From the NCBI RefSeq assembly GCF_014650575.1, contig NZ_BMVF01000012.1:124001-188000 (forward strand): a DNA stretch of 64,000 bases, written 5' to 3'. Below are positions 1-64,000 of this stretch, in pieces; the first letter of the stretch is position 1; each line of letters begins with the position of its first letter. Source of the DNA: Streptomyces naganishii JCM 4654. GTDB taxonomy: Bacteria > Actinomycetota > Actinomycetes > Streptomycetales > Streptomycetaceae. The notes beneath the pieces were generated by a model, which was not told the DNA's origin, did not search any database, and saw nothing but the letters and a program-made list of their open reading frames with translations. The translations under genes were made by a program, and so were the position numbers.

Positions 1-804
1 GCCGAGCTCGCCGGCCGGCTCCGGCTCGTCGGGCCCGACGGCAGGCGCAGGCAGCCCCCGGGCGAGCCGCCCGCCCTCGTCCTCGTGGCCCACGGCAGCC
101 GCGACCCGCGCGCGCTGCGCACCGTACGGGCCCTGATGGACCGGGTGAGCCGGACGCGGCCCGGCCTGTCCGTGCACCTCGGGCACATCGAGATCGACGA
201 GCCGCCGCTGTCCGGCACCCTCGCGGCCCTGGGCGCGACCGACGCCGTACTGGTGCCGCTGCTGCTCAGTCCCGGGCACCACGTGAAGCGGGACATCCCC
301 GAGATGGCGGCCGCCTCACCGGCACGCGCGCGCGTGGCCGCGCCGCTCGGGCCGCACCCGCTGCTCGTGGAGACCCTGTACGACCGGCTCACCGAGGCCG
401 GCTGGCCCGCACGGACCGACGCGGCCACGCGCCGCGCGAGCGCGGTGGTGCTGGCCGCCGCCGGGTCGCGCGACCCCGACTCGGCGGCCGGCACCCGCCG
501 CACCGCGCGGCTCCTCGCCGACCGCCTGGGCGTGCCGGTCGTCCCGGCCTACGCCTCCGCCGCCGCGCCCACCGTCCCGGCCGCCCTGCGGGCTCTGGCC
601 GCCCGGGGCCGTCACCGCGTCGCCGTCGCCTCCTGCTTCACCGCGCCGGGCCGCTTCGCCACCCAGTGCGCCGAGGCCGCCCCCTGGATCGCCTCCGCCC
701 CGCTGGGCGACCACCCGGCCATGGCCCGCCTGGTCCTGCACCGCTACGACCGGACCGTCGCCGCCCCCGGCACGCCGACGGAGCCCGCCCTCGCCTCGGC
801 CTGA
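1..804 (+). CDS. CbiX/SirB-type sirohydrochlorin chelatase, 5' partial
   Basis: The frame is open to the first base of the window, so the true start lies upstream; the internal GTG at 85 falls inside the first conserved strand and is not the start. The visible part carries the VAHGSRDP motif typical of CbiX/SirB class II chelatases, whose His binds metal. A second, degenerate copy further on (AAAGSRDPDS) lacks that His, so the protein looks like a fused two-lobe chelatase with one active lobe. Such enzymes insert Fe or Co into sirohydrochlorin in the cytoplasm during siroheme or cobalamin synthesis. In actinomycetes they often sit beside sulfite or nitrite reductase genes, but that side is outside the window. 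The metal specificity cannot be read from the sequence. Confidence 0.85.
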   Translation, partial: AELAGRLRLVGPDGRRRQPPGEPPALVLVAHGSRDPRALRTVRALMDRVSRTRPGLSVHLGHIEIDEPPLSGTLAALGATDAVLVPLLLSPGHHVKRDIPEMAAASPARARVAAPLGPHPLLVETLYDRLTEAGWPARTDAATRRASAVVLAAAGSRDPDSAAGTRRTARLLADRLGVPVVPAYASAAAPTVPAALRALAARGRHRVAVASCFTAPGRFATQCAEAAPWIASAPLGDHPAMARLVLHRYDRTVAAPGTPTEPALASA

Positions 805-844
805 CCCCCGAGGCCGGGGAAACCGAGGGTGACCCCGGCGGTGC

Positions 845-882
845 GAAACGGACGGTGCCCCCAGCCGCGGGAAACGGACGGT
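845..882. repeat. 12-bp direct repeat upstream of the MITE
   Basis: GAAACGGACGGT occurs at 845-856 and again at 871-882, each followed by a C-rich tail. It lies just after the chelatase gene. Its role is unknown; it could be part of a terminator or operator region. Confidence 0.4.
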
Positions 883-910
883 CACCCCCCGATTGTCGGT
901 GCCTGCACCG

Positions 911-1129
911 AGGGCCTGTCCGGCGGATCACGCCGCAGACGCGGGGTCTGGCACGCCCATCTGCGGCGTTGTCGTCGGTTGCCGACTCCCCCAAGCTCTT
1001 GACGAGCAAGGGGGGACCCCCATCGCGTCGCCGCCCTCCTCCGCCTTGCATCTGGACGCACCAGACCCCGCTCACCCGGGTCGACCGGTGCCGTGACTTT
1101 CCTGCGGTCTGATCCGCCGGACAGGCCCT
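911..1129. mobile_element. MITE-like element, copy 1 (219 bp)
   Basis: Perfect 20-bp terminal inverted repeats lie at 911-930 and 1110-1129 (AGGGCCTGTCCGG... at the left end). There is no coding capacity; the short ORFs across it look accidental. The interior shares blocks with a second element at 50113-50274: a GCGGCGTTGTCGTCGGTTGC block, a CGCCCTCCTCCGCCTTGC block and a CACCAGACCCCGCT block. Outer bases are CCCTAA on the right, while the left flank is not TTA. It fills most of the 336-bp gap between the chelatase and dgt. Its right end is 11 bp from the dgt start codon. It looks non-autonomous; no transposase is in the window. Confidence 0.75.
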
Positions 1130-1140
1130 AATGTCGAGGC

Positions 1141-2475
1141 ATGGAAAGGATCGCGTCCGAGTCGGCCGAGGCCGCAGTGCCGTACGAGAATCACGTCCCG
1201 CCCGCGGGGTACGACCCGGCGGCCGTCGAGCGGTGGGCCGCCGAGCCGGACAAGCGGCCGGGGCGCACGGCGTTCCAGCGCGACCGCGCGCGGGTGCTGC
1301 ACTCGGCCGCCCTGCGAAGGCTGGCCGGCAAGACGCAGGTCGTCACCCCGGGCACCCGCAGCCAGGCCTGGGACGCCAGTCCCCGCACGCGGCTCACCCA
1401 CTCGCTGGAGTGCGCCCAGGTGGGCCGCGAACTCGGCGCCGCCCTGGGCTGCGACCCCGACCTGGTGGAGGCGGCCTGCCTCTCCCACGACCTGGGCCAC
1501 CCGCCCTTCGGGCACAACGGCGAGCAGGCGCTGAACGAGTTCGCGGCCGACTGCGGCGGCTTCGAGGGCAACGCCCAGTCGCTGCGGCTGCTCACCCGTA
1601 TCGAGCCCAAGCGGTTCGTCACCGACCCCGCCTCCGGCGAGCTCGTCAGCGTGGGCCTCAACCTCACCCGCGCCGCCTTGGACGCCGCCACCAAGTACCC
1701 CTGGCCGCGTGGTGCCCACCCCACCGACCCGGTCTCGCCGAAGTTCGGGGTCTACGAGGACGACCGGCCGGTGTTCGACTGGGTCCGCAAGGAGGCGCCG
1801 GGCACCCGCGCGTGCTTCGAGGCCCAGGTCATGGACTGGTCCGACGACGTGGCGTACTCGGTGCACGACGTGGAGGACGGCCTGCACGCGGGCCACATCG
1901 ACCCGGCCTGCCTGCAGGCCGAGCCCGAGCGGCAGGCCGTCTTCGAGGTCGCCGTCGGGAGGTACGTCCCGGCCGGCACCGACCCGGCGGAGCTGGCCGA
2001 GGCCCTCGACCGCCTCATGGAGCAGGAGTGGTGGCCGCACGGGTACGACGGCTCGGCCGTCGCCCAGGCCCGCCTGAAGGACGCCACCAGCCAGCTCATC
2101 GGCCGCTTCTGCCTGGCCGCCGAGGGCGCCACCCGGCAGACGTACGGCTCGGGCCGCCTCACCCGCTACGGCGCCGAGCTCGTCGTCCCCAGAACCACCC
2201 GAATGGAGTGCGCCGTCCTCAAGGCCGTCGCCGACCGCTACGTGATGCAGCGCGCCGAGCAGGAGCGGCTGCGCGCCGACCAGCGGATCGTGGTCGCCGA
2301 ACTCGCCGAGGCGCTCACCGCGCGGGCCCCCGCCGGCCTCGACCCGCAGTTCCGCGCGCTGTTCGCCGAGGCCCCCGACGACCGCGCCCGCAAGCGGGTG
2401 ATCGTCGACCAGATCGCCTCCCTCACCGACGCCTCCGCCCGCTCGCTTCACGCGCGCCTGACGGGGCAGCCATGA
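1141..2475 (+). CDS. dgt: Deoxyguanosinetriphosphate triphosphohydrolase-like HD-domain protein
   Basis: This 444-residue protein is a dNTP triphosphohydrolase of the HD superfamily, which cleaves dNTPs to deoxynucleoside and triphosphate and so trims cytoplasmic dNTP pools. The metal site is visible: His87 in the RLTHSLE segment, the His116-Asp117 pair in [14 protein letters not shown], and a later Asp in the [13 protein letters not shown] helix. The length fits the dGTPase type-2 family common in actinomycetes. The ATG at 1141 has a weak GAGG-like site a few bases upstream; an ATG at 1131 is out of frame. The gene precedes the FAD oxidoreductase and dnaG on the same strand, a setting linked to replication. 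The upstream MITE ends 11 bp before the start, so promoter or leader sequences must overlap it. Confidence 0.92.
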
Positions 2476-2651
2476 CATTCACAGCGCGCTTACCGACACC
2501 CGTGATACCGGTGGGACCGGAGTGACTGCCCAGGCCCCGGCCGGGCCGCCGAGGTGACCCCCCGTGGCCTGATCGGGCCACTCCCTCTTCCCGCAGCACG
2601 CTTTCGTGCGGGACGCTCGCAGGTGGCGGCACCCTTACGAGGAGGCATCAA

Positions 2652-3917
2652 GTGGTCGACGCGGATCAGACATTCGTCATCGTCGGAGGAGGTCTCGCCG
2701 GCGCGAAGGCGGCCGAGACCCTCCGCGCGGAGGGCTTCAGCGGCCGCGTGCTCCTCATCTGCGACGAGCGCGACCACCCCTACGAACGCCCGCCGCTGTC
2801 CAAGGGCTACCTGCTCGGCAAGGAGGAGCGCGACAGCGTCTTCGTGCACGAGCCCGCCTGGTACGCGCGCAACGACATCGAGCTGCACCTCGGCCAGACC
2901 GTCGTCGCCATCGACCGCGCCGCCAAGACCGTCCACTACGGCGACGACGGCACCCACGTGCGCTACGACAAGCTGCTCCTGGCCACCGGCGCCGAGCCGC
3001 GCCGCCTGGACATCCCCGGCACCGGCCTCGCCGGCGTCCACCACCTGCGCCGCCTCGCCCACGCCGAGCGCCTCAAGGGCGTGCTGACCCACCTCGGCCG
3101 GGACAACGGCCACCTGGTGATCGCCGGCGGCGGCTGGATCGGCCTGGAGGTGGCCGCCGCGGCCCGCGAGTACGGCGCCGAGGTCACCCTCGTCGAGCCC
3201 TCCGCCACCCCGCTGCACCACGTCCTCGGCCCCGAGCTGGGCCAGCTCTTCGCCGAGCTGCACCGCGAGCACGGCGTCCGCTTCCACTTCGGCGCCCGGC
3301 TCACCGAGATCGTCGGGCAGGACGGCATGGTGCTGGCCGCCCGCACCGACGACGGCGAGGAGCACCCCTGCCACGACGTGCTCGCCGCGATCGGCGCCGC
3401 CCCGCGCGTCGCCCTCGCCGAGTCCGCGGGCCTCGAGCTGGCCCCCCGCGAGCACGGCGGCGGCATCGCGGTCGACGAGCGGCTGCGCACCTCCGACCCG
3501 GACATTTACGCGGCCGGCGACGCCGCGTCCTTCCCGCACGGGCTGTTCGGCACCCGGCTGCGGGTGGAGCACTGGGCCAACGCGCTCAACGGCGGCCCGG
3601 CCGCGGCCCGCGCGATGCTCGGCCAGGACGTCGTCTACGACCGCGTGCCCTACTTCTTCTCCGACCAGTACGACCTCGGCATGGAGTACAGCGGCTGGGC
3701 GCCGCCCGGGTCGTACGACGAGGTGGTCATCCGAGGGGACGCCGGCAAGCGCGAGTTCATCGCCTTCTGGGTGAAGGAGGGCCGGGTGCTGGCCGGGATG
3801 AACGTCAACGTGTGGGACGTCACGGACCCGATCCAGCACCTGATCCGCACGAAGGCGCGCGTGGACACGGAGGCGCTGGCCGACCCGCACGTCCCGCTGG
3901 ACAGCCTGGCCTCGTAG
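2652..3917 (+). CDS. NAD(P)/FAD-dependent oxidoreductase, ferredoxin-reductase type
   Basis: This 421-residue two-dinucleotide-fold flavoprotein resembles rhodocoxin/putidaredoxin reductases. The FAD-binding motif GGGLAG lies at residues 12-17. The NAD(P) motif GGGWIG is in the middle, followed by an acidic strand end (VTLVE) that favours NADH. The late FAD motif is DIYAAGDAAS, and a reductase C-terminal domain follows. Such enzymes pass electrons from NAD(P)H to a ferredoxin serving P450s or oxygenases; no partner ferredoxin is adjacent. The GTG start at 2652 has a clear GAGGAGG site about 8 bases upstream. It lies 39 bp ahead of dnaG with no visible terminator between them. Confidence 0.88.
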   Translation: MVDADQTFVIVGGGLAGAKAAETLRAEGFSGRVLLICDERDHPYERPPLSKGYLLGKEERDSVFVHEPAWYARNDIELHLGQTVVAIDRAAKTVHYGDDGTHVRYDKLLLATGAEPRRLDIPGTGLAGVHHLRRLAHAERLKGVLTHLGRDNGHLVIAGGGWIGLEVAAAAREYGAEVTLVEPSATPLHHVLGPELGQLFAELHREHGVRFHFGARLTEIVGQDGMVLAARTDDGEEHPCHDVLAAIGAAPRVALAESAGLELAPREHGGGIAVDERLRTSDPDIYAAGDAASFPHGLFGTRLRVEHWANALNGGPAAARAMLGQDVVYDRVPYFFSDQYDLGMEYSGWAPPGSYDEVVIRGDAGKREFIAFWVKEGRVLAGMNVNVWDVTDPIQHLIRTKARVDTEALADPHVPLDSLAS

Positions 3918-3944
3918 GAGGGAAGGAGTGTCCGACCGTCCCCG

Positions 3945-3950
3945 TAGAAT
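3945..3950 (+). promoter_or_regulatory. Putative -10 hexamer of a leaderless dnaG promoter
   Basis: TAGAAT lies exactly six bases before the dnaG GTG at 3957, which places the expected transcription start at or next to the start codon. No ribosome-binding site is at normal distance; the purine-rich GGAGGGAAGGAG is about 28 bases away. No good -35 match is visible. This arrangement is typical of leaderless actinobacterial genes. Confidence 0.5.
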
Positions 3951-3956
3951 TCACGC

Positions 3957-5879
3957 GTGGCAGGACGGATCAACGACGAGGACGTGAAGGCGGTACGGGA
4001 CGCGGTCCCGATCGACGCCGTCGTGTCCGAGTACCTCCAGCTGCGGGGCGCGGGCGGCGGCAACCTCAAGGGCCTGTGCCCGTTCCACGACGAGAAGTCC
4101 CCGTCCTTCCAGGTCAGCCCGAGCAAGGGACTCTTCCACTGCTTCGGCTGCCAGGAGGGCGGCGACACCATCACCTTCGTGATGAAGGTGGACCACCTCT
4201 CCTTCTCCGAGGCGGTCGAGCGCCTGGCCGCCCAGGCCGGCATCACGTTGCGCTACGAGGAGGGCGGGTACAACCCCGCCCACCAGCGCGGCGAGCGCAT
4301 CCGCCTGGTCGAGGCCCACAAGCTGGCCGCCGAGTGGTACGCGGAACAGCTCGCGGCCTCCCCCGAGGCCGAGACCGGCCGGGTCTTCCTCGCCGAGCGC
4401 GGCTTCGACCAGGCCGCCGCCGTCCACTTCGGCGTCGGCTACAGCCCGCAGGGCTGGGACCACCTCACCCGCTTCCTGCGCGGCAAGGGCTTCAGCGACA
4501 AGGAGCTGATCCTCTCCGGGCTCTCCCAGGAGGGCCGCCGCGGCCCCATCGACCGCTTCCGCGGCCGGCTGATGTGGCCGATCCGCGACATCGGCGGCGA
4601 GGTGGTGGGCTTCGGCGCACGCAAGCTCTACGAGGCGGACAACGGCCCGAAGTACCTCAACACCCCCGAGACCGCGATCTACAAGAAGTCCCAGGTCCTC
4701 TACGGCATCGACCTGGCCAAGAAGGAGATCGCCAAGGCCTCCCGCGCGGTCGTCGTCGAGGGCTACACCGACGTCATGGCCTGCCACCTCGCCGGGGTCA
4801 CCACCGCGATCGCCACCTGCGGCACCGCCTTCGGCGGCGACCACATCAAGATCCTGCGTCGGCTGCTGATGGACAACGGCTCGGCGCGCGTGATCTTCAC
4901 CTTCGACGGCGACGCGGCCGGGCAGAAGGCCGCCCTGCGCGCCTTCGAGGACGACCAGAAGTTCGCCGCCGAGACCTACATCGCCATCGCCCCCGACGGC
5001 ATGGACCCCTGCGAGCTGCGGCTGGCCAAGGGCGACGAGGCGGTCGCCGACCTGACCGAACCGCGCACCCCGCTCTTCGAGTTCGCGCTGCGCCAGATCG
5101 TCGCCCGCTACGACCTCGACACCCCGGCCGGCCGCGCCGCGGCGCTCGACGAGGCCGCGCCGGTCGTCGCCCGGATCAAGAACAGCGGCGCCCAGCACGA
5201 GGTCGCCGTCCAGCTCGCCGGGCTGCTCGGCATCCTCGACACCCAGTTCGTGGTCCGGCGGGTCGCCCAGCTCGCCCGCTGGGCCCGCGAGCGCGGCGGC
5301 TCCGGCCGCGGCGGCGGCCCGGACCGCCAGCAGGGCGGCCCCCGGCAGCAGTACGCAGCCGCGCGGCCCGCCGCCACGCAGGCCCGGGGCCCCGCGCTGA
5401 ACCTGCGCAACCCCGTCTTCGCCACCGAGCGGGAGCTGCTGAAGCTCGCGCTCCAGCGCCCGGAGCTGGTCTCCCCGGCCTTCGACGCGTACGGCGTCGA
5501 CGAGTTCACTGCCCCGCCCTACGCCGCCGTGCGCCAGACCATCCTCGAAGCGGGTGGCGCGGAGCACGGCGTCGGCGACCCCCAGGAGTACCTGGCCCGC
5601 GTCCGCGAGGCGGCCCCGGACGACCAGGTCCGCGCGATGGTCACCGAGCTCGCCGTCGAGGCGATCATGCACCGGGCGGTCGACGAGATGTACGCGGGCG
5701 AGGTCCTGGTCCGCGTCCGCCGCCGCGCCGTCGAACGCCGCATCCGCGACCTCAACAGCACCGTCGCCCGCCTCGGCACCGGCGGCGACCCGGCCGAACT
5801 CGCCGCGGCGCAGAACGAGTTGTGGATCCTCCAGCAGTACGACCAGGCCCTGCGCCAGCGCGGCGCGGCCGCGCTGTGA
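3957..5879 (+). CDS. dnaG: DNA primase
   Basis: This 640-residue primase makes RNA primers at the replication fork with DnaB helicase. The CHC2 zinc-binding domain is complete: Cys41, His44, Cys62 and Cys65 (CPFHDEKSPSF and FHCFGCQ). The RNA polymerase core with its TOPRIM fold follows, shown by VVVEGYTDVMACHLAG (the catalytic Glu) and FTFDGDAAGQKAA (the DxD-like metal site). A Gly/Arg/Gln-rich linker near residues 440-475 leads into the C-terminal DnaB-binding helical domain. The GTG start gives the expected MAGRINDEDV N-terminus. It is followed by an HrdA-type sigma factor, echoing the classic dnaG-rpoD pairing of the macromolecular synthesis operon. Confidence 0.97.
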   Translation: MAGRINDEDVKAVRDAVPIDAVVSEYLQLRGAGGGNLKGLCPFHDEKSPSFQVSPSKGLFHCFGCQEGGDTITFVMKVDHLSFSEAVERLAAQAGITLRYEEGGYNPAHQRGERIRLVEAHKLAAEWYAEQLAASPEAETGRVFLAERGFDQAAAVHFGVGYSPQGWDHLTRFLRGKGFSDKELILSGLSQEGRRGPIDRFRGRLMWPIRDIGGEVVGFGARKLYEADNGPKYLNTPETAIYKKSQVLYGIDLAKKEIAKASRAVVVEGYTDVMACHLAGVTTAIATCGTAFGGDHIKILRRLLMDNGSARVIFTFDGDAAGQKAALRAFEDDQKFAAETYIAIAPDGMDPCELRLAKGDEAVADLTEPRTPLFEFALRQIVARYDLDTPAGRAAALDEAAPVVARIKNSGAQHEVAVQLAGLLGILDTQFVVRRVAQLARWARERGGSGRGGGPDRQQGGPRQQYAAARPAATQARGPALNLRNPVFATERELLKLALQRPELVSPAFDAYGVDEFTAPPYAAVRQTILEAGGAEHGVGDPQEYLARVREAAPDDQVRAMVTELAVEAIMHRAVDEMYAGEVLVRVRRRAVERRIRDLNSTVARLGTGGDPAELAAAQNELWILQQYDQALRQRGAAAL

Positions 5880-6157
5880 GCGTGGCTGCGGCCCGCCGCC
5901 AAACGATCTGAGTAACCGCCCGGTCACGGACCGGACGCAAAAAGTCATCGCACGCCCCTCGTGGCAGCGATGTGTCGTACCCCACACTGGGTCCGGTGCC
6001 TGAGTCCTCGGAGCGCGGCCGATCCGTCCCCCACGGGTCCCACACCCCCGCCGCTTCGCTCATCGCGTACGGGACGGACAGCGGCGAGGCCGCCGACTCC
6101 GCCCCCCGAGTACCGCTGCCGCACAGCTCAGCAGCGAACATCCTGGAGGTCGCCCCC

Positions 6158-7306
6158 GTGCAGACCCAGACCCTCGCCCAGACCGACGTCGCCCCCGACC
6201 GCGTCATCGCGGCCGTACCCCCGCAGGACAGGGCCGGGCGCCACCCCGGGACGGAAGGCCCCGCCGAGGCCCCGTCCGAGCCGGAGGAACCTCCGGCGGG
6301 AGCGCTGGAGGGCGACGCCCCCGAGCCCGCCGAACCGGGCGACGCCCCCGAGCCCGTCGAACCGGCCCCCGCCCCCGCCCGCACCGAGTCCGGCGCGCCC
6401 TCCTCCGACCTGTTCCGCCAGTACCTGCGCGAGATCGGCCGCATCCCGCTGCTCACCGCCGCCGAGGAGGTCGAGCTCGCCCGGCGCGTGGAGGCCGGGC
6501 TGTTCGCCGAGGAGAAACTGGCCGGCACCCCCGACCTGGACTCCCAGCTCGCCCTGGACCTGGACCGCCTCGTCGTCATGGGGCGGATGGCCAAGCGCCG
6601 GCTCATCGAGGCGAACCTCCGGCTCGTCGTCTCCGTCGCCAAGCGGTACGTGGGGCGCGGGCTCACCATGCTCGACCTCGTGCAGGAGGGCAACCTCGGG
6701 CTGATCAGGGCGGTGGAGAAGTTCGACTACGCCCGCGGCTACAAGTTCTCCACCTACGCCACCTGGTGGATCCGGCAGGCCATGTCCCGGGCGCTGGCCG
6801 ACCAGGCCCGCACCATCCGGGTCCCTGTCCACGTCGTCGAGCTCATCAACCGGGTCGTGCGCGTGCAGCGCCGGATCCTCCAGGAACGGGGCTACGAGCC
6901 GACGCCCGACGAGGTCGCCGCCCATCTCGAACTGCCGCCCGAGCGGGTCAGCGAGGTGCTGCGCCTGGCCCAGGAGCCGGTCTCCCTGCACGCCCCGGTC
7001 GGCGAGGAGGACGACGTGGCCCTCGGCGACCTCATCGAGGACGGCGACGCCGCCTCCCCGGTGGAGTCCGCCGCCTTCCTGCTGCTGCGCGAGCACCTGG
7101 ACGCCGTGCTGTCGACGCTCGGGGAGCGCGAGCGCAAGGTCGTCCAGCTGCGCTACGGGCTGGCCGACGGGCGGCCGCGCACCCTGGAGGAGATAGGGCG
7201 CATCTTCGGCGTGACCCGCGAGCGGATCCGGCAGATCGAGTCCAAGACCCTCAACAAGCTGCGCGACCACGCCTTCGCCGACCAGCTGCGCGGCTACCTG
7301 GACTGA
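6158..7306 (+). CDS. hrdA: RNA polymerase sigma-70 family (group 2) factor, HrdA-like
   Basis: I start this gene at GTG 6158 because a GGAGG site lies 8 bases upstream. A longer in-frame reading from 5972 adds 62 low-complexity residues without a ribosome-binding site. The 382-residue product has an acidic, Pro/Glu-rich N-terminus, then region 1.2 ([20 protein letters not shown]), region 2 with the -10 recognition helix ([13 protein letters not shown]), region 3, and region 4.2 ([20 protein letters not shown]). It therefore recognises standard -35/-10 promoters. There is no long region 1.1, and the length fits group-2 Hrd proteins; the position after dnaG supports hrdA. A strong hairpin follows the stop. 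Assignment to HrdA rather than another Hrd paralogue is by context and length. Confidence 0.85.
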
Positions 7307-7309
7307 GAA

Positions 7310-7335
7310 GGGGCCGCCGCGCGGACGGCGGCCCC
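7310..7335. terminator. Bidirectional terminator between hrdA and the ABC transporter
   Basis: A perfect 10-bp GC stem (7310-7319 with 7326-7335) and 6-base loop sit in the 36-bp gap between convergent genes. There is no T-run, as is usual in Streptomyces. Confidence 0.75.
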
Positions 7336-7342
7336 CCGTGCC

Positions 7343-9271
7343 TCAGTCGACCTCCGCGACCGCCTGCGCGAACTGCGCCTTGTAGAGCCGCGCGTAGGCC
7401 CCGTCGGCCTCCAGCAGCTCGTCGTGGGCGCCCTGTTCGACGATCGAGCCGTTCTCCATGACGAGGATCGTGTCCGCGTCCCGGATCGTGGAGAGCCGGT
7501 GCGCGATGACGAACGACGTCCGGCCGTGCTGGAGTTTGGCCATCGCCTTCTGGATCAGCACCTCGGTGCGGGTGTCCACCGAGCTGGTCGCCTCGTCCAG
7601 GACCAGGATCACCGGGTCGGACAGGAACGCCCGCGCGATGGTGATGAGCTGCTTCTCACCGGCGCTCACCCCGGAGCCCTCGTCGTCGATCACCGTGTCG
7701 TAGCCCTCGGGCAGGGTGCGGATGAACCGGTCCGCGTGGGCCGCCCGCGCCGCCTCCTCGATCTCCCCGCGCGTGACCTGGCGGGAGGCTCCGTAGGCGA
7801 TGTTCTCCGCGATGGTGCCGCCGAACAGCCAGGTGTCCTGGAGCACCATGCCGATGCCGGAGCGCAGTTCGTCCCGCGACATGCGCGCGATGTCCACGCC
7901 GTCCAGGGTGATCCGCCCGCTGGTGACGTCGTAGAACCGCATCAGCAGGTTGACCAGCGTGGTCTTGCCCGCGCCGGTCGGGCCGACGATCGCGACCGTG
8001 TGACCGGGCTCGACCTTCAGGGACAGGTCCTCGATGAGCGGCTTGTCCTCGTCGTAGCGGAAGGACACGTGCTCCAGCGCGACCCGCCCGCGCAGCTGCT
8101 CCGGCCGCACGCCCGGCACCGGGTCCGCCTCCTGCTCCTCGGCGTCCAGGAGTTCGAAGATCCGCTCGGCCGAGGCGACGCCCGACTGCACCAGGTTCGC
8201 CATCGAGGCGACCTGGGTCAGCGGCATCGAGAACTGCCGCGAGTACTGGATGAACGCCTGCACGTCACCGATCGACAGCGCGCCGGAGGCCACCCTGAGC
8301 CCGCCGACGACCGCCACCAGCACGTAGTTGATGTTCGAGACGAACATCATCAGCGGCTGCATGATGCCGCTGTTGAACTGCGCCCTGAACCCGGCCTCGT
8401 ACAGCGCCTCGTTCTGCTCGGCGAACTGCCGCGCCGACTCCTCCTGCCGGCCGAACACCTTCACCAGGGTGTGCCCGGTGTACATCTCCTCGATGTGCGC
8501 GTTCAGCTTGCCGGTGGAGCGCCACTGCTGCACGAAGTGCGGCTGCGACCGCTTGCCCACGCGGGTGGCGACGACGAACGACAGCGGCACGGTCACCAGC
8601 GCGACCAGCGCCAGGATCCAGGAGACGTAGAACATCATCACCAGCACGCCGATGATGGTCAGCACCGAGTTGATGAGCTGGCCCATCGACTGCTGGAGCG
8701 TCTGCCCGATGTTGTCGATGTCGTTGGTGGCGCGCGAGAGCACCTCGCCGCGCTGGCGCTTGTCGAAGTACGACAGCGGCAGCCGCGACAGCTTCGTCTG
8801 CACGTCCTCGCGCATGCGGAACATGGTGCGGTTCACCGACCGGTTCACCAGCCGCGTCGCCACCGCCATCAGCAGGCCTGCCGCCAGGAACGTGCCGAGC
8901 GCGAACAGCAGGACCTCGCCCACGGCGCCGAAGTCGATGCCCTTGCCCGGGGTGAAGTCGGTGCCGCCCAGCATGTCGGCGATGCCGCCCTGGCCGCGCC
9001 GGCGCATCGAGTCGAGCACCTGCTCCTTGGTCAGCCCCGACGGCATCTGCCGTCCGACGATCCCGGCGAAGACCAGGTCGGTGGCCCTGCCGAGGATCTT
9101 CGGCCCGATCACGCTGAGCGTGACGCTGACGACCACGCACAGCACCAGCGCGTACATCGTGTACCGCTCGGGCCGGAAGTGCCCGAGGAGCCGCCGGCCC
9201 GACGTCTTGAAGTCCATCGAGCGGTTGTCGGGGCCGCCGCCGGCCATCATCCGCCCCATCGGCCCGGCCAT
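7343..9271 (-). CDS. ABC exporter half-transporter (catalytically intact subunit)
   Basis: This 642-residue type IV ABC exporter has an N-terminal six-helix membrane domain (about residues 40-370) and a C-terminal ATPase. The ATPase motifs are complete: Walker A GPTGAGKTTLV, signature VSAGEKQL, and Walker B ILVLDEATSSVD with the catalytic Glu. The extreme N-terminus is Met/Gly-rich, and a Gly-rich insertion lies between the first two helices. The ATG at 9271 shares one base with the stop of the upstream transporter gene (TGATG), so the two are translationally coupled and probably form a heterodimer. The substrate is unknown; lipid, peptide or drug export is usual for this family. Confidence 0.9.
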   Translation of the reverse strand: MAGPMGRMMAGGGPDNRSMDFKTSGRRLLGHFRPERYTMYALVLCVVVSVTLSVIGPKILGRATDLVFAGIVGRQMPSGLTKEQVLDSMRRRGQGGIADMLGGTDFTPGKGIDFGAVGEVLLFALGTFLAAGLLMAVATRLVNRSVNRTMFRMREDVQTKLSRLPLSYFDKRQRGEVLSRATNDIDNIGQTLQQSMGQLINSVLTIIGVLVMMFYVSWILALVALVTVPLSFVVATRVGKRSQPHFVQQWRSTGKLNAHIEEMYTGHTLVKVFGRQEESARQFAEQNEALYEAGFRAQFNSGIMQPLMMFVSNINYVLVAVVGGLRVASGALSIGDVQAFIQYSRQFSMPLTQVASMANLVQSGVASAERIFELLDAEEQEADPVPGVRPEQLRGRVALEHVSFRYDEDKPLIEDLSLKVEPGHTVAIVGPTGAGKTTLVNLLMRFYDVTSGRITLDGVDIARMSRDELRSGIGMVLQDTWLFGGTIAENIAYGASRQVTRGEIEEAARAAHADRFIRTLPEGYDTVIDDEGSGVSAGEKQLITIARAFLSDPVILVLDEATSSVDTRTEVLIQKAMAKLQHGRTSFVIAHRLSTIRDADTILVMENGSIVEQGAHDELLEADGAYARLYKAQFAQAVAEVD

Positions 9272-11004
9272 CAGGCAGCCTCCGCTTCCGTCAGCTGGGA
9301 GAGCACGATCTCCCGGTAGGTCTCGTTGTCCGCCATCAGCTCGTGGTGGCGGCCGGTGCCGACGACCCGTCCCTCGTCCAGTACGACGATCCGGTCGGCG
9401 TCCCGGATGGTCGCCACCCGCTGGGCGACGATCACCACGGTCGCCTCGGCGGTCTCGCGCGCGAGCGCGGCGCGCAGGGCGGCGTCGGTGGCGTAGTCGA
9501 GCGCGGAGAAGGAGTCGTCGAAGAGGTAGATCTCCGGGCGCTGCACCAGGGTGCGGGCGATGGCCAGGCGCTGGCGCTGACCGCCGGAGACGTTGGTGCC
9601 GCCCTGGGCGATCGGCGCGTCCAGCCCGCCCTCCAGCCGGGAGACGAACTCCTTGGCCTGCGCCACCTCCAGCGCGTGCCACAGCTCCTCGTCGGTGGCG
9701 TCCGGGTTGCCGTAGCGCAGGTTGGTCGCCACCGTGCCCGCGAACAGGTACGGCTTCTGCGGGACCAGGCCGACCGTGCGCGCCAGCAGCGCCGGCTCCA
9801 CCCGCTGCACGTCCACCCCGTCGACGAGGATCTCCCCGTCGGTGGCGTCGAACAGCCGGGGCACCAGGCCCAGCAGGGTGGACTTGCCGCTGCCGGTGGA
9901 CCCGATGACGGCGGTGACCTCGCCGGGGCGGGCCACCAGGTCGACGGCCTTGAGGACGGGCTCCTCGGCGCCCGGGTAGCGGAAGCCGGCCTGACGGATC
10001 TCCAGATGCCCGTGGCGGCGCAGCTCGAGCACCGGGGCGCTCGGCGGCACGACGCTGGACTCGGTGTCCAAAACCTCCTCGATGCGCTCGGCGCACACCT
10101 CCGCGCGCGGCACCATCATGAACATGAAGGTGGCCATCATCACGGACATCACGATCTGCATCAGATAGGCGAGGAACGCGGTCAGGTCGCCGATCTGCAT
10201 GCCGCCGCTGTCGATGCGGTGGGCGCCGAACCACACCACCGCGATGGACGACAGGTTCACCACCGTCATCACCATCGGGAACATCAGCGCGAGCAGCCGG
10301 CCGGTGGCCAGCGCCATCTCGGTGAGGTCCCCGTTGGCCCGGCGGAAGCGGTCCTTCTCGTACTCGTCGCGGACGAAGGCGCGGATGACGCGGTTGCCGG
10401 TGATCTGCTCGCGCAGCACCCGGTTCACCGTGTCCAGCCGTGTCTGCATGGAACGGAACAGCGGGCGCAGCCGGCGCACGATCAGCGTCACGCAGATGCC
10501 GAGCACCGGTACGACGGCGACCAGGACGCCCGACAGCGGCACGTCCAGGCCGAGGGCGAGCACCACACCGCCCACGCACATGATGGGCGCCGACACCATC
10601 AGGGTGAACGTCATCAGGGCCAGCATCTGGACCTGCTGGACGTCGTTGGTCGTACGGGTGATGAGGGAGGGCGCCCCGAAGTGCCCGACCTCGCGCGCCG
10701 AGAAGGACTGCACGCGGTCGAAGACGGCCGCGCGGACGTCCCGCCCGAGCGAGGAGGCGGTGCGGGCGCCGTAGTACACGGCGCCGATGTTGCACACCAC
10801 CTGCGCCAGCGAGATGGCGATCATCACGCCGCCGTACGTCAGGATGTAACCGGTGTCACCCTTCACCACACCGTTGTCGATGATGTGGGCGTTCAGCGTG
10901 GGCAGGTAGAGGGTGGCGCACGTCTGCAGGAACTGCAGCAGCACCAGGAGGGCTATGGGTTTCTTGTAGGGCCTGAGATAGGTCCGCAGAAGTCTTATGA
11001 GCAC
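9271..11004 (-). CDS. ABC exporter half-transporter (degenerate-site subunit)
   Basis: This is the partner of the following exporter gene. I choose GTG 11004, giving the N-terminus VLIRLLRTYLRPYKK that matches relatives. A longer frame from 11067 adds 21 polar residues. The 577-residue product has a membrane domain and an ATPase with Walker A GSTGSGKSTLL, signature VSGGQRQRL and Walker B IYLFDDSFSALD. The residue after the Walker B Asp is Asp instead of the catalytic Glu, the usual mark of the degenerate half in heterodimeric exporters. The intact half is the downstream subunit. The promoter should lie at about 11030-11100, an AT-richer patch with TTGAGG. Confidence 0.88.
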   Translation of the reverse strand: MLIRLLRTYLRPYKKPIALLVLLQFLQTCATLYLPTLNAHIIDNGVVKGDTGYILTYGGVMIAISLAQVVCNIGAVYYGARTASSLGRDVRAAVFDRVQSFSAREVGHFGAPSLITRTTNDVQQVQMLALMTFTLMVSAPIMCVGGVVLALGLDVPLSGVLVAVVPVLGICVTLIVRRLRPLFRSMQTRLDTVNRVLREQITGNRVIRAFVRDEYEKDRFRRANGDLTEMALATGRLLALMFPMVMTVVNLSSIAVVWFGAHRIDSGGMQIGDLTAFLAYLMQIVMSVMMATFMFMMVPRAEVCAERIEEVLDTESSVVPPSAPVLELRRHGHLEIRQAGFRYPGAEEPVLKAVDLVARPGEVTAVIGSTGSGKSTLLGLVPRLFDATDGEILVDGVDVQRVEPALLARTVGLVPQKPYLFAGTVATNLRYGNPDATDEELWHALEVAQAKEFVSRLEGGLDAPIAQGGTNVSGGQRQRLAIARTLVQRPEIYLFDDSFSALDYATDAALRAALARETAEATVVIVAQRVATIRDADRIVVLDEGRVVGTGRHHELMADNETYREIVLSQLTEAEAA

Positions 11005-11106
11005 ACTGGTCTCTCGGAGTCGGCGGTGGGGGGCGGTCGGTGTCCCCTGGCCCCTATCGTCGGACACTCCACCCGCGTTACCTCAACTGATTAACCCAAT
11101 AGCGGT

Positions 11107-11135
11107 CCACCGGCCGAGCCGCCCTCGGCCGGTGG
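11107..11135. terminator. Hairpin terminator after the FGGY kinase
   Basis: A perfect 11-bp stem (11107-11117 with 11125-11135) and 7-base loop lie downstream of the kinase stop and upstream of the ABC promoter region on the same strand. It probably insulates the two units. Confidence 0.65.
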
Positions 11136-11198
11136 TCCTACGCCGTCCGGGTCATCCCCGCCCCAAGGGGCCGCCCGGACAGGGGACGTCACAGGGCA

Positions 11199-12653
11199 TC
11201 ACGGGCGGAACGCCCCGGGGTGGGTCTGCTCGCGCACCGACACGTACTGCTGGCGCACCGCCTGCCCCACCGCCAGTTCCTCGCCCGGCTCCAGCACCTG
11301 GGCCACCGCGCCCTGCCAGGCGGGCGGGGTGCGCGGGTCGAGGGCGCCCTGGGAGACGCCGAGCGCCCAGGCCGCCTGCCGGGCCGCGCCGATCGCCGCG
11401 TAGTCCGCGGGCTGCGGCACCACCACCTGCGCGCCGAACAGCGAGGGCGCGGCGGCCTGCACGGCCGGCAGCTCCGCCGTCTGCCCCAGCAGGAACACGC
11501 GCCGCACCTCCACGCCCCGGCCGCGCAGTACGTCCAGCGCGTCCGCGAGCCCGCACAGCATCCCCTCGAACGCGGCCCGCGCCAGGTGCTCCGGCTTCAT
11601 CGACTCGCGCCTGAGACCCGCGAGCGTCCCGGCGGTGTGCGGCAGGCTCGGCGTCCGCTCGCCCTCCAGATACGGCAGCAGGACCAGCCCGTGCGCCCCG
11701 GGCGTCGACTTCATCGCCAGGTCGGACAGGGCCTCGAGGTCGGCGAGGCCCAGCAGTTCGGCGGTGCCGCGCAGGGCCCGCACCGCGTTGAGTGTGGTGA
11801 CGACCGGCAGGTGCATGCCGGTGGCGTCCGCGAGCGAGGTGATCATCCCGCTCTGGTCGACCAGCGCCTCGGGGTGCACGGCCATCACCGAGCCGGAGGC
11901 GCCCAGGGAGACCACCGCGTCACCGAGGCCGAGGCCCAGACCGAAGGCGGCGGCCATGGTCTCGCCGGTGCCGGCGGAGATCAGCAAACCCTCCGGGGTC
12001 GTACCGGCCGCGTCGGCGGGGCCGATCACCTCCGGGAGCACCGCCTGGTGGCCGAGGGCCAGCTCGACCAGGTCGGGGCGGTAGGCGCCGGTGGCCGCGG
12101 ACCAGTAGCCGGTGCCGGAGGCGCCGCCGCGGTCGGTGGTCCGTCTGACCGGACGGCCGAGCAGCTGCCACACCAGCCAGTCGTGCGCCTGCATCAGCAC
12201 GGCGGTGCGGCGCGCGGCCTCGGGTTCGTTCTTGGCGAGCCAGCGCAGCTTGGTCACCGGCTGCGCGGCCTGCGGGACGCAGCCCACCGCCTGCGCCCAG
12301 GCCTCGCGGCCGCCGAGCGCGTCGATCAGGTCCGCGGCGGCCACCTGGGCCCGCCGGTCGCCGCCGACCAGCGCGGGCCGCACGGTGGCGCCCTGGCCGT
12401 CCAGCGGGATCAGCGCGTTCTGCTGCGCGGAGACGCCGATGGCCTGCACACCCTCCAGCAGCCCGCCGCCGGCGGCCTCCCCGAGAGAGAGCAGCCAGGC
12501 CTGCGGGTCCACGTCGGAGGGGCGGCCGCCTCCCTCGGGGCTCTCCACCGGATGCGGCGCGTATCCCTGCCGGAGCACGGCTCCCGTGTCCGTGTCGCAG
12601 ACCACGATGCGAGTGAAATCGGGCGAACTGTCCAACCCGGCGACTATCCCCAT
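11199..12653 (-). CDS. Divergent FGGY-family carbohydrate kinase (xylulokinase-like)
   Basis: I start at ATG 12653 (MGIVAGLDSS), the conserved first strand of the family; an upstream extension to 12827 is Arg/Pro-rich and looks non-coding. The 484-residue product has the two actin-like FGGY domains and is nearest to xylulokinases, which phosphorylate D-xylulose with ATP. Several key motifs are altered. The usual GQMHG reads AQQNA (about residues 76-80). The GGGDN loop with the catalytic Asp reads GTGET, placing Glu231 at the catalytic position (aligned by eye). The N-terminal phosphate loop is SPDFTR. It may be a kinase with unusual chemistry or a non-catalytic sugar sensor. No sugar isomerase or transporter gene is adjacent. 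Confidence 0.78.
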   Translation of the reverse strand: MGIVAGLDSSPDFTRIVVCDTDTGAVLRQGYAPHPVESPEGGGRPSDVDPQAWLLSLGEAAGGGLLEGVQAIGVSAQQNALIPLDGQGATVRPALVGGDRRAQVAAADLIDALGGREAWAQAVGCVPQAAQPVTKLRWLAKNEPEAARRTAVLMQAHDWLVWQLLGRPVRRTTDRGGASGTGYWSAATGAYRPDLVELALGHQAVLPEVIGPADAAGTTPEGLLISAGTGETMAAAFGLGLGLGDAVVSLGASGSVMAVHPEALVDQSGMITSLADATGMHLPVVTTLNAVRALRGTAELLGLADLEALSDLAMKSTPGAHGLVLLPYLEGERTPSLPHTAGTLAGLRRESMKPEHLARAAFEGMLCGLADALDVLRGRGVEVRRVFLLGQTAELPAVQAAAPSLFGAQVVVPQPADYAAIGAARQAAWALGVSQGALDPRTPPAWQGAVAQVLEPGEELAVGQAVRQQYVSVREQTHPGAFRP

Positions 12654-12728
12654 GGCGAAAATTCTGCCGTACGGCGAGGGGTGGCCGCGCCGTATGCCGG
12701 TGGGAGCGCGGGGGAGCGGGCGGCGGGC

Positions 12729-12785
12729 GCCCCCGTACACGCGGGTAGCCGCCCCCGTACGGTGCGGGTGGGGCTGCCCCCGTAC
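12729..12785. repeat. Three spaced copies of GCCCCCGTAC upstream of the kinase
   Basis: The 10-mer GCCCCCGTAC occurs at 12729-12738, 12751-12760 and 12776-12785, 22 and 25 bases apart, within partly conserved flanks (two copies continue ACGCG). They lie 76-132 bases upstream of the kinase start, so they may be operator repeats or part of a decayed duplication. Confidence 0.4.
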
Positions 12786-12793
12786 ACGCGAAA

Positions 12794-12825
12794 GGGTGCC
12801 CTCGGACGGCCGTCCGAGGGCACCC
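12794..12825. terminator. Terminator after the YtxH-like gene
   Basis: A perfect palindrome has 15-base arms (12794-12808 and 12811-12825), forming a 14-15 bp stem. It begins 25 bases past the YtxH-like stop on the minus strand. Confidence 0.75.
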
Positions 12826-12849
12826 ACTCGCCGTGGCGGGACCGCTGTA

Positions 12850-13152
12850 CTACGTGTTGCTCGTGCCCCAGTCGTCCGCGCCGCTGCCGTTGCCGTGGGC
12901 CCGCAGCGAGCGCACCCGCTCGGCCACCGCCTCGGGAACGTGGTCGCCGACCTTCTCGCTGACCACGTGGTACGCCTTGCCGGCGAACTGGCGGCTCTGC
13001 TGTGCCGCCGTCTCGGCGGTGTTGCGCACCGCGGGGTTCTGGGCGACCTGGCGGGCGGAACTCCTCAGCTGCTCGTAGCGTTCGCGCCCGGCCTTCGTGC
13101 CCAGCACGTAGCCCAGCGCGAGCCCTGCGATGAACGCGAGCCGGTAACGCAT
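12850..13152 (-). CDS. YtxH-like small membrane-anchored protein
   Basis: This 100-residue protein starts MRYRLAFIAG. I choose ATG 13152 because GGAAGG lies about 9 bases upstream; a GTG three codons earlier would sit right on that site. Residues 4-20 form a Gly-rich hydrophobic anchor (FIAGLALGYVLGTKAGRERY), the typical YtxH start. An amphipathic, Gln/Ala-rich helical segment and a polar tail follow. The family is linked to general stress in Bacillus, but the molecular role is unknown. It is monocistronic, ended by its own strong hairpin. The neighbouring tRNA genes are on the opposite strand. Confidence 0.75.
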   Translation of the reverse strand: MRYRLAFIAGLALGYVLGTKAGRERYEQLRSSARQVAQNPAVRNTAETAAQQSRQFAGKAYHVVSEKVGDHVPEAVAERVRSLRAHGNGSGADDWGTSNT

Positions 13153-13308
13153 GGTGGCCACCCTTCCTTGCCTCGTGGGTCAGAGCCCGGGGATGCCCGG
13201 GGATACCGATTGGCGGAGCACCCCCCTGCTTGCGCTAATGTATGTGTCGCAGCGAGCGCGCGCCCCCTGGCGAATACCCAGGTAGGCACGTTCGATGCAA
13301 CGAGGCAT

Positions 13309-13381
13309 TCCTCCGTAGCTCAATTGGCAGAGCAGCCGGCTGTTAACCGGCAGGTTACTGGTTCGAGTCCAGTCGGGGGAG
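13309..13381 (+). tRNA. tRNA-Asn (GTT), copy 1
   Basis: A complete 73-nt cloverleaf: acceptor TCCTCCG with CGGGGGA, D arm GCTC/GAGC, anticodon stem GCCGG/CCGGC with loop CTGTTAA (anticodon GTT at 13342-13344), T arm ACTGG/CCAGT and discriminator G. CCA is not encoded. A -10-like TAATGT lies about 70 bases upstream (13236-13241) without a good -35. Confidence 0.95.
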
Positions 13382-13386
13382 CTCGG

Positions 13387-13459
13387 TCCTCCGTAGCTCA
13401 ATTGGCAGAGCAGCCGGCTGTTAACCGGCAGGTTACTGGTTCGAGTCCAGTCGGGGGAG
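13387..13459 (+). tRNA. tRNA-Asn (GTT), copy 2
   Basis: Identical over all 73 bases to the copy at 13309-13381 and separated from it by only 5 bases. The two must be processed from one transcript, which ends at the T-rich terminator at 13471-13493. The anticodon is at 13420-13422. Confidence 0.95.
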
Positions 13460-13470
13460 CATGCTGAACG

Positions 13471-13493
13471 AGGACCCCGCCGGGGTCCTTTTT
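13471..13493 (+). terminator. Intrinsic terminator of the tRNA-Asn pair
   Basis: AGGACCCCG pairs with CGGGGTCCT around a single central base, and the right arm runs into TTTTT (13489-13493). A true T-run is unusual in this GC-rich genome and fits a highly transcribed stable RNA unit. Confidence 0.85.
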
Positions 13494-13588
13494 CATGTCG
13501 CGGGAAGCCGACCATGGCGAAGCAGGAGATCGTATGAGCGGCTATGCTGCGGCAGACGGCGCACACACATGTACGCGACGCGCCGAAC

Positions 13589-13665
13589 GGGGCGGTAGCT
13601 CAGCCGGTTAGAGCAGCGGACTCATAATCCGTCGGCCGTGGGTTCGAGTCCCACCCGCCCCACCA
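13589..13665 (+). tRNA. tRNA with CAU anticodon (Met-elongator or Ile2), CCA encoded
   Basis: A 74-nt cloverleaf plus encoded CCA (13663-13665): acceptor GGGGCGG/CCGCCCC, anticodon loop CTCATAA, T arm GTGGG/CCCAC. The acceptor and D arm are not initiator-like (first pair G-C, no C1-A72 mismatch). CAU could read AUG, or AUA after lysidine modification by TilS; I cannot decide by eye. A TATGCT -10 candidate is at 13543-13548. Confidence 0.9.
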
Positions 13666-13726
13666 GGCTCTACCCGCGCAGAATCGATATGACCTGCGGC
13701 CGCGCGCGGGGTGCCTTGGTCAAAGT

Positions 13727-13759
13727 CTGCGGCCCCCGGACCGGTTCCGGGGGCCGCAG
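13727..13759 (+). terminator. Long hairpin terminator after the CAU tRNA
   Basis: A perfect 14-bp stem (13727-13740 with 13746-13759) and 5-base loop, without a T-run, about 60 bases past the tRNA 3' end. Confidence 0.75.
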
Positions 13760-13827
13760 GCGCGTGTTGGCCGGGTTTTGCACCCGGCCGGAGGAACGCC
13801 TCGCGCGGCCTTCGGCGGTCCCGTGCG

Positions 13828-13989
13828 TCAGGTGCTGTCGTCGGCGGGGTCCGCCGTGTCCGGGAGGTCGTCCCGGTCGCCCTCGGCCTGTGACGGTGTC
13901 GGATACGGCGTGTCCGGCGGCTCGGCGTTGCGCCGGGTGCCCGCGTCGTCCCGCTCGCCCTCGGCCTGGGATGGGGTGTGCTCTCTCAT
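13828..13989 (-). CDS. Small acidic hypothetical protein with internal repeat
   Basis: This 53-residue, highly charged protein starts at ATG 13989, with CAGGAG about 9 bases upstream. A near-identical segment, TPSQAEGERDD / TPSQAEGDRDD, occurs twice (residues 5-15 and 31-41), and the C-terminus is Asp/Pro-rich. There are no hydrophobic segments or cysteines, so it is probably cytoplasmic and disordered. It lies just downstream of the STAS-ANTAR regulator on the same strand (47-bp gap) and may be co-transcribed. No family is recognised. Confidence 0.55.
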   Translation of the reverse strand: MREHTPSQAEGERDDAGTRRNAEPPDTPYPTPSQAEGDRDDLPDTADPADDST

Positions 13990-14036
13990 CGTGGTGACTC
14001 CTGGGGCTCCTGGTGACTCCTCTGGGACGGGGATGG

Positions 14037-14954
14037 TCACTCGGAGGCCGGGTACCCCGGCGTGCGGTCCGCTACCGGCGTGCGGTCCGCTACCGGCGCG
14101 CGGGGCGCCTGCGGGTCCGGGGGTGGGGGCGTCTGCTGGGCCGGGGGCGCCTGCGCGGTGGGAGGCGGCTGCGGTGCCTGCGAGGGCTCCGGTGCCGGTG
14201 ACGGCTCCGGTGCCGAGGGCTGCGGTGCCGGCGAGAGTCGCGGTGTGTCCGGGGCGGTGGTGCGGGATATCGCCGTGCGCAGGGCCGTGCGGATGCCGTC
14301 CGGCGGTACGGGGCCGTCCGGCAGGGCGCCGGCGGTGACGGCGGCGGCCACCTCGCGCAGTTTGGTGTTCGAGCGCTGGGAGGTCTCGCGCAGGATGTCC
14401 CAGGCCTGTTCGGGCGTGCAGGAGTGGGCGGCCATCAGGATGCCGCGCGCCTGGTCGATCACCGGGCGGGCCACCATGGCCTCGCGGAGCTGCCCGACCT
14501 CCTCGCGCAGCCGAAGCAGCCGCTCCGTGCGCTCCAGGGCCACCGCCGAGCCGGTCAGGGTTTCAGGCGACGGATGCGCACACCCGTCGGGCGGCGGACG
14601 CAGCGGGTCGGCGGTGTCCAGGCCCGCCAGCTCCAGCACCCGGCGCGGCTGACCGGTCCAGCCGGTGGCCGTCACCTCGACCAGGTGACCCCGGCCGTGC
14701 TCGTCGAGCACCTGGAGGAACTCCAGGCCGGTGGTGTCCATGAAGGTCACCCGCGACACGTCGAGCTCCACCCGGACGACCCCGGGCGGCAGTTCGGCCA
14801 GTGCCTTGGCCAGCGTCTGCGTACAGCCGTGGACCAGTTCCCCGCGCGGGGTGAGGAAGGCCCGGCCGTCCTGGTCCGTGCGCACGCCGATGGTCAGCGT
14901 GTCGACAAGGGCGTGCAACCGCAGTGCGAGAGGTGGTGGCGCCGTTGAGGTCAT
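14037..14954 (-). CDS. STAS-ANTAR domain regulator with Pro-rich tail
   Basis: This 305-residue protein has a STAS domain (about residues 25-115). Its VTFMDTTGLEFLQVL segment carries the phosphorylatable Ser/Thr position of anti-anti-sigma factors. An ANTAR domain follows (about 155-215, ARPVIDQARGILMAAHSCTPEQAWDILRETSQ); this three-helix RNA-binding module usually controls transcription antitermination. The last 80 residues are Pro/Ala/Gln-rich with a tandem PVADRTPVADRTP repeat. Pairing STAS with ANTAR suggests that partner switching, not a two-component phosphorelay, controls the RNA-binding part. It is divergent from a MEDS-HATPase protein, a likely kinase partner. Start ATG 14954 has a GGCGGGG site upstream. 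Confidence 0.85.
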   Translation of the reverse strand: MTSTAPPPLALRLHALVDTLTIGVRTDQDGRAFLTPRGELVHGCTQTLAKALAELPPGVVRVELDVSRVTFMDTTGLEFLQVLDEHGRGHLVEVTATGWTGQPRRVLELAGLDTADPLRPPPDGCAHPSPETLTGSAVALERTERLLRLREEVGQLREAMVARPVIDQARGILMAAHSCTPEQAWDILRETSQRSNTKLREVAAAVTAGALPDGPVPPDGIRTALRTAISRTTAPDTPRLSPAPQPSAPEPSPAPEPSQAPQPPPTAQAPPAQQTPPPPDPQAPRAPVADRTPVADRTPGYPASE

Positions 14955-15236
14955 GTCCCCGCCTTGTTCGTCCCCGGCAGTCCCCGCGCGACCTGGCGAC
15001 GTCGCGCTCCCCGTCGCCGCCGGGCCGCGGCCGTGGGGGCCGCGGGTCGAAACGCCATGGTCTGCCTCCCGGCGGTGCTTTCGTGCACCTGCCCACTGCT
15101 CTCCGCCGTACACGCAATCGTGGTGATACGGGCTGATTCTTGACGAACCCGTGGGACGCATGGGGCTCGTACGGGGCGGGCAGGGGGCGGAGGCGGGGCG
15201 CGTGAGAGGGGCGCGGATCATACTGTTGAGCGAGCA
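14955..15236. other. Intergenic region between divergent regulators
   Basis: These 282 bases hold the promoter region of the STAS-ANTAR gene (- strand) and probably that of the MEDS unit (+ strand). On the + strand CATACT at 15219-15224 could be a -10 hexamer for a near-leaderless start at 15237. TTGACG at 15140-15145 has no matching -10. No RNA gene or repeat was seen. Confidence 0.4.
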
Positions 15237-15644
15237 GTGGAGCAACGGGGAGGCGGTGTGGACGTGCCGGGAGCAGAGCGGAACGCGCCGGGCGGATGCG
15301 TGGCGCCCGGCGCGGGGCCGCGGCTGAGCGTGTCGCCGCCGTCCGGGCACGGCGGACCGCGGGCGGAGGGTGAAGTGAACCTGGCCACACGGAGGGTCCG
15401 CGAGCGCGCGGGGGAACGGGCGGTGCGCGACGCCGGCGACGTCCACGGCCCGGGGCCGTCGGCCGTGACCCTCGCCGGCGTGGCCGGTGCCGGCGTACTC
15501 GCCGAGACCGTGGGCGGGCTCGGTCCGGGTCGCCCGACCGTGCCGCACCGGCCGCCGGCCGCGCTGCCCCGGATACTGGAGGTGTTCCGGATACTGGAGG
15601 TGTTCCGGCCCGGCCTGCCGGGAAGTGAGGTCCCCGCGTCATGA
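15237..15644 (+). CDS. Hypothetical Gly/Pro/Arg-rich protein, doubtful
   Basis: This 135-residue frame begins at GTG 15237 and overlaps the next gene by 4 bases (ATGA), the pattern of a real coupled gene. Composition is Gly/Pro/Arg/Ala-rich with no recognisable domain. An exact 18-base tandem duplication (about 15571-15606) makes the residues read RILEVFRILEVF. A -10-like CATACT lies just upstream. The overlap and promoter argue for a gene and the composition argues against, so I rate it uncertain. If not translated, 14955-15640 is simply a 686-bp regulatory region. Confidence 0.35.
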   Translation: MEQRGGGVDVPGAERNAPGGCVAPGAGPRLSVSPPSGHGGPRAEGEVNLATRRVRERAGERAVRDAGDVHGPGPSAVTLAGVAGAGVLAETVGGLGPGRPTVPHRPPAALPRILEVFRILEVFRPGLPGSEVPAS

Positions 15645-16576
15645 CGACCGTCGTCACAGAACCGTTCGTCCACCCCGCCCTGTTCTACCGGGACGAGGCG
15701 GAGTACCTGGCGGGCACCGTCCCCTTCGTACGCGCGGGCCTCGAGTCCGGCGAGCCGGTCGCGGTGGCCGTCCCCGGCGAGAACCTGCGGCTGATCGAGG
15801 CGGAACTGGGCGCGGACGCCGCCGCCGTACGGCTGCTGGACATGCGGCAGGCCGGACGCAACCCCGGCCGGATCATCCCCGGCGTGCTGCGCGCCTTCGC
15901 CGACGCCCAGGCGGCCGGCCGCCGCGTGCGGATCATCGGCGAGCCGATCTGGGCCGGCCGCACGCCCAGCGAGTACCCGGCCTGCGTGCAGCACGAGGCG
16001 CTGATCAACGCCGCGTTCGAGGGCCGCGAGGTCACCATCCTGTGCCCGTACGACGCCGTGCGGCTGGACGAGCGGACCCTCGCCGACGCGCACGCCACCC
16101 ACCCCGTCGTCATCCCCTCCGGCGCCACCGCCGGACGGGACAGCGTCGCCTACGCCCCCGACCACGTCCTCGGCCGGTACAACGAGCCGCTGGCGCCCGC
16201 GCCGGACGCGCTGTGCTTCGCCTTCACCGCGCAGACGCTCTCACGGGCGCGGCACGTGGCCACCGCCGAGGGTGCCCGGCTGGGTCTGGTGGACACCCGC
16301 CTGGAGGACCTGGCGCTGGTCACGGCCGAGCTGACCACCAACAGCGTGGTGCACGGCGGCGGTTCGGGCGAGCTGCGGGTGTGGGCGGAGAACGGCGAGG
16401 TGCTGTGCGAGGTGCGCGACCGGGGCCGCCTCGCCGACCCGCTGGCCGGACGCCGGCCCGCCGCCCGCGACCAGCGTGGCGGCCGCGGCCTGCTGCTGGT
16501 CAACCTCGTCGCCGACCTGGTGCGCGTGCACACCGGGGAGAAGGGCACCACGGTCCGCTGCTGGTTCGCTCCCTGA
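15641..16576 (+). CDS. MEDS-domain / HATPase anti-sigma-type regulator
   Basis: This 311-residue protein has an N-terminal MEDS domain (about residues 8-175, beginning HPALFYRDEAEYLAG), seen in methanogen and actinobacterial sensors. A GHKL ATPase of the SpoIIAB/RsbW type follows (about 205-311). The N box reads LVTAELTTNSVVHGGG, then DRGRLADPL and the glycine box GGRGLLLVNLV. Such proteins act as Ser/Thr kinases or anti-sigma factors that phosphorylate STAS antagonists. The STAS-ANTAR protein encoded divergently is the obvious candidate partner. No phosphoacceptor His is present, so it is not a classical histidine kinase. It converges with mbl across a 76-bp gap. Confidence 0.85.
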   Translation: MTTVVTEPFVHPALFYRDEAEYLAGTVPFVRAGLESGEPVAVAVPGENLRLIEAELGADAAAVRLLDMRQAGRNPGRIIPGVLRAFADAQAAGRRVRIIGEPIWAGRTPSEYPACVQHEALINAAFEGREVTILCPYDAVRLDERTLADAHATHPVVIPSGATAGRDSVAYAPDHVLGRYNEPLAPAPDALCFAFTAQTLSRARHVATAEGARLGLVDTRLEDLALVTAELTTNSVVHGGGSGELRVWAENGEVLCEVRDRGRLADPLAGRRPAARDQRGGRGLLLVNLVADLVRVHTGEKGTTVRCWFAP

Positions 16577-16652
16577 ACGGCCCAAGTGGCCTGACGGCCG
16601 CGCGGGTTCGCGTCACGGGTTCGCGTACGGCTCTGCCGGGGCCCCGCGCGGG

Positions 16653-17690
16653 CTACGCGCCCAGCGGGTCCAGCACCAGCGGCTCGATCCTGCCCTCCAG
16701 CATGGCGCCCAGGCCCTGGACCGCGCACACGTCCGGCCGTTCGGCGATGTGCACCGGTACGCCGGTGGCCTGGCGCAGCATCTGGTCCAGGCCCGGGAGC
16801 AGCGCGGAGCCGCCCACCATCATGATCCCCCGGTCGGCGACGTCGGCCACCAGGTCCGGCGGGCACTCGCGCAGCACGCGGTAGATGCCGTCGAGCACGG
16901 CGGTCAGCGGCGTCTGGATGGCGTCCCGTACGGCGGCGGTGTCGACCCGCACCGAGCGGGCGAGGCCCGTGGCCACGTCGCGGCCGTGGATCTCGGTGGA
17001 CGACGGGCCCTGCGGGGTGAGCCCGTTGCCGGACAGGGCGAGCTGGAGCGGCCGTACGGACTGGCTGGGCAGCATCAACTCGTGTGCGTGGCGCAGGTGC
17101 TGGACGATCGCGTGGTCGACCGCCTCGCCGCCGACCGGGATGCGCTCGGCGGTGACGATCGAGCCCAGCGAGAGCACGGCGACCTGGGTCGCCGCGGCCC
17201 CGCACACCATGATCATGGTGGCCTCGGCCCGTTCCACGGGCAGCCCGCAGCCGACCGCCGCCGCGATGAGGGTGTCGACGAGTTCGACCCGGCGGGCGCC
17301 GAGCCCGACCAGCGTCTCGATCGTGGCGCGCTGGGCCAGCGGGTCGGCGTCGTGCGGGGTGCAGGCGGCGGCCCGCAGCCGGGGCTTGCGGCGCAGGCTG
17401 CGGCGCATCCGGTCGCCGAGCAGATGGCGCAGCATGCGCTGGGCCATCTCGATGTCGACGACGGTGCCGCCGGACACCGGACGGGCCACGCGGATGTAGT
17501 CGGGGGTGCGGCCGGTCATCTTCTCGGCGAACTCGCCGACCGCGATCAGCGCTCCGGTACGGGTGTTGACGGCGGCGACCGAGGGCTGGTCGACCACGAG
17601 GCCCGCGCCCTTGACGTACACCCGGGTCCGGGCCGCTCCCAGGTCGACGGCGAAATGGCAGCGGCGCAACTGCTCCAGACTTGCGGTCAC
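16653..17690 (-). CDS. mbl: MreB-like actin homologue Mbl
   Basis: This 345-residue actin-fold protein has phosphate-1 loop AVDLGAARTRVYVKG, the central phosphate-2 region (VDTLIAAAVGCGLPVERAEATMIMVCG) and the adenosine motif IMMVGGSALLPGLDQML. In Streptomyces, Mbl works with MreB on spore-wall integrity at the inner membrane. Start GTG 17690 has GGAGG about 7 bases upstream; longer readings run into Pro-rich non-conserved sequence. No mreC/mreD genes are adjacent, as expected for the dispersed Streptomyces mbl. The ATPase loop reads GAART where canonical MreB has GTANT, a divergence typical of these paralogues. The upstream gap holds an AT-rich patch with TAAAAT on the minus strand. Confidence 0.87.
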   Translation of the reverse strand: MTASLEQLRRCHFAVDLGAARTRVYVKGAGLVVDQPSVAAVNTRTGALIAVGEFAEKMTGRTPDYIRVARPVSGGTVVDIEMAQRMLRHLLGDRMRRSLRRKPRLRAAACTPHDADPLAQRATIETLVGLGARRVELVDTLIAAAVGCGLPVERAEATMIMVCGAAATQVAVLSLGSIVTAERIPVGGEAVDHAIVQHLRHAHELMLPSQSVRPLQLALSGNGLTPQGPSSTEIHGRDVATGLARSVRVDTAAVRDAIQTPLTAVLDGIYRVLRECPPDLVADVADRGIMMVGGSALLPGLDQMLRQATGVPVHIAERPDVCAVQGLGAMLEGRIEPLVLDPLGA

Positions 17691-17974
17691 GGCAGATCCT
17701 CCCGGGTGCGCGGTCCGTGGCGGCCACCGGGCGGCGGCCTTCTTCGTCATCGTGCGCGGGCCGGGGAGCGGGCGCCTGTTCAAGGGGGCCGGGCGGGGTG
17801 CCGCTGGATGAGTGCATTTTAGGGTTATGTGCTGAATAAGCGCCAGATAAAGGGGAATCGGGGCCGGTGCGACGGCGGGAACCCGCCAGGGCGCCAAACC
17901 GCCAGCACCTCCCAACTCCCCAGCCCCACAAGGCTTCTGCCACTCTTCGCAGCACCCGACGAAGAGAGGCACGG

Positions 17975-20900
17975 ATGAGCAGAGGACCAGCCCGACGGAG
18001 AGCGGCCCTCCTGTCCGCCGGGCTCGTGATCGCCCTGCTGCCGGCCGCGCCGGCGACCGCGCGGGAGACGACCGCCGGGTCGCCGCCCACGGCCTCCGGA
18101 CCGCCGCCCACGGCCTCCGGACCGCCGCCCACGGCCTCCGGACCGCCGCCCACGGTCTCCGGGCCGCCGCCCACGGCGTCCGCGTCCGTCACTCTCGTCA
18201 CCGGCGACAAGGTCACCGTCACCGGCCTCGGCGGCGGCCGCCGTACCGTCACCGTGCGGCGGCCCCCGGGCGCCACGGGAGCCGTGCGCACCCGCACGGT
18301 GAACGGCGACATCAGCGTCGTACCGGACGAGGCGCTGCCCTATCTGCGGGCGGGCCGCCTGGACCGGCGGCTGTTCGACGTGAGCGCGCTGATCCGGCAG
18401 GGGCTCGGCGACGCGAGCACCGGTGAGCTGCCGTTGATCGTGACCGACGGCAGGGGCGGGGCCCTGTCGGGACTGGCCGGGGCGCGGCGGACCCGGTCCC
18501 TGGCCAGTGTGGGCGGGGCCGCCGTCGAGGCCGCCAAGGGCCGTGCCTTCTGGCGGGCGTTCACGGGGGAGCACTCCGCCGCCGGCAAGGTGTGGCTCGA
18601 CGGGCGGGTGCGGGCCGTCATGGCCGAGAGCAACGCGCAGATCGGCACACCGGCCGCCTGGGACGCCGGGCTCACCGGCAAGGGCGTCACCGTCGCCGTC
18701 CTGGACACCGGCGTGGACGCCGCCCACCCGGACCTCACCGGCCGCGTCCGGGTGGCCAAGGACTTCACCGGCGGCGGCGACACCGCCGACCGCGACGGCC
18801 ACGGCACCCACGTCACCTCCACCGTGGGCGGCAGCGGCGCTGCCTCCGGCGGCAAGGAGAAGGGGGTCGCGCCGGACGCCACGCTCGCCGTCGGCAAGGT
18901 GCTCGGCGACCAGGGGTCCGGCAGCGAGTCGCAGATCATCGCCGGGATGGAGTGGGCCGCGCGGGACGTGCGCGCGCGGATCGTCTCCATGAGCCTCGGC
19001 TCCACCGAGCCCAGCGACGGCACCGACCCCATGGCGCTGGCCGTCGACACCCTCTCCAGACAGACCGGCGCGCTCTTCGTCGTCGCCGCCGGCAACACCG
19101 GCGCTCCCTCCTCCATCGGCTCGCCCGGCGCCGCCGACGCCGCGCTCACCGTGGGCGCCGTCGACTCCGCCGACCGGGCCGCGTACTTCACCAGCGCCGG
19201 ACCGCGCGCCGGCGACGACGCCCTCAAGCCCGACCTCGCGGCCCCCGGCGTGGACATCCTCGCCGCCCGCTCCCAACTCGCCCAGGGCAGCGGCTACTAC
19301 ACCACCATGAGCGGTACGTCCATGGCGGCGCCCCATGTCGCCGGGGCCGCGGCGCTGCTCGCGCAGGAGCACCCCGACTGGGACGGCGCCCGCCTCAAGG
19401 ACGCGCTGATGTCGACGTCGAAGCCGCTCGACGCCTCCGCCTACCTGCTGGGCGCGGGCCGGGTGAGCGTGCCCGACGCCGTGCGCGCGGGGATCACCGC
19501 CACCGGCAGCGCCGACCTCGGCTTCCTGCGCTGGCCCTACCCGGCGGACAAGCCGGTGACGAGGACCCTGACGTACACCAACTCCTCCGACGCGGCGGTG
19601 CGGCTGAGCCTCGCCGTGCGGGGCGCACCGGACGGCGTGGCCACGCTCGCCGACTCCGCGCTCACCGTGCCCGCGCACGGCACCGCCACCACCACGGTCA
19701 CCGGCGACGGGACGAAGGCCCCGGTCGGCGAGACCAGCGGGCAGATCGTCGCCTCGGCCGACGGGACGCCGGTCGCGCACACCGTGTTCGGGCTGGTCAA
19801 GGAGGACGAGCGGTACACGCTCACCGTGCACGTCAAGGACCGCACGGGCGCCGCTGCCGCCGCCGACGTCACCGTGCAGCGGCTCGCCGCCGGCGCCGAT
19901 CCCGGCACGGAGCACGCCGGTGACTCGGGCACCCTGCGGCTGCGGCTGAAGCCGGGCACGTACAGCCTCACCACCTTCCTCGATGTGCGCGGCAGCCACG
20001 GCGCCGACTCCCTCGGCCTCGGCTTCCTCGCCGCACCCGAGGTCGTCCTCGACCGGGACCGCGAGGTCACCCTGGACGGCCGCGGGCTGCGGGAGATCAG
20101 GGCCGCCGTCGCCCGCCGCACCGAGACGCGGCAACTGCTCATGGAGTACGACCGCGACGCCGGCGGCTCGGACCTGTCCGAGGCGGTCCAGGTGCCGGTG
20201 ACGTACGACAGCGTCTTCGCCGCGCCGACGCGGAAGGTCACCCGGGGCGGCTTCGAGTACCGGACGGTGTGGCGGCTCGGCAAGCCGCGGCTGGAGGTCA
20301 GGGGGATCGGCGAGGCGGTCGCGCAGTCCGGCGGCACGCTGATCGAGGGACGCAGCCGGCTGCCGCTCGTCGACACCGGCGACGGCGACTTCGCCGGGAA
20401 GGACGTGCGGGGCAAGGCGGTGCTGGCCCGGCTCGCCGACGGCGCCGAGCCGGCCGCGCTCGCCCGGGCCGCCCAGGACGCGGGCGCGAAGGCGCTGTTC
20501 GTGACCGACGACGCGCCCGGGCGGCTCAGCGCCTGGTGGGGCACCGACGACAACGCCGACCGGCCGCTGCAGATCGCCACCGTGAACCAGGCGGACGCGG
20601 CCCGGCTGCGCGCCACCGGCCGGGTCGACATGACGGGGACGCGCGACACCCCGTACGTCTACGACCTGGAGCAGGGCCACCGGGGCGCGATCCCCGACCA
20701 CGACCTCACGTACGCGCCGGACGGGCGCGAACTCGCCACCGTCCGGGCGAGGTTCCACGCCGTGCGGCCGGTGTCCCAGGCGTCCCCGGCGTCCGGCGGC
20801 GAGTTCCGGTACTCGATCACCGGCACCTTCCCGGTCGGCATCGGCTTCCAGGAGCGCATCGACTACCCGGCCGTACGCACCGACTACGTCTCCGCCGGTC

Positions 20901-21691
20901 CCGGCAGGCTCTGGCAGGAGTCGGTGACGGTCGGCGACGCCACCCTGGAGGAGCGCGGCGGGCTGGTCCGCTACACCGGAGGATCGCACCCGGTGCTCGA
21001 CTGGTTCGGTCCCGTCTGGCACCCCTGGCTCGGCACCGGCCTCGGCTGGGGACAGCAACGGCAGGGAAACCAGCTGCGGTTCGACGCGCCCGGCTGGGGC
21101 GACTCGGGACCCGACCACACCGGTTTCGGGGACGTCTGGAGCCAGGACAGCGGCATGACCCAGACCACGTCCCTCTACACGGACGGCCGACTGACCGACC
21201 AGCGGTCCGACTCGACCGCCTACGCGTGGGACGCGCCCGCCGGTGAGCACACGTACCGGCTCGTCACGGACACCGCGCTGGACGCCGGCCGGTGGCGCCT
21301 CGCGAGCCGGGGGCACGCGGAGTGGACCTTCCGCTCCTCGGCCGCCCCGCAGGACCGCTGGACGACGCTGCCCCTGATCAACCTCGCCTTCGGCGTCGGC
21401 ACCGGCCTCGCGGGCGACGTGCGCGCCGGCGGCCGCGTGCGCGTGGGCCTGCACGCGGAGTACGTCGCGGGAGCCACGGGGACCGGGACCGTCGGCGGGG
21501 GCCGGCTCGAGGTGTCGTACGACGAGGGCGCGACCTGGCGGCCGGTGGCGCTCACCGGCCGGGACGCCACCTGGCGGGGCACGCTGACCGTGCCGCGCGG
21601 CGCCGCCTCGGTGTCGCTGCGCGCTTCGGCGGGCGACGACCGGGGCGGCTTCGTGCGGCAGGAGGTCATCCGGGCGGTGGGGGTGCGGTGA
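17975..21691 (+). CDS. Large secreted S8 family subtilisin-like protease
   Basis: This 1238-residue exoprotease starts at ATG 17975 with AGAGG upstream. Residues 1-30 are a Sec signal peptide (RRRAALLSAGLVIALLPAAPATA). A tandem GPPPTAS linker (36-69) leads into a propeptide-like region. The catalytic domain holds Asp244 (AVLDTGVDAAHPDL), His276 (DGHGTHV), oxyanion Asn374 (AAGNTG) and Ser449 (SGTSMAAPHVAG). A long C-terminal part includes a PA-like region (about residues 800-880) and beta-rich domains. The size matches the large Streptomyces subtilases that digest extracellular protein. Its 3' end overlaps the convergent carboxyltransferase gene by 26 bases. Confidence 0.93.
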   Translation: MSRGPARRRAALLSAGLVIALLPAAPATARETTAGSPPTASGPPPTASGPPPTASGPPPTVSGPPPTASASVTLVTGDKVTVTGLGGGRRTVTVRRPPGATGAVRTRTVNGDISVVPDEALPYLRAGRLDRRLFDVSALIRQGLGDASTGELPLIVTDGRGGALSGLAGARRTRSLASVGGAAVEAAKGRAFWRAFTGEHSAAGKVWLDGRVRAVMAESNAQIGTPAAWDAGLTGKGVTVAVLDTGVDAAHPDLTGRVRVAKDFTGGGDTADRDGHGTHVTSTVGGSGAASGGKEKGVAPDATLAVGKVLGDQGSGSESQIIAGMEWAARDVRARIVSMSLGSTEPSDGTDPMALAVDTLSRQTGALFVVAAGNTGAPSSIGSPGAADAALTVGAVDSADRAAYFTSAGPRAGDDALKPDLAAPGVDILAARSQLAQGSGYYTTMSGTSMAAPHVAGAAALLAQEHPDWDGARLKDALMSTSKPLDASAYLLGAGRVSVPDAVRAGITATGSADLGFLRWPYPADKPVTRTLTYTNSSDAAVRLSLAVRGAPDGVATLADSALTVPAHGTATTTVTGDGTKAPVGETSGQIVASADGTPVAHTVFGLVKEDERYTLTVHVKDRTGAAAAADVTVQRLAAGADPGTEHAGDSGTLRLRLKPGTYSLTTFLDVRGSHGADSLGLGFLAAPEVVLDRDREVTLDGRGLREIRAAVARRTETRQLLMEYDRDAGGSDLSEAVQVPVTYDSVFAAPTRKVTRGGFEYRTVWRLGKPRLEVRGIGEAVAQSGGTLIEGRSRLPLVDTGDGDFAGKDVRGKAVLARLADGAEPAALARAAQDAGAKALFVTDDAPGRLSAWWGTDDNADRPLQIATVNQADAARLRATGRVDMTGTRDTPYVYDLEQGHRGAIPDHDLTYAPDGRELATVRARFHAVRPVSQASPASGGEFRYSITGTFPVGIGFQERIDYPAVRTDYVSAGPGRLWQESVTVGDATLEERGGLVRYTGGSHPVLDWFGPVWHPWLGTGLGWGQQRQGNQLRFDAPGWGDSGPDHTGFGDVWSQDSGMTQTTSLYTDGRLTDQRSDSTAYAWDAPAGEHTYRLVTDTALDAGRWRLASRGHAEWTFRSSAAPQDRWTTLPLINLAFGVGTGLAGDVRAGGRVRVGLHAEYVAGATGTGTVGGGRLEVSYDEGATWRPVALTGRDATWRGTLTVPRGAASVSLRASAGDDRGGFVRQEVIRAVGVR
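18080..18181 (+). repeat. 21-bp coding minisatellite (GPPPTAS) in the protease gene
   Basis: About five tandem 21-base units encode SPPTAS followed by four GPPPTAS-type heptads (one TVS). Units are nearly identical at DNA level, so copy number probably varies between strains. They form a flexible Pro-rich spacer after the signal peptide. Confidence 0.85.
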
Positions 21692-23048
21692 CCGCGCCTT
21701 CGTCGTGGCCGGCGATGCCCCGCACCACCCCCAGGGCGAGCAGGTCCTGGGGGCGCACGCGGAGCTCGCCGGCCGTGGCCGGCGCCTGCTCCGGCGGGCG
21801 CTTGAGGATCGCGGCGGCTAGCTCGGGCGCTATCACCGAGAAGTAACTGTCCGGCGTGGCCCAGGTGTCGCGGGGCGAGGCCAGGGCGAGGGCGCCGCCG
21901 GAGCCGCCCTCGCCGATCACCAGCGTGGTGACGGGCGTACGGGCCTCGGCGACCGCGGCGAACAGGTCCGCGATCGCGGCCCCGGCGCCCTGCCGCTCGG
22001 CCTCGGCGTCGTTCGCCGCGCCCGGGGTGTCCACCAGGGTCAGCACCGGGATGCCGAGCCGGTCCGCGAGCCGCACCAGCCGGGCGGCGGTGCGGTACCC
22101 GGCGGGCCGGGTCGCGGTGCCGGTCTGCGCGGCATAGGCGATCGTACGTCCCTCACGCTCGCCGAAACCGCACAGCATCCCGTCGTCCCGCCCGCCGCAC
22201 CGGTCTCCGGAGATCGCCGCCCGCTGCTCGAAGTACGCGTCGAGATACCGCTCGGCGCGCGGCCGCTCCGGGGCGCGGGCCCGCCGGACGGCCTCCCAGC
22301 CGGTGGCGGGCAGAGCGGTGCGCGTGGCGGTGTCCGGTGTGGGCAGGGCGTGCGGTGGCGGGGCGCCGGTCGCCGACGGGGTGGTCAGGAGGCGGAGCCA
22401 CAGGGCCAGGGTGGCGCGGAGTTCGCCGGGGGGCACGATCGCGTCCGCCGAGCCTGCCGCCAGCTGGGCCTCGGCGGTGTAGGCAGCCGGGTCGGCGCCG
22501 GCGGGCCGGACGCGGGAGCCGGCGAAGCCGATCTGGGCGCCGGGCAGGGCGAGGACCACGTCGGCGCCCGCGCCGAGGGTGGCCCAGCCGCCGCCCGTGG
22601 TCGGGTCGCGCACCACCGCGATCTGGGGCAGCCCGGCCGCCCGGGTGAGCGCGGACTGGCGGGCCACGCGCTGGAGCTGGGTGAGCGCGAGCATGCCCTC
22701 CTGCATCCTGCTGCCCCCGGTGGCGACCAGCGGGACGACGGGCAGGCGGTGCTCGCGGGCGTGGACGTACGCCGACTCCAGGCGGTCGCCGGTGCGTTCG
22801 CCCAGCGAGCCGCCGAGGAAGCCGAACTCGAAGGAGACCAGCACCGCCCGGGTGCCGCCGACGGTCGCGGTGCCGCACACCACCGACTCCCGCTCGCCGG
22901 TGCGTTCGGTGGCGCGGGCGCGCGCGGTGTCGTAGCCCCGCCAGCCGAGCGGGCCGTCCGGCTCCGAGTGACCGGCAGGATCCGGGAGTTCGGTGAAGTC
23001 GTCGGTGACGAGGGCGAGGGCCTGCCGGGCGGTGAGCCGCTCAGCCAT
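21666..23048 (-). CDS. Acyl-CoA carboxylase carboxyltransferase (fused beta/alpha type)
   Basis: This 460-residue protein contains two crotonase-like carboxyltransferase lobes. The N lobe has GGTRAVLVSFEFGFLGGSLGERTGDRLESA, then GGSRMQEGMLALTQ (the acyl-CoA oxyanion region). The C lobe has LVDTPGAANDAEAERQGAGAAIADLF and EGGSGGALALA, as in AccA. It thus resembles AccD fused to AccA and lacks the AccD zinc finger. The family moves a carboxyl group from biotin to acetyl- or acyl-CoA. ATG 23048 overlaps the matB stop by 8 bases, so both are co-translated. Together they suggest a dedicated malonyl-CoA supply, although no biotin carboxylase or BCCP is nearby. Confidence 0.87.
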   Translation of the reverse strand: MAERLTARQALALVTDDFTELPDPAGHSEPDGPLGWRGYDTARARATERTGERESVVCGTATVGGTRAVLVSFEFGFLGGSLGERTGDRLESAYVHAREHRLPVVPLVATGGSRMQEGMLALTQLQRVARQSALTRAAGLPQIAVVRDPTTGGGWATLGAGADVVLALPGAQIGFAGSRVRPAGADPAAYTAEAQLAAGSADAIVPPGELRATLALWLRLLTTPSATGAPPPHALPTPDTATRTALPATGWEAVRRARAPERPRAERYLDAYFEQRAAISGDRCGGRDDGMLCGFGEREGRTIAYAAQTGTATRPAGYRTAARLVRLADRLGIPVLTLVDTPGAANDAEAERQGAGAAIADLFAAVAEARTPVTTLVIGEGGSGGALALASPRDTWATPDSYFSVIAPELAAAILKRPPEQAPATAGELRVRPQDLLALGVVRGIAGHDEGAVTAPPPPG

Positions 23049-24486
23049 GGGGCAGCGCCCGCTTCATGATCTTCCCCATGTCGTTGCGCGGGAGCGCGTC
23101 GAGGAGACGGACGGCGCGGGGCCGTTTGTGCGGGGCGAGCCGCCGGGCCACGTGGTCGGCCAGCTCCTCGGCGCCGGGCGGCGACTGCGGGTCGGCCGGC
23201 ACGATCCAGGCGACGACGCGCTCCCCGAGGTCGGCGTCCGGCTCCCCGGTGACGGCCGCCTCCCGCACGCCCGGATGCTCCAGGAGCGCGTTCTCGATCT
23301 CGCCCGCGCCGATCTTGTAGCCGCCGCTCTTGATCAGGTCGGTGGCCTTGCGGCCGACGATGCGGACGTAGCCGTCCGGGTCGCGCACCGCCATGTCACC
23401 GGTGCGGAAGAACCCGTCGGCGGTGAACGCGGCGGCCGTCGCGTCGGGCCGGTTGAGGTACTCGGTGAACAGGTTCGGGCCGCGCACCTGGATCTCGCCG
23501 ACCGTCTCCCCGTCGTACGCCGTCAGGGCCGTGCCGTCCTCCTCCACCAGCCGCAGTTCGACCCCCGGCAGCGGCACGCCCACCGTCCCGGCCCGCGCCT
23601 CGCCGTCGGCGCGGACGCTGGTGTTCATCAGCGTCTCCGTCATGCCGTACCGCTCGATCACCCGCCGCCCGGTCGCCGCCGCGATCCGCTCGTGGTCGTG
23701 CACGGGCAGCGCGGCGGACCCGGAGACCAGCAGCCGGGCGCCGGCGAGCGCCTTCGCCAGCGCCGGGTCGCCGGGCAGCGCCTCCGCGATCCGGTGGTAC
23801 ATGGTCGGCACCGCGAACAGCATGGTCGCCCCGGTGCTCAGCTCCCGCGCCACGCCCTCGGTGCCGAACCGCCCCAGGTGCCGCACGGCCCCGCCGCGCC
23901 GCAGCGGCCCGAGGACGCCGAGAACCAGCCCGTGCACATGGAACAGCGGCAGGCCCTGCACGAGCACGTCGTCCCCGGTCCACTGCCAGGCGTCGGCGAG
24001 CGCGTCCAGCGTGGTGGCGACGGCCCGGCGCGGGATGACGGCGCCCTTGGGCGGACCGGTGGTGCCGGAGGTGTAGACGACCAGGGCCGGGTCCTCCTCG
24101 CCCGCGTGGCCGTCGGGCAGCGGCGCGGTGGCGCGCACGTCGACGTCCACCCGCTCCAGTGCGGCGAGCACGGGCGGCAGTTCGGCGCCGGGGGCCGCGA
24201 GCACCAGCGAGGGCGCGCTGTCGGCCAGGATGTGCCCGAGCTCCTTCTCGCCCGACCTGGGGTTCAGCGGCACGGCGGCCACCCCGGCCAGGAGCACGCC
24301 CACCACCGCCACGGCCGTCTCCAGCTCCGGCGTCGCCCACACGGCGACCCGCTCCCGGCCGGCCACCCGCCGCCCGACGGCCCCGGCCGCCGCCGCGAGC
24401 CGCGCGTACGTCAGCGACCGCTCACCGAACCGCAGGGCGACTCGCTCGCCGGGGTCTTCCGTCAGGGCGGGAAAGAGCAAGGACAC
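23041..24486 (-). CDS. matB: Malonyl-CoA synthetase (malonate-CoA ligase)
   Basis: This 481-residue ANL-superfamily ligase has the P-loop YTSGTTGPPKG, the motif RYGMTETLMNTS, the hinge motif around TGDMAVRDPDGYVRIVGR, and the catalytic C-terminal Lys in LPRNDMGKIMKR. MatB converts malonate or methylmalonate, CoA and ATP to (methyl)malonyl-CoA in the cytoplasm, feeding polyketide and fatty-acid synthesis. The short length and RYGMTET box match MatB rather than acetyl- or long-chain CoA ligases. Start GTG 24486 is preceded by GGGAG. The overlap with the downstream carboxyltransferase makes a two-gene operon. From memory this corresponds to the characterised S. coelicolor SCO2444. Confidence 0.88.
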   Translation of the reverse strand: MSLLFPALTEDPGERVALRFGERSLTYARLAAAAGAVGRRVAGRERVAVWATPELETAVAVVGVLLAGVAAVPLNPRSGEKELGHILADSAPSLVLAAPGAELPPVLAALERVDVDVRATAPLPDGHAGEEDPALVVYTSGTTGPPKGAVIPRRAVATTLDALADAWQWTGDDVLVQGLPLFHVHGLVLGVLGPLRRGGAVRHLGRFGTEGVARELSTGATMLFAVPTMYHRIAEALPGDPALAKALAGARLLVSGSAALPVHDHERIAAATGRRVIERYGMTETLMNTSVRADGEARAGTVGVPLPGVELRLVEEDGTALTAYDGETVGEIQVRGPNLFTEYLNRPDATAAAFTADGFFRTGDMAVRDPDGYVRIVGRKATDLIKSGGYKIGAGEIENALLEHPGVREAAVTGEPDADLGERVVAWIVPADPQSPPGAEELADHVARRLAPHKRPRAVRLLDALPRNDMGKIMKRALPHG

Positions 24487-24659
24487 GCGAGGACTCCCTG
24501 TGAACTCGTGCGCGGGCGGTGGAACTCGCGCGCGGGCGGTGGCGACACCACCGTTCCTACCCCACCCGCACCCGCTTCGGTCGCCGCCGGAGGTTGACTC
24601 CGGTCACAGCCGTCTGAACTGATGTACGAGCCGAAACTCCCGACGAGAGGAAACCCGCC

Positions 24660-25541
24660 GTGCTCCGCGTCGCGCTCGCCACCTACGACCCCGGAGCGCA
24701 ACCGCACCGGGACCGTGACCTGCCCGTGCTGACCGAGGCGCTCGCGGACGCCGGGGCCGAGGCGGTCGCGGTGCCCTGGGACCGGGAGGGCGTCGACTGG
24801 GGCCGCTTCGACCTCGTCCTCATCCGGTCCACCTGGGACTACACCTGGCGCATGGCGGAGTTCACCGAGTGGCTGGAGCGGTGCGCGAAGGCCACCCGGG
24901 TCGCCAACCCGGCCGACGTGGTGCGCTGGAGCACCGACAAGCGCTACCTCGTCGACCTCGCGGCGGCCGGGGTGCCCGTCGTGCCGACCAGCTGTCTCGC
25001 GCCCGGCGACGAGCTACGGCTGCCCGCCGACCGCGAGTTCGTGGTCAAGCCGGTCTTCGGCGCCGGCGCCCGCTTCGCCGCCCGATACGCGCCGGGAGAG
25101 CGGGACAGGGCGGCCGCGCAGGTGGCGCGGATGCACGAGGAGGGGCTGACCGCGATGGTGCAGCCGTACCTCACCCGCATCGACGTCAGCGGGGAGCGGG
25201 CGCTCCAGTTCTTCGGCGGCCGGCTGCTGCACGCCAGCCGCAAGCGTGCCGTGCTGGCGCCCGGGACCGCCTACGACGCGGCCAAGGTCGCCCACCCCGG
25301 CGTGGAGCCGTGGGAGCCGGCGCCCGCCGAACTCGCCGTGGCCGAGCGGGCGCTGGCCGCCGTGCCGGGCGGCGGCTCCGGGCTGCTGTACGCCCGCGTG
25401 GACCTGGTGGACGGGGACGACGGCGAACCGAGGGTGATGGAACTGGAACTGGTGGAGCCCAACCTGTTCCTGTGGCTGCACCCCGCGTCCCTGCCCCGGG
25501 TGGTCCGGGACGTGCTGGCCGCGGCCGGTGCCGTCAGCTGA
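24660..25541 (+). CDS. ATP-grasp domain protein
   Basis: This 293-residue ATP-grasp ligase-like protein starts at GTG 24660 with GAGAGGAA upstream. The N-terminal pre-ATP-grasp fold has the diagnostic RSTWDYTWR. The ATP-binding segments are EFVVKPVFGAGARFAARY (phosphate-binding Lys), MVQPYL and the C-terminal metal-site motif VMELELVEPNLFL with Glu/Asn ligands. It resembles RimK/glutathione-synthetase-like proteins and the cycloserine ligase DcsG. Those proteins join a carboxylate to an amine through an acyl-phosphate. The substrate is unknown. It is divergent from matB and overlaps the convergent hypothetical gene by 8 bases. Confidence 0.82.
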   Translation: MLRVALATYDPGAQPHRDRDLPVLTEALADAGAEAVAVPWDREGVDWGRFDLVLIRSTWDYTWRMAEFTEWLERCAKATRVANPADVVRWSTDKRYLVDLAAAGVPVVPTSCLAPGDELRLPADREFVVKPVFGAGARFAARYAPGERDRAAAQVARMHEEGLTAMVQPYLTRIDVSGERALQFFGGRLLHASRKRAVLAPGTAYDAAKVAHPGVEPWEPAPAELAVAERALAAVPGGGSGLLYARVDLVDGDDGEPRVMELELVEPNLFLWLHPASLPRVVRDVLAAAGAVS

Positions 25542-26160
25542 TCCGCGTCCGCTGGAGCAGACCCCAGGTGAACTCGGCCACGACCTGCCGGGGCGTCCCG
25601 TCCGGGTCGGGGGCCGTGAACGCCAGGCCCCAGCGGGTGGGCGCGGTGCCCTCCAGGGGGCGGGCCGGGGCGAAGGCGCGGGCGGCCTCGTCGACCGTGC
25701 AGGACCAGGGGACGAGGTCCGCGGTGGTGCGCAGGCGCGGCGGCTCGGCATCCGGGGCGCGCACCAGCCACTCGTTCCAGACCTGCCCGTCCGGTCCTGC
25801 CAGCACCTCGAAGCGCAGGCCCGGCCACAAGGGCAGCCGCCACTGACGGGCCTCGCAGTCCAGGTCGCCCACGCGGCGCGCGGTCGCCGACTCCGGTTCG
25901 CCGAGCACGGAGCGGTAGCGGGCGGCGGCGCGGCGGCCCTTGGGCGAGTGCAGCATGGCCTGCCAGCGCTTGTTGGCGTCCCGCATCCGCGCGAGGGAGA
26001 CGCCCAGTTCACGGCGGGCGTCCTCCACCAGGTCCGGGTTGTGGTCGGCCATGCGGCGCAGCAGCACCAGCTGGAGGTCGAGGGCGGTGAAGGGGACGTG
26101 GGCCTTGGCGGGGCGCTCAGCTGGTCCCCTGGCGGGGCGCTTTCCGGAGGGCGTCGGCAT
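25534..26160 (-). CDS. Conserved hypothetical protein, last gene of the glycan cluster
   Basis: I start at ATG 26160 (MPTPSGKRPARG), which has GAGGAT about 9 bases upstream; a further in-frame ATG lies at 26175. The 208-residue product is soluble, basic at its N-terminus, then mixed alpha/beta with Trp-rich motifs (CEARQWRLPLWPGLRFEV and VWNEWLVRAP). No domain is recognised. It overlaps the upstream FkbM gene by 44 bases, so it is the promoter-distal member of the nine-gene overlapping cluster, but it may be functionally unrelated. Confidence 0.65.
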   Translation of the reverse strand: MPTPSGKRPARGPAERPAKAHVPFTALDLQLVLLRRMADHNPDLVEDARRELGVSLARMRDANKRWQAMLHSPKGRRAAARYRSVLGEPESATARRVGDLDCEARQWRLPLWPGLRFEVLAGPDGQVWNEWLVRAPDAEPPRLRTTADLVPWSCTVDEAARAFAPARPLEGTAPTRWGLAFTAPDPDGTPRQVVAEFTWGLLQRTRIS

Positions 26161-26980
26161 GGTGCCCATCCTCACCCACCCGTACGTCCGGGCGGCGGCC
26201 GTCGGGCAGGAACAGCACCGAGTTGACGTAGCGGACGTGGCGCGGGCCGTGCGAGGACAGCACGCGGCGCAGCAGCCCGTGCGCGGCGACGTGGGACGCG
26301 CCCGCCTGGTGCTCGGCCAGCGGGAAGGACGCCAGCGGCAGCCAGTGGGCGCCGGGCAGCACCCAGCCGGTGTAGCCCAGCAGCTCCAGGTACCGCACGA
26401 CCGGCGCGACCGGCTGGATCCGGGTCTCCAGCTCGACGAAGAGCGCCGGGCGGTCGCGGGCCAGCAGCCCGGTCGCCCCGCGCAGCACCGCGAGTTCGGC
26501 GCCGTCCACGTCCACCTTGACGAACCCGACCCCGCGCAGCCCCAGGTCGTCCAGGGCCACGCACTCCACCGGCAGCGCGCGGCCGTGGATGTCCCGCCGC
26601 ACCAGCGACGACACCCCCCGGTCGCCCGCGTCGTCCGGCGGCAGCCACAGCCGGGCGGTGCCGGGGCGTTCGGCGGCGGCCGCCTGGATCACGCGGACGT
26701 TGGCGGGGGCCCGGGTGGCGAGCAGCCGCGCCAGGTGCGGCACCGGCTCCAGGGTCACCACCCGGTGGGCGCGGGCCGCCAGCCGGTGCGTCCAGGGCCC
26801 GTACCAGCCGCCGACGTCCACCGCCGTGCCGCATCCCGGCGGGCACAGCTCGTCCAGCCGGGCCAGCTCGGGCTCGAACCGCGGGTACACGGCCCGCGCG
26901 GCGGCGGCGACCCACCGGGCGGGCAGCAACGGCGCCAGCCGGGCGGCCACCGTGCGCCCACCCGGCGCCGGGGGCCTCAC
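26117..26980 (-). CDS. FkbM family methyltransferase
   Basis: This 287-residue SAM-dependent methyltransferase belongs to the FkbM family. The SAM-binding motif I is AVDVGGWYGPWTHRL. An acidic motif II (VVTLEPVPHLARLL) follows, and the FkbM signature FVKVDVDGAELAVLRGA comes next, then a conserved LFVELETR strand. FkbM enzymes O-methylate hydroxyls of sugars and polyketides. The GTG start at 26980 overlaps the Trm112-like gene by 4 bases (GTGA). The cluster context (AftD, GT4) suggests a glycan hydroxyl as substrate, but this is inference. Confidence 0.85.
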   Translation of the reverse strand: MRPPAPGGRTVAARLAPLLPARWVAAAARAVYPRFEPELARLDELCPPGCGTAVDVGGWYGPWTHRLAARAHRVVTLEPVPHLARLLATRAPANVRVIQAAAAERPGTARLWLPPDDAGDRGVSSLVRRDIHGRALPVECVALDDLGLRGVGFVKVDVDGAELAVLRGATGLLARDRPALFVELETRIQPVAPVVRYLELLGYTGWVLPGAHWLPLASFPLAEHQAGASHVAAHGLLRRVLSSHGPRHVRYVNSVLFLPDGRRPDVRVGEDGHHADALRKAPRQGTS

Positions 26981-27183
26981 CGGGCCATCCGTTTCAGCAG
27001 TTCCTCGTGCTCCTCCTGCGCCACCTGCTCGCCCGAGGACGGCAGCAGCTGGGGGATGCCGTCCACGATGGGGTAGCGGCGGCGCAGGCGCGGGTTGTAG
27101 AGCGCGTCCTCCGGCAGCAGGTGCAGCGGGCCCTTGTCGAGCGGGCAGGCCAGGATCCTCAGCAGCGGGTCGTCGCGGTTCAC
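26977..27183 (-). CDS. Trm112 family protein (UPF0434)
   Basis: This 68-residue protein is of Trm112/UPF0434 type: ILACPLDKGPLHLL at the start, then RRRYPIVDGIPQLLPS. Only one Cys of the zinc-binding set (Cys13) remains, so it probably folds without zinc. In eukaryotes and archaea Trm112 is an obligatory activator of several methyltransferases; the bacterial role is much less clear. Here it is wedged between a DMT-type membrane protein and the FkbM methyltransferase with 4-base overlaps on both sides. Two further methyltransferases lie in the cluster. Start is GTG 27183. Confidence 0.8.
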   Translation of the reverse strand: MNRDDPLLRILACPLDKGPLHLLPEDALYNPRLRRRYPIVDGIPQLLPSSGEQVAQEEHEELLKRMAR

Positions 27184-28100
27184 GGTGGCGTCAGCTCCTC
27201 GGCCCCGAGGGCGTCACGGGGCTCCTCGTGGTGTTTGGGCATGGTCAGCAGCACGGCCACAGCCAGGGCCGTGCCCGCGATCCGCAGCGACAGCCGCAGC
27301 GGGTCGTGGGGCAGCGCCTCGCCGAACGTCAGCGTGCCGAGCACCGCCGTGAACAGGCAGGTCACCGTCGTGCACACCGGCACGACCAGCGAGGCACGGC
27401 AGCGCTGGAGCGCGGCCTGGGACATGACCAGACCGAAGGCGCCGGTGAACAGCAGCAGATACGGGTACGGCGAGCGCAGCACGCCCGTCACCGCGCCGAG
27501 CGGCCCGTGCCCGGCGCCCAGGTAACCGGAGACCCCTTTGACGGCGAGCGAGCTGACCCCGTAGAGCAGGCCCACCGCCACCCCGTACTCCACGCCCGTG
27601 GCGGGCGGCCGGTGCCGGTGGCGGGCGCGCCGCTCGGCGGCCCGGTACAGCGCCACCCCGGCCCACAGCGACGGCACGCACACCAGCAGCACCAGCGGGT
27701 AGGGGGCGTCGCGGCCGACGGTGTCCGAGCCCCGGTCCAGGGAGAGCACGACCATCAGCAGCGCGGGCAGGATCGTGCCGAGCGCGTACCGCTCGCGGCC
27801 GGTGGTGCGCTCGCCCAGCAGCCGCGCGGACAGCAGCACGAGCAGCACCAGACCCGATACGAAGATGCCCTGCGCGGCCGCGATCGGCAGTGTCCGGTAG
27901 ACCACCAGCTGCGCCCCGAACCCGGCCGCGAGGGCGGCGGATCCGGCGATCCACAGCGGGCTGCCCAGCACCATCCGCAGCAGCCGCACCGGCCGCCGCA
28001 CGGACACCTCCGGCAGCCCGGCCAGCGCCCGTTTCTCCAGCACGAACCCCGTGCTGTACAGGACGTTGGCCAGCAGCGCGGCGGCCACCCCCCACCACAC
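27180..28100 (-). CDS. DMT/EamA-like multi-pass membrane protein
   Basis: This 306-residue integral membrane protein has about nine to ten predicted helices and two repeated halves as in drug/metabolite transporters. The first helix is WWGVAAALLANVLYSTGFVLEKRAL, a start shared by actinobacterial DMT-type proteins of unknown substrate. The last helix ends in a His/Glu-rich cytoplasmic tail. GTG 28100 begins 4 bases after the upstream methyltransferase stop. In this cluster it could flip or export a lipid-linked glycan intermediate, as some small DMT-fold proteins do; that is inference. Confidence 0.78.
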   Translation of the reverse strand: MWWGVAAALLANVLYSTGFVLEKRALAGLPEVSVRRPVRLLRMVLGSPLWIAGSAALAAGFGAQLVVYRTLPIAAAQGIFVSGLVLLVLLSARLLGERTTGRERYALGTILPALLMVVLSLDRGSDTVGRDAPYPLVLLVCVPSLWAGVALYRAAERRARHRHRPPATGVEYGVAVGLLYGVSSLAVKGVSGYLGAGHGPLGAVTGVLRSPYPYLLLFTGAFGLVMSQAALQRCRASLVVPVCTTVTCLFTAVLGTLTFGEALPHDPLRLSLRIAGTALAVAVLLTMPKHHEEPRDALGAEELTPP

Positions 28101-28104
28101 GGCG

Positions 28105-28851
28105 CTACGTCCTTCGCGCGTGCAGCAGCAGGATGGAGGCGAGCGGCGCTCTCGCGCAGGCCAGCCGGTCCAGCGGCCGCAGCGGGCGCGGGACGCCGTG
28201 GAAGGGCGCGCCGCGCACCGCCACGACCTCGAAACCGGCCGCGGTGACGAACTGCCTGAGCGCGCGGGCCGTGCACAGCCGCAGGTGGCCCACCACCTGC
28301 GAACCCGGGCGGCCGTGGATCGCGCGCAGGCTCACCTCGGAGAACACCGGCTGCACCCCGGCCGCCAGCAGCACCCGGTTGTACCAGGCGGCCAGGTTGG
28401 GTGTGGAGAGCATGAGATGGCCTCCGGGACGCAGGACGCGGCGGATCTCCTCCAGGGCCGCGTCCGGGTCGACGAGGTGCTCGAGCACCTCGCTGAACAG
28501 CACCGCGTCGGCGCAGGCGGTCCGCAACGGCAGCCCGCCGCCGCTGAGTTCACCGCGCACCGCGTACGGCAGCCGGGTGCGGGCGCGGCGCAGGGCGTCC
28601 TGCGACCAGTCGACGCCGACGAGGCGGTGGCCGGCCAGCAGCGGGGCGGCGACCGCGGCCGCGGAGCCGTCGCCGCAGCCCACGTCGACGACCGTGCGCA
28701 CCCCGGCGGCGGCCGGGCCGAGCGCGGCGGCGAGCATACGGGCCTGGCGCAGGCTGCGCGGGGCGCCGGAGGCGACGGGGACGGCGGGGTCCTCGTAGAA
28801 GTCGCGCAGTCCGTCGCGCGCGGGGGGCCCGGGAGCGGTGGGCGCGGTCAT
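28105..28851 (-). CDS. Class I SAM-dependent methyltransferase
   Basis: This 248-residue methyltransferase has motif I VVDVGCGDGSAAAVAAPLL, an acidic motif II (LVGVDWSQDAL), the motif LFSEVLEHLVDPDAALEEI and post-motif LRPGGHLMLSTPN. The EVLEHL form is common in sugar and lipid methyltransferases (UbiE/Methyltransf_11 class). A following hydrophobic, basic segment (PLRPLDRLACARAPLASILLLHARR) may contact the membrane. ATG 28851 overlaps the stop of the condensation-like gene by 4 bases. The substrate is unknown. Confidence 0.83.
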   Translation of the reverse strand: MTAPTAPGPPARDGLRDFYEDPAVPVASGAPRSLRQARMLAAALGPAAAGVRTVVDVGCGDGSAAAVAAPLLAGHRLVGVDWSQDALRRARTRLPYAVRGELSGGGLPLRTACADAVLFSEVLEHLVDPDAALEEIRRVLRPGGHLMLSTPNLAAWYNRVLLAAGVQPVFSEVSLRAIHGRPGSQVVGHLRLCTARALRQFVTAAGFEVVAVRGAPFHGVPRPLRPLDRLACARAPLASILLLHARRT

Positions 28852-30164
28852 GGAGCGGCCTCCTGCGTCAGGTGCAGGCAGTGCTCGAACAGCTCGCGCA
28901 GCCGGGCGCCGTCGGCGGGGCCGAGCAGGGTGCGCGACCAGCGCAGGGCGAGGTGGAGGCGGCCGGCCGTGGACGCGGTGGTGATGGTCAGGCCGCGCGG
29001 CATGCGGGCCGGGGCCGAGAACCACACGGCGTGCGCCCGCCCCGCCTCCTCGCCGAAGTCCAGAGGGTAGGGGACCCGGCCGATGTTGCTGAGCAGCGTG
29101 GTGGACGTCCACGGCGCCGCCGCCCGGCGCAGACCCCGGGTGAGCGCGGCCCGTACGCCCACCGGCGCCCAGGGGGCGGTGAGCAGGGCCGCGCCGTGCC
29201 CGAGCTGGGGGCGGGGACGGGACTTCAGGGCGCGGGTGCGGTGCGCGGTGCGGCGCAGCAGCGCCGGCAGGTCGTCCTCCGTCAACTCGTCGGCGGCAAA
29301 CGGGACTTCCACCAGCCGGGTGCCGTTGCCGATGGGCATGGTGACGTCGCGCGGGCGGTCGTCCACGGGCATGGTGGCGCGCATCGGGCGCGGACGGGCG
29401 CCGTGTTCGCGGTTCCAGCGGGCGACGGTCAGGGCGGTGGCGGCCATCAGCTGGTCGTTGACGGTGTACGGGGCGCCCCGGGGCCGGTGCGGGAGGGGCA
29501 GCTCGGCGAGCAGCAGGCGGTTCCCGGGGGCGCGTTCCGGGCTGCCCGGGGCCACGCGGGCGGGCGGGGCCCAGCCGGCGGGGGCGGGCGGCGCGGGCTC
29601 CTCGGGGGCGTTCGGGTGCCGGGCGGGCGGCGCGGCGGGGGAGTTGTCCCGGCCGCCGTACAGCGCGGCGGCGGTGGCGAGCACGCGCAGGCAGGCGGGG
29701 CCGTCGAGGGCGGTGTGGTTGACGGTGAGGACGAGGACCGTGCCGTCCCCGGCCCCGTGACCGTCCCCGCCGCCGATCGCCTCCAGCCGGACCGGCGGCG
29801 AGGACGACAGCGGCGGCGCGTGGTCCAGCGCCCGCTGCCTGGCGTGCTCCAGCGCGTGGGGCCCGGCCGCCGGGAAGGTCACCGTCTCCACGTCGGGACC
29901 CTCGGTCAGCTCCCAGACGTAGCCACGGCTGTACCAGTGCGCCGGGGCCTGGCGCACGAGGACACGGGGGTGGCGGAGCAGCGCCTCGCCGAACGCGCGC
30001 CGCAGCCGCCCCGCGTCCACCCGCCCCGGCAGATGCACCTCGATGTGCACCGTCTCCGGCTCCGCCTCCTGCGCACAGTGCCGCGCCACCTCGTCCACCA
30101 CCGGGAACGGAACCCGCGTCGACACGGGATCCGGCTCCCCGGCTCGACGCTCCACCGCGGTCAT
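28848..30164 (-). CDS. Condensation-fold (CoA-dependent acyltransferase) protein
   Basis: This 438-residue stand-alone protein has a chloramphenicol-acetyltransferase/condensation fold. The catalytic motif HHxxxDG reads NHTALDG: the second His (150) and Asp154 remain, and the first His is Asn149. Near the C-terminus LLSNIGRVPYPLDFG matches the second family motif (SNxG). Stand-alone relatives, such as Pap proteins of mycobacteria, esterify lipids or sugars rather than make peptides. The 30161-30164 overlap with the AftD-like gene suggests an acyl transfer onto the same glycan. No carrier protein or adenylation domain is present, which speaks against a peptide synthetase. Residues about 175-215 are a Pro/Ala-rich insertion. 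Confidence 0.78.
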   Translation of the reverse strand: MTAVERRAGEPDPVSTRVPFPVVDEVARHCAQEAEPETVHIEVHLPGRVDAGRLRRAFGEALLRHPRVLVRQAPAHWYSRGYVWELTEGPDVETVTFPAAGPHALEHARQRALDHAPPLSSSPPVRLEAIGGGDGHGAGDGTVLVLTVNHTALDGPACLRVLATAAALYGGRDNSPAAPPARHPNAPEEPAPPAPAGWAPPARVAPGSPERAPGNRLLLAELPLPHRPRGAPYTVNDQLMAATALTVARWNREHGARPRPMRATMPVDDRPRDVTMPIGNGTRLVEVPFAADELTEDDLPALLRRTAHRTRALKSRPRPQLGHGAALLTAPWAPVGVRAALTRGLRRAAAPWTSTTLLSNIGRVPYPLDFGEEAGRAHAVWFSAPARMPRGLTITTASTAGRLHLALRWSRTLLGPADGARLRELFEHCLHLTQEAAP

Positions 30165-33100
30165 GCGCCGTCCTCCCTCGTCCCGGGGCCGCGTGGCGGG
30201 TCCGGCTCGGTGGCGCCGGGCGCCTCGCCCGCCCCGGTGCCGCGCGGCGGCGGGCTCGTGACGGGCGGGTCCGGCTCGGCCCTTCGGGGGCCGCGTGCGT
30301 CGACCGGGGGCTCGGCGTCCGGCGGGTGCGACGCGGTGCCGGGGCCGTCCGGCGGGTGCGACGCGGTACCGGGACCGTCCGGCGGGTGCGACGTGGTGCC
30401 GGGACCGGCCGGCGGTCCCGTGGGCCCGGGTGGTCCGCCGGCGGCCGGGGGCGGCAGGGCCGTGGTCACCGGGTCTCCGGCGCGGGCGGGGCCGGGCGGC
30501 CGCTCCCGTACCGTCACCAGGGCGGCGAACAGGCCCGTCAGGGCCAGCAGTTGGGCCGCCGGACCGAAGGCGCCCGTCCCCGCGCCCGGGGGGTCGCCCG
30601 CGCCCGTGGCCGCCGCGATGCCCGCCCCCGCCAGGGACAGGAAGGCGATCGGCACCAGCAGGCGGTGGCGGCGGTGGGCCACCAGGGCCAGGGCGGGGAC
30701 CAGCAGGGCGAGCCACCCGGCGATCACGACGGCCACCAGCGTCAGCGCCACCGTGCCGAGCCACGGGCCGGGCGGCGGCGGTGCCGGGCGGGCCGGGTCC
30801 GTCGCCGGTTCGCGGCGGCGCCATGCCGCGAGGGCCACCAGGCCGGCCGCCGCCACCGCGGCGCCGATCAGGCCGCCCTGGTACGCCGTCGCCGGCTCGT
30901 ACGTCAGCTTCACCGTGCCGCCCGCCCCGGCGGGGATCCGCCAGCCCTGCTGCCAGCCGTCCAGCCGCACCGGTGCCAGCCGCTCGCCGTTCAGGGTGGC
31001 CCGCCAGCCGTCGTTGTAGTTCTCGTACGTCGTCAGGTACACCGCCGCACCCGAGCCCACGCTCACCTCGCGCCGGTCGCCCAGCCAGTCCCGTATCCGC
31101 AGCTCGCGCCCCGGTGCCACGGCGGGTGGAAGGGTTCCGCGGGTCAGCGTGACGTCGGCCGGCGCGAGCGGGCCGGTGTCCCCGGTCTCGAGGGTGTGCG
31201 TGCCCGTGGTCAGCTCCAGCGACGGATCGGCGCCGCCCTGCTGGCACAGCGTCACCGTCACCGGCCGCCGCTGCACCAGGTCCCCTACGGTGCCCTTCGC
31301 GGCGGTCTCGTACGGCTTCCCGTCGACCGTGACCACCGGGCCCCTGCCGCACGGGAGCGAGAAGGCCCGGGACGCGGGCGGTTGCGGGGTGCGGTACCGC
31401 GCCAGCGCCGGTACGTACACCTCGCTGAAGCCGACGGGCAGTTGGAGGTCCTCGTCCGCGACCGGGTTGTGCAGGGTCAGCGGGGCCGTCCCGGTGACCG
31501 TGATGTCGAGACGGTCGGTGGTGATCGGGTCGAAGCGGACCACGCCGCCCTCGTCGACGCCCGCCGTGGCCGCGCCGTCCGGGGAGCTGATGTCCACCCG
31601 CGTGGCCCGCGTCGACAGGCCGCCCGCCGGGGCCAGCACGATCTCGCCCACCGCCTGCTTGCCCGGCCAGCCCAGGTGGATCGTGGGCCGGCCGCCCGCG
31701 ATCCACGCGGTGGTCAGGTCCCCGTCGGTGAGGTTGCGCGCCGAGAGGCCCGCGCCGAGGGCGGCCGTGGAGTCGGCGGTGGCGACGATCCGGTCGCCCC
31801 GCTCGGGCGCGACCTCGTACAGCAGCCGGTCGAGCGCCTCGCCCGGCACCGGCACCGCGCTCGCGTTCACCTCGTACGTCCCCGCCGCGCCCGCGGTGAA
31901 CCGGCGGTGCAGCCCGCTCTCCCCGCCCGTCACGGACAGGCCGGTCGGGTCGGGCGTGCGGTGCAGCGAGACGATCTCGGCGGCGGCGCCCTGCGTGTCC
32001 GCGTCCACCGGCAGCCGCAGCAGCCGCGTCACCCGGACGTGCGGCAGGGCGATCTCGGAGAAGCCGGCGCCGGTCAGGCCGGCCCTGCGGGCCACCGAAC
32101 CGGTGATCGTCAGCTTCATCCAGCGCGTCGCGCCCGCCGGCGTGCGCACCGTCTGGGTGGACCCGTCCGGCCGCAGCAGACTGGTCGCCGAGCCCCGCTC
32201 CGTGTCCACCCGCACCTCGGTCGCCGCCGACCTGACGCTCTCCTGCGGCAGCGGCGTGACCCGCACCGAGGAGGGCATGTCGTAGCGGCCGGTGAAGCCG
32301 ATCCGCAGCCACTGCCCGTTCGCCGAGCCGGGCGCGCCCTCCGCCCACGCGGTGCCGGGGTCGCCGTCGAAGGCGTTCACCGGGTCGTACTGGGGCAGGT
32401 GGAACAGCCAGTTGCCGTAGGAGGAGGCCGTGACCGAGCGGGCGCCGCGCAGTTCGGCGACCGTCTGGTGGGCGAGGCCGTGGACCGGCAGGATCTGGTG
32501 CGGGGACCGGCCCGCGTCCTGCACGGCGTCCGGGGCGTTGCGCTCGTCCGCGGTGTACGTGTACGAGGTGTTGGCGTCGACCAGGCCGAACCGCGTGTCC
32601 GCGCGCCGCAGCCCGTCCCCGCTCACCTGGACCGCGGGCGAGGCGAGGCCGGGACGGCCGTCGCGGGTCAGAACGCCCGCCCGGCCGCGCAGTTCGCCCG
32701 CGAGCGGCAGCAGCGACTCGGGGCCGCCGGAGACCACGGCGGTGGCCGCGACCGGCAGCAACCGGGCCTGCCCGGGCCTGGGCACGCTCCGGTCCACCGG
32801 CTCGTAGACCTCCACCGCCCGCTGCCGCGGGTAGAGGCCCTCGACCTGGAGCGGGGTGCCGTGCGCGATCCGGCCGCCGGTCATGACCGGTCCGAAGCCG
32901 GTCACGCGCCGGTAGCCGGACTGCTCCAGGGTGCGCTTGACGGTGGTGGTCGGCAGGGAGCCGATCTGGTCGGGGTCGAGGTCGTTGCGGACCACCACGA
33001 AGCGCACGCCGGCGCGGGCGAGGTAGTCGGCGAGGCCGGGCACGTCCGCGCCGCTGGTCAGCGCCTGCTCGACGGCGTCCATGGCGCGCCGGTTGCCGGG

Positions 33101-34606
33101 GGTGCCGAAGGGCACGAAGTCCCGTTCCGCCCAGCGGGACTCGGCGAGCACGTCCAGTGGCTCGTCGATGGGCGAGCCCCAGGTGTAGAGGCCGTGCGCG
33201 GTGGCGGGGACGACCAGGGCGCGCGAGTCGGGGGAGTAGGTGTGCAGCCAGTCGGCCGTGGCGGACCAGTACGCGGGCAGCGCGGTGAACGAACCCGGGT
33301 TCAGGATCGACCCGTTGAGGTACGGCCACGCCAGTCCGGGCAGGGCCAGGACGGCGGCGAACAGCGGCGCGAGCCGCCGGCCGCGGACCGGGCGGGCGCC
33401 GCGCTCCTCGGCGGCCACGCCCACCAGGTGCGTGAGGCCGAGGGCGAGCGCCGACGCGAGTCCCGTCTGGAACTTGTAGATGTTGCGGAAGGGCGCCAGG
33501 GGGCCGTTCAGCCAGTCCTGGACCACCGAGTGGAAGGGCGCGCCGAGCGCGCCGCCGTACCCGGCGAGCACCACCGGCGCGACGGTCAGCACGGTCAGCA
33601 CCAGCCACCGCCGCTCCGGCATGTCCCGCCGGGCCAGGCCCGCCAGGCCCAGCCCCGCCGCGAGCGCCGAGCAGACGATCACCGTCACCGAGGACGCCAC
33701 CGTCCACCCGGCCGGCAGCCAGGCCTGCCCGAAGTGCAGGTACGCCACCCAGTTGCCGGCCCCGCGCAGCGCCTCGGCCGCCGATATGGTGGCCGTGGTG
33801 GTCTGCGAGGTCTCCACGTAGGCGAGGAAGTTCTCGCCGTGGGCCCCCAGCAGGAGCAGCGGGATCCACCACCAGGCGGTGGCCGCCACCACCGCGGGCG
33901 CCCACCAGGCCAGCAGCCGGCGCCGCCGCGGCCCGGGCGGCCGGGAGAGCAGGTACAGGCCCACCGGGAGCAGGGAGGCCAGGGTCGCGGCCGCGTTGAC
34001 CCCGCCCATGAACGGCACGAGCAGCGCCGAGCGCAGCGCCGCGACCCGGGCGGTGTACCGCCGGTCCGCGAGCGGCAGCAGCACCCACGGCAGCAGGGCG
34101 CCGGGCAGCGCGGCCGCCGAGGTGGAGCCGACGACGGTGGTGAACAGCGGCCACAGCGCGTACGCCACCGCCCCGACCAGCCGGGAGGCGCGGCTGCCCA
34201 CGCCCAGCCGTTCCGCCAGCCGCAGCGCGCCCCAGAAGGCGGCCGACACGATCAGCGACATCCACAGCCGCTCGGCGAGCCACACCGGCAGGCGGACGGC
34301 GTGGGCGAGCCAGTAGTACGGCAGCATCGGCCACAGGTAGCCGGCGTACTGGTCCTGGATGCCGCCGAAGGACCCCTGGTCGTGCCACAACTGGCCCAGG
34401 CCGGACAGGAACCGGCCGGGGTCGGTGGTCACGCCGAGCTTGGTGTCGAAGGTCTGCCGCCCGGGGTGCACGGCGAGCAGCAGGACGAGCACCACGGCCC
34501 AGAAACCCAGCAGCGCGCGCCGCGACCGCGGGCCCCGAGGCGGGTCCTGGCGGACCGCGGTGGTGGGGCCGGCTGCCGGGGGTGAGGCCTGGACCGTGGT
34601 TGTCAT
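30161..34606 (-). CDS. AftD-like alpha-(1->3)-arabinofuranosyltransferase family protein (DUF3367)
   Basis: This is a 1481-residue GT-C membrane glycosyltransferase. The N-terminal part (residues about 28-480) holds roughly ten helices with the conserved luminal stretch TFDTKLGVTTDPGRF and the DQYAGYLWPMLPYYW segment of the AftD family. A very large extracytoplasmic part follows with two discoidin-like carbohydrate-binding modules (near residues 720-790 and 940-1010). C-terminal helices (about 1255-1375) and a Pro-rich tail with a short GPGTASHPPD repeat follow. In mycobacteria AftD adds arabinofuranose from decaprenyl-phosphoarabinose to arabinan; Streptomyces lacks mycolyl-arabinogalactan, so the acceptor here is unknown. 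The start ATG 34606 overlaps the methyltransferase gene by 4 bases. Confidence 0.88.
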   Translation of the reverse strand: MTTTVQASPPAAGPTTAVRQDPPRGPRSRRALLGFWAVVLVLLLAVHPGRQTFDTKLGVTTDPGRFLSGLGQLWHDQGSFGGIQDQYAGYLWPMLPYYWLAHAVRLPVWLAERLWMSLIVSAAFWGALRLAERLGVGSRASRLVGAVAYALWPLFTTVVGSTSAAALPGALLPWVLLPLADRRYTARVAALRSALLVPFMGGVNAAATLASLLPVGLYLLSRPPGPRRRRLLAWWAPAVVAATAWWWIPLLLLGAHGENFLAYVETSQTTTATISAAEALRGAGNWVAYLHFGQAWLPAGWTVASSVTVIVCSALAAGLGLAGLARRDMPERRWLVLTVLTVAPVVLAGYGGALGAPFHSVVQDWLNGPLAPFRNIYKFQTGLASALALGLTHLVGVAAEERGARPVRGRRLAPLFAAVLALPGLAWPYLNGSILNPGSFTALPAYWSATADWLHTYSPDSRALVVPATAHGLYTWGSPIDEPLDVLAESRWAERDFVPFGTPGNRRAMDAVEQALTSGADVPGLADYLARAGVRFVVVRNDLDPDQIGSLPTTTVKRTLEQSGYRRVTGFGPVMTGGRIAHGTPLQVEGLYPRQRAVEVYEPVDRSVPRPGQARLLPVAATAVVSGGPESLLPLAGELRGRAGVLTRDGRPGLASPAVQVSGDGLRRADTRFGLVDANTSYTYTADERNAPDAVQDAGRSPHQILPVHGLAHQTVAELRGARSVTASSYGNWLFHLPQYDPVNAFDGDPGTAWAEGAPGSANGQWLRIGFTGRYDMPSSVRVTPLPQESVRSAATEVRVDTERGSATSLLRPDGSTQTVRTPAGATRWMKLTITGSVARRAGLTGAGFSEIALPHVRVTRLLRLPVDADTQGAAAEIVSLHRTPDPTGLSVTGGESGLHRRFTAGAAGTYEVNASAVPVPGEALDRLLYEVAPERGDRIVATADSTAALGAGLSARNLTDGDLTTAWIAGGRPTIHLGWPGKQAVGEIVLAPAGGLSTRATRVDISSPDGAATAGVDEGGVVRFDPITTDRLDITVTGTAPLTLHNPVADEDLQLPVGFSEVYVPALARYRTPQPPASRAFSLPCGRGPVVTVDGKPYETAAKGTVGDLVQRRPVTVTLCQQGGADPSLELTTGTHTLETGDTGPLAPADVTLTRGTLPPAVAPGRELRIRDWLGDRREVSVGSGAAVYLTTYENYNDGWRATLNGERLAPVRLDGWQQGWRIPAGAGGTVKLTYEPATAYQGGLIGAAVAAAGLVALAAWRRREPATDPARPAPPPPGPWLGTVALTLVAVVIAGWLALLVPALALVAHRRHRLLVPIAFLSLAGAGIAAATGAGDPPGAGTGAFGPAAQLLALTGLFAALVTVRERPPGPARAGDPVTTALPPPAAGGPPGPTGPPAGPGTTSHPPDGPGTASHPPDGPGTASHPPDAEPPVDARGPRRAEPDPPVTSPPPRGTGAGEAPGATEPDPPRGPGTREDGA

Positions 34607-35403
34607 GGGGGACACCGCCGCAGGATGAGGAGGAGGTTCCAGGTGGCGAACTCCCGCAGCCCGGGCGCGTGGACGATCGCCCGGGGCAGGAACGGCCAGT
34701 AGCGGGAGCGGGCGGTCACGACCGTCACGTCGTCGCGGGCCCGCACCCGCCGCAGGGTCGGCCCGACGTGCACGGCGAACAGGTTCTCGCCCAGGGTGTG
34801 CTTGGCGGGCCGGCCGGTACGGCGCTCGTAGCGGGCGCGGGCACGCTCGGCGCCGAGGTAGTGCCAGGGGGCCCACTCGTGCCCGCCCCACGGGGAGAGC
34901 CAGTTGGTGAACGACACGTAGATCAGTCCGCCGGGCCGGGTCACCCGGATCAGCTCGCTGAGGAAGGTCTGCGGGTCGGCCACGTGCTCCAGGACGTTGG
35001 AGGAGAAGGTGACGTCGGCGACCGCGTCGGACAGCGGCAGCAGATAGCCGTCCGCGATCACCGTGCCCGCGGGCGGCCCCGCGCCGAGCTCCCGTACGTC
35101 CGGTTCGAACAGGTAGGCGTCGGCGCCGCGGCCGCGGAACTCCTCGGTGAAGTGGCCGCTGCCGCCGCCGACGTCGACCACGGTCAGGCCGGCGAGCGGG
35201 CCGGCGCAGGCCTCGAGCTGGTCGGCGGCGTCCCGGGCCAGCAGGGCGTAGCAGGCGTCCGGGTCCTCCCGCTCGTGCCGGAAGGCGCGGAAGAGGGCCA
35301 CGGACCGGCGTATGGAGGGGTCCTTGGGGAGAGAACGGGTGCCGGTGCCGGTGCCGGTGCCGGTGCGAGCGCGGGCGCGGGGCGCCGGGCGGGCGGGGTT
35401 CAC
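34603..35403 (-). CDS. Class I SAM-dependent methyltransferase, envelope cluster
   Basis: I start at GTG 35403, which overlaps the GT4 stop by 4 bases. The 266-residue protein has motif I VVDVGGGSGHFTEEF, YLFEPDV, the NVLEHVADPQTFLSELIRVTRPGGLIYVSF block and a conserved WLSPWGGHEWAPWHYLG segment. That last block is typical of actinobacterial methyltransferases next to cell-wall glycosyltransferases; Rv0224c of M. tuberculosis is, from memory, a likely relative. The N-terminal 20 residues are Arg/Pro-rich with a Thr-Gly repeat coded by a hexanucleotide repeat, so the exact start is uncertain. Confidence 0.83.
   Translation of the reverse strand: MNPARPAPRARARTGTGTGTGTRSLPKDPSIRRSVALFRAFRHEREDPDACYALLARDAADQLEACAGPLAGLTVVDVGGGSGHFTEEFRGRGADAYLFEPDVRELGAGPPAGTVIADGYLLPLSDAVADVTFSSNVLEHVADPQTFLSELIRVTRPGGLIYVSFTNWLSPWGGHEWAPWHYLGAERARARYERRTGRPAKHTLGENLFAVHVGPTLRRVRARDDVTVVTARSRYWPFLPRAIVHAPGLREFATWNLLLILRRCPP
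35337..35367 (-). repeat. Hexanucleotide repeat near the 5' end of the methyltransferase gene
   Basis: About five tandem copies of GGTGCC encode alternating Thr-Gly residues. Slippage here would change the length by two residues per unit without breaking the frame. Confidence 0.7.
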
Positions 35404-36554
35404 GACGCCCAGCCCCTCACCGCCTCGGCGGCCACCGCGCGGAACTGCCGGACCGTGCGGTGCCAGCGGTAGCGGGCGGCACGGTCGCGGGCCGCCTTGC
35501 CCATCAGCTCCCGGCGGTGCTCCGACAGGGCGAGGGCGCACCAGGCGGCCGCGAAGGAGGACTCGCCGCGGGCCAGCAGGCCCGTCTCGCCGTCCGCCAC
35601 CGAGTCCCGCAGTCCGGGCACGTCGAAGGCGACCGCCGGGGTGCCGCGGGCCGCCGCCTCGGTCACCACCAGGCCCCAGCCCTCGACGGCGGAGGGGTGC
35701 AGCAGCAGCCAGGCCGCGCACAGCAGCCGGTGCTTCTCGGCCTCGCCGACACGGCCGGTGAACCGCACCGCGGGTCCGGCCAGCTCCTCCAGCCGACCGC
35801 GCTCGGGGCCGTCGCCGACGATCAGCAGCCGGCCGCCGGTGACCGGCCGCACCCGCTCCCACAGCCGGAGCAGCAGGTCGATCCGCTTGTACTCCACCAG
35901 CCGGCCCACCGCCACGAACAGCGGCTCGGGCGAGCGCCCGGTGTGCGGGCCCGGTTCCGCCACGCCGTTGTGCACGACCCGGATGCGGTCGCGCTCGACG
36001 CCGAGGGCGCGCAGCGCGCGGGCGGTGGACGGGGAGACGGCGACCAGCAGGCCGCGGGCCTGCGCGCCGGTCAGCGCCCAGTGCTCGAGTCTTCGGCCGA
36101 CCCGGGCCGCCGGGGCCAGCGGGCCGCCGCCGAACCGCATCCTCCAGATGTCGGTGTGCACGTGGTTGACCAGGCACAGCGTGGGTCCGCGGTGCCACAG
36201 CGGCGCGAGGTACGGCACCCCGTCGCACACCTCGACCAGCAGGTCGGTCTCGCCGACCTGGCGGGCGAAGGCGGAGCGGGCGCGCAGGTAGTGGCCGTAG
36301 GCGCCGCCCGCGGAGACGACCCGGTAGTCGCGGCAGGAGGCGGGCCCTCCGCACAGCAGGGTGACCTGGTGGCCGAGCCGGGTCAGCCCGTCGGCGAGCC
36401 GGTCGACCAGCAACTCGGAACCGCCGGCGGCCGGATTGCCGAGGTCCCGGTGGGCGAGGAAGACGATCCGGCGCGGCTGTGGGGGGAGCGCCGGGGGGTG
36501 CTGCACGCCCCTGGGGAGCGAGGCGGGCAGCGAGAAGGGCACGTGCTGGGGCAT
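35400..36554 (-). CDS. Glycosyltransferase family 4 protein
   Basis: This 384-residue GT-B fold glycosyltransferase has an N-terminal acceptor domain beginning RRIVFLAHRDLGNPAAGGSELLVDRLADGL. The donor domain has FVAVGRLVEYKRIDLLLRLW, LLIVGDGPERGRLEEL and the nucleotide-sugar motif HPSAVEGWGLVVTEAAARGTPAVAF (the E-x7-E motif). It acts on the inner face of the membrane using a nucleotide-sugar. It is the first gene of the run of overlapping genes; its start ATG 36554 lies 168 bases from the DUF3068 stop, so it may have its own promoter or share the strong one upstream of DUF3068. From memory, Rv0225 of M. tuberculosis is a similar GT4 in a similar neighbourhood. Confidence 0.87.
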   Translation of the reverse strand: MPQHVPFSLPASLPRGVQHPPALPPQPRRIVFLAHRDLGNPAAGGSELLVDRLADGLTRLGHQVTLLCGGPASCRDYRVVSAGGAYGHYLRARSAFARQVGETDLLVEVCDGVPYLAPLWHRGPTLCLVNHVHTDIWRMRFGGGPLAPAARVGRRLEHWALTGAQARGLLVAVSPSTARALRALGVERDRIRVVHNGVAEPGPHTGRSPEPLFVAVGRLVEYKRIDLLLRLWERVRPVTGGRLLIVGDGPERGRLEELAGPAVRFTGRVGEAEKHRLLCAAWLLLHPSAVEGWGLVVTEAAARGTPAVAFDVPGLRDSVADGETGLLARGESSFAAAWCALALSEHRRELMGKAARDRAARYRWHRTVRQFRAVAAEAVRGWAS

Positions 36555-36721
36555 GCGAGCTCCAACTCGTCTCGGGGTGCGGAACTCAGCGGGGGGCGTG
36601 GGACGTCGGGGAGGGGGAGTGGGGTGGGGTCCTCGGGTGGGGTGGACAGTTTTCGCCCAGCCGTCCGTGACGGCTACTCACCGGGGTGACAATTTCGGCG
36701 GTTGTTCGAGCTGACGTATCG

Positions 36722-37699
36722 TCACATCGTGAGGGTGGACGGGGACTTACCGGACCTTCCCGGGCCTTTACGCCCACGCAGCGCCAGGACGCCCCCCGCG
36801 ACCGCCAGGACGAATCCGGCCACTGCGGACGTGATGGGCAACGTCAGCCCCACCAGGCGCAGCCGCCCGCTGTCGGTCTTCGCCTCCCGCACCTGCTCGC
36901 GCTGGGTGGCGGGCGTGAAGGCGAGGCTGTCCGAGTCCAGCAGCACCACCGCGTCCCGCTCCCCGCCCGGGGCGCGCAGGGTGCGGCGCGGACCCACCTG
37001 GGCGTAGATCACCCGGCCGGTGCGCTGGTCGGCGACCAGTTCGATGCCGTGGTTGGAGTACCACTCCTCGGCCTGCACCTGCGGCCGCCCCGGCTCGCCC
37101 ACGATGCTCCCGGGCACCAGGCGGGTGCCGATCCGGGTCGGGGCGACCGTGCCGGTGAAGAGGTAACCGCTGTAGCCCTGCACCTTCCTGGTGCCGGCGT
37201 AGCGCAGGACCACCGTCGAGCGCAGGGAGTCGTCCCACCACTGGTAGGAGCGTTTGCGCAGGCCGAAGGGGAACTTCAGATAGGCGTCGCCCTCGAAGTA
37301 CGGGTTCTCGTGGCAGCAGTGCACGGGCTTGTTCGTCGTGCGGTCGGTCACCCAGCGGCCGGTGAAGAACTCCAGCGCGTCGTGCGGATCGGCCGCCGGG
37401 AGCGTGCCGTCGGAGTCGACCGACGTGGTCACGTCCCACACGGCGTCCCCGCTGCGCTCGCTGTCCTCGACGTCACCGCGCACCCGCTGGGTGACGGTGA
37501 TGCGCCGGTCGCGCACGGTCCGTACGGCGGTGGTGTCGAAGTAGCTGCCCGTGCCGGTGTAGACGGCGGTCGTGTCGATGGCGATGGGGTTCACCGCGGC
37601 CCGCGGGGTCACGTACCAGGCCAGCATCGGGGCCAGGACCAGGAGGAACGATCCGAGGCCCAGGAGGATCAGGGACGAAGGTGAGGCGGTACGGCGCAT
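36722..37699 (-). CDS. DUF3068 (PorA-family) membrane-anchored protein
   Basis: This 325-residue protein has one helix at each end (residues 10-32 LILLGLGSFLLVLAPMLAW and about 285-312) and a large extracytoplasmic beta-rich domain between them. It contains a Cys-Cys pair (VHCCHENPYF) and ends in a Lys/Arg-rich cytoplasmic tail. This layout matches DUF3068. Members are labelled porin PorA by databases, but they are not porins; the mycobacterial member PgfA (Rv0227c, from memory) is periplasmic, binds lipid and is needed for polar growth. Start ATG 37699 has GGAG about 8 bases upstream and is served by a near-consensus promoter. It precedes the GT4-AftD cluster on the same strand. Confidence 0.85.
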   Translation of the reverse strand: MRRTASPSSLILLGLGSFLLVLAPMLAWYVTPRAAVNPIAIDTTAVYTGTGSYFDTTAVRTVRDRRITVTQRVRGDVEDSERSGDAVWDVTTSVDSDGTLPAADPHDALEFFTGRWVTDRTTNKPVHCCHENPYFEGDAYLKFPFGLRKRSYQWWDDSLRSTVVLRYAGTRKVQGYSGYLFTGTVAPTRIGTRLVPGSIVGEPGRPQVQAEEWYSNHGIELVADQRTGRVIYAQVGPRRTLRAPGGERDAVVLLDSDSLAFTPATQREQVREAKTDSGRLRLVGLTLPITSAVAGFVLAVAGGVLALRGRKGPGRSGKSPSTLTM

Positions 37700-37745
37700 C
37701 CGGCGCTCCAGAAGCCGAGAGGGAAAGTGCGCGTATGGGCCGGGA

Positions 37746-37774
37746 ACCGTAAGCGCCTCTTGACGGAGTGTCAA
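37746..37774 (-). promoter_or_regulatory. Near-consensus housekeeping promoter for DUF3068 and probably the glycan cluster
   Basis: On the minus strand TTGACA (37774-37769) is followed by a 17-base spacer and TACGGT (37751-37746). The expected transcript start is near 37739, giving a leader of about 40 bases to ATG 37699. The -35 lies inside a TTGAC-N5-GTCAA palindrome (37760-37774), which may be an operator. Confidence 0.75.
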
Positions 37775-37889
37775 TGTCCTGCCGACACTGAACCGACCGA
37801 CAGCAGGGGTGGGACACACCGGGGTGGGGCGACCGCCGGACCGGAAAGGCCTGGGACCGGCTCTTCCGGACAGAGAGGCTGACCCTGCG

Positions 37890-38039
37890 ATGTCCAGACT
37901 GCTCGCCGCCGTACTCGCCGTCGCGGCCGGCGCCGCGCTCGCCGTGGCCGCCGCCCTCGGCGCCGTCGCGCTGCTCGACGCCCGCCCCGACCAGCCGAAC
38001 ACCCCGCTGATCACCTACGAGCAGGCCGACGGGAGCTGA
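37890..38039 (+). CDS. Tiny single-helix membrane protein (DUF2613-like)
   Basis: This 49-residue protein starts at ATG 37890 with GAGAGG upstream. Residues 3-32 are an Ala/Val/Leu-rich helix, then a short polar tail (ARPDQPNTPLITYEQADGS). Size and layout resemble DUF2613 proteins of actinobacteria, though the match is only by shape. Its stop is 3 bases before the regulator start, so the two are co-translated. It may act as a membrane partner of the regulator. Confidence 0.65.
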   Translation: MSRLLAAVLAVAAGAALAVAAALGAVALLDARPDQPNTPLITYEQADGS

Positions 38040-38042
38040 CCG

Positions 38043-39290
38043 GTGGCCGCTCCCCGCCCGGCCCCCGCACCCGCCCGCCGGTCCGCCTGGCACGACGTGC
38101 CCCGCCTCCAGGTGCGGCGGTTCGCGGCGATCGCCATGGCCGAGGCGCCCGCGCTCGCCGAGGAGATCCTGCGCGAGATCCGCCGCGAGCACCCGCACCT
38201 GCCGGTGGTCCTGGACGAGAGCGGCGAGCCGATGGCGCTGGTCGGCATCCGCCGCGCCATCGAGGTGTTCGTCCAGCACCTGGAGCACTCCGAGGGACGC
38301 CCCACCGTTCCGCCGGGCGTCTTCCACGACTTCGGCCGCGGCGAGGGCCTGCAGGGCCGCAGCCTCGACTCGCTCCAGGCGATCTACCGGCTGGGCGTGC
38401 GCCTGGCCTGGCGGCGCTTCGCCGACATCGGCCAGCGGGTGCGCATCCCGCCGCCCGCCATGTACGAACTGGTCGACGCCGGTTACGAGTACCTCGACGG
38501 CCTCGTCGACCAGTCCGTGCGCGGATACGCCGAGGCGGCCGCCCGGCAGGCCGGGGAACGGCTGCGGCTCCAGCGCCGGCTGATGGAGCTGCTGTTCGCC
38601 GAACGGCAGCGCGGCGACGCCGCCGACGCCCTCGCCGAGCGCGCCGCGCGGATCGGCTGGCCGCTGCCCGGCCGGGTCGCGGTCGGCGTGCTGCTGCGCC
38701 CGGCCCGTGAGTCGGTCGCGCCCGCCGTGGGCCAGGGGGTGCTGCTGGACCTGGAGTACGAGCAGCCCCGCATGGTCGTGCCCGACCCGGACGCCGCCGG
38801 CCGTTCCGAACTGCTGCACCGGGCCCTGACCGGCTGGTCCGGCGCCATCGGGCCGCCGGTCGCGCTCACCGACGCGGTCAAGTCGCTGCGCTGGGCGCGC
38901 ACCGCCGTGGGGCTCATGGAGCGGGGGCTGCTGCCCGCCGGGGAGGTGCTGTACTGCACCGAGCACACCCAGGCGCTGGTGCTGCTCCAGCCCGAGGAGC
39001 TGATCGACGACCTGGCGCGGCGCTGCCTGGCCCCGCTCTCGCACTGCGGGCCCACCCACGGACGGCGGCTCGCCCAGACGCTGCTCGCCTGGCTGGAGAC
39101 ACGCGGCGGGGCCCCGGAGGTGGCCGCCAGGCTGGGCGTCCATCCGCAGACGGTGCGCTACCGGCTGCGGCAGATACGGCAGCTGTGGGGCGACGAGATC
39201 GACGACCCCGACCGCCGCTTCGAACTCGAACTGGTCCTGCGGGCCCAGCGTCTGCGCGGCGCCCTCGGCGACACGGCACCGCACCGGTGA
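38043..39290 (+). CDS. PucR/CdaR-type helix-turn-helix transcriptional regulator
   Basis: This 415-residue regulator has an N-terminal all-helical sensory region (about residues 20-190), a degenerate GGDEF-like CdaR middle region and a C-terminal PucR HTH. The HTH reads LLAWLETRGGAPEVAARLGVHPQTVRYRLRQIRQLWG. The HTH_30 class controls purine, sugar-acid or lipid metabolism genes elsewhere. GTG 38043 has GGGAG about 8 bases upstream. The effector is unknown; the partner gene encodes a tiny membrane protein, and the divergent gene is DUF3068, whose promoter is a plausible target. Confidence 0.83.
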   Translation: MAAPRPAPAPARRSAWHDVPRLQVRRFAAIAMAEAPALAEEILREIRREHPHLPVVLDESGEPMALVGIRRAIEVFVQHLEHSEGRPTVPPGVFHDFGRGEGLQGRSLDSLQAIYRLGVRLAWRRFADIGQRVRIPPPAMYELVDAGYEYLDGLVDQSVRGYAEAAARQAGERLRLQRRLMELLFAERQRGDAADALAERAARIGWPLPGRVAVGVLLRPARESVAPAVGQGVLLDLEYEQPRMVVPDPDAAGRSELLHRALTGWSGAIGPPVALTDAVKSLRWARTAVGLMERGLLPAGEVLYCTEHTQALVLLQPEELIDDLARRCLAPLSHCGPTHGRRLAQTLLAWLETRGGAPEVAARLGVHPQTVRYRLRQIRQLWGDEIDDPDRRFELELVLRAQRLRGALGDTAPHR

Positions 39291-39381
39291 CCGCCCACGG
39301 GTGCGGCCGGTGCCGCGCCCCGGTGCGGGCGTTGCCTGGGGGAAGGCGGGTGGCTAACCTGTGTTCGCCATGCCGATCGCC

Positions 39382-39397
39382 TGTTGATATCTCGAAC
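39382..39397 (+). promoter_or_regulatory. Putative IclR autoregulatory site
   Basis: TGTTGA-TATC-TCGAAC matches the right half of the perfect palindrome GTTCGA-N4-TCGAAC found at 58624-58639, with a weak left half (3 of 6). It lies 30 bases before the IclR start codon; TAGATT just downstream may be its -10. Confidence 0.4.
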
Positions 39398-39427
39398 ATA
39401 GGCCTAGATTCAGGGAGGGGGCCGGTC

Positions 39428-40201
39428 GTGGGACGCCTCGTACCTGCCGTGACCCGGGCTCTCGACATACTCGAGCTCTTCCTCGACGGGGACGGGACGC
39501 TCTCCGCCCCCGACATCGTGCGCAGGCTCCAGCTCCCGCGCACCACCGTGCACGAGCTGGTCACCACGCTCTGCGCGCGCCAGTACATCGTGCCCGTCAC
39601 CGGGCAGCCCGGACGCTACCGGCTCGGCGTGCGCCCGTACCAGCTCGGCAGCCGCTACGCCGAGCAGCTCGACCTCGCCGCCGAGGGCCAGCAGGTCGCC
39701 CGGTCCGTCGCCGAGACCTGCGACGAGACCGTGCACGTGGCGATCCTGGAGGACACCGACGTCATCTACATCGCCAAGGTCGACTCCACCCACGCGGTGC
39801 GCATGGTCTCCGCGGCCGGCCGCCGGCTCCCGGCGCACTGCACCTCGGTCGGCAAGATGCTGCTCGCCTCGCTGCCCGAGCAGGAGCTCGCCGCGCGCGT
39901 CCCGGACGACGCCGAGCTGGCCGCGATGACGCCCAACAGCATCACCGACCCGGCCGCCCTGCGCGAGGCCCTGAGCGGGATCCGGCAGCGGGGCATCGCC
40001 GTGGAGAGCCGCGAGTCCAACCCGGACGTCTCCTGCGTGGCCGCGCCGGTGCGCGACCGCACCGGGCAGGTGGTCGCCGCGCTGTCCATCTCCGTGCCGA
40101 TGATCCGCTGGAGCGAGGAGCGCCGCGCCGAGCTGGAGCAGCTCGCCGCGAAGGGCGCCGCCGAGCTGTCCGAGCGCCTCGGCCACCGGGGCGCGGCATG
40201 A
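39428..40201 (+). CDS. IclR family transcriptional regulator
   Basis: This 257-residue regulator has the N-terminal winged helix (ALDILELFLDGDGTLSAPDIVRRLQLPRTTVHELVTTL) and the C-terminal IclR effector domain. The effector domain includes VHVAILEDTDVIYIAKVDS, the LPAHCTSVGKMLLA segment and SCVAAPVRDRTGQVVAALSIS. IclR proteins typically repress sugar-acid or aromatic catabolism and are relieved by a pathway intermediate. GTG 39428 follows GGGAGGGGG. The stop overlaps the SMP-30 lactonase start (ATGA), tying it to sugar-lactone metabolism. A motif in its promoter recurs, in better form, upstream of the sugar-acid genes at 58.6 and 61.0 kb. Confidence 0.9.
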   Translation: MGRLVPAVTRALDILELFLDGDGTLSAPDIVRRLQLPRTTVHELVTTLCARQYIVPVTGQPGRYRLGVRPYQLGSRYAEQLDLAAEGQQVARSVAETCDETVHVAILEDTDVIYIAKVDSTHAVRMVSAAGRRLPAHCTSVGKMLLASLPEQELAARVPDDAELAAMTPNSITDPAALREALSGIRQRGIAVESRESNPDVSCVAAPVRDRTGQVVAALSISVPMIRWSEERRAELEQLAAKGAAELSERLGHRGAA

Positions 40202-41052
40202 GGACGCCGTACGAGGTGGCCGTGGCCGCCCGGGCCGAGCTGGGCGAGGGACCGGTCTGGGACCCGGCGGCAGGCCGGCTTATCTGGATCGACATCCTCT
40301 CCTCGCGCGTGCACACCTACGACCCCTCCTCCGGCCGCCGCACGGTCCGCGCGACCGGACAGCACGTGGGCGCCGCCAGGCCCCGCGCGGGCGGCGGGCT
40401 GGTGCTCAACCTCCGTGACGGAGTGGGCCTGCTGGACCCCGGCGGCGCCTTCCGCTGGCTGCACCGCGACCCGGTGCCCGGCCGCCGCGCCAACGACGCC
40501 GCGGTCGCCCCCGACGGCTCGCTGTGGGCCGGCACCATGCGCTACGACGAGGCGCCCGGCGGCGGCACCCTCACCCGCCTGACCGGCGACGGCACGGCCG
40601 AGGTCGTCCTCGACGACGTGGCGGTCAGCAACGGCACCGGCTGGAGCCCGGACGGCCGCCTGATGTACTACGTCGACTCGCCGACCCGGCGCATCGACGT
40701 CTTCGACGTCGAGGGCGGCGGCGAACGGGTCGGCGGGCGCCGGGAGTTCGCGCGCGTGGAGGAGGGCGCCGGCTTCCCGGACGGCCTCACGGTCGACGCG
40801 GACGGCTGCGTGTGGGTGGCCCTGTGGGACGGCGGCGCCGTCCGCCGCTACACCCCCGACGGCAGGCTGGACCGCGTGGTCGCGCTCCCCGTCCCGCGCC
40901 CCACGGCGTGCGCCTTCGGCGGCCCCGGCCTCACCGACCTGTACGTCACCACGGCCCGCACCGGCCTCACCGCCCCCCACCCGATGGCGGGCTCCCTCCT
41001 GGTCCTCCCCGACACGGGCAAGGGCCTCGCCCAGCCCGCCTTCGCGGGCTGA
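40198..41052 (+). CDS. SMP-30/gluconolactonase family lactonase
   Basis: This 284-residue six-bladed propeller belongs to the SMP-30/LRE family, which opens aldonolactones with one divalent metal. The metal ligands are readable: Glu17 (RAELGEGPVWD), Asn145 (SNGTGWSPD) and Asp195 (GFPDGLTVD), plus Asn99 (RRANDAAVAPDG) near the substrate site. No signal peptide is present, so it is cytoplasmic. It is translationally coupled to the IclR regulator. It could hydrolyse the lactone made by the zinc dehydrogenase at 58774-59799 before the DgoD-like dehydratase acts. The exact sugar is unknown. Confidence 0.88.
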   Translation: MRTPYEVAVAARAELGEGPVWDPAAGRLIWIDILSSRVHTYDPSSGRRTVRATGQHVGAARPRAGGGLVLNLRDGVGLLDPGGAFRWLHRDPVPGRRANDAAVAPDGSLWAGTMRYDEAPGGGTLTRLTGDGTAEVVLDDVAVSNGTGWSPDGRLMYYVDSPTRRIDVFDVEGGGERVGGRREFARVEEGAGFPDGLTVDADGCVWVALWDGGAVRRYTPDGRLDRVVALPVPRPTACAFGGPGLTDLYVTTARTGLTAPHPMAGSLLVLPDTGKGLAQPAFAG

Positions 41053-41056
41053 CCCC

Positions 41057-42457
41057 CTAGGAGATGCCCGCCGCCTTGCGCTCCTCGGGCGTCAGCGGCG
41101 GGCCCGGCAGGGCCGGTCGCAGGGGGCCGGCCGCCGCGGCCAGGAGCATGCTCGGGGCCAGCAGGACGTGGGCGCCGCGCTCGAGGGAGGTCACGTCGGT
41201 GACGCGGCGGGCGACGCGGCCGTTGCCGGTGGCCGTGTGCATGATCCGGTCGACGTACGCGGACAGGAGCCGGTCCCGCAGCGTGGGGCCCTGTTCGGTG
41301 GCGCCCGGGTAGAACACGTCCTGCGCTATGGCCAGTTCCCACGCCGCCGCCACCGGCCGGGCCACCGCCCGCTGGACGCGGCGGGACAGCCCCGGCGTGC
41401 CCCAGCCGTGACGCCGCACCACCTCGCGCAGGGCGAGCGCGCTCTGGGCGGCGGCGGCGAGCCCGTGGCCGTAGACCGGGTTGAACGCGGCGAGCGCGTC
41501 GCCGAGGACCGCGAAGTTCCCGGGCCAGGCGGGCATCCGCTCGTAGAAGTGACGGCGGTTGACGGTGGTGCGGGTGAACGACACCCCGGACAGCGGCTCG
41601 GCGCGCTCCAGCAGCTCGCCGATCACCGGGTGGCGCAGCTCCTCGCGCGCGAAGCGCACGAAGTCCTCGTCGGCCGGGGAGGGTTCGCCGCCCCGGGTGC
41701 CGGACAGGGTGACGATCCACCGGCCGTCCTCGATGGGCAGCAGGAAGCCCGCCCGGCCGGGTCCGCCGCCGCGCGGGCCGGGCTGCACGTTGACGATCGG
41801 GAAGCAGTCCCGGGCCGCCTCGGGCGCGAGGTAGAGCCGGCTGGCGTACGCCAGGCCCGGGTCGACCTCGCGCCGCTCGGGCGCGGGCAGGCCGAGCTCC
41901 GTCAGCCAGCGGGACGCCGCCGAGCCCCGGCCGGTCGCGTCGACGACGAGACCGGCCTCGATCACGCGCTCCGCGCCGCCGGTCCGCACCCGGACCCCGG
42001 TGACCGCGGACGCGGTGCCGGTCAGGCCCAGGGCCTCGGTGCCGCCGAGCAGTTCGATCCGCTCGTCGGCGAGCACCCGCGCGCGGATCGTCGCGTCCAG
42101 CAGGTCCCGGCCGGCCAGGATCACGTGGTGGGACTCCGGCCAGCGCCGGAACCAGCCCTTCGCGGACATGGCGACGATGTCGGTCGTGACCGGCAGCCGG
42201 CGCGCCCCGGCCGCGCGCAGCGCCCCGGCCGCCCCGGGCAGCAGCTCCTCGACCGCCCGCATCCCGCCCGACCACAGCATGTGGGCGTGACGCGCCTGCG
42301 GCAGCCCCTTGCGCGGCTCGGGCCCGTCCGGCAGCTCGTCGCGGTCCACGACCACGACCCGGCCGGCGAAGGCGGCCAGCGCGCGGGCCGCGAGCATGCC
42401 GGTGTGGGATCCCCCCAGCACGACGGCGGTGGTGGCGGGGAAGGAACGTTCACTCAT
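41057..42457 (-). CDS. FAD-dependent monooxygenase/oxidoreductase
   Basis: This 466-residue flavoprotein has a Rossmann FAD motif AVVLGGSHTGMLAARAL (a GGSHTG variant of GxGxxG), an acidic strand end VVVVDRD, DATGRGSAASRWL and the late FAD motif VLGDALAAFNPVYGHGLAAAA. That layout matches group A-like monooxygenases and geranylgeranyl-reductase relatives. ATG 42457 overlaps the 7TM gene stop by 8 bases. It is the last gene of a coupled trio with an IrrE-type protease and a membrane protein. It converges with the lactonase gene across only 4 bases. The substrate is unknown. Confidence 0.83.
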   Translation of the reverse strand: MSERSFPATTAVVLGGSHTGMLAARALAAFAGRVVVVDRDELPDGPEPRKGLPQARHAHMLWSGGMRAVEELLPGAAGALRAAGARRLPVTTDIVAMSAKGWFRRWPESHHVILAGRDLLDATIRARVLADERIELLGGTEALGLTGTASAVTGVRVRTGGAERVIEAGLVVDATGRGSAASRWLTELGLPAPERREVDPGLAYASRLYLAPEAARDCFPIVNVQPGPRGGGPGRAGFLLPIEDGRWIVTLSGTRGGEPSPADEDFVRFAREELRHPVIGELLERAEPLSGVSFTRTTVNRRHFYERMPAWPGNFAVLGDALAAFNPVYGHGLAAAAQSALALREVVRRHGWGTPGLSRRVQRAVARPVAAAWELAIAQDVFYPGATEQGPTLRDRLLSAYVDRIMHTATGNGRVARRVTDVTSLERGAHVLLAPSMLLAAAAGPLRPALPGPPLTPEERKAAGIS

Positions 42458-43736
42458 GCGCGGGCACGCTTCCTGCCGGGGCGGCCGCACGGGCGCGTAC
42501 CGCCTCGATGACTTCGGGGTGACGCAGGGCCTGGGACACGTCCTGGATCTCGCGCAGCAGATAGGCGGTGTCCGGGCCGGAGGGGGCGGAGGCGCTCTCG
42601 GCCTCCGGGTGGCGCTGCCGCGCGTCGACGGCGTCCAGGAGGGCCACGGCGCCGGCCAGCGCCCTGGCCCGGCCGGGCTCGTGACCGAGCGCCACGGCCG
42701 CGTCGTAGGAGCGGGTGCGCAGGTCCTCGTCCATGTACCGGGACAGTTGGAGCAGCGCGTCGCGGATGAACGTCTCGCGGCGGATCAGGCGCAGGTCGGC
42801 GGTGGCGCGCGGCGCGAACGGTTCCCGGCCGCCGGTCACGGACCGCGTCAGCCGGTACAGCGGCCGCAGCCGCCAGTGGCCGACCCTGAGCCGCCAGCGC
42901 TCGTGCCCGTACTGGCCGACGTGCGGCACGATGAAGCCCACCGCGACCAGGGTGGCCGAGACGCAGGCCGCCGAGGGGGCCAGGTCGGTGCTCAGCCAGT
43001 CCAGGTCGTGCCCGGTCCACCGGGCCACCACGGCGGTGAGCTTGGAGGCGTCGAAGAACAGGTTGGTCGCGTAGCCCACGCCCAGCAGCCGCAGCCCCCA
43101 GCGCAGCCAGGCGTCCAGGCCGTCGGTGCGGATCCAGTTCCAGATCAGCCGGGCGGTGATCGAGCAGGCCACGGTGTGCGCGAGCAGGTAGAGCAGGATC
43201 TCCTCGCGCATGAACGGGGTGTTCGCGTAGTACGTGTCCAGGTCCCGCGGCCGCTCCACGGGGACGTCCGCGAGGGCGAAGAGCACCCAGAGCACGACGA
43301 CCACGCCCGCGTACACCGCCACCACCAGCCGGGTGGCGCGGCGGGTCTGGGCCGAGCGGTCGGCGAGGTCGTTGCGCCAGGCGATGATCAGCAGCAGCCA
43401 GGACGCGCACAGCGCGGTCAGCAGGGAGTACACCCAGGGCGCCGAGATGTTCGGCACTCCGGTGACCCGGTTGGTCCAGTGGATCGTCCCCGGCGCGGCG
43501 AAGACGAACACCGCGCAGCCGAACAGCAGCAGGCCGCCGACCGCGCGCAGCAGCGGGTCCCGCCACATCTTCAGGATGCTGGGCAGTTTGATCGCCAGCG
43601 CCGCGGCCAGCACCGCGGTCGGCAGCCAGAAGGACACGTACAGCCCGCTGAACGCGCGCGAGGTGGCCAGCGCGACCCGGGCCGGCGCCGCCGCCGGGCC
43701 GAGGAACTCGCCCACCGGCACCAGTGCCTGCGTCAC
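42450..43736 (-). CDS. MAB_1171c-type seven-helix membrane protein
   Basis: This 428-residue protein begins at GTG 43736, overlapping the protease gene by 4 bases. It has about seven helices between residues 30 and 265 (for example FWLPTAVLAAALAIKLPSI and AVYAGVVVVLWVLFAL), then a cytoplasmic helical domain of about 160 residues. The order and the IWNWIRTDG-type loops fit the family databases call MAB_1171c putative transporter; no transport has been shown to my knowledge, and a sensor role is equally possible. In actinomycetes such proteins recur next to IrrE-like proteases. Confidence 0.75.
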   Translation of the reverse strand: MTQALVPVGEFLGPAAAPARVALATSRAFSGLYVSFWLPTAVLAAALAIKLPSILKMWRDPLLRAVGGLLLFGCAVFVFAAPGTIHWTNRVTGVPNISAPWVYSLLTALCASWLLLIIAWRNDLADRSAQTRRATRLVVAVYAGVVVVLWVLFALADVPVERPRDLDTYYANTPFMREEILLYLLAHTVACSITARLIWNWIRTDGLDAWLRWGLRLLGVGYATNLFFDASKLTAVVARWTGHDLDWLSTDLAPSAACVSATLVAVGFIVPHVGQYGHERWRLRVGHWRLRPLYRLTRSVTGGREPFAPRATADLRLIRRETFIRDALLQLSRYMDEDLRTRSYDAAVALGHEPGRARALAGAVALLDAVDARQRHPEAESASAPSGPDTAYLLREIQDVSQALRHPEVIEAVRARAAAPAGSVPAHE

Positions 43737-44443
43737 CGCGCCCCGCCTCCGCGCCCGCGGCCGCGACTGCTTGCGCCTCTGCTCCCGGTACCGCCTCCGC
43801 CTCTGCTTGCGCCTCTGCCTGCGCCTGCGCCTGTGCTCGCGCTGCCGCGGTAGCCCATGGAGCGCTGGACCGGGTCGGGTGACGAGCCGTGGCCCTGCCC
43901 GCCCCCGCTCAGCCACGGGCGGAAGGCGGTGGCCAGGCGGTGGCCGAAGTCGTCGGCCGCGGCCTCCTCCGCCTCGCGGGAGCCGTGGCGCGCGGCGACC
44001 GTCAGCGCCTCGCGCCAGCCGGACTCCTCGGCCAGCACCCGGGCGGCGGCCGCACCGGGCAGGTGGCGGTGCCGGTGTCCGGCGTGCATGTGCCACAACT
44101 CATGGCCGAGGATGACCAGTTGCTGCATCTCCTCGGCCCGCTCCTCCACGATGACCAGATCGAAGTCCTGGAACTCCACCCACAGGCCGGTCACTTCGAT
44201 CTCGTCGGGGAAGCGCTCGAAGCGCAGCTGCACCGGCCGCCCGGCGCGCCGCGCGCTCATCTCCTCGCACAGCGCCCGGCACAACTCCCGGACGTCGGCG
44301 GGTGGTCGGGGCCGGGTCCGGACGGCGGCGGCGAGGTCGGCGGCGAGCGTGCGCATCGCCGCGCCGGGCCGCGCGTGCCGGATCAGCCCGGCGATCCGGG
44401 CCGTGCGTCGCGCGCCGCGCCGGCGCGCGCCCGCGAAGTCCAT
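43733..44443 (-). CDS. ImmA/IrrE-like M78-family metallopeptidase
   Basis: This 236-residue protein has the zinc motif LGHELWHMHAGH (His114, Glu115, His118). An acidic helix EAEEAAADDFG follows and could supply the third ligand. ImmA/IrrE proteases cleave an XRE repressor to switch genes on, but no XRE gene lies nearby. The C-terminal 50 residues are a Gly/Arg/Ser-rich disordered tail coded by low-complexity DNA (43740-43850). ATG 44443 has GGGGGAG upstream, and it is the first gene of the coupled trio. Databases often name these toxin components, with thin support. Confidence 0.8.
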   Translation of the reverse strand: MDFAGARRRGARRTARIAGLIRHARPGAAMRTLAADLAAAVRTRPRPPADVRELCRALCEEMSARRAGRPVQLRFERFPDEIEVTGLWVEFQDFDLVIVEERAEEMQQLVILGHELWHMHAGHRHRHLPGAAAARVLAEESGWREALTVAARHGSREAEEAAADDFGHRLATAFRPWLSGGGQGHGSSPDPVQRSMGYRGSASTGAGAGRGASRGGGGTGSRGASSRGRGRGGGAR

Positions 44444-44568
44444 CGACTCCCCCTTCCGGCCGCCCGTGACGGGGCGGGCCGTCCGAGCCTACGCGGCCCC
44501 GCGTGTCCGCGTCATGCGATCCCGGGACCGTTCGTTGAACCGGTGACGACCCTGGCGCGGCAACCGCC

Positions 44569-47535
44569 TCAGCGGCCCGGGCAGGCCACCGGCGTCACGG
44601 GGATCCCACCGGCCGCCGCGCCCAGCAGGGTCAGCCCCACCCGGCCCGGACCCGACGGTGCGCCGGCCTCCGAGAGCACCGCCAGCGCCAGGGTGTTGGC
44701 GCCCCGGGTGCGCAGGATGCCGTTCGGCAGCACGAAGGTGTGCTGCGGGCCCACGTCGTTGACGTACTGGCCCATGTTCCAGCCGTTGAGGAAGATCTGC
44801 GCCCGGTACCTCCGCTCCGGGTCGTCCTCGAGCGTCAGCCCCACCGAGGCGTCCGCGCGCGGGTCCACGGCCAGGCGGAACGTGGTCCGGTACCAGGTCA
44901 CCCCCTGCCGCCGCACCGAGCGCGGGAAGGACGCCTTCTCCCAGTCGCCGTCCGGGAAGCCGGGCAGGTGCCAGCCCTCCCGCTCGCCGTACAGGCCGCC
45001 GTTGTTCATCGGCCCGCGCACCGGGTCGGGTCCAACCTCGCCCTGGATCCGCCACCGCACGTCCGGGTCGCCCCCGGTGAAGGAGACCGCCGTCAGCCCG
45101 CGCGCCGCCTTGTGGGTGTCCCGGGCCCCGCCGTCCTGGTCGTGCTGCATCCGCCGCACCAGCACCGACAGCACGTGCCGGCCGGGTGTGCGCAGCCCGC
45201 GGCGCACCGGGAACTCGGCCGTCGCCGTCCAAGTCCCCCTGCGGATCGTGTCGTTGTCCGGCACCGGCATGCGGTGCGTGCCCAGCGGCTCGCCGTCGAG
45301 CCACGCCATGAGCAGCCCCTGGGTGCCCGTGGAGTACGCGAGCGAGACCGACTCGACGCCGGCGGCGCCGGTGAGGGAGCCGCGGTACCAGACGTCCCCG
45401 TAGTGGAAGCCGTAGTCGTCGGCGAACAGCACGGGCTGCCCCCCGGGGACCGCGGTGGTGCTGTACGAGGAGGTGCGGTCGGCCCTGCGCCAGGCGGAGT
45501 CGTCGAAGTCCGGCGCGGACTCGGGGTTCTCCTCGCGCGTGCGCCAGCCGCCGAGCGCGGGCAGCCGCACCTCGGGCGCCCCGGGCAGCGCGGCGACCGC
45601 GCGCAGGCCGCCGGAGGCGCCGGGCGAGGTGCGCACCGCCGAGCCGTTCCACACCACGGAGCCGATTCCGGCCGGCCCCCACACCTCCAGGCCGGTGGGC
45701 CGCCCGGTGTCGCCGCTCAGGTGGACGACGCCGTCCCGCACCTCGGCGGTGCGCAGCAGTTCGGGGCCGTAGACCAGCAGGGAGCCCGCGGGGGTGTCGT
45801 ACGGCCACAGGCGCAGGGACGACTCCTCGTCGGCGAAGATCATCAGCAGCGGCCGTTCCACGCCGTCGCCCTGCACCCGCACCTGGATCGTCCGGCCCGC
45901 GGCGAAGGGCGAGGTCACCCGCAGCAGGCCCTGGTCGTAGACGTACGCGGCCTCCTGGTCCACGCGCGTGACCAGCGGCTCCTCGGGGGAGTCCAGGACC
46001 ACCCGGGCCAGGTCGCCGTGCCGCCCGCAGAACACCACCACGTCCTGCTGCCCGGCGGCCAGGAACAGCATGGGCTGAGCCGTCGCCCAGCGCACCGTGC
46101 GCTCCCCGAGCCGCAGCCCGGTCACCATCAGCCGCGCGTCGCGCGCCGGGACGGTCACCGGCAGGTCCTCGCCGGCCGCGGGCAGCGTCGAGGAGACGTC
46201 CTTGCCGCCGTCGTTGCGCAGGACGTAGGCGTGGGCGCCGGTGTCCGGGTTGGCCAGGTGGTACACGGTGAGGCCGGCCGCCTTCACGTCCGCCGCCCGG
46301 TCCAGCTTGGCGAAGTCAGGGAAACGCTGGAGCATGTGCCCGATCTGGTGCATCGGCGCCAGCTTGTCCGTGGGCCTGCGGCCCTCGTCGAGGGCGGCCC
46401 CGTAGTCGTACGACGTGTAGACCACCGGCGCGGGCAGCCAGCCCCAGGAGGTGCCGCCGAAGGCCATGTAGACGTTGTGCGCGGTGATGCCGTTGGCGAG
46501 GTGGGTCAGGTAGAAGCGCCGCTCGTACGCCGCGTCCCGGGTGCGCCGCGCCTCGGCGTACCCCCGGCCCTTGGACCACACCCCGCCCCACCCGTCGAAC
46601 CAGCCGCCGCCGGACTCGGGCATGAACCCGGGCGTGTGCGGGCTGGCGCTCGCCCCGCCGGCCGGGCCGCCGGTGCCGAAGTACCCCCAGTCGGGCGGGG
46701 GCTGGGACGGCGAGGGGTAGCCGTCGAAGCCGTACAGCCAGCCGTCCTTCTCGCCGCCGGTGTCGAAGGAGCCCGGCGTCCAGTGGCCGTTGCGGCCCTT
46801 GTCGTTGTGGAAGAGGGGGACGTCGATGCCGTCGGCGCGCACCTTCTTGTAGAGGTGGCTCATGTAGGCGCGCCCGGCCGGCTCGCCCACGTGGGCGTCG
46901 TACTCGTTCTCGATCTGGTACAGCAGAACCGTGCCGCCGCCCTTGGTGAACAGGCGCCGGGAGGCGATCGCGTCGACGCGGGTCAGCCACTCGTCGACGT
47001 GGCGCAGGTAGTCCGGGTCGTCGGTGCGCGCGGTGCCCTTGGCGGCGGTCAGCCAGCCGGGGAAGCCGCCGCCGTCGACCTCGGCGTTGATGTAGGGGCC
47101 GGGGCGCAGGACGACGTACAGCCCGGTCTCGGCGGCCGTGCGCAGGAACAGGTCGAGGTCGCGCACGCCGGTGAAGTCGTACCGGCCGGGCGCGGGGGAG
47201 TGGTAGTTCCAGGCCACGTAGACGCTCACGGCGTTGAAGCCGTGCGCCCGCATCTTCTGGAGCACGTCCCGCCACAGGGAGGGGCTGGGCAGCCGGAAGG
47301 GGTGCATCTCGCCGGACCACAGCACCAGGCGCCTGCCGTCGACCAGCAGCGAGTGGCGGTCGAACCCGACCGTGTGGCGCCGTCCGTCCGCGGACGGGGG
47401 CGGGGGCGGCGGGCCCGTGGGCACCGAGCGCGCGGCATAGGCCGACGGCGCCCCCGGTCCGCCACTGCCGCCCAGTGCCAGTCCGAGCGCGGCCGTGCCG
47501 GCGAGGGCGCTGAATGAACGTCTGCTGAGCGCCAA
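44569..47535 (-). CDS. Tat-exported GH35 beta-galactosidase
   Basis: I start at TTG 47535 because GGGAGG lies exactly 7 bases upstream; the ATG at 47580 has a purine run only 2 bases away. The 988-residue product opens with a twin-arginine signal (LSRRSFSALAGTAALGLALGG). The GH35 barrel begins VLWSGEMHPFRLP and includes AVSVYVAWNYHSP and VLRPGPYINAEVDGGGFPGWL. Acid/base is Glu211 (YQIENEY) and the nucleophile Glu307 (MPESGGGWFDGWGG). C-terminal beta-sandwich modules with LTLEDDPERRYRAQIFLNGWNMGQY follow. It removes beta-galactosyl residues from exported plant-type polysaccharides. It stands alone, without a local sugar regulator. Confidence 0.92.
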   Translation of the reverse strand: MALSRRSFSALAGTAALGLALGGSGGPGAPSAYAARSVPTGPPPPPPSADGRRHTVGFDRHSLLVDGRRLVLWSGEMHPFRLPSPSLWRDVLQKMRAHGFNAVSVYVAWNYHSPAPGRYDFTGVRDLDLFLRTAAETGLYVVLRPGPYINAEVDGGGFPGWLTAAKGTARTDDPDYLRHVDEWLTRVDAIASRRLFTKGGGTVLLYQIENEYDAHVGEPAGRAYMSHLYKKVRADGIDVPLFHNDKGRNGHWTPGSFDTGGEKDGWLYGFDGYPSPSQPPPDWGYFGTGGPAGGASASPHTPGFMPESGGGWFDGWGGVWSKGRGYAEARRTRDAAYERRFYLTHLANGITAHNVYMAFGGTSWGWLPAPVVYTSYDYGAALDEGRRPTDKLAPMHQIGHMLQRFPDFAKLDRAADVKAAGLTVYHLANPDTGAHAYVLRNDGGKDVSSTLPAAGEDLPVTVPARDARLMVTGLRLGERTVRWATAQPMLFLAAGQQDVVVFCGRHGDLARVVLDSPEEPLVTRVDQEAAYVYDQGLLRVTSPFAAGRTIQVRVQGDGVERPLLMIFADEESSLRLWPYDTPAGSLLVYGPELLRTAEVRDGVVHLSGDTGRPTGLEVWGPAGIGSVVWNGSAVRTSPGASGGLRAVAALPGAPEVRLPALGGWRTREENPESAPDFDDSAWRRADRTSSYSTTAVPGGQPVLFADDYGFHYGDVWYRGSLTGAAGVESVSLAYSTGTQGLLMAWLDGEPLGTHRMPVPDNDTIRRGTWTATAEFPVRRGLRTPGRHVLSVLVRRMQHDQDGGARDTHKAARGLTAVSFTGGDPDVRWRIQGEVGPDPVRGPMNNGGLYGEREGWHLPGFPDGDWEKASFPRSVRRQGVTWYRTTFRLAVDPRADASVGLTLEDDPERRYRAQIFLNGWNMGQYVNDVGPQHTFVLPNGILRTRGANTLALAVLSEAGAPSGPGRVGLTLLGAAAGGIPVTPVACPGR

Positions 47536-47949
47536 AGGTGTGCCTCCCGGGCGGATCTTACGGGGCGCGGGTGCGGCCATTCTCCACGGACCCGGGCCTC
47601 ACAACGGCCCCATGAGCATCTCGGCGCGCGCCGGTTGCGCGGTACGGGCGGTTGTGGAACCGGCGGTTCGCCAGGGCGGCGGCCCGGTGAGGGCCGGGGC
47701 CATCGCGGCGGAACGGGACGTCCCGCACGCGCTCCTGGAGGGGATCCTGGGCGGCCTGGGAGGCCCCTGAGGGAATGGCCGGAGAGCTACCTTCTCGCGT
47801 ACCCCGGCGCTGCGTACGATGCGACCGCTCCCCGGCCTTCACGGCGCGTCCATGATTCCTCCATGGACGGGGAGCATATGCGTATGCCTTTTTGGCATGT
47901 GCATGACGTAAATGCCTGGTGTCACCCCCCACTGAACGGATGGAGAACC
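47536..47949. other. Divergent regulatory region, GH35 / DUF4360
   Basis: These 414 bases contain no credible gene; the open frame across the right half is Gly/Arg-rich. On the + strand TACGAT (47815-47820) is a plausible -10. The last 90 bases are markedly AT-richer and hold several ATGC/GCAT boxes and the dyad described separately. No terminator or RNA was seen. Confidence 0.5.
47884..47898. promoter_or_regulatory. ATGCC-T5-GGCAT dyad upstream of DUF4360 gene
   Basis: A perfect 5-bp inverted repeat around five T's lies 51 bases before the DUF4360 start, flanked by further ATGC/GCAT boxes (47877-47915). The stem is too short for a terminator; a protein-binding operator is more likely. Confidence 0.4.
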
Positions 47950-48600
47950 ATGGCCGGCGGAATGCTCATGAGCGGCGCGATCGCCGCTCTCCTGACCACA
48001 GCGCTCCCCACGCACCCCTCGTCCCCGGTGGTCACCGACCCGCCCCCGGACAAGATCGTCATCGACGTCGCGACGGTGAACGGCTCCGGCTGTCCCCAGG
48101 GCACGGCGGCCGTCGCCGTCTCGCCCGACAACACCGCCTTCACGGTGACCTACAGCAACTACCTCGCCCAGGCCGGCGGCAACTCCGACCCCACCGCGTT
48201 CCGCAAGAACTGCCAGCTCAACCTGATCGTCCACGTGCCGCAGGGCTTCACCTACGCCATCGCCAGCGCCGACTACCGGGGCTTCCTCTCGCTCCAGCCC
48301 GGCGCCACCGGCACCCAGCGGGCCTCGTACTACTTCCAGGGCTCCTCGAACACCGCCTTCAAGAACCACCCCTTCAACGGCCCGTACAACGACGACTGGC
48401 AGGCCACCGACAGCACCGACTGGGCCCAGCTCGTCTGGGCGCCCTGCGGGGTGCTGCGCAACTTCAACATCAACACCGAACTGCGCGTCAACGCGGGCAG
48501 CAGCGCGCCCGGCAAGGTCAGTTTCATGACCATGGACTCCACCGACGGCGACATCAGCACCGTCTACCACATGGCCTGGAAGGAGTGCCCGAAGTCCTGA
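47950..48600 (+). CDS. Secreted DUF4360 domain protein
   Basis: I start at ATG 47950, with GGAG 5 bases upstream; upstream in-frame ATGs have none. The 216-residue product has a short signal-like N-terminus (MLMSGAIAALLTTALPTHPSS), then the DUF4360 beta-domain. That domain shows VNGSGCPQGTAAVAVSPDNTAFTV, NCQLNLIVHVPQGFTYAIA, an aromatic YRGFLSL stretch and SSAPGKVSF. Cysteines occur in the usual DUF4360 positions and probably form disulfides outside the cell. The family is found in actinomycetes and fungi and has no known function. It is followed 36 bases later by another secreted-protein gene on the same strand. Confidence 0.82.
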   Translation: MAGGMLMSGAIAALLTTALPTHPSSPVVTDPPPDKIVIDVATVNGSGCPQGTAAVAVSPDNTAFTVTYSNYLAQAGGNSDPTAFRKNCQLNLIVHVPQGFTYAIASADYRGFLSLQPGATGTQRASYYFQGSSNTAFKNHPFNGPYNDDWQATDSTDWAQLVWAPCGVLRNFNINTELRVNAGSSAPGKVSFMTMDSTDGDISTVYHMAWKECPKS

Positions 48601-48636
48601 CGCAACCGAAGGGACCCCCCGGCGGTCTGACGTGAC

Positions 48637-50100
48637 ATGGGCCAATGGCGGGGAAGCGGGAGACGGCGGTCGCTGACGGCCGTGGCGTGCGTCCTGGCAC
48701 TGGCCGCGGCCGTGGTGTGGGCCGTCTCCCGCCCGGAGGGCGGAGCGGCCGGGCCGGGGCGGGCGCCCGCCTCCGCCCCGGCCGCCCACAGGTGGGCACC
48801 GGCGTCCTCGGCGCCCTCCGGCAAGGGCGTGCTCACCCTGCGCGACGCGCCGCACGTCCTCTACCTGCCGCGCTACGACCCGCACGCCGCCGCACCCTAC
48901 GGCCCGACCTACACGTTCGATCTGGCGGCGGCCCCGGCCTCACCGGGCGGCGGGCAGGGCTCCGTGGGCGGGATCGAGGTGGACCTCGACCTGTCCGCCC
49001 TCCAGGGCAGGGCCCACATCCACCCGAGGCTCCCCGGCGACTGCTCCCTCACCGGGTCCCGCATGAAGTGCCGGGTGCCGAACGTGCAGTTCGGCAGGGT
49101 CGCCGAGGTCAGCCCCTTCTACGTGCTGCCCGGCCCCGGCGCGGTCCTCGGCCGGACCGGAACCATCCCCCTCACCGTGCGCGCCGCGAACGCCCCCGCC
49201 ATCCGCCACACCACCCGCCTGGTCGTCGGCTCGCCGCAGCTGACCCTGCGCCCGAGCGGGAAGCGGCTCACCGGTGTGAGACCCGGCGACGCGATCCGGC
49301 TCACGCCCGCCTTCGGCAACAAGGGCGACACCGGCATCGACGGCGGCGTCAGCCTCCTGGTGACGGCCCAGGGCGCCACCCTGTCGACGCGCTACTCCAA
49401 CTGCCGCTACGACAAGCCGACGGGGGCCACCAAGGCGCAGTGCGACTTCCCCGGCCCGCTGCCCGCGGGGACGGCCTTCGAGACCGACGGCCCGGTCACC
49501 GCCAAGACCGGCGCGGACGCGAGGAACGGGCTGATCCAGGACAGCGTGTGGCGCACCGCCGACATGCCTTACTTCACGGCGCTGCCCACCTCCGCCCCGC
49601 ACGGCACCGGCGCTCCGCTCGGGCTGAGGCCCGTCGACGGCGGGGCCTTCGTCCGCAACGACGACGAGTACAGCGAGGTGGCGAGCGGTGACGCGCTGGC
49701 CTTCGAGACCTCGCTCCACGACGACGTGGCAGCGGTCGGCTTCACCATCCGGGGCAAGGTGGGCGCCACGGTGGACGTCACCGTGCCGTATCCGCAGGGC
49801 GACGGCTGGAGCGGGCCGGATGACCGGGGCACGCTCCACGTGACCCTCCCGGCGGGCGTCAGCCTCGTCGAGGTACCCCCGGAGCAGCACGAGAGCGACA
49901 TCCTGTACTGCTACCCGAGCCCTCGGAAGGACGGCACGGTCGCCTGTCCCGGCCCCGCGCCGCCGGGCACCGTGATGCGCGTGCACATCGACAGGCGCGT
50001 CGACGGGGCCCGCGGCAGCGTCCGCGCCGACTCCGACCCGGCCCTCGACCCGGACCGCACCGACAACACGGCCCCGGTGACGGTCACTTACCTGCCGTGA
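48637..50100 (+). CDS. Secreted/anchored protein with three Cys-paired beta modules
   Basis: This 487-residue protein has a positively charged start and one hydrophobic helix (residues 12-30, SLTAVACVLALAAAVVWAV), then an Ala/Pro-rich linker and about 400 extracytoplasmic residues. Three close Cys pairs recur (DCSLTGSRMKC, NCRYDKPTGATKAQC, YCYPSPRKDGTVAC), each before a PGPxPxGT-like or equivalent turn, suggesting three DUF11/Ig-like modules. No catalytic motif is seen. It lies 36 bases after the DUF4360 gene and probably shares its transcript. The gene ends 12 bases before the second MITE. Confidence 0.72.
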   Translation: MGQWRGSGRRRSLTAVACVLALAAAVVWAVSRPEGGAAGPGRAPASAPAAHRWAPASSAPSGKGVLTLRDAPHVLYLPRYDPHAAAPYGPTYTFDLAAAPASPGGGQGSVGGIEVDLDLSALQGRAHIHPRLPGDCSLTGSRMKCRVPNVQFGRVAEVSPFYVLPGPGAVLGRTGTIPLTVRAANAPAIRHTTRLVVGSPQLTLRPSGKRLTGVRPGDAIRLTPAFGNKGDTGIDGGVSLLVTAQGATLSTRYSNCRYDKPTGATKAQCDFPGPLPAGTAFETDGPVTAKTGADARNGLIQDSVWRTADMPYFTALPTSAPHGTGAPLGLRPVDGGAFVRNDDEYSEVASGDALAFETSLHDDVAAVGFTIRGKVGATVDVTVPYPQGDGWSGPDDRGTLHVTLPAGVSLVEVPPEQHESDILYCYPSPRKDGTVACPGPAPPGTVMRVHIDRRVDGARGSVRADSDPALDPDRTDNTAPVTVTYLP

Positions 50101-50112
50101 GACCCAGGCCTT

Positions 50113-50274
50113 AGGGCCTCTCGTCTGGATCACGCCGGGCTCGCGGGGCCTGGCACCGCGCCTCGCGGCGTTGTCGTCGGTTGCCATGGCTCCGCCATGA
50201 CGCCCTCCTCCGCCTTGCGATGCACGGCACCAGACCCCGCTCCCTGATCCGGCCTGATCCAGACGAAAGACCCT
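50113..50274. mobile_element. MITE-like element, copy 2 (162 bp)
   Basis: Terminal inverted repeats at 50113-50132 and 50255-50274 match at 18 of 20 positions, with outer TTA and TAA flanks (TTAGGG...CCCTAA). The interior shares several blocks with the element at 911-1129, but is shorter and its TIR differs in the middle (TCGTCTGG instead of TGTCCGGC). It sits between the convergent secreted-protein gene and the aminotransferase gene; its right edge supplies bases of the aminotransferase stop codon. It may also work as a bidirectional terminator. Confidence 0.72.
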
Positions 50275-52078
50275 AACCGGCCTGGCCCATCCCCGCCGCG
50301 TCGGGCCAGTTCTGCGGGCTGGGCCAGCCCGTCGCCGGGGCCGGGGTGAGCGCGCCGGGGCCCCCGGGCGGCGGGGCCGTCATGCCGCGCACCTGGGCCG
50401 CGGTCAGGCCGCCGCGGGCCGGTACCCCGGGCGGGGTGAGCCCGGTCTGCGCGGCGGGGGCCGGAGCGGGCACAGGAGCCGGGGCCGGCATGGGAGCGGG
50501 GGCCGGCACGGGGGCGGGCGTGGGCATCGGCGCCGGGACCGGCACGGGTACGGGCATCGGGGCCGGCACCGGGGTCATCACGGCGGGCTGGGGCGGCAAC
50601 TGGGCCGCCGGGGCGAGAGGCTGCATCGCCGGCTGGGGCGCGGGAGCCGGGGCGGGCGCCGGTACCGGCGCCGGCATCAGGGGCTGGGCCGGCGGCTGGG
50701 CCGGCGCCGGCATCATGGGCTGGGCTGCCGCCGGCATCGGCATCCCGGCGGCGGCCGGACGCGCTGCGGGCGCGGCGGACGCGGCTGCGGGGAGCGGCAT
50801 GCCGTTGCCGGCGGCGAGCCCGGGAGCGGGACCGGCTGCGGCGGCCTCGGCGGCCAGCCCGCGGGTTCCGGCCCCGTTGGTCTCGCTCATCAGCCGGTCG
50901 ATCGCCGCCGTACCCGAGCTGTAGCTGGTCCCAGTGCCCTGCTCGGGTACGGCGGCTCCCCTCCTGGTCCCGTAGAGCACCTGCTCCATGGCGGACACCA
51001 GGCGACGCACGTCCACCTCGGGGCGCACCACGAGCCGCAGGAAGCGGCTGGATGAACCGATCTTGTTTCCGCACTCGCGGACCAGGATCCGGTGCTCGGC
51101 GAGCAGCCGGTCGCGGACCACGGTGCCCTCGGCGCCCACGGGCAGGCGCACGAACAGGAAGTTGCCCTGGGACGGGTAGACCGTCAGACCGGGCAGCGCC
51201 GACAGACGGCTCGCCATCTCCAGGCGGTCCTGGCGCACCTGCTGAAGGCTCTGCCGGTACTCCGCGCCGTGCTCCTTCAGCATGAACACCACGTGCTCGA
51301 CGAGGGAGTTGAGGTTCCACTTCGGCAGCATCGAGCGGATCCGGCCCGCGAGCGCCGGATTGGCGACCAGATAGCCGAAGCGTATGCCGTGCAGGCCGAA
51401 GCTCTTGCCGAGGCTGCGCAGCACCACCACGTTCGGCCGCAGCATGGCCTCCCGCACCACGCTCGGATCGGCCTCCGCGTCGGCGAACTCCAGGAACGAC
51501 TCGTCGATCACGATCAGGTCCAGGTCGGCCATCGCGTCCATGAACTGCACCAGCGCGTGCTTGTGCAGGAAGCCGCCGTCGGGGTTGTTGGGGTTGCAGA
51601 TCACCACGGCCCGGGTGCCGCGCTTGCGGATGAACTCGGCGTACTGCGCGAGGTCCAGGGCGAAGCCGCCGGCCTCCTGGAGCGGGAACATGTCGACCCG
51701 CTTGCCGGTCTCCATCGGCTGGTCGGTCCACCGGCCGAAGGTGGGGACGGGGACGGCCAGGGACTCGCGCACCAGCAGGTGGTCGATCCAGGTGATCAGC
51801 TCGGTGGAGCCGTTGCCCATCGCCACGCAGCTCGGCGGCAGTTGGAGCAGTTCGCACAGCTCGGCGGTGATGGTGTCGGCGCTCGAGGGGTAGTACGTGA
51901 TGATGTCCCGCAGCCGCGCGGCCATGTCCTGGAACATGGCGGGGGTGGGGAAGTAGGGATTGCACGGAACGCAGAAGTCCACCGGTCCGGCCCCGTCGCC
52001 GCCCTCCCGCGTCAGCGCCGCCATCGACGGGCTGTGGGCCGCGCTGCCGCGGAACAGCGAGGTGACGTTGTCGGCCAT
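50273..52078 (-). CDS. Class I/II aminotransferase with long Pro/Ala/Met-rich tail
   Basis: The N-terminal 380 residues are a fold-type I PLP enzyme of the HisC-like group. The PLP Lys is Lys225 (RSLGKSFGLHGIRFGY), Asp192 is in VIDESFLEF, and the cofactor-binding Asn is in CNPNNPDGG (161-168). NFLFVRLP and RFLRLVVRP are also present. Residues about 385-601 are low-complexity, with PMPAPAPVPAPAP-type runs and no hydrophobic helix; ordinary HisC proteins end near 370. Start ATG 52078 has GGAGG upstream. The stop TAG (50275-50273) spans the edge of the MITE. The substrate is unknown; it might be an amino-phosphonate or histidinol-phosphate-type amine. Confidence 0.85.
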   Translation of the reverse strand: MADNVTSLFRGSAAHSPSMAALTREGGDGAGPVDFCVPCNPYFPTPAMFQDMAARLRDIITYYPSSADTITAELCELLQLPPSCVAMGNGSTELITWIDHLLVRESLAVPVPTFGRWTDQPMETGKRVDMFPLQEAGGFALDLAQYAEFIRKRGTRAVVICNPNNPDGGFLHKHALVQFMDAMADLDLIVIDESFLEFADAEADPSVVREAMLRPNVVVLRSLGKSFGLHGIRFGYLVANPALAGRIRSMLPKWNLNSLVEHVVFMLKEHGAEYRQSLQQVRQDRLEMASRLSALPGLTVYPSQGNFLFVRLPVGAEGTVVRDRLLAEHRILVRECGNKIGSSSRFLRLVVRPEVDVRRLVSAMEQVLYGTRRGAAVPEQGTGTSYSSGTAAIDRLMSETNGAGTRGLAAEAAAAGPAPGLAAGNGMPLPAAASAAPAARPAAAGMPMPAAAQPMMPAPAQPPAQPLMPAPVPAPAPAPAPQPAMQPLAPAAQLPPQPAVMTPVPAPMPVPVPVPAPMPTPAPVPAPAPMPAPAPVPAPAPAAQTGLTPPGVPARGGLTAAQVRGMTAPPPGGPGALTPAPATGWPSPQNWPDAAGMGQAG

Positions 52079-52133
52079 GGAACCTCCGTGTGGGGCGGCC
52101 CCGGCCTCACGGACGGCCGGGCCCGTCGTCTTC

Positions 52134-52165
52134 GGGTGGCCCGCGCGGGGGAGCGCGGGCCACCC
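52134..52165. terminator. Terminator at the end of the sugar operon
   Basis: A perfect 13-bp stem (52134-52146 with 52153-52165) and 6-base loop lie past the mutarotase stop and upstream of the aminotransferase start, both on the minus strand. Confidence 0.7.
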
Positions 52166-52237
52166 ATGGATACGGAGGCGGGCGTGACGCCGTTCAACTC
52201 CTGTGTGGGGAGCGTGTGCGGCGGGTGGAGCCGCCCG

Positions 52238-53401
52238 TCAGGCGTCGAACGAGTGGATCGTCGTCGTCCGGTAGGTCTGCCACGGCCGCAGCACGGTCGA
52301 GGGGAACTTCGGGTGGTTCGGCGAGTCCGGGAAGTGCTGGGTCTCCAGCGCCACCGCGTCGCCCTGGCGGTAGGTGTGGCCGCCGGTGCCGACGAGGGTG
52401 CCGTCGAGGAAGTTGCCGGAGTAGAACTGCAGGCCCGGCTGGTCGGTGGCGATGCGCAGGGTGCGACCGGAGCGCGGGTCGCGCAGGGTCGCGACGTGCT
52501 CGGGCCGGGTGGTGATGCCCTTGTCCAGCACCCAGTTGTGGTCGAAGCCCTTGGCGGTGACCTGCTGGGGGTGGCCCGCGCGCAGGTCCCGGCCGATGGC
52601 CTTGGCGTGCCGGAAGTCGAAGGGGGTGCCCGCGACCTTCGCCAGCTCGCCGGTGGGGATGAGTCCCGCGTCGGTGGGGGTGTAGCGGGAGGCGGCGATC
52701 GTCAGCTCGTGGTCCTCGACCGTGCCGCTGCCCTCGCCGGCCAGGTTCCAGTAGGTGTGGTTGGTGAGGTTGACGACGGTGGCCTTGTCGGTGGTGGCCT
52801 CGTAGTCGATGCGCCAGTCGCCGTGCCGGTCCAGGGTGTACGTCACGGTCGAGCGCAGCGTGCCCGGGTAGCCCATCTCTCCGTCGACGCTGGTGTAGCG
52901 CATGCGCAGGCCGACGTCGGAGCCCCGGGTGAACGGCTCGATGTCCCACACGTGCTTGTCGAAGCCCTTGGCGCCGCCGTGCAGGCTGTTCTCGCCGTCG
53001 TTCACGGAGAGCTGGTAGGTCTTGCCGTCCAGGGTGAAGCGGCCCTTGGCGATGCGGTTGCCGTAGCGGCCGATGGTGGCGCCGAAGTACGGGCTGCTCT
53101 TGACGTAGTCCTCCAGGCGGGCGAAGCCCAGGGAGACGTTGGCGTAGCGCCCGCGCCGGTCGGGCAGCTCCAGGGACTGCACGATGCCGCCGTAGGAGAG
53201 GACCTTCAGCCGGGTGCCGCCGTTCTCCAGCGACCAGCGGTGGACCTTGGTGCCGTCGGCGAGCGTGCCGAACAGCTCCTTGACCGGCCTTCCGCGGCCG
53301 CCGGCCGAGCCCGGCGCGGCCTGGGCGGCGCCGGCCGGCGTGGCCGCCACGATCCCGGCGGCCGCGGCCCCCGCGATGACACTGCGTCTGTTCAGTTCCA
53401 T
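52238..53401 (-). CDS. Tat-exported aldose 1-epimerase (mutarotase)
   Basis: This 387-residue galactose-mutarotase-fold enzyme interconverts alpha and beta anomers of aldoses. Its N-terminus is a twin-arginine signal (LNRRSVIAGAAAAGIVAATPAGAAQA). Family motifs are FGATIGRYGNRIAKGRF, the catalytic His in VNLTNHTYWNLAG, SRYTPTDAGLIPTG and the catalytic Glu in VALETQHFPDSPNHP. Export means it acts before uptake. It follows the sugar permease gene after a long hairpin, so its expression may be lower than or separate from the importer. Start ATG 53401. Confidence 0.92.
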   Translation of the reverse strand: MELNRRSVIAGAAAAGIVAATPAGAAQAAPGSAGGRGRPVKELFGTLADGTKVHRWSLENGGTRLKVLSYGGIVQSLELPDRRGRYANVSLGFARLEDYVKSSPYFGATIGRYGNRIAKGRFTLDGKTYQLSVNDGENSLHGGAKGFDKHVWDIEPFTRGSDVGLRMRYTSVDGEMGYPGTLRSTVTYTLDRHGDWRIDYEATTDKATVVNLTNHTYWNLAGEGSGTVEDHELTIAASRYTPTDAGLIPTGELAKVAGTPFDFRHAKAIGRDLRAGHPQQVTAKGFDHNWVLDKGITTRPEHVATLRDPRSGRTLRIATDQPGLQFYSGNFLDGTLVGTGGHTYRQGDAVALETQHFPDSPNHPKFPSTVLRPWQTYRTTTIHSFDA

Positions 53402-53448
53402 TTGCGTCTCCTGTACCTGTACGGGAATACGAGGGATACGAGGAAGTC

Positions 53449-53478
53449 GAAGGCCCCCACCGGCCGGTGGGGGCCTTC
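53449..53478. terminator. Perfect 30-bp palindrome between permease and mutarotase genes
   Basis: Bases 53449-53478 form two 15-base complementary arms (GAAGGCCCCCACCGG and its complement). It lies 6 bases beyond the permease stop and 47 bases ahead of the mutarotase start, so it may attenuate read-through or stabilise the importer mRNA end. Confidence 0.75.
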
Positions 53479-53483
53479 CTTGC

Positions 53484-54728
53484 TCACGAACCGGACTTGC
53501 GCTTGTTCCACACGTCGAACCCGACCGCCACCAGCAGGGCCAGGCCCTTGATGACCTGCTGCCAGTCGGTGCCGACGCTCAGGAGGTTCATGCCGTTGTT
53601 CAGCACACCGAGCACGAGACCACCGATGATCGCGCCGAGGACGGTGCCGACACCGCCGCTCATGGACGCGCCGCCGATGAACGAGGAGGCGATCGCCTCG
53701 AGTTCGAAGTTCACGCCCGCCTTCGGCGAGGCCGCGTTCAGGCGGGCGGCGACCACCAGACCCGCCAGGGCCGCGAGCACGCCCATGTTCAGGAACACCT
53801 GGAAGGTGACGCGCTTGTCCTTCACACCGGACAGCTTCGCGGCCGGCAGGTTGCCGCCGATCGCGTAGATGTGGCGGCCGAAGACGGCGTTGCGCATCAC
53901 GTAGCCGTAGCCCACCACCAGCGCGGCCAGCACGATCAGGATGACCGGGGCGCCCTTGTAGCTGGCGAGCAGCAGGGTGAGCACCAGGATCGCGGCGACG
54001 AGGGCGACCAGCTTCAGCGCGAACAGCCGCGCGGGCAGCACGTCCAGGGAGAACTCCTGCTGCCGGCGCCGGTCGCGCGCCTCCTGCCACACCACCGCGG
54101 CGATCAGGACGATGCCGAGGAGCAGGGTGAGGTTGTGGTAGTTGGTGTTCGGGCCGACCTCCGGCAGGAAGCCGTTGCCCATCTTCTGCAGCCCGTCCGG
54201 GAACGGGCCGAGGGTCTGCCCCTTGAGCAGGATCTCCGTCAGGCCGCGGAAGAGCAGCATCCCGGCGAGGGTGACGATGAACGACGGTATCCCGAGATAC
54301 GCGATCAGGAATCCCTGTACGGACCCGGCGACCGCGCCCACCAGCAGGCACAGCACCACCGCCACCGGCCACGCGATGTGGTGACTGACCGTCAGCACCG
54401 CCGCGAAGGCGCCGACGAACGCGGTGAGCGAGCCGACCGACAGGTCGATGTGGCCCGCGATGATCACCAGCATCATGCCGATCGCGAGGATCAGGATGTA
54501 GCTGTTCTGGAGCACCAGGTTGGAGACGTTGCGCGGCAGCAGCAGGTCCCCGCCGGTCCAGATCTCGAAGAGGATCACGATCAGGCCGAGCGCGATCAGC
54601 ATGCCGTACTGGCGCATGTTGCGCCGCAGGCCGCTCAGCACCAACCGGAGCAGGCCGTCGCCGGCGGCCGGTCCGCCCCCGCCCGGCGGCGCGGGGGCCG
54701 GGGTCTTGGCGGTCACATCCGTGCTCAT
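53484..54728 (-). CDS. mmsB: Multiple-sugar ABC importer permease (MmsB/XylH type)
   Basis: This 414-residue permease has about ten to twelve helices and the branched-chain/ribose family motif region ([40 protein letters not shown] and [23 protein letters not shown]). Its length exceeds RbsC and fits XylH/MmsB, which have extra helices around residues 215-280. It carries monosaccharides through the membrane with the MmsA-type ATPase. ATG 54728 overlaps the ATPase stop by 4 bases. Confidence 0.92.
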
Positions 54729-56275
54729 CGGGTTACCTCTTTGTCCTTGGTCATCTGACGCATCAGCACTTCCTGCGTGGCCTCGGCCCGCGGCACCTCC
54801 CCGGTCAGCCGCCCGGCGGCCATGGTGTAGATGCGGTCGCACATGCCGAGCAGTTCGGGCAGCTCGGAGGAGATGAAGACGACCGCCTTGCCCTGGGCGG
54901 CCAGCTGGTCGATGACGGTGTAGATCTCGTACTTGGCGCCCACGTCGATGCCCCGCGTGGGCTCGTCCAGGATCAGCACGTCGGGACCCGAGAAGATCCA
55001 CTTGCTCAGGACGACCTTCTGCTGGTTGCCGCCGGACAGCTTGCCCACCGGCTCGAACACGGTCGGCGCCTTGATGTTCATGGACTTGCGGAAGCCCTCG
55101 GCGACCTGCCGCTCCTCGTGCTCGTCCACCACGCCCCGCCTCGCGACCTTCTTCAGCGCGGTCAGCGAGATGTTGCGGTTGATGGTGTCGATGAGGTTGA
55201 GCCCGTAGTGCTTGCGGTCCTCGGTGACGTAGGCGATGCCGTGCCCGACCGCCTGTGCGACGGTCCTGGTGCGGATCTCCCGGCCGTCCTTGAGGACCGT
55301 GCCCGCCGCGTACCGGCCGTAGGTGCGGCCGAAGACGTTCATGGCGAGCTCGGTGCGGCCGGCGCCCATCAGGCCCGCGATGCCGACGATCTCCCCGCGC
55401 CGCACCTCGATCGACACGTCGTCGACGACCTTGCGCTGCTGGTCGATCGGGTGGAACACGGTCCAGCCCCGGATCTCCAGCGCCGGGGCCGCGCCCTCCT
55501 CCGCCTGGTGCGGGGTGCGCTCGGGGAAGCGGTGGTCGAGGTCGCGGCCCACCATGCCGGAGATGATCCGCTCCTCGGTCGTCTCCGGCGCCTTCACGTC
55601 GAGCGTCTCGATGGTGCGGCCGTCGCGCAGGATCGTCACCGAGTCGGCGACCCTGCGGATCTCGTTGAGCTTGTGGGAGATGATGATCGAGGTGATGCCC
55701 TGCTTCTTCAGCTCCAGGATCAGGTCCAGGAGCTTGCCGCTGTCCTCGTCGTTGAGGGCCGCGGTCGGCTCGTCCAGGATCAGCAGCTTCACGGACTTCG
55801 ACAGCGCCTTGGCGATCTCCACCAACTGCTGCTTGCCGACGCCGATGTCGGCGACCCGGGTCTCGGGGTGCTCGCCGAGACCGACCCGGCGCAGCAGTTC
55901 GGTGGCGTGCTTGAGGGTGTCGTTCCAGTTGATGAAGCCGCGCCGGGCGTGCTCGTTGCCGAGGAAGATGTTCTCGGCGATGGACAGGAACGGCACCAGC
56001 GCCAGTTCCTGGTGGATGATGACGATGCCGCGCTGCTCGCTGGCCCGGATGTCCTTGAAGCGGCAGATCTCCCCCTCGAAGAGGATCTCGCCCTCGTAGG
56101 TGCCGTGCGGATGGACGCCGGAGAGCACCTTCATCAAGGTGGACTTTCCGGCGCCGTTCTCGCCGCAGATGGCGTGGACCTCGCCCTGACGGACCGTCAG
56201 GGTGACGTCCGACAGCGCCTTGACACCGGGAAAGGTCTTGACGATCGAGCGCATTTCCAGGACGGGTCCCGCCAT
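54725..56275 (-). CDS. mmsA: Multiple-sugar ABC importer ATPase (MmsA/XylG type)
   Basis: This 516-residue double ATPase has two nucleotide-binding domains. The first has Walker [17 protein letters not shown], the [14 protein letters not shown] signature and [11 protein letters not shown]. The second has a degenerate Walker A region ([14 protein letters not shown]), signature [14 protein letters not shown] and [14 protein letters not shown]. This one-good, one-altered arrangement is normal for sugar importers of the CUT2 class. It drives uptake with the neighbouring permease and binding protein. Start ATG 56275 lies 42 bases after the binding protein stop. Confidence 0.93.
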
Positions 56276-56317
56276 GGTCGTGCCTTCCAGTCGTGTGCGG
56301 TCGGTGGGAGCGGGCCG

Positions 56318-57424
56318 TTACTTGAGCTGGGCGTCGGTGTAGTAGCCGCCCTTGACCAGGACGTCCTCGTAGTTGGACTTGTCCACGCTCACCGGCTGGA
56401 GCAGGTAGGCCGGCACGACCTTGGAGCCGTTGTCGTACGTCTTGGTGTCGTTGACCTGCGGCTTCTTGCCGTTGAGCACGTCGTCGACCATCGTCGAGGC
56501 GACCTCGGCGAGCTTGCGGGTGTCCTTGTAGACGGTCTGCGTCTGCTCGCCGGCGATGATCGACTTCACCGAGGCCAGCTCAGCGTCCTGGCCGGTGATG
56601 ACCGGCAGCGGCTTGCTCTTGGAGCCGTAGCCGTCCGACTTCAGCGAGGAGAGCACACCGATGGAGATGCCGTCGTACGGGGAGAGGACCGCGTCGACCC
56701 GCTGGCTCTTGTAGGAGGAGGTCAGGATGTCGTCCATGCGCTTCTGCGCCGTGGCGCCGTCCCAGCGCAGCGTGGTGACCTGGTTGAGCGCGGTCTGCCC
56801 GGAGCGCACGACCAGCTTCTTGCTGTCGATGTACGGCTTGAGGACGCTCATCGCGCCGCCGAAGAAGTACTTGGTGTTGTTGTCGTCGTTGGAGCCGGCG
56901 AACAGCTCGATGTTGAAGGGGCCCTTGCCGTTCTTCAGGCCGAGCTTGTCGACGATGTAGTTGGCCTGGAGCTCGCCGACCTTGGTGTTGTCGAAGGAGG
57001 CGTAGTAGTCGACGTTCTTCGTGCCGAGGATCAGCCGGTCGTAGGCGATGACCGGGATGTGCGCGTCCGCGGCCTCCTGGAGCACGTTGTTCAGGGACTT
57101 GTTGTCGATGGCCGCGACGATGAGGCCCTTGACGCCCTGGGTGATCAGGTTCTCGATCTGCGAGACCTGGGTGTCGGGGTCGTCCTCGCCGTAGACCAGC
57201 TTGGTCTTGTAGCCCTTGGCCTTGAGGTTCTTCACGACGTTGTTGCCGTCGGCTATCCAGCGCTCGGAGGACTTGGTCGGCATCGCGATGCCGATGGTGC
57301 CGCCCTTGGCGCTGCCCTTGTCCTCCTTGCTGCCGCCCGAGCCGTTCTGGCCGCAGGCGGTCAGGGCGAGGGCGAGGGAGGCGGTGGTCGCCATGGCGGC
57401 GAGTGCGGCTCTGCGGTTGTGCAT
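56318..57424 (-). CDS. chvE: Multiple-monosaccharide-binding lipoprotein (ChvE type)
   Basis: This 368-residue substrate-binding lipoprotein has a signal peptide with lipobox LTAC (Cys24). The ChvE motifs [46 protein letters not shown] and [14 protein letters not shown] follow. ChvE-type proteins bind several aldoses (galactose, arabinose, xylose, glucose), so the substrate stays broad. I choose ATG 57424, whose spacing to AAGGG is better than that of ATG 57433. It is the first gene of the importer unit; the 197-base gap upstream is G/T-rich with repeated GTGCCG. Confidence 0.92.
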
Positions 57425-57621
57425 GGTCGTCATCCCTTGGTGAGTGCGGGGTCGGTCCGGGCGGTAGCGGTGGAGCGGGGTGGTGCCGTGGTGTGCCGTG
57501 GTGCCGGTGGTGCCGGTCGCGCTGCGCGGTGGGGCCGGTGGAGCCGAGTGGTCGACCGAGAACGGTTGTGTGGGATTGTGCGCGGCTGTGTGGGCTTCTG
57601 TGAAGCGCAGTTTCCGTAACG

Positions 57622-58590
57622 TTATGCCGGTGTTTCGAACCGGCTCAGTGCGCCCGGCAGCCGGGAGCCCAGCGGGGCCATGCCGGCGGCCGCTCCGTGG
57701 CGCTCCAGCAGGTCCAGCGCGAGCCGGCCGCGGCGCACCCGCTCACGGGCGGTGGCCAGCGCGACCTCGCGCAACTGGTGCCCGTACGGATAGATTCCGG
57801 GCGCCTTGGACAGGCCGAACTTCAGGTAGAGCGGGGCGCCGCGCCGGATCAGCTCGGCCACCTCGTACATCCGCACATAGCCGCCGAGGTCGTCGGGCGC
57901 CTCGATGTACATGTCCATCGGCGCCGCCGACACCCGCCGTATCTCGGTGAGGTGAGCGAGCGTCAGGTCGCTGGGGACGTTGATGGAGTCCGCGCCCAGG
58001 CGCTCGAAGACGGCGAACGCGGCCGGGTTGACCGGGCCGATCAGCGCGGACACCTTCAGCGTGGTGTCGGCCGGCAGGATGCCCGCCGTGCGCGCCCGGT
58101 GCAGCGTCCACAGCACGCCCTCGTCGGCCACCAGCAGGCATTTCACGCCCAGTTCGGTGGCCCGTACGGCGTCCTCGACGCACCCGGCGACCGCGTCGTG
58201 GCCGCGGGCCCGCAGCCCCGCACCGCGCGAGTCGGAGCGGACCGAGCCGCCGATGTCCCAGGTGCCGCGCGGGCCGGTGAACAGGCAGAGCTCGATGTCC
58301 TGTTCGGCCGTGGCGTCCACCATCTCGGTGATCTCGTCGTCGGTCAGCATCCACACGCCGCTGCCCTGACTGATCCGGTGGATCGGCACGTCGAGCCGTG
58401 CGGACTCCTTGAGCACCACGGCCAGCGCCTCGGGCCCCTCGCACGAGGGGAGTTCGGTGCGCCAGCGGCCGCCGCCCGGGAAGGAGTGCGGCGAGGCGTC
58501 GGCGGGGTCGGGGGCCGGTGCGCCCAGGCCGAGGGTGGTGAGCGCCTGCTCACCGGGCCTGCGGGCTGCCGTGGCGGAAGCGTCGGTCAC
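57622..58590 (-). CDS. TIM-barrel-like enzyme of the sugar locus, function unknown
   Basis: This 322-residue soluble protein has alternating beta-strand/helix units: [62 protein letters not shown] and [15 protein letters not shown], then [17 protein letters not shown]. That pattern suggests a TIM barrel, perhaps distantly like peptidase-U32-type proteins, but no catalytic residues can be named. It lies upstream of the ChvE gene (197 bases) and downstream of the dehydrogenase gene (183 bases), all on one strand. A perfect operator-like palindrome sits 34 bases before its start, so it should be co-regulated with sugar uptake. Confidence 0.7.
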
Positions 58591-58623
58591 GGGGTGTCCT
58601 TAGTGTCGCTTGTGGTCGTACGC

Positions 58624-58639
58624 GTTCGACATCTCGAAC
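58624..58639. promoter_or_regulatory. Palindromic GTTCGA-CATC-TCGAAC operator
   Basis: A perfect 6-4-6 inverted repeat lies 34 bases before the TIM-barrel gene start. Related sites occur before the DgoD-like gene and the distant IclR gene, so the IclR protein is the proposed ligand. Confidence 0.55.
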
Positions 58640-58773
58640 GAGGTTCGTGCCTTTGGGTACGGAGAAGGGCGGGCGGTGTGGAGAGGGCCGCGCGTGTGCG
58701 GAGAGGGCCGGGCGGTGCGCCGGACGCGGCGCCGTCGGGTCGCACCGCGCCCGGCGCGTGGTCCGGCGCAAGG

Positions 58774-59799
58774 TCAGGGCCGGAGCAGCACCTTGCCCAC
58801 CTTCGGGTCGCCGGACCCGGCCAGGTCGATGGCGCGTGGGAAGTCGGTGAGCGGCAGCTCGTGGGTGACCAGCGGCAGCGGATCGAGCAGCCCCGTCGCG
58901 AACACCCGCACCGTGTGCGCCCAGGCGTCCGGCGGCGCCCCGAAGACGGTGTGCACCTCAAGCTGCCGTACGACGAGGTCGGTCGGGTCCAGGCCCTCGG
59001 CGCCCGGTGCCGGGATGCCGGTGAGGACCAGCCGCCCGCCGCGCCGGAGCAGCCCGGCCGCGGTACGGGCCGCGTCCGCCGAACCGGCGGTCTCGATCAC
59101 CACGTCGAAGCCGCCGGGGAGGTCCTGGTCCTTGGTGCGGAAGTCCGTGGCGCCGAAGCGCCGGGACAGCTCCTCGCGGTCGTCGCGGGTGCCCACCACC
59201 AGCAGCTCGGCCGGGGAGTTCGCCCGCAGGAACTGCACGGCGAACATCCCGAGCGTGCCCGTGCCGACCACGGCGACCCGCTCACCCGGCCGGGCCTGCG
59301 CCTTCAGCGCTGCGGCCGCGACGCAGGCGGCGGGCTCCAGCAGGGCGGCGGCGGTGAGGTCGGCGTCGTCCGGCAGTACGTGCAGCAGCCGGGCCGGGAG
59401 CGTGAGGGTGCCGGCCATCGCGCCCGGCTGGGTGAAGCCCGTCTCCTCGTAGCCCGCGCTGCACAGGGTTGTCTCGCCCGCGTGGCAGCGGTCGCACACC
59501 TGGCAGTTGCGGAAGCCCTCGCCCACCACCTTGCGGCCGGCGAGGCCCCCGGGCACCCCGGGGCCCACCCGCAGCACCGTCCCCGACCACTCGTGGCCGG
59601 GCGTGAGCGGGTAACGGACGTACCCCTCGGGCCGGTTGCCCTGGTACACCTCGCGGTCGCTGCCGCAGATGCCGGCCGCGTGCACGGCGACCAGCGCCTC
59701 GCCGGGACCGGGCTCGCGCGGGGTGTGCGGCACGAGCCGGTGCGCGCCGGGGGCGTCGACGACGACGGCGGTGCCGGCCCCGGCCGGTTCGCGGCTCAC
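58774..59799 (-). CDS. Zinc-dependent medium-chain dehydrogenase
   Basis: This 341-residue MDR-family enzyme has catalytic zinc ligands Cys45 (GICGSD), His69 and Glu70 (TPGHEWSG), and a structural zinc site at Cys99, 102, 105 and 113 (NCQVCDRCHAGETTLC). The cofactor motif is VAVVGTGTLGMFAVQFL. It resembles sorbitol/threonine-type dehydrogenases and probably oxidises a sugar or sugar acid using NAD(P). GTG 59799 overlaps the dehydratase stop by 4 bases, so the two form an operon. A hairpin-like region with a repeated GGAGAGGGCCG follows the stop. Confidence 0.9.
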   Translation of the reverse strand: MSREPAGAGTAVVVDAPGAHRLVPHTPREPGPGEALVAVHAAGICGSDREVYQGNRPEGYVRYPLTPGHEWSGTVLRVGPGVPGGLAGRKVVGEGFRNCQVCDRCHAGETTLCSAGYEETGFTQPGAMAGTLTLPARLLHVLPDDADLTAAALLEPAACVAAAALKAQARPGERVAVVGTGTLGMFAVQFLRANSPAELLVVGTRDDREELSRRFGATDFRTKDQDLPGGFDVVIETAGSADAARTAAGLLRRGGRLVLTGIPAPGAEGLDPTDLVVRQLEVHTVFGAPPDAWAHTVRVFATGLLDPLPLVTHELPLTDFPRAIDLAGSGDPKVGKVLLRP

Positions 59800-60959
59800 C
59801 GGGCGTCCTTGGGGGCGCGCTTCTCCCAGCCCTCGGCCCACAGGTCGAAGTGGGCCCGCTGCTGCGGGAATTCGGCCGCCGCGTCGGTGTCCAGCTCCAC
59901 GCCGAGGCCGGGCGCGTCGGAGAGGTGGAAGCAGCCGTCCTCCGGGTCCACCGCGGGGGCGCCCTTGACCACCTTCTTGATCTCCGCGTCCGCGAAGTCG
60001 TTGAAGTGCTCCAGGATCTTGAAGTTGGGGGAGGTGAAGCCGACCTGGAGGGAGGCGGCGGTGAGCACGGAGCCGCCGACGTTGTGCGGGGCGACGAGCA
60101 TGTAGTGGGTCTCGGCCGTCGCGGCGAGCTTGCGGGTCTCCCAGATGCCGCCGATGTGGCCGACGTCCGGCTGGATGATGTCGACGGACTGGTCCTCGAA
60201 CAGCTCGCGGAACTCGATCCGGTCGTGGACGCGCTCGCCGGTGGCGACCGGGATGTCCACCTTGGCGGCGACCTTCCGCAGCGCCTTGAGGTTCTCCGGC
60301 GGGCACGGCTCCTCCAGCCAGGCCGGCTTGAACGGCGCCATCTCCCTGGCCAGCCGCACGGCGGTGGCGGGGGAGAAGCGGCCGTGCATCTCCAGCATCA
60401 GCTCCGCGTCCGGTCCGATCGCGTCCCGTACGGCCTCGATGAGCGAGACGGCGTACAGGGTCTGCTCGTGGTCGAGTTCGAAGTGCCCGGTGCCGAACGG
60501 GTCGATCTTCAGCGCGCGGTAGCCGCGCTCCACGACCCCCTGGGCGGCCTTGTGGTAGGCCTCCGGGGTCCGCTCGGTGGTGTACCAGCCGTTGGCGTAC
60601 GCCTTGACCTTGTCGGTCACCTTCCCGCCGAGCAGCTGCCAGACCGGGACGCCGAGGGCCTTGCCCTTGATGTCCCAGCAGGCCATCTCCACGACCGCGA
60701 TGCCGGACATCACGATCTCACCCGCGCGGCCGTAGTCGCCGTACTTCATCCGGCGGACCAGGTCCTCGACGGCGAACGGGTCGGATCCGAGAATGTGGTT
60801 GGCCTCGGCCTCCCGGAGGTAGCCGATCAGAGCGTCGGTGTGGCCCAGCATCCGGGTCTCGCCGACTCCCGTGATGCCCTCGTCGGTGTGCACCTGGACG
60901 TAGGTCAGGTTGCGCCACGGCGTACCGACCACGTGCGTGCTGATTCCGGTGATGCGCAC
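59796..60959 (-). CDS. Enolase-superfamily sugar-acid dehydratase (DgoD-like)
   Basis: This 387-residue mandelate racemase/muconate lactonizing-type enzyme has metal ligands Glu190, Glu216 and Glu242 (LMLEMHGRFSP, WLEEPCP, ATGERV) and the Asp265-His292 dyad (IIQPDVGHIGG, VAPHNVGG). His192 in EMHGRFS matches the general acid in DgoD (DFHGRVS). It therefore most likely removes water from an aldonate to give a 2-keto-3-deoxy acid. GTG 60959 has GAGGGG upstream. It starts the operon with the zinc dehydrogenase and is preceded by IclR-type half-sites. No aldolase or KDG kinase is in the window. Confidence 0.9.
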   Translation of the reverse strand: MRITGISTHVVGTPWRNLTYVQVHTDEGITGVGETRMLGHTDALIGYLREAEANHILGSDPFAVEDLVRRMKYGDYGRAGEIVMSGIAVVEMACWDIKGKALGVPVWQLLGGKVTDKVKAYANGWYTTERTPEAYHKAAQGVVERGYRALKIDPFGTGHFELDHEQTLYAVSLIEAVRDAIGPDAELMLEMHGRFSPATAVRLAREMAPFKPAWLEEPCPPENLKALRKVAAKVDIPVATGERVHDRIEFRELFEDQSVDIIQPDVGHIGGIWETRKLAATAETHYMLVAPHNVGGSVLTAASLQVGFTSPNFKILEHFNDFADAEIKKVVKGAPAVDPEDGCFHLSDAPGLGVELDTDAAAEFPQQRAHFDLWAEGWEKRAPKDAR

Positions 60960-60977
60960 GGCAGTTGCCCCTCAGCT

Positions 60978-61003
60978 GTTCGATATTTCGTCACACGTTC
61001 GAA
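60978..61003. promoter_or_regulatory. Two GTTCGA half-sites upstream of the DgoD-like gene
   Basis: GTTCGA occurs at 60978-60983 and 60997-61002 (19 bases apart), the first followed by TATT-TCG, a partial copy of the palindrome at 58624-58639. They lie 19-44 bases before the GTG start, overlapping the expected promoter. Confidence 0.45.
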
Positions 61004-61160
61004 ATGCTGGCGTGACATTAAGGATGGGGCGCGGGGGGTGTCAATGGGGCGAACAGGTAACGGTTTCGGCAAGGCTTTCGAGAACTCTTCCGGTCCCCCA
61101 CAGAATCTCCACAGGGGGCCCTAGGAACGCCGTACGCGCGGAACTTACTCTTCCGGCGTC

Positions 61161-62636
61161 ATGAACTACTGCCACCCGTGCCGCCGCCACCTCAACGGCG
61201 CCCTGGTCTGCCCAGGCTGCGGAACACCGGCCGAAGCCCGGTCCCTTCCCACCGAGGGGGCACACGCCTCGGCCCAAGCGGGTGCGCCGGGCGGGAACTT
61301 CGGCTACGGGGGCGGAGCCGAGGCCGGGGCATGGGGCGGGCCCGAGGCCGGAGTCGAGGCCGGGGCCTGGGGCGGCGACTGGGCCGGAACGGGGGCCGTG
61401 GCCCGGGCCGGGGCCGAGTTCTGGGCCGGGGGCGAGGCCACGGAGGCGGAGGCCGGGCGCGGCGGCGCTGACGCGCACCGGACGTCGCCGACCCGCGCGG
61501 AACGACGCCGGGGGGCCGGCGCGGAGGGCACTCCCCACGCCGTGCCCCCTTCGCACGCCACCGGCCCTCCCCACACCGCGGGCGCGCACCACGCGGGTTC
61601 GGTGGGCCACGCGGATGCCGGGGGCTACGGCGGTCCCGTGGGCCACGCGGGTGCCGGGGGCTACGGCGGTCCCGTGGGTCCGGCGGGCGCCGACGGTTTC
61701 ACCGGTCCCGCAGGTGCCGGGGGCTACGCCGGTCCCACGGATCCTGCGGGTGCCGGGGACTACGGCGGCTCTGCGGATGCCGGGGGCTACGGCGGTCCCG
61801 CGGGCCCCGGGCGTCCCGCGGGCAACGAGGTCGCCGCGGGCCACGCGGGTGCCGCGCATCCTGCGGGTGCCGGGGGCTACGGCGGTCCCGCAGGTCCTGC
61901 CGGTGCCGAGGGTTTCACGGGTTCTGCGGACGCCGGGGGCTACGGCGGCCCTGCGGATCCTGAGGGCGCCGAGGGCTACGGCGGTCCCGCGGGCCCCGGG
62001 CGTCCCGCGGGCAACGAGGTCGCCGCGGGCCATGCGGACGCCGTGGACCATGCGGACGCCGTGGATCACGCGGGCGCCGCGGGGTCGGGGCGGGGCGCGG
62101 CCGGTGCGAGTCGGCGGGATCGGAAGGCGGCGGCTCATCGCAGGCGCAGACGCCGCACGCTGCTGATCACCGCGGGGTTCGCGCTGGCGGCGGGTGGGCT
62201 GAGCCTGGCCGAGCTGGGCGTGGACGCCCCGGGCCTGCCCGGCTTCTCCAGCCCGCGGTCGGCCGAGGCCGGCGCGGCCGCGGACGGCGCCGCGACGGCA
62301 TCCCCGGGGACGGGGGAGGGCGGGACCGCGCGGCCGGTGGGCGGCGCCTCCGGCGGCGGTACGGCGGGCGCCCCGAACGCCTCGAAGTCCGCGTCCCCCT
62401 CCGCCTCCGCGAAGGGCAGGAAGCCCGAGCCGGGCAAGAGCGGGTCGAGCTCACCCGGGCCGTCGGCCCCGGCGAGCGGGGGCGCCGTCACGGGCACCGG
62501 CGGCGGCTCGTCCCCCACGGCCCCGGCGGGGTCCCGCCCGACACCCACCCCGAGTACAGGGCCCAGCTCACCGAACCAGACCCCGGCCCCGAAGCCCACC
62601 CGGACCTGCAAACAGTTCCTGTGGTGGTGCACGTGA
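61161..62636 (+). CDS. SCO2400-family zinc-ribbon, collagen-like repeat membrane protein
   Basis: This 491-residue protein has an N-terminal zinc ribbon (Cys4, Cys7, Cys17, Cys20: YCHPCRRHLNGALVCPGCG). A Gly/Ala/Pro-rich repeat region covers about residues 40-310 with units like GAGGYGGPVGPAGAEG; GPGRPAGNEVAAGHA occurs twice. A basic patch (RRDRKAAAHRRRRRR) precedes one helix (about 334-352), then a Ser/Pro/Gly-rich outer segment ends in TCKQFLWWCT with two cysteines. The MNYCHPCRRHLNGALVCPGCG opening matches the SCO2400 family from memory; its function is unknown. There is no good ribosome-binding site at ATG 61161, so it may be leaderless. Confidence 0.8.
   Translation: MNYCHPCRRHLNGALVCPGCGTPAEARSLPTEGAHASAQAGAPGGNFGYGGGAEAGAWGGPEAGVEAGAWGGDWAGTGAVARAGAEFWAGGEATEAEAGRGGADAHRTSPTRAERRRGAGAEGTPHAVPPSHATGPPHTAGAHHAGSVGHADAGGYGGPVGHAGAGGYGGPVGPAGADGFTGPAGAGGYAGPTDPAGAGDYGGSADAGGYGGPAGPGRPAGNEVAAGHAGAAHPAGAGGYGGPAGPAGAEGFTGSADAGGYGGPADPEGAEGYGGPAGPGRPAGNEVAAGHADAVDHADAVDHAGAAGSGRGAAGASRRDRKAAAHRRRRRRTLLITAGFALAAGGLSLAELGVDAPGLPGFSSPRSAEAGAAADGAATASPGTGEGGTARPVGGASGGGTAGAPNASKSASPSASAKGRKPEPGKSGSSSPGPSAPASGGAVTGTGGGSSPTAPAGSRPTPTPSTGPSSPNQTPAPKPTRTCKQFLWWCT
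61560..62090 (+). repeat. Coding repeat array of GGYGGP/GPAGA units
   Basis: GGCTACGGCGGTCCC-type blocks recur eight to ten times at irregular spacing of about 30-60 bases, within the zinc-ribbon protein gene. A longer duplicated segment (about 45 bases, GPGRPAGNEVAAGHA) appears near 61802 and 61994. Copy number probably varies between strains. Confidence 0.75.
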
Positions 62637-62658
62637 CCCGCCCCGCGGGCGGCGCGGA

Positions 62659-62672
62659 CCCGCGCACGCGGG
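62659..62672. terminator. Weak hairpin between convergent genes
   Basis: CCCGCG pairs with CGCGGG around CA in the 45-bp gap between the zinc-ribbon gene and the MarR gene; an alternative pairing with 62644-62649 is possible. Confidence 0.35.
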
Positions 62673-62681
62673 CCCCCGGGA

Positions 62682-63119
62682 CTACGTGGTCAGCATGCGC
62701 CGCAGCAGGTCCCGCAGCGACAGGCGTTCCTCGTCGGTCAGGCCGGCCAGGGGCTCGCGGGCGAAGCGGAGGCCGTCCCTGAGTTCCCGGGCCACGCGGC
62801 TGCCCTCCTCCGTGGCCGCCGCCAGCTTCACGCGCCGGTCGGCCGGGTCGGGGCGCCGCTCCACCAGCCCGCGCGCCTCCAGCCGGTCCACGATTCCCGT
62901 CACGTTCGACGGCTCGCACTTCAGCTTCTGCGCCAGCTTCCGCATCGGCAGCGGCTCCAGCGACAGCATGCTCAGCAGCCGCGCCTGCGCGCCGGTCAGC
63001 GCGTGCTCCCCGGCGGCCTCCTCGTAGTCCTCGTAGAACCGGGCCACGACGTCCCCGATCAGCTCGACGACCTCGAGGGTCAGTGCGTCCGGACGGCGGA
63101 TGTTGGGTGCGGTGGCCAT
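62682..63119 (-). CDS. MarR family transcriptional repressor
   Basis: This 145-residue winged-helix regulator has the MarR core (LTGAQARLLSMLSLEPLPMRKLAQKLKCEPSNVTGIVDRLEARGLVERRPDPADRRVKLAAAT), including the wing sequence DPADRRVK. It would bind as a dimer. ATG 63119 is chosen over upstream frames. It is divergent from the NADP-dependent oxidoreductase gene, with two perfect palindromes between them, so it probably represses both itself and the oxidoreductase. The inducer is likely a small phenolic, quinone or electrophile, as for MarR/quinone-oxidoreductase pairs; that is inference. Confidence 0.9.
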   Translation of the reverse strand: MATAPNIRRPDALTLEVVELIGDVVARFYEDYEEAAGEHALTGAQARLLSMLSLEPLPMRKLAQKLKCEPSNVTGIVDRLEARGLVERRPDPADRRVKLAAATEEGSRVARELRDGLRFAREPLAGLTDEERLSLRDLLRRMLTT

Positions 63120-63140
63120 GGGTCCAGGGTACCCCTTTAC

Positions 63141-63170
63141 TTGACATCCTGAAATATTCAGGCGCATGTT
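63141..63170 (+). promoter_or_regulatory. Promoter of the NADP-dependent oxidoreductase gene
   Basis: TTGACA (63141-63146) with CATGTT (63165-63170) at 18-base spacing. The first MarR palindrome lies inside the spacer. Confidence 0.55.
63149..63161. promoter_or_regulatory. MarR operator 1 (CTGAA-ATA-TTCAG)
   Basis: A perfect 5-3-5 palindrome within the spacer of the proposed oxidoreductase promoter and 30 bases from the MarR start codon. Confidence 0.65.
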
Positions 63171-63172
63171 GT

Positions 63173-63185
63173 TTCAGGTACTGAA
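63173..63185. promoter_or_regulatory. MarR operator 2 (TTCAG-GTA-CTGAA)
   Basis: A second perfect 5-3-5 palindrome, centred 24 bases from operator 1. The arms are the same letters in reverse orientation (TTCAG...CTGAA rather than CTGAA...TTCAG). Confidence 0.6.
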
Positions 63186-63228
63186 GTATTTGCTCCGTGC
63201 GGCGGTACACCCGAAGAGAGGCACCACC

Positions 63229-64000
63229 ATGTCCGACACCCCCACCCTCCCTGCCACGAGCCGCGAATGGCACCTGCTCAGCCGGCCGGTGGGCTGGCCG
63301 AAGCCGGAGGACTTCGCCCTGGTCGAGGCCGCGCTCCCGCAGCCGGCCGAGGGCCAGGTCCTCGTACGCAATGAGTACCTCTCCGTCGACCCGTACATGC
63401 GCGGAAGGATGAGCGCGGCGAAGTCGTACGCGGCGCCCTACGAGCTGAACAAGCCCATGCAGGGCGGCGCCGTGGGCCAGGTCGTCGCCTCGAACGCCGA
63501 GGGCGTCGCGGTCGGCGACCACGTGCTGCACTTCGGCGGCTGGCGCGAGTACGCCGCCGTCGACGCCGCCCAGGCCGTCAAGGTCGATCCCGACGCCGCC
63601 CCCCTGTCGGCGTACCTCGGCGTACTCGGCATGACCGGCCTCACCGCCTACGCGGGCCTGCTGCGCACCGCCTCCTTCAAGGAGGGCGACGCCGTCTTCG
63701 TCTCCGGCGCCGCCGGCGCGGTGGGCAGCCAGGTCGGCCAGATCGCCAGGCTCAAGGGCGCCTCACGCGTCATCGGCTCGGCCGGCTCCGACGAGAAGGT
63801 CAAGCTGCTCGTCGACGAGTACGGCTTCGACGCGGCCTTCAACTACAAGAACGGCCCGGTCTCCGAGCAGCTGCGCGCCGCCGCCCCCGACGGCATCGAC
63901 GTCTACTTCGACAACGTCGGCGGCGACCACCTCGAGGCCGCCATCGGCTCCCTGAACCAGGGCGGCCGCATCGCGGTCTGCGGCATGATCTCGGTCTACA
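63229..64000 (+). CDS. NADP-dependent (quinone/alkenal) oxidoreductase, 3' partial
   Basis: The frame from ATG 63229 is open to the window end (257 complete codons), so the C-terminus is missing. It is a zinc-free MDR-family reductase: LLSRPVGWPKPEDFALVEAALP, EYLSVDPYMRGRMS, the GVLGMTGLTAYAGLL segment and the cofactor motif VFVSGAAGAVGSQVGQIARLKGASRVIGSAGS. These match leukotriene-B4 dehydrogenase / curcumin-reductase relatives that reduce enones or alkenals with NADPH. GAAGAGAGG lies about 8 bases before the start. It is divergent from the MarR gene and probably repressed by it. Confidence 0.92.
   Translation, partial: MSDTPTLPATSREWHLLSRPVGWPKPEDFALVEAALPQPAEGQVLVRNEYLSVDPYMRGRMSAAKSYAAPYELNKPMQGGAVGQVVASNAEGVAVGDHVLHFGGWREYAAVDAAQAVKVDPDAAPLSAYLGVLGMTGLTAYAGLLRTASFKEGDAVFVSGAAGAVGSQVGQIARLKGASRVIGSAGSDEKVKLLVDEYGFDAAFNYKNGPVSEQLRAAAPDGIDVYFDNVGGDHLEAAIGSLNQGGRIAVCGMISVY

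Follow-up and report, generated by a model that had tools for sequence, protein, structure and literature searches.

Partner switching is a known route for freeing sigma factors. The known inputs to ANTAR proteins are histidine kinases, ligands and partner proteins; in NasS–NasT and AmiC–AmiR, RNA binding is off when the ANTAR protein is bound by its partner. For Streptomyces coelicolor, the available part of PMC8346170 describes SigB as regulated by RsbA alone, and not by the co-transcribed RsbB, and names as its antagonist another RsbV homologue, the unlinked SCO7325. A search of the open-licence literature, judged by titles and the beginnings of abstracts, returned no description of a STAS-ANTAR/RsbA-like system; in PMC10493332 and PMC12604733 the matches go back to the surname of an author, Antar, and to the title of a cited work.

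The window – the whole 64,000-nucleotide stretch of the Streptomyces naganishii JCM 4654 genome analysed here – contains a STAS-ANTAR gene (14037..14954, reverse strand; 305 aa, start ATG at 14954) and a divergent rsbA gene (15641..16576, forward strand; 311 aa), whose product joins a MEDS domain to a HATPase_c_2 domain of the kinase/anti-sigma type. The start codons lie 686 bp apart. Open reading frames, translations and Pfam matches over cut-off confirm both genes where the first-pass annotation had placed a STAS-ANTAR gene opposite a MEDS-HATPase gene. A 503-aa frame beginning at 15548 was rejected as the STAS-ANTAR gene: it is over-long, since orthologues begin at the equivalent of ATG 14954. 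Two features absent from that annotation lie between the genes, a small STAS-like reading frame (15237..15644, forward strand), the last 4 bases of which, with its stop, overlap the beginning of rsbA, and a promoter-like element (15089..15113, reverse strand). An Rfam search of the window returned three tRNAs and nothing else, and neither promoters of the sigma-70 consensus nor intrinsic terminators were found at 13700-16800.

This arrangement invites comparison with rsbB-rsbA-sigB and SCO7325 of S. coelicolor as set out in the available part of PMC8346170. In both, a small STAS gene precedes rsbA, a second STAS protein, encoded separately, serves as antagonist (here a prediction), and SigB-type promoters are matched in the window by a SigB-like element. 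The window locus differs in having no SigB-type gene, and in that its second STAS protein carries an ANTAR domain and is divergent from rsbA. The small coupled STAS, of a family in which D-V-A-G stands at the acceptor place with no Ser or Thr, would occupy the RsbB position. Its homologues reach Pfam STAS_2 in all five cases tested; the window copy is eroded (GPGPSAVTLAGVAG), carries an 18-bp tandem duplication and has no Pfam match, scoring 110 bits against a model for which its own sequence was combined with those of its relatives. The gene is retained at many RsbA loci, though eroded in the window.

The STAS-ANTAR protein combines parts of two known kinds of regulator. Its STAS domain (residues 33-114; 14613..14858, reverse strand) exceeds the cut-offs of both PF13466 (STAS_2, 37.8 bits against 29.2) and PF01740 (STAS, 27.9 against 22.6), and its D73-T74-T-G motif occupies the place of D-S-S-G in SpoIIAA, with Thr74 (codon 14733..14735, reverse strand) as the predicted phospho-acceptor. 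Thr or Ser stands at position 74 in 41 of the 42 rsbA-adjacent loci. In an AlphaFold model (mean pLDDT 80.8, pTM 0.52) the STAS half matches SpoIIAA from complexes with SpoIIAB (1tid, 1til, 1th8), RsfB with UsfX (8ih8) and RsbV with RsbW (6m36). By domain and acceptor, the STAS part is thus of the phosphorylatable anti-anti-sigma type, and its phosphorylation is predicted. As in those three systems, a Thr-acceptor STAS is found with a GHKL kinase that has its box residues; here, by contrast, the kinase has an N-terminal MEDS domain and the antagonist an ANTAR domain.

A long helix (residues 130-177; 14424..14567, reverse strand), which in the model resembles the coiled coil of EutV, enters the bundle of the ANTAR domain (PF03861, 71.7 bits against a cut-off of 27.3; residues 155-206; 14337..14492, reverse strand). 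For the ANTAR half of the model the best of these structural matches is PAL (E 6e-4); AmiR and EutV, the latter both free and RNA-bound, follow at E 4e-3 to 1e-2. With EutV–EutW, NasT–NasS, AmiR–AmiC and PAL the protein shares a sensor or receiver part, a long helix, the ANTAR domain and most RNA contacts; unlike them, its input is a STAS domain, for which Thr phosphorylation by an anti-sigma-type kinase is expected. R163, Q168, R170, W185, R189 and N196 are invariant at all 42 rsbA-adjacent loci, whereas position 182 is Glu or Asp in only 38. The equivalents of NasR R340, E359, W362, R366 and N373 are present in the window protein by alignment; K347 is replaced by Arg (R170) and K345 by Gln (Q168, a position held by Lys in NasR and EutV). 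In the accessible part of PMC7496416, RNA binding by NasR requires the equivalents of R163, W185, R189 and N196, and the K347R change, at the position of R170, weakens it about 10-fold. With most RNA-contact residues kept, the domain is predicted to bind RNA. Comparison of the window protein with three relatives gave Ka/Ks values of 0.29-0.49 across the STAS and ANTAR parts. A Pro-rich tail forms its final ~70 residues; the tail is shorter in the orthologue at locus L031 and is missing from the other aligned orthologues.

A second Streptomyces family (L087-L098) has the same STAS-ANTAR architecture and scores ~110 bits or less against a model of the window protein's family. It differs in having Cys at the acceptor position in 13 of 13 proteins read (these 12 and L048) and, at 12 of the 13 loci L087-L099, an adjoining gene for a small MarR-like winged-helix protein.

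The STAS half, RsbV-like by fold and acceptor, could mean that the protein is an ordinary RsbV in which ANTAR is a mere dimeriser with no role on RNA, and the SigB-like promoter element at its gene agrees with this. The positions invariant in 42 of 42 loci nevertheless include RNA contacts of NasR and EutV, and not just the hydrophobic core (PMC7496416 and PMC8934654, in the portions available), and the ANTAR part has Ka/Ks values of 0.08-0.45 in 12 of 13 pairs (the exception, L161/L165, gives 0.89). We regard a plain anti-anti-sigma factor as improbable.

The rsbA product scores 413.2 bits for NCBIfam RsbA_anti_sig (NF041045, cut-off 210), the match covering profile positions 1-302 of 303. 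It comprises a MEDS sensor-like domain (PF14417, 131.3 bits against 29.8; residues 11-155; 15671..16105, forward strand) and a GHKL kinase domain (HATPase_c_2, 63.0 bits against 27.4; residues 194-306; 16220..16558, forward strand). Within the latter, E230, N234, D260, G262, G281 and G283 are identical in every RsbA protein of the ANTAR-linked set (42 of 42) and of the comparison set (8 of 8; seven sigma-linked, together with L175, which is counted without a demonstrated sigma link). The residues of the N-, G1- and G2-boxes are therefore intact, and kinase and anti-sigma activity is predicted. A tree of 68 RsbA proteins unites 40 of the 42 ANTAR-linked ones in a single supported group. The other two, L166 and L167, belong to a different group, and with the deeper forks weak we claim neither a single nor a double origin.

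Of 295 genomes searched, 53 carry the STAS-ANTAR protein (54 loci), and in 41 of these rsbA is directly divergent from it. The joint conservation that the first-pass annotation had put forward for checking is thus borne out, and the recurrence of one arrangement suggests that the pair are more than chance neighbours. The pairing is conserved so far in Streptomyces only: across the class, STAS-ANTAR occurs in 7 of 394 genomes, every one Streptomyces (1 of 137 genera). In the remaining 12 of the 53 genomes rsbA is not adjacent, and seven of them yielded no RsbA at E<=1e-30. At L086, L141, L148, L161 and L165 rsbA is missing between an mreB-like gene and STAS-ANTAR; at L138, L157, L163 and L164 a GAF-HisKA_3 kinase gene takes its place. 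The tree requires seven changes in rsbA presence. STAS-ANTAR therefore outlasts rsbA, which has been lost several times while STAS-ANTAR was retained. The neighbourhood, including the mreB-like gene and others, is syntenic, and adjacency on its own is accordingly weak proof.

These losses give some weight to the notion that the two genes are neighbours only, STAS-ANTAR being regulated otherwise and its adjacency to rsbA being old gene order that decays slowly. Purifying selection on STAS-ANTAR persists where rsbA is not beside it, with Ka/Ks values of 0.25 and 0.11 for L163/L164 and of 0.17 and 0.12 for L086/L148. Against this, loci with rsbA alongside retain both acceptor and RNA residues wherever the STAS domain is present, and point losses of either were seen only at loci without rsbA. 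The RNA-binding residues, on whose absence from orthologues the annotation had taken its proposal to founder, are missing from none of the 42 rsbA-adjacent loci and from 3 of the 12 loci lacking an adjacent rsbA. A change of the acceptor motif to D-P-G-G is seen only at L163 and L164 (genomes G276 and G199), where no RsbA was found at E<=1e-30; at L041 rsbA and the ANTAR part are present and the STAS domain absent, and L043 has a deletion within STAS. Retention of the acceptor (42/43 loci with rsbA, 9/11 without) is not significant alone (p=0.10); retention of acceptor and RNA residues together (42/43 and 6/11) differs at p=0.0008, ignoring kinship. A tree-aware pair test was non-significant, and the opposite direction was never seen. 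We consider mere neighbourhood unlikely, if the least unlikely of the alternatives.

The first-pass annotation had further proposed partner switching onto RNA instead of a sigma factor. The acceptor, the kinase boxes, most RNA-contact residues and the pairing speak for the first part of this; "instead of a sigma factor" finds no support. Some relatives of the window RsbA adjoin SigB/F/G-family sigma genes, ANTAR-linked RsbA proteins differ from the comparison set by one fixed difference (N288 versus H), and the STAS-ANTAR element (GTGTAC-N13-GGGCAG) is SigB-like. We therefore prefer "as well as a sigma factor". The element is found upstream of STAS-ANTAR at 53 of 54 loci, with a spacer of 13 in 49 of the 53, in a scan that allowed three substitutions and had no shuffled control. 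Published SigB-type promoters, in the available part of PMC8346170, read GTGTAG, or GGGCAT, GGGCAA or GGGCAC. Exact GTGTA-N14/15-GGGCAGG is not enriched in the genome itself (two places; reversed control, two), so the promoter claim is based on conservation across related loci and not on the pattern: the element looks like a SigB-family promoter and is putative.

It is nonetheless conceivable that in the STAS-ANTAR clade RsbA abandoned sigma control and governs RNA binding through STAS-ANTAR alone. No SigB/F/G-type gene scores above 250 bits, against a model of the sigma-linked genes, in 20 kb around the window rsbA; the closest sigma gene (5996-7306) is RpoD-like, with 133.5 bits for SigBFG against a cut-off of 234.35. 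No SigB-type gene adjoins either of the two RsbA genes in this genome, and at none of 68 RsbA loci do STAS-ANTAR and a SigB-type gene occur together in the sequence available (42 have the former, 11 the latter and 15 neither), although this set was partly chosen by STAS-ANTAR, 40 of its 42 ANTAR-linked members are one clade and some flanks are short. SigB antagonists can, however, be unlinked, as SCO7325 is (PMC8346170, available part), and this, with N288 as the single fixed difference and the SigB-like element, leads us to think an RNA-only switch quite unlikely.

Our preferred reading, to which we give somewhat less than an even chance, takes the locus for a partner-switching module of the RsbA type whose phosphorylatable antagonist, in the RsbV seat, is fused to ANTAR and so gains an RNA arm. 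RsbA would phosphorylate Thr74 in the STAS half; unphosphorylated STAS-ANTAR would bind RsbA, and this contact would titrate RsbA off an unlinked SigB-type sigma factor and would also set the ability of the ANTAR half to bind RNA. By analogy with NasS–NasT and AmiC–AmiR we guess that RNA binding is off in the RsbA-bound state. Given the SigB-like element, a SigB-type sigma factor would increase the amount of its antagonist and, with it, of the RNA arm. For this locus we infer phosphorylation, binding, sigma partner, RNA targets and switch sign alike. More tentatively, a Ser/Thr anti-sigma-type switch may act directly on RNA, with RsbA binding or phosphorylation toggling ANTAR at nascent or mature transcripts, so that a single kinase would govern initiation, by way of a SigB-type sigma factor, together with post-initiation control. 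The intergenic regions of the 42 loci, read on both strands, contained no dual A1/G4 hexaloop ANTAR target (0 of 42); shuffling within 50-base blocks, which did not preserve dinucleotides, gave a mean of 0.42, and the search required stems of 4 or more pairs and would overlook weaker hairpins. Autoregulation through an intergenic target is thus unsupported, and with no target at the locus antitermination is unproven.

If true, the STAS-ANTAR/RsbA pair would join partner switching and ANTAR in a Ser/Thr phospho-switch with RNA output. Genomes that have rsbA, genomes that lack it and genomes in which proline replaces the acceptor form a natural test set. Stress control in Streptomyces would gain a post-initiation layer, and in some soil Streptomyces a transcription factor and RNA may both be under the control of a single phosphorylation switch.

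The window comes from a 7.8 Mb genome in 75 contigs. On its reverse strand, a gene at 14037-14954 encodes a 305-residue protein in which residues 33-114 match STAS and residues 155-206 match ANTAR, both over the Pfam cut-off; the closest named relatives of this STAS-ANTAR protein are from Streptomyces. A longer frame from 15548 was rejected because orthologues begin at the same ATG as the 305-residue form. Divergent from it, on the forward strand, lies rsbA (15641-16576), whose MEDS-HATPase product matches the NCBIfam RsbA anti-sigma family at 413 bits. The Pfam and NCBIfam matches thus bear out the first-pass annotation, which had described a STAS-ANTAR protein facing a MEDS-ATPase. An MreB/Mbl-like gene (16653-17690; 366.7 bits) adjoins rsbA, and many of the relatives read also have it next to the locus. 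Nearby lie a direct repeat of tRNA-Asn genes, its two copies separated by 4 bases, and a tRNA with a CAT anticodon (13309-13460, 13589-13665).

The AlphaFold model of STAS-ANTAR (ten sequences; mean pLDDT 80.8, pTM 0.52) comprises a STAS fold, a 48-residue helix (130-177) and the ANTAR helices. In the PDB, Foldseek matches the STAS half best to SpoIIAA in SpoIIAB complexes, to RsfB bound to UsfX and to RsbV bound to RsbW. For the ANTAR half it gives PAL at E 6e-4, and AmiR and EutV, the latter with and without RNA, above E 0.001. TM-scores over the full query reach at most about 0.35, because each match spans one half only.

In a first sample of 61 genomes RsbA exceeded the family cut-off in 26 and full-length STAS-ANTAR (>300 bits) was present in 7. 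When an alignment of ten orthologues was run against 295 genomes of the genus (E<=1e-33), STAS-ANTAR was found in 53; across the class, matches occur in 7 of 394 genomes (E<=1e-28), all within the same genus. All 53 loci were searched in six frames with STAS, ANTAR, MEDS, HATPase, small STAS and sigma models. The two genes are largely conserved as a pair: rsbA is immediately upstream and divergent in 41 of the 53 genomes, and 12 have no adjacent rsbA. A search of those 12 genomes with an RsbA alignment (E<=1e-30) found rsbA on the same contig, 8.6 kb from STAS-ANTAR, in G263, elsewhere in the genome in G163 and G194, a distant relative only in G130 and G132 (227 and 238 bits), and no RsbA in the other seven. 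Among the loci missing rsbA, the mreB-like gene adjoins STAS-ANTAR directly in L086, L141, L148, L161 and L165; in L138, L157, L163 and L164 the two are separated by a GAF-HisKA_3 kinase gene (4/4 scanned), which precedes STAS-ANTAR on the same strand. The rsbA of the nearest relative, S. anandii (L031:4533-5497 / L130), is split over two frames, and is either broken or affected by a sequencing error.

The residues compared were the predicted phospho-acceptor Thr74 (D73-T74-T-G) and the ANTAR positions predicted to contact RNA. Among 42 rsbA-adjacent loci (41 of the 53 genomes plus L032), 41 have Thr or Ser at position 74, the sole exception, L041, having kept ANTAR and lacking the STAS domain; R163, Q168, R170, W185, R189 and N196 are identical in all 42, and 38 have Glu or Asp at position 182. 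Counted along an ungapped alignment, these correspond to NasR R340, K345, K347, W362, R366, N373 and E359. In the available parts of the NasR study (PMC7496416), R340 is essential for RNA binding, W362A reduces it severely, R366A and N373A abolish it, K345A has a milder effect and K347R binds about 10 times more weakly. By alignment ranges W185 also matches EutV Tyr164, which stacks on the conserved hexaloop G4 (PMC8934654, as far as available). These conserved equivalents make RNA binding by STAS-ANTAR plausible, and with it the proposal that the switch acts onto RNA; Gln168 and Arg170, each in place of Lys, are its weak points.

Losses of RNA-contact residues are found in three loci, all without adjacent rsbA: N196G with Arg in place of Q168 in L161 and L165, and R189V in L169. 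Two further such loci, L163 and L164, have D-P-G-G at the acceptor; the other seven retain all residues. In a comparison of 54 rows (53 genomes plus L032, G263 counted as having rsbA), and ignoring kinship, the acceptor is kept in 42/43 with rsbA vs 9/11 without (p=0.10), five RNA residues in 43/43 vs 8/11 (p=0.007), and both in 42/43 vs 6/11 (p=0.0008). On the tree, rsbA presence must change 7 times and residue integrity 4 times; a kinship-aware pair test was not significant (4 independent pairs; integrity changing in the same direction in 1.1 and the opposite in 0.0 on average).

Ka/Ks, obtained by a simple counting method, was 0.29-0.49 for STAS, 0.29-0.45 for ANTAR and 0.13-0.40 for HATPase between the window and L130, L129 and L170. 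For MEDS it was 0.36 (L129), 0.20 (L170) and 0.82 (L130), the last from few changes and with the split L130 rsbA. Between L161 and L165, which have lost N196 and in which no close RsbA was found, ANTAR is relaxed (0.89). L163 and L164, which have lost the acceptor and in which no RsbA was found, are not relaxed (STAS 0.25, ANTAR 0.11); this pattern is as would be expected if the kinase alone needs Thr74, and shows a STAS-ANTAR protein kept without the kinase.

In a second Streptomyces STAS-ANTAR family (L087-L099; L048:11072-12350), all 13 proteins read (L087-L098, L048) carry Cys where the acceptor would be, and a small winged-helix gene adjoins the STAS-ANTAR gene in 12/13 of loci L087-L099 and in L048. 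At L048:6581-11770 (genome G036) RsbA and a small STAS stand beside a GAF-SpoIIE phosphatase, a D-S-S-G STAS and the second-family STAS-ANTAR: by its predicted genes, a nearly complete partner-switch set.

The first-pass annotation further suggested that the circuit controls antitermination instead of a sigma factor. The 68 RsbA proteins from the collected loci, chosen partly by STAS-ANTAR and some with short flanks, neighbor STAS-ANTAR in 42 cases, a SigB-type sigma gene in 11 and neither in 15; within the flanks examined none is beside both. Four of four sigma genes scanned (L047, L052, L053 and L163, the last without RsbA) passed the SigB/F/G-family cut-off, and that of L163 is just downstream of STAS-ANTAR. 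The nearest sigma gene in the window (5996-7306) is RpoD-like and 8 kb away. In the RsbA tree, 40 of the ANTAR-linked proteins group together with support 100/99, close to sigma-linked RsbA. Conserved kinase residues are identical in the 42 ANTAR-linked proteins and a comparison set of 8 (7 with a shown sigma link, plus L175); the sole fixed difference is N288 vs H. Given the same residues and this one difference, there is no sign in the sequence that ANTAR-linked RsbA would have lost sigma binding, and the words 'instead of a sigma factor' are not supported. Three residues of the MEDS domain (15983-16045) may form a metal, heme or redox site: Cys115 and His118 are each kept in all 42 ANTAR-linked proteins and Cys135 in 41 of them, and all three in 8/8 of the comparison set.

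The intergenic alignment contains one strongly conserved block, on the STAS-ANTAR strand: GTGTA[G/C]-N13-GGGCAGGCG (window copy 15089-15113, reverse strand). Allowing up to 3 substitutions, it occurs in 53/54 loci (exception L169; L034 left out), with a spacer of 13 in 49/53; within GGGCAG, all three G and the fifth-position A are present in 53/53. Another scan, which tolerated up to 2 substitutions and used a looser spacer over a longer region, detected it in 42/42 rsbA-adjacent loci and 11/13 others (including L034), vs 66/1100 mononucleotide shuffles. The available text and Table 2 of PMC8346170 describe SigB-family promoters whose -10 box has an almost invariant GGG and A as its fifth base, one group with a GNNT -35 box, and single promoters with GTGTAG or with GGGCAT, GGGCAA or GGGCAC. 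The promoter-like element belongs to STAS-ANTAR, because it is kept in most loci without rsbA; its position predicts a leader of about 125 bases.

A small STAS-like ORF (15237-15644, forward strand) overlaps the rsbA start by ATGA. Alone it has no Pfam match; at other RsbA loci the equivalent gene is well preserved, and its homologues reach the STAS_2 cut-off in 5/5 tested. A model built from 18 sequences including the window copy, and so partly circular, exceeds 35 bits at 46 of the 68 RsbA loci, some with short flanks (29/42 ANTAR-linked, 8/11 sigma-linked, 9/15 others). Of 14 aligned motifs ten read D-V-A-G, the window copy G-V-A-G and the remaining three D-P-A-A, D-A-A-A and D-L-G-A; there is therefore no Ser or Thr at the place of the SpoIIAA phospho-serine. 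The window copy has an eroded core (GPGPSAVTLAGVAG) and an 18-base duplication, with Ka/Ks of 0.65-0.93 against three relatives; six other compared pairs having the gene give 0.17-0.50. The same genome has a second RsbA (L100:6385-7694, contig 14), its start overlapped by a small STAS gene, with no STAS-ANTAR or SigB-type gene in the 14 kb covered there.

In the main text of PMC8164766, on ANTAR RNAs across actinobacteria, the word STAS is absent, and titles and abstract openings in the open-licence literature yielded no description of a STAS-ANTAR/RsbA switch. Protein partners acting on ANTAR proteins have precedents in NasS-NasT (PMC3795266) and AmiC-AmiR (PMC8934654), as given in the portions available. 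In the S. coelicolor rsbB-rsbA-sigB operon (PMC8346170), SigB is regulated by RsbA but not by RsbB, and a separate, unlinked RsbV homologue is the antagonist; the small STAS and STAS-ANTAR of the window fit the seats of RsbB and of this homologue. For STAS-ANTAR and RsbA we infer that they bind, that phosphorylation takes place, that there are RNA targets and which way the switch works; most likely, STAS-ANTAR would fill the RsbV seat of an RsbA/SigB-type switch, as a partner-switching antagonist whose output is RNA binding.
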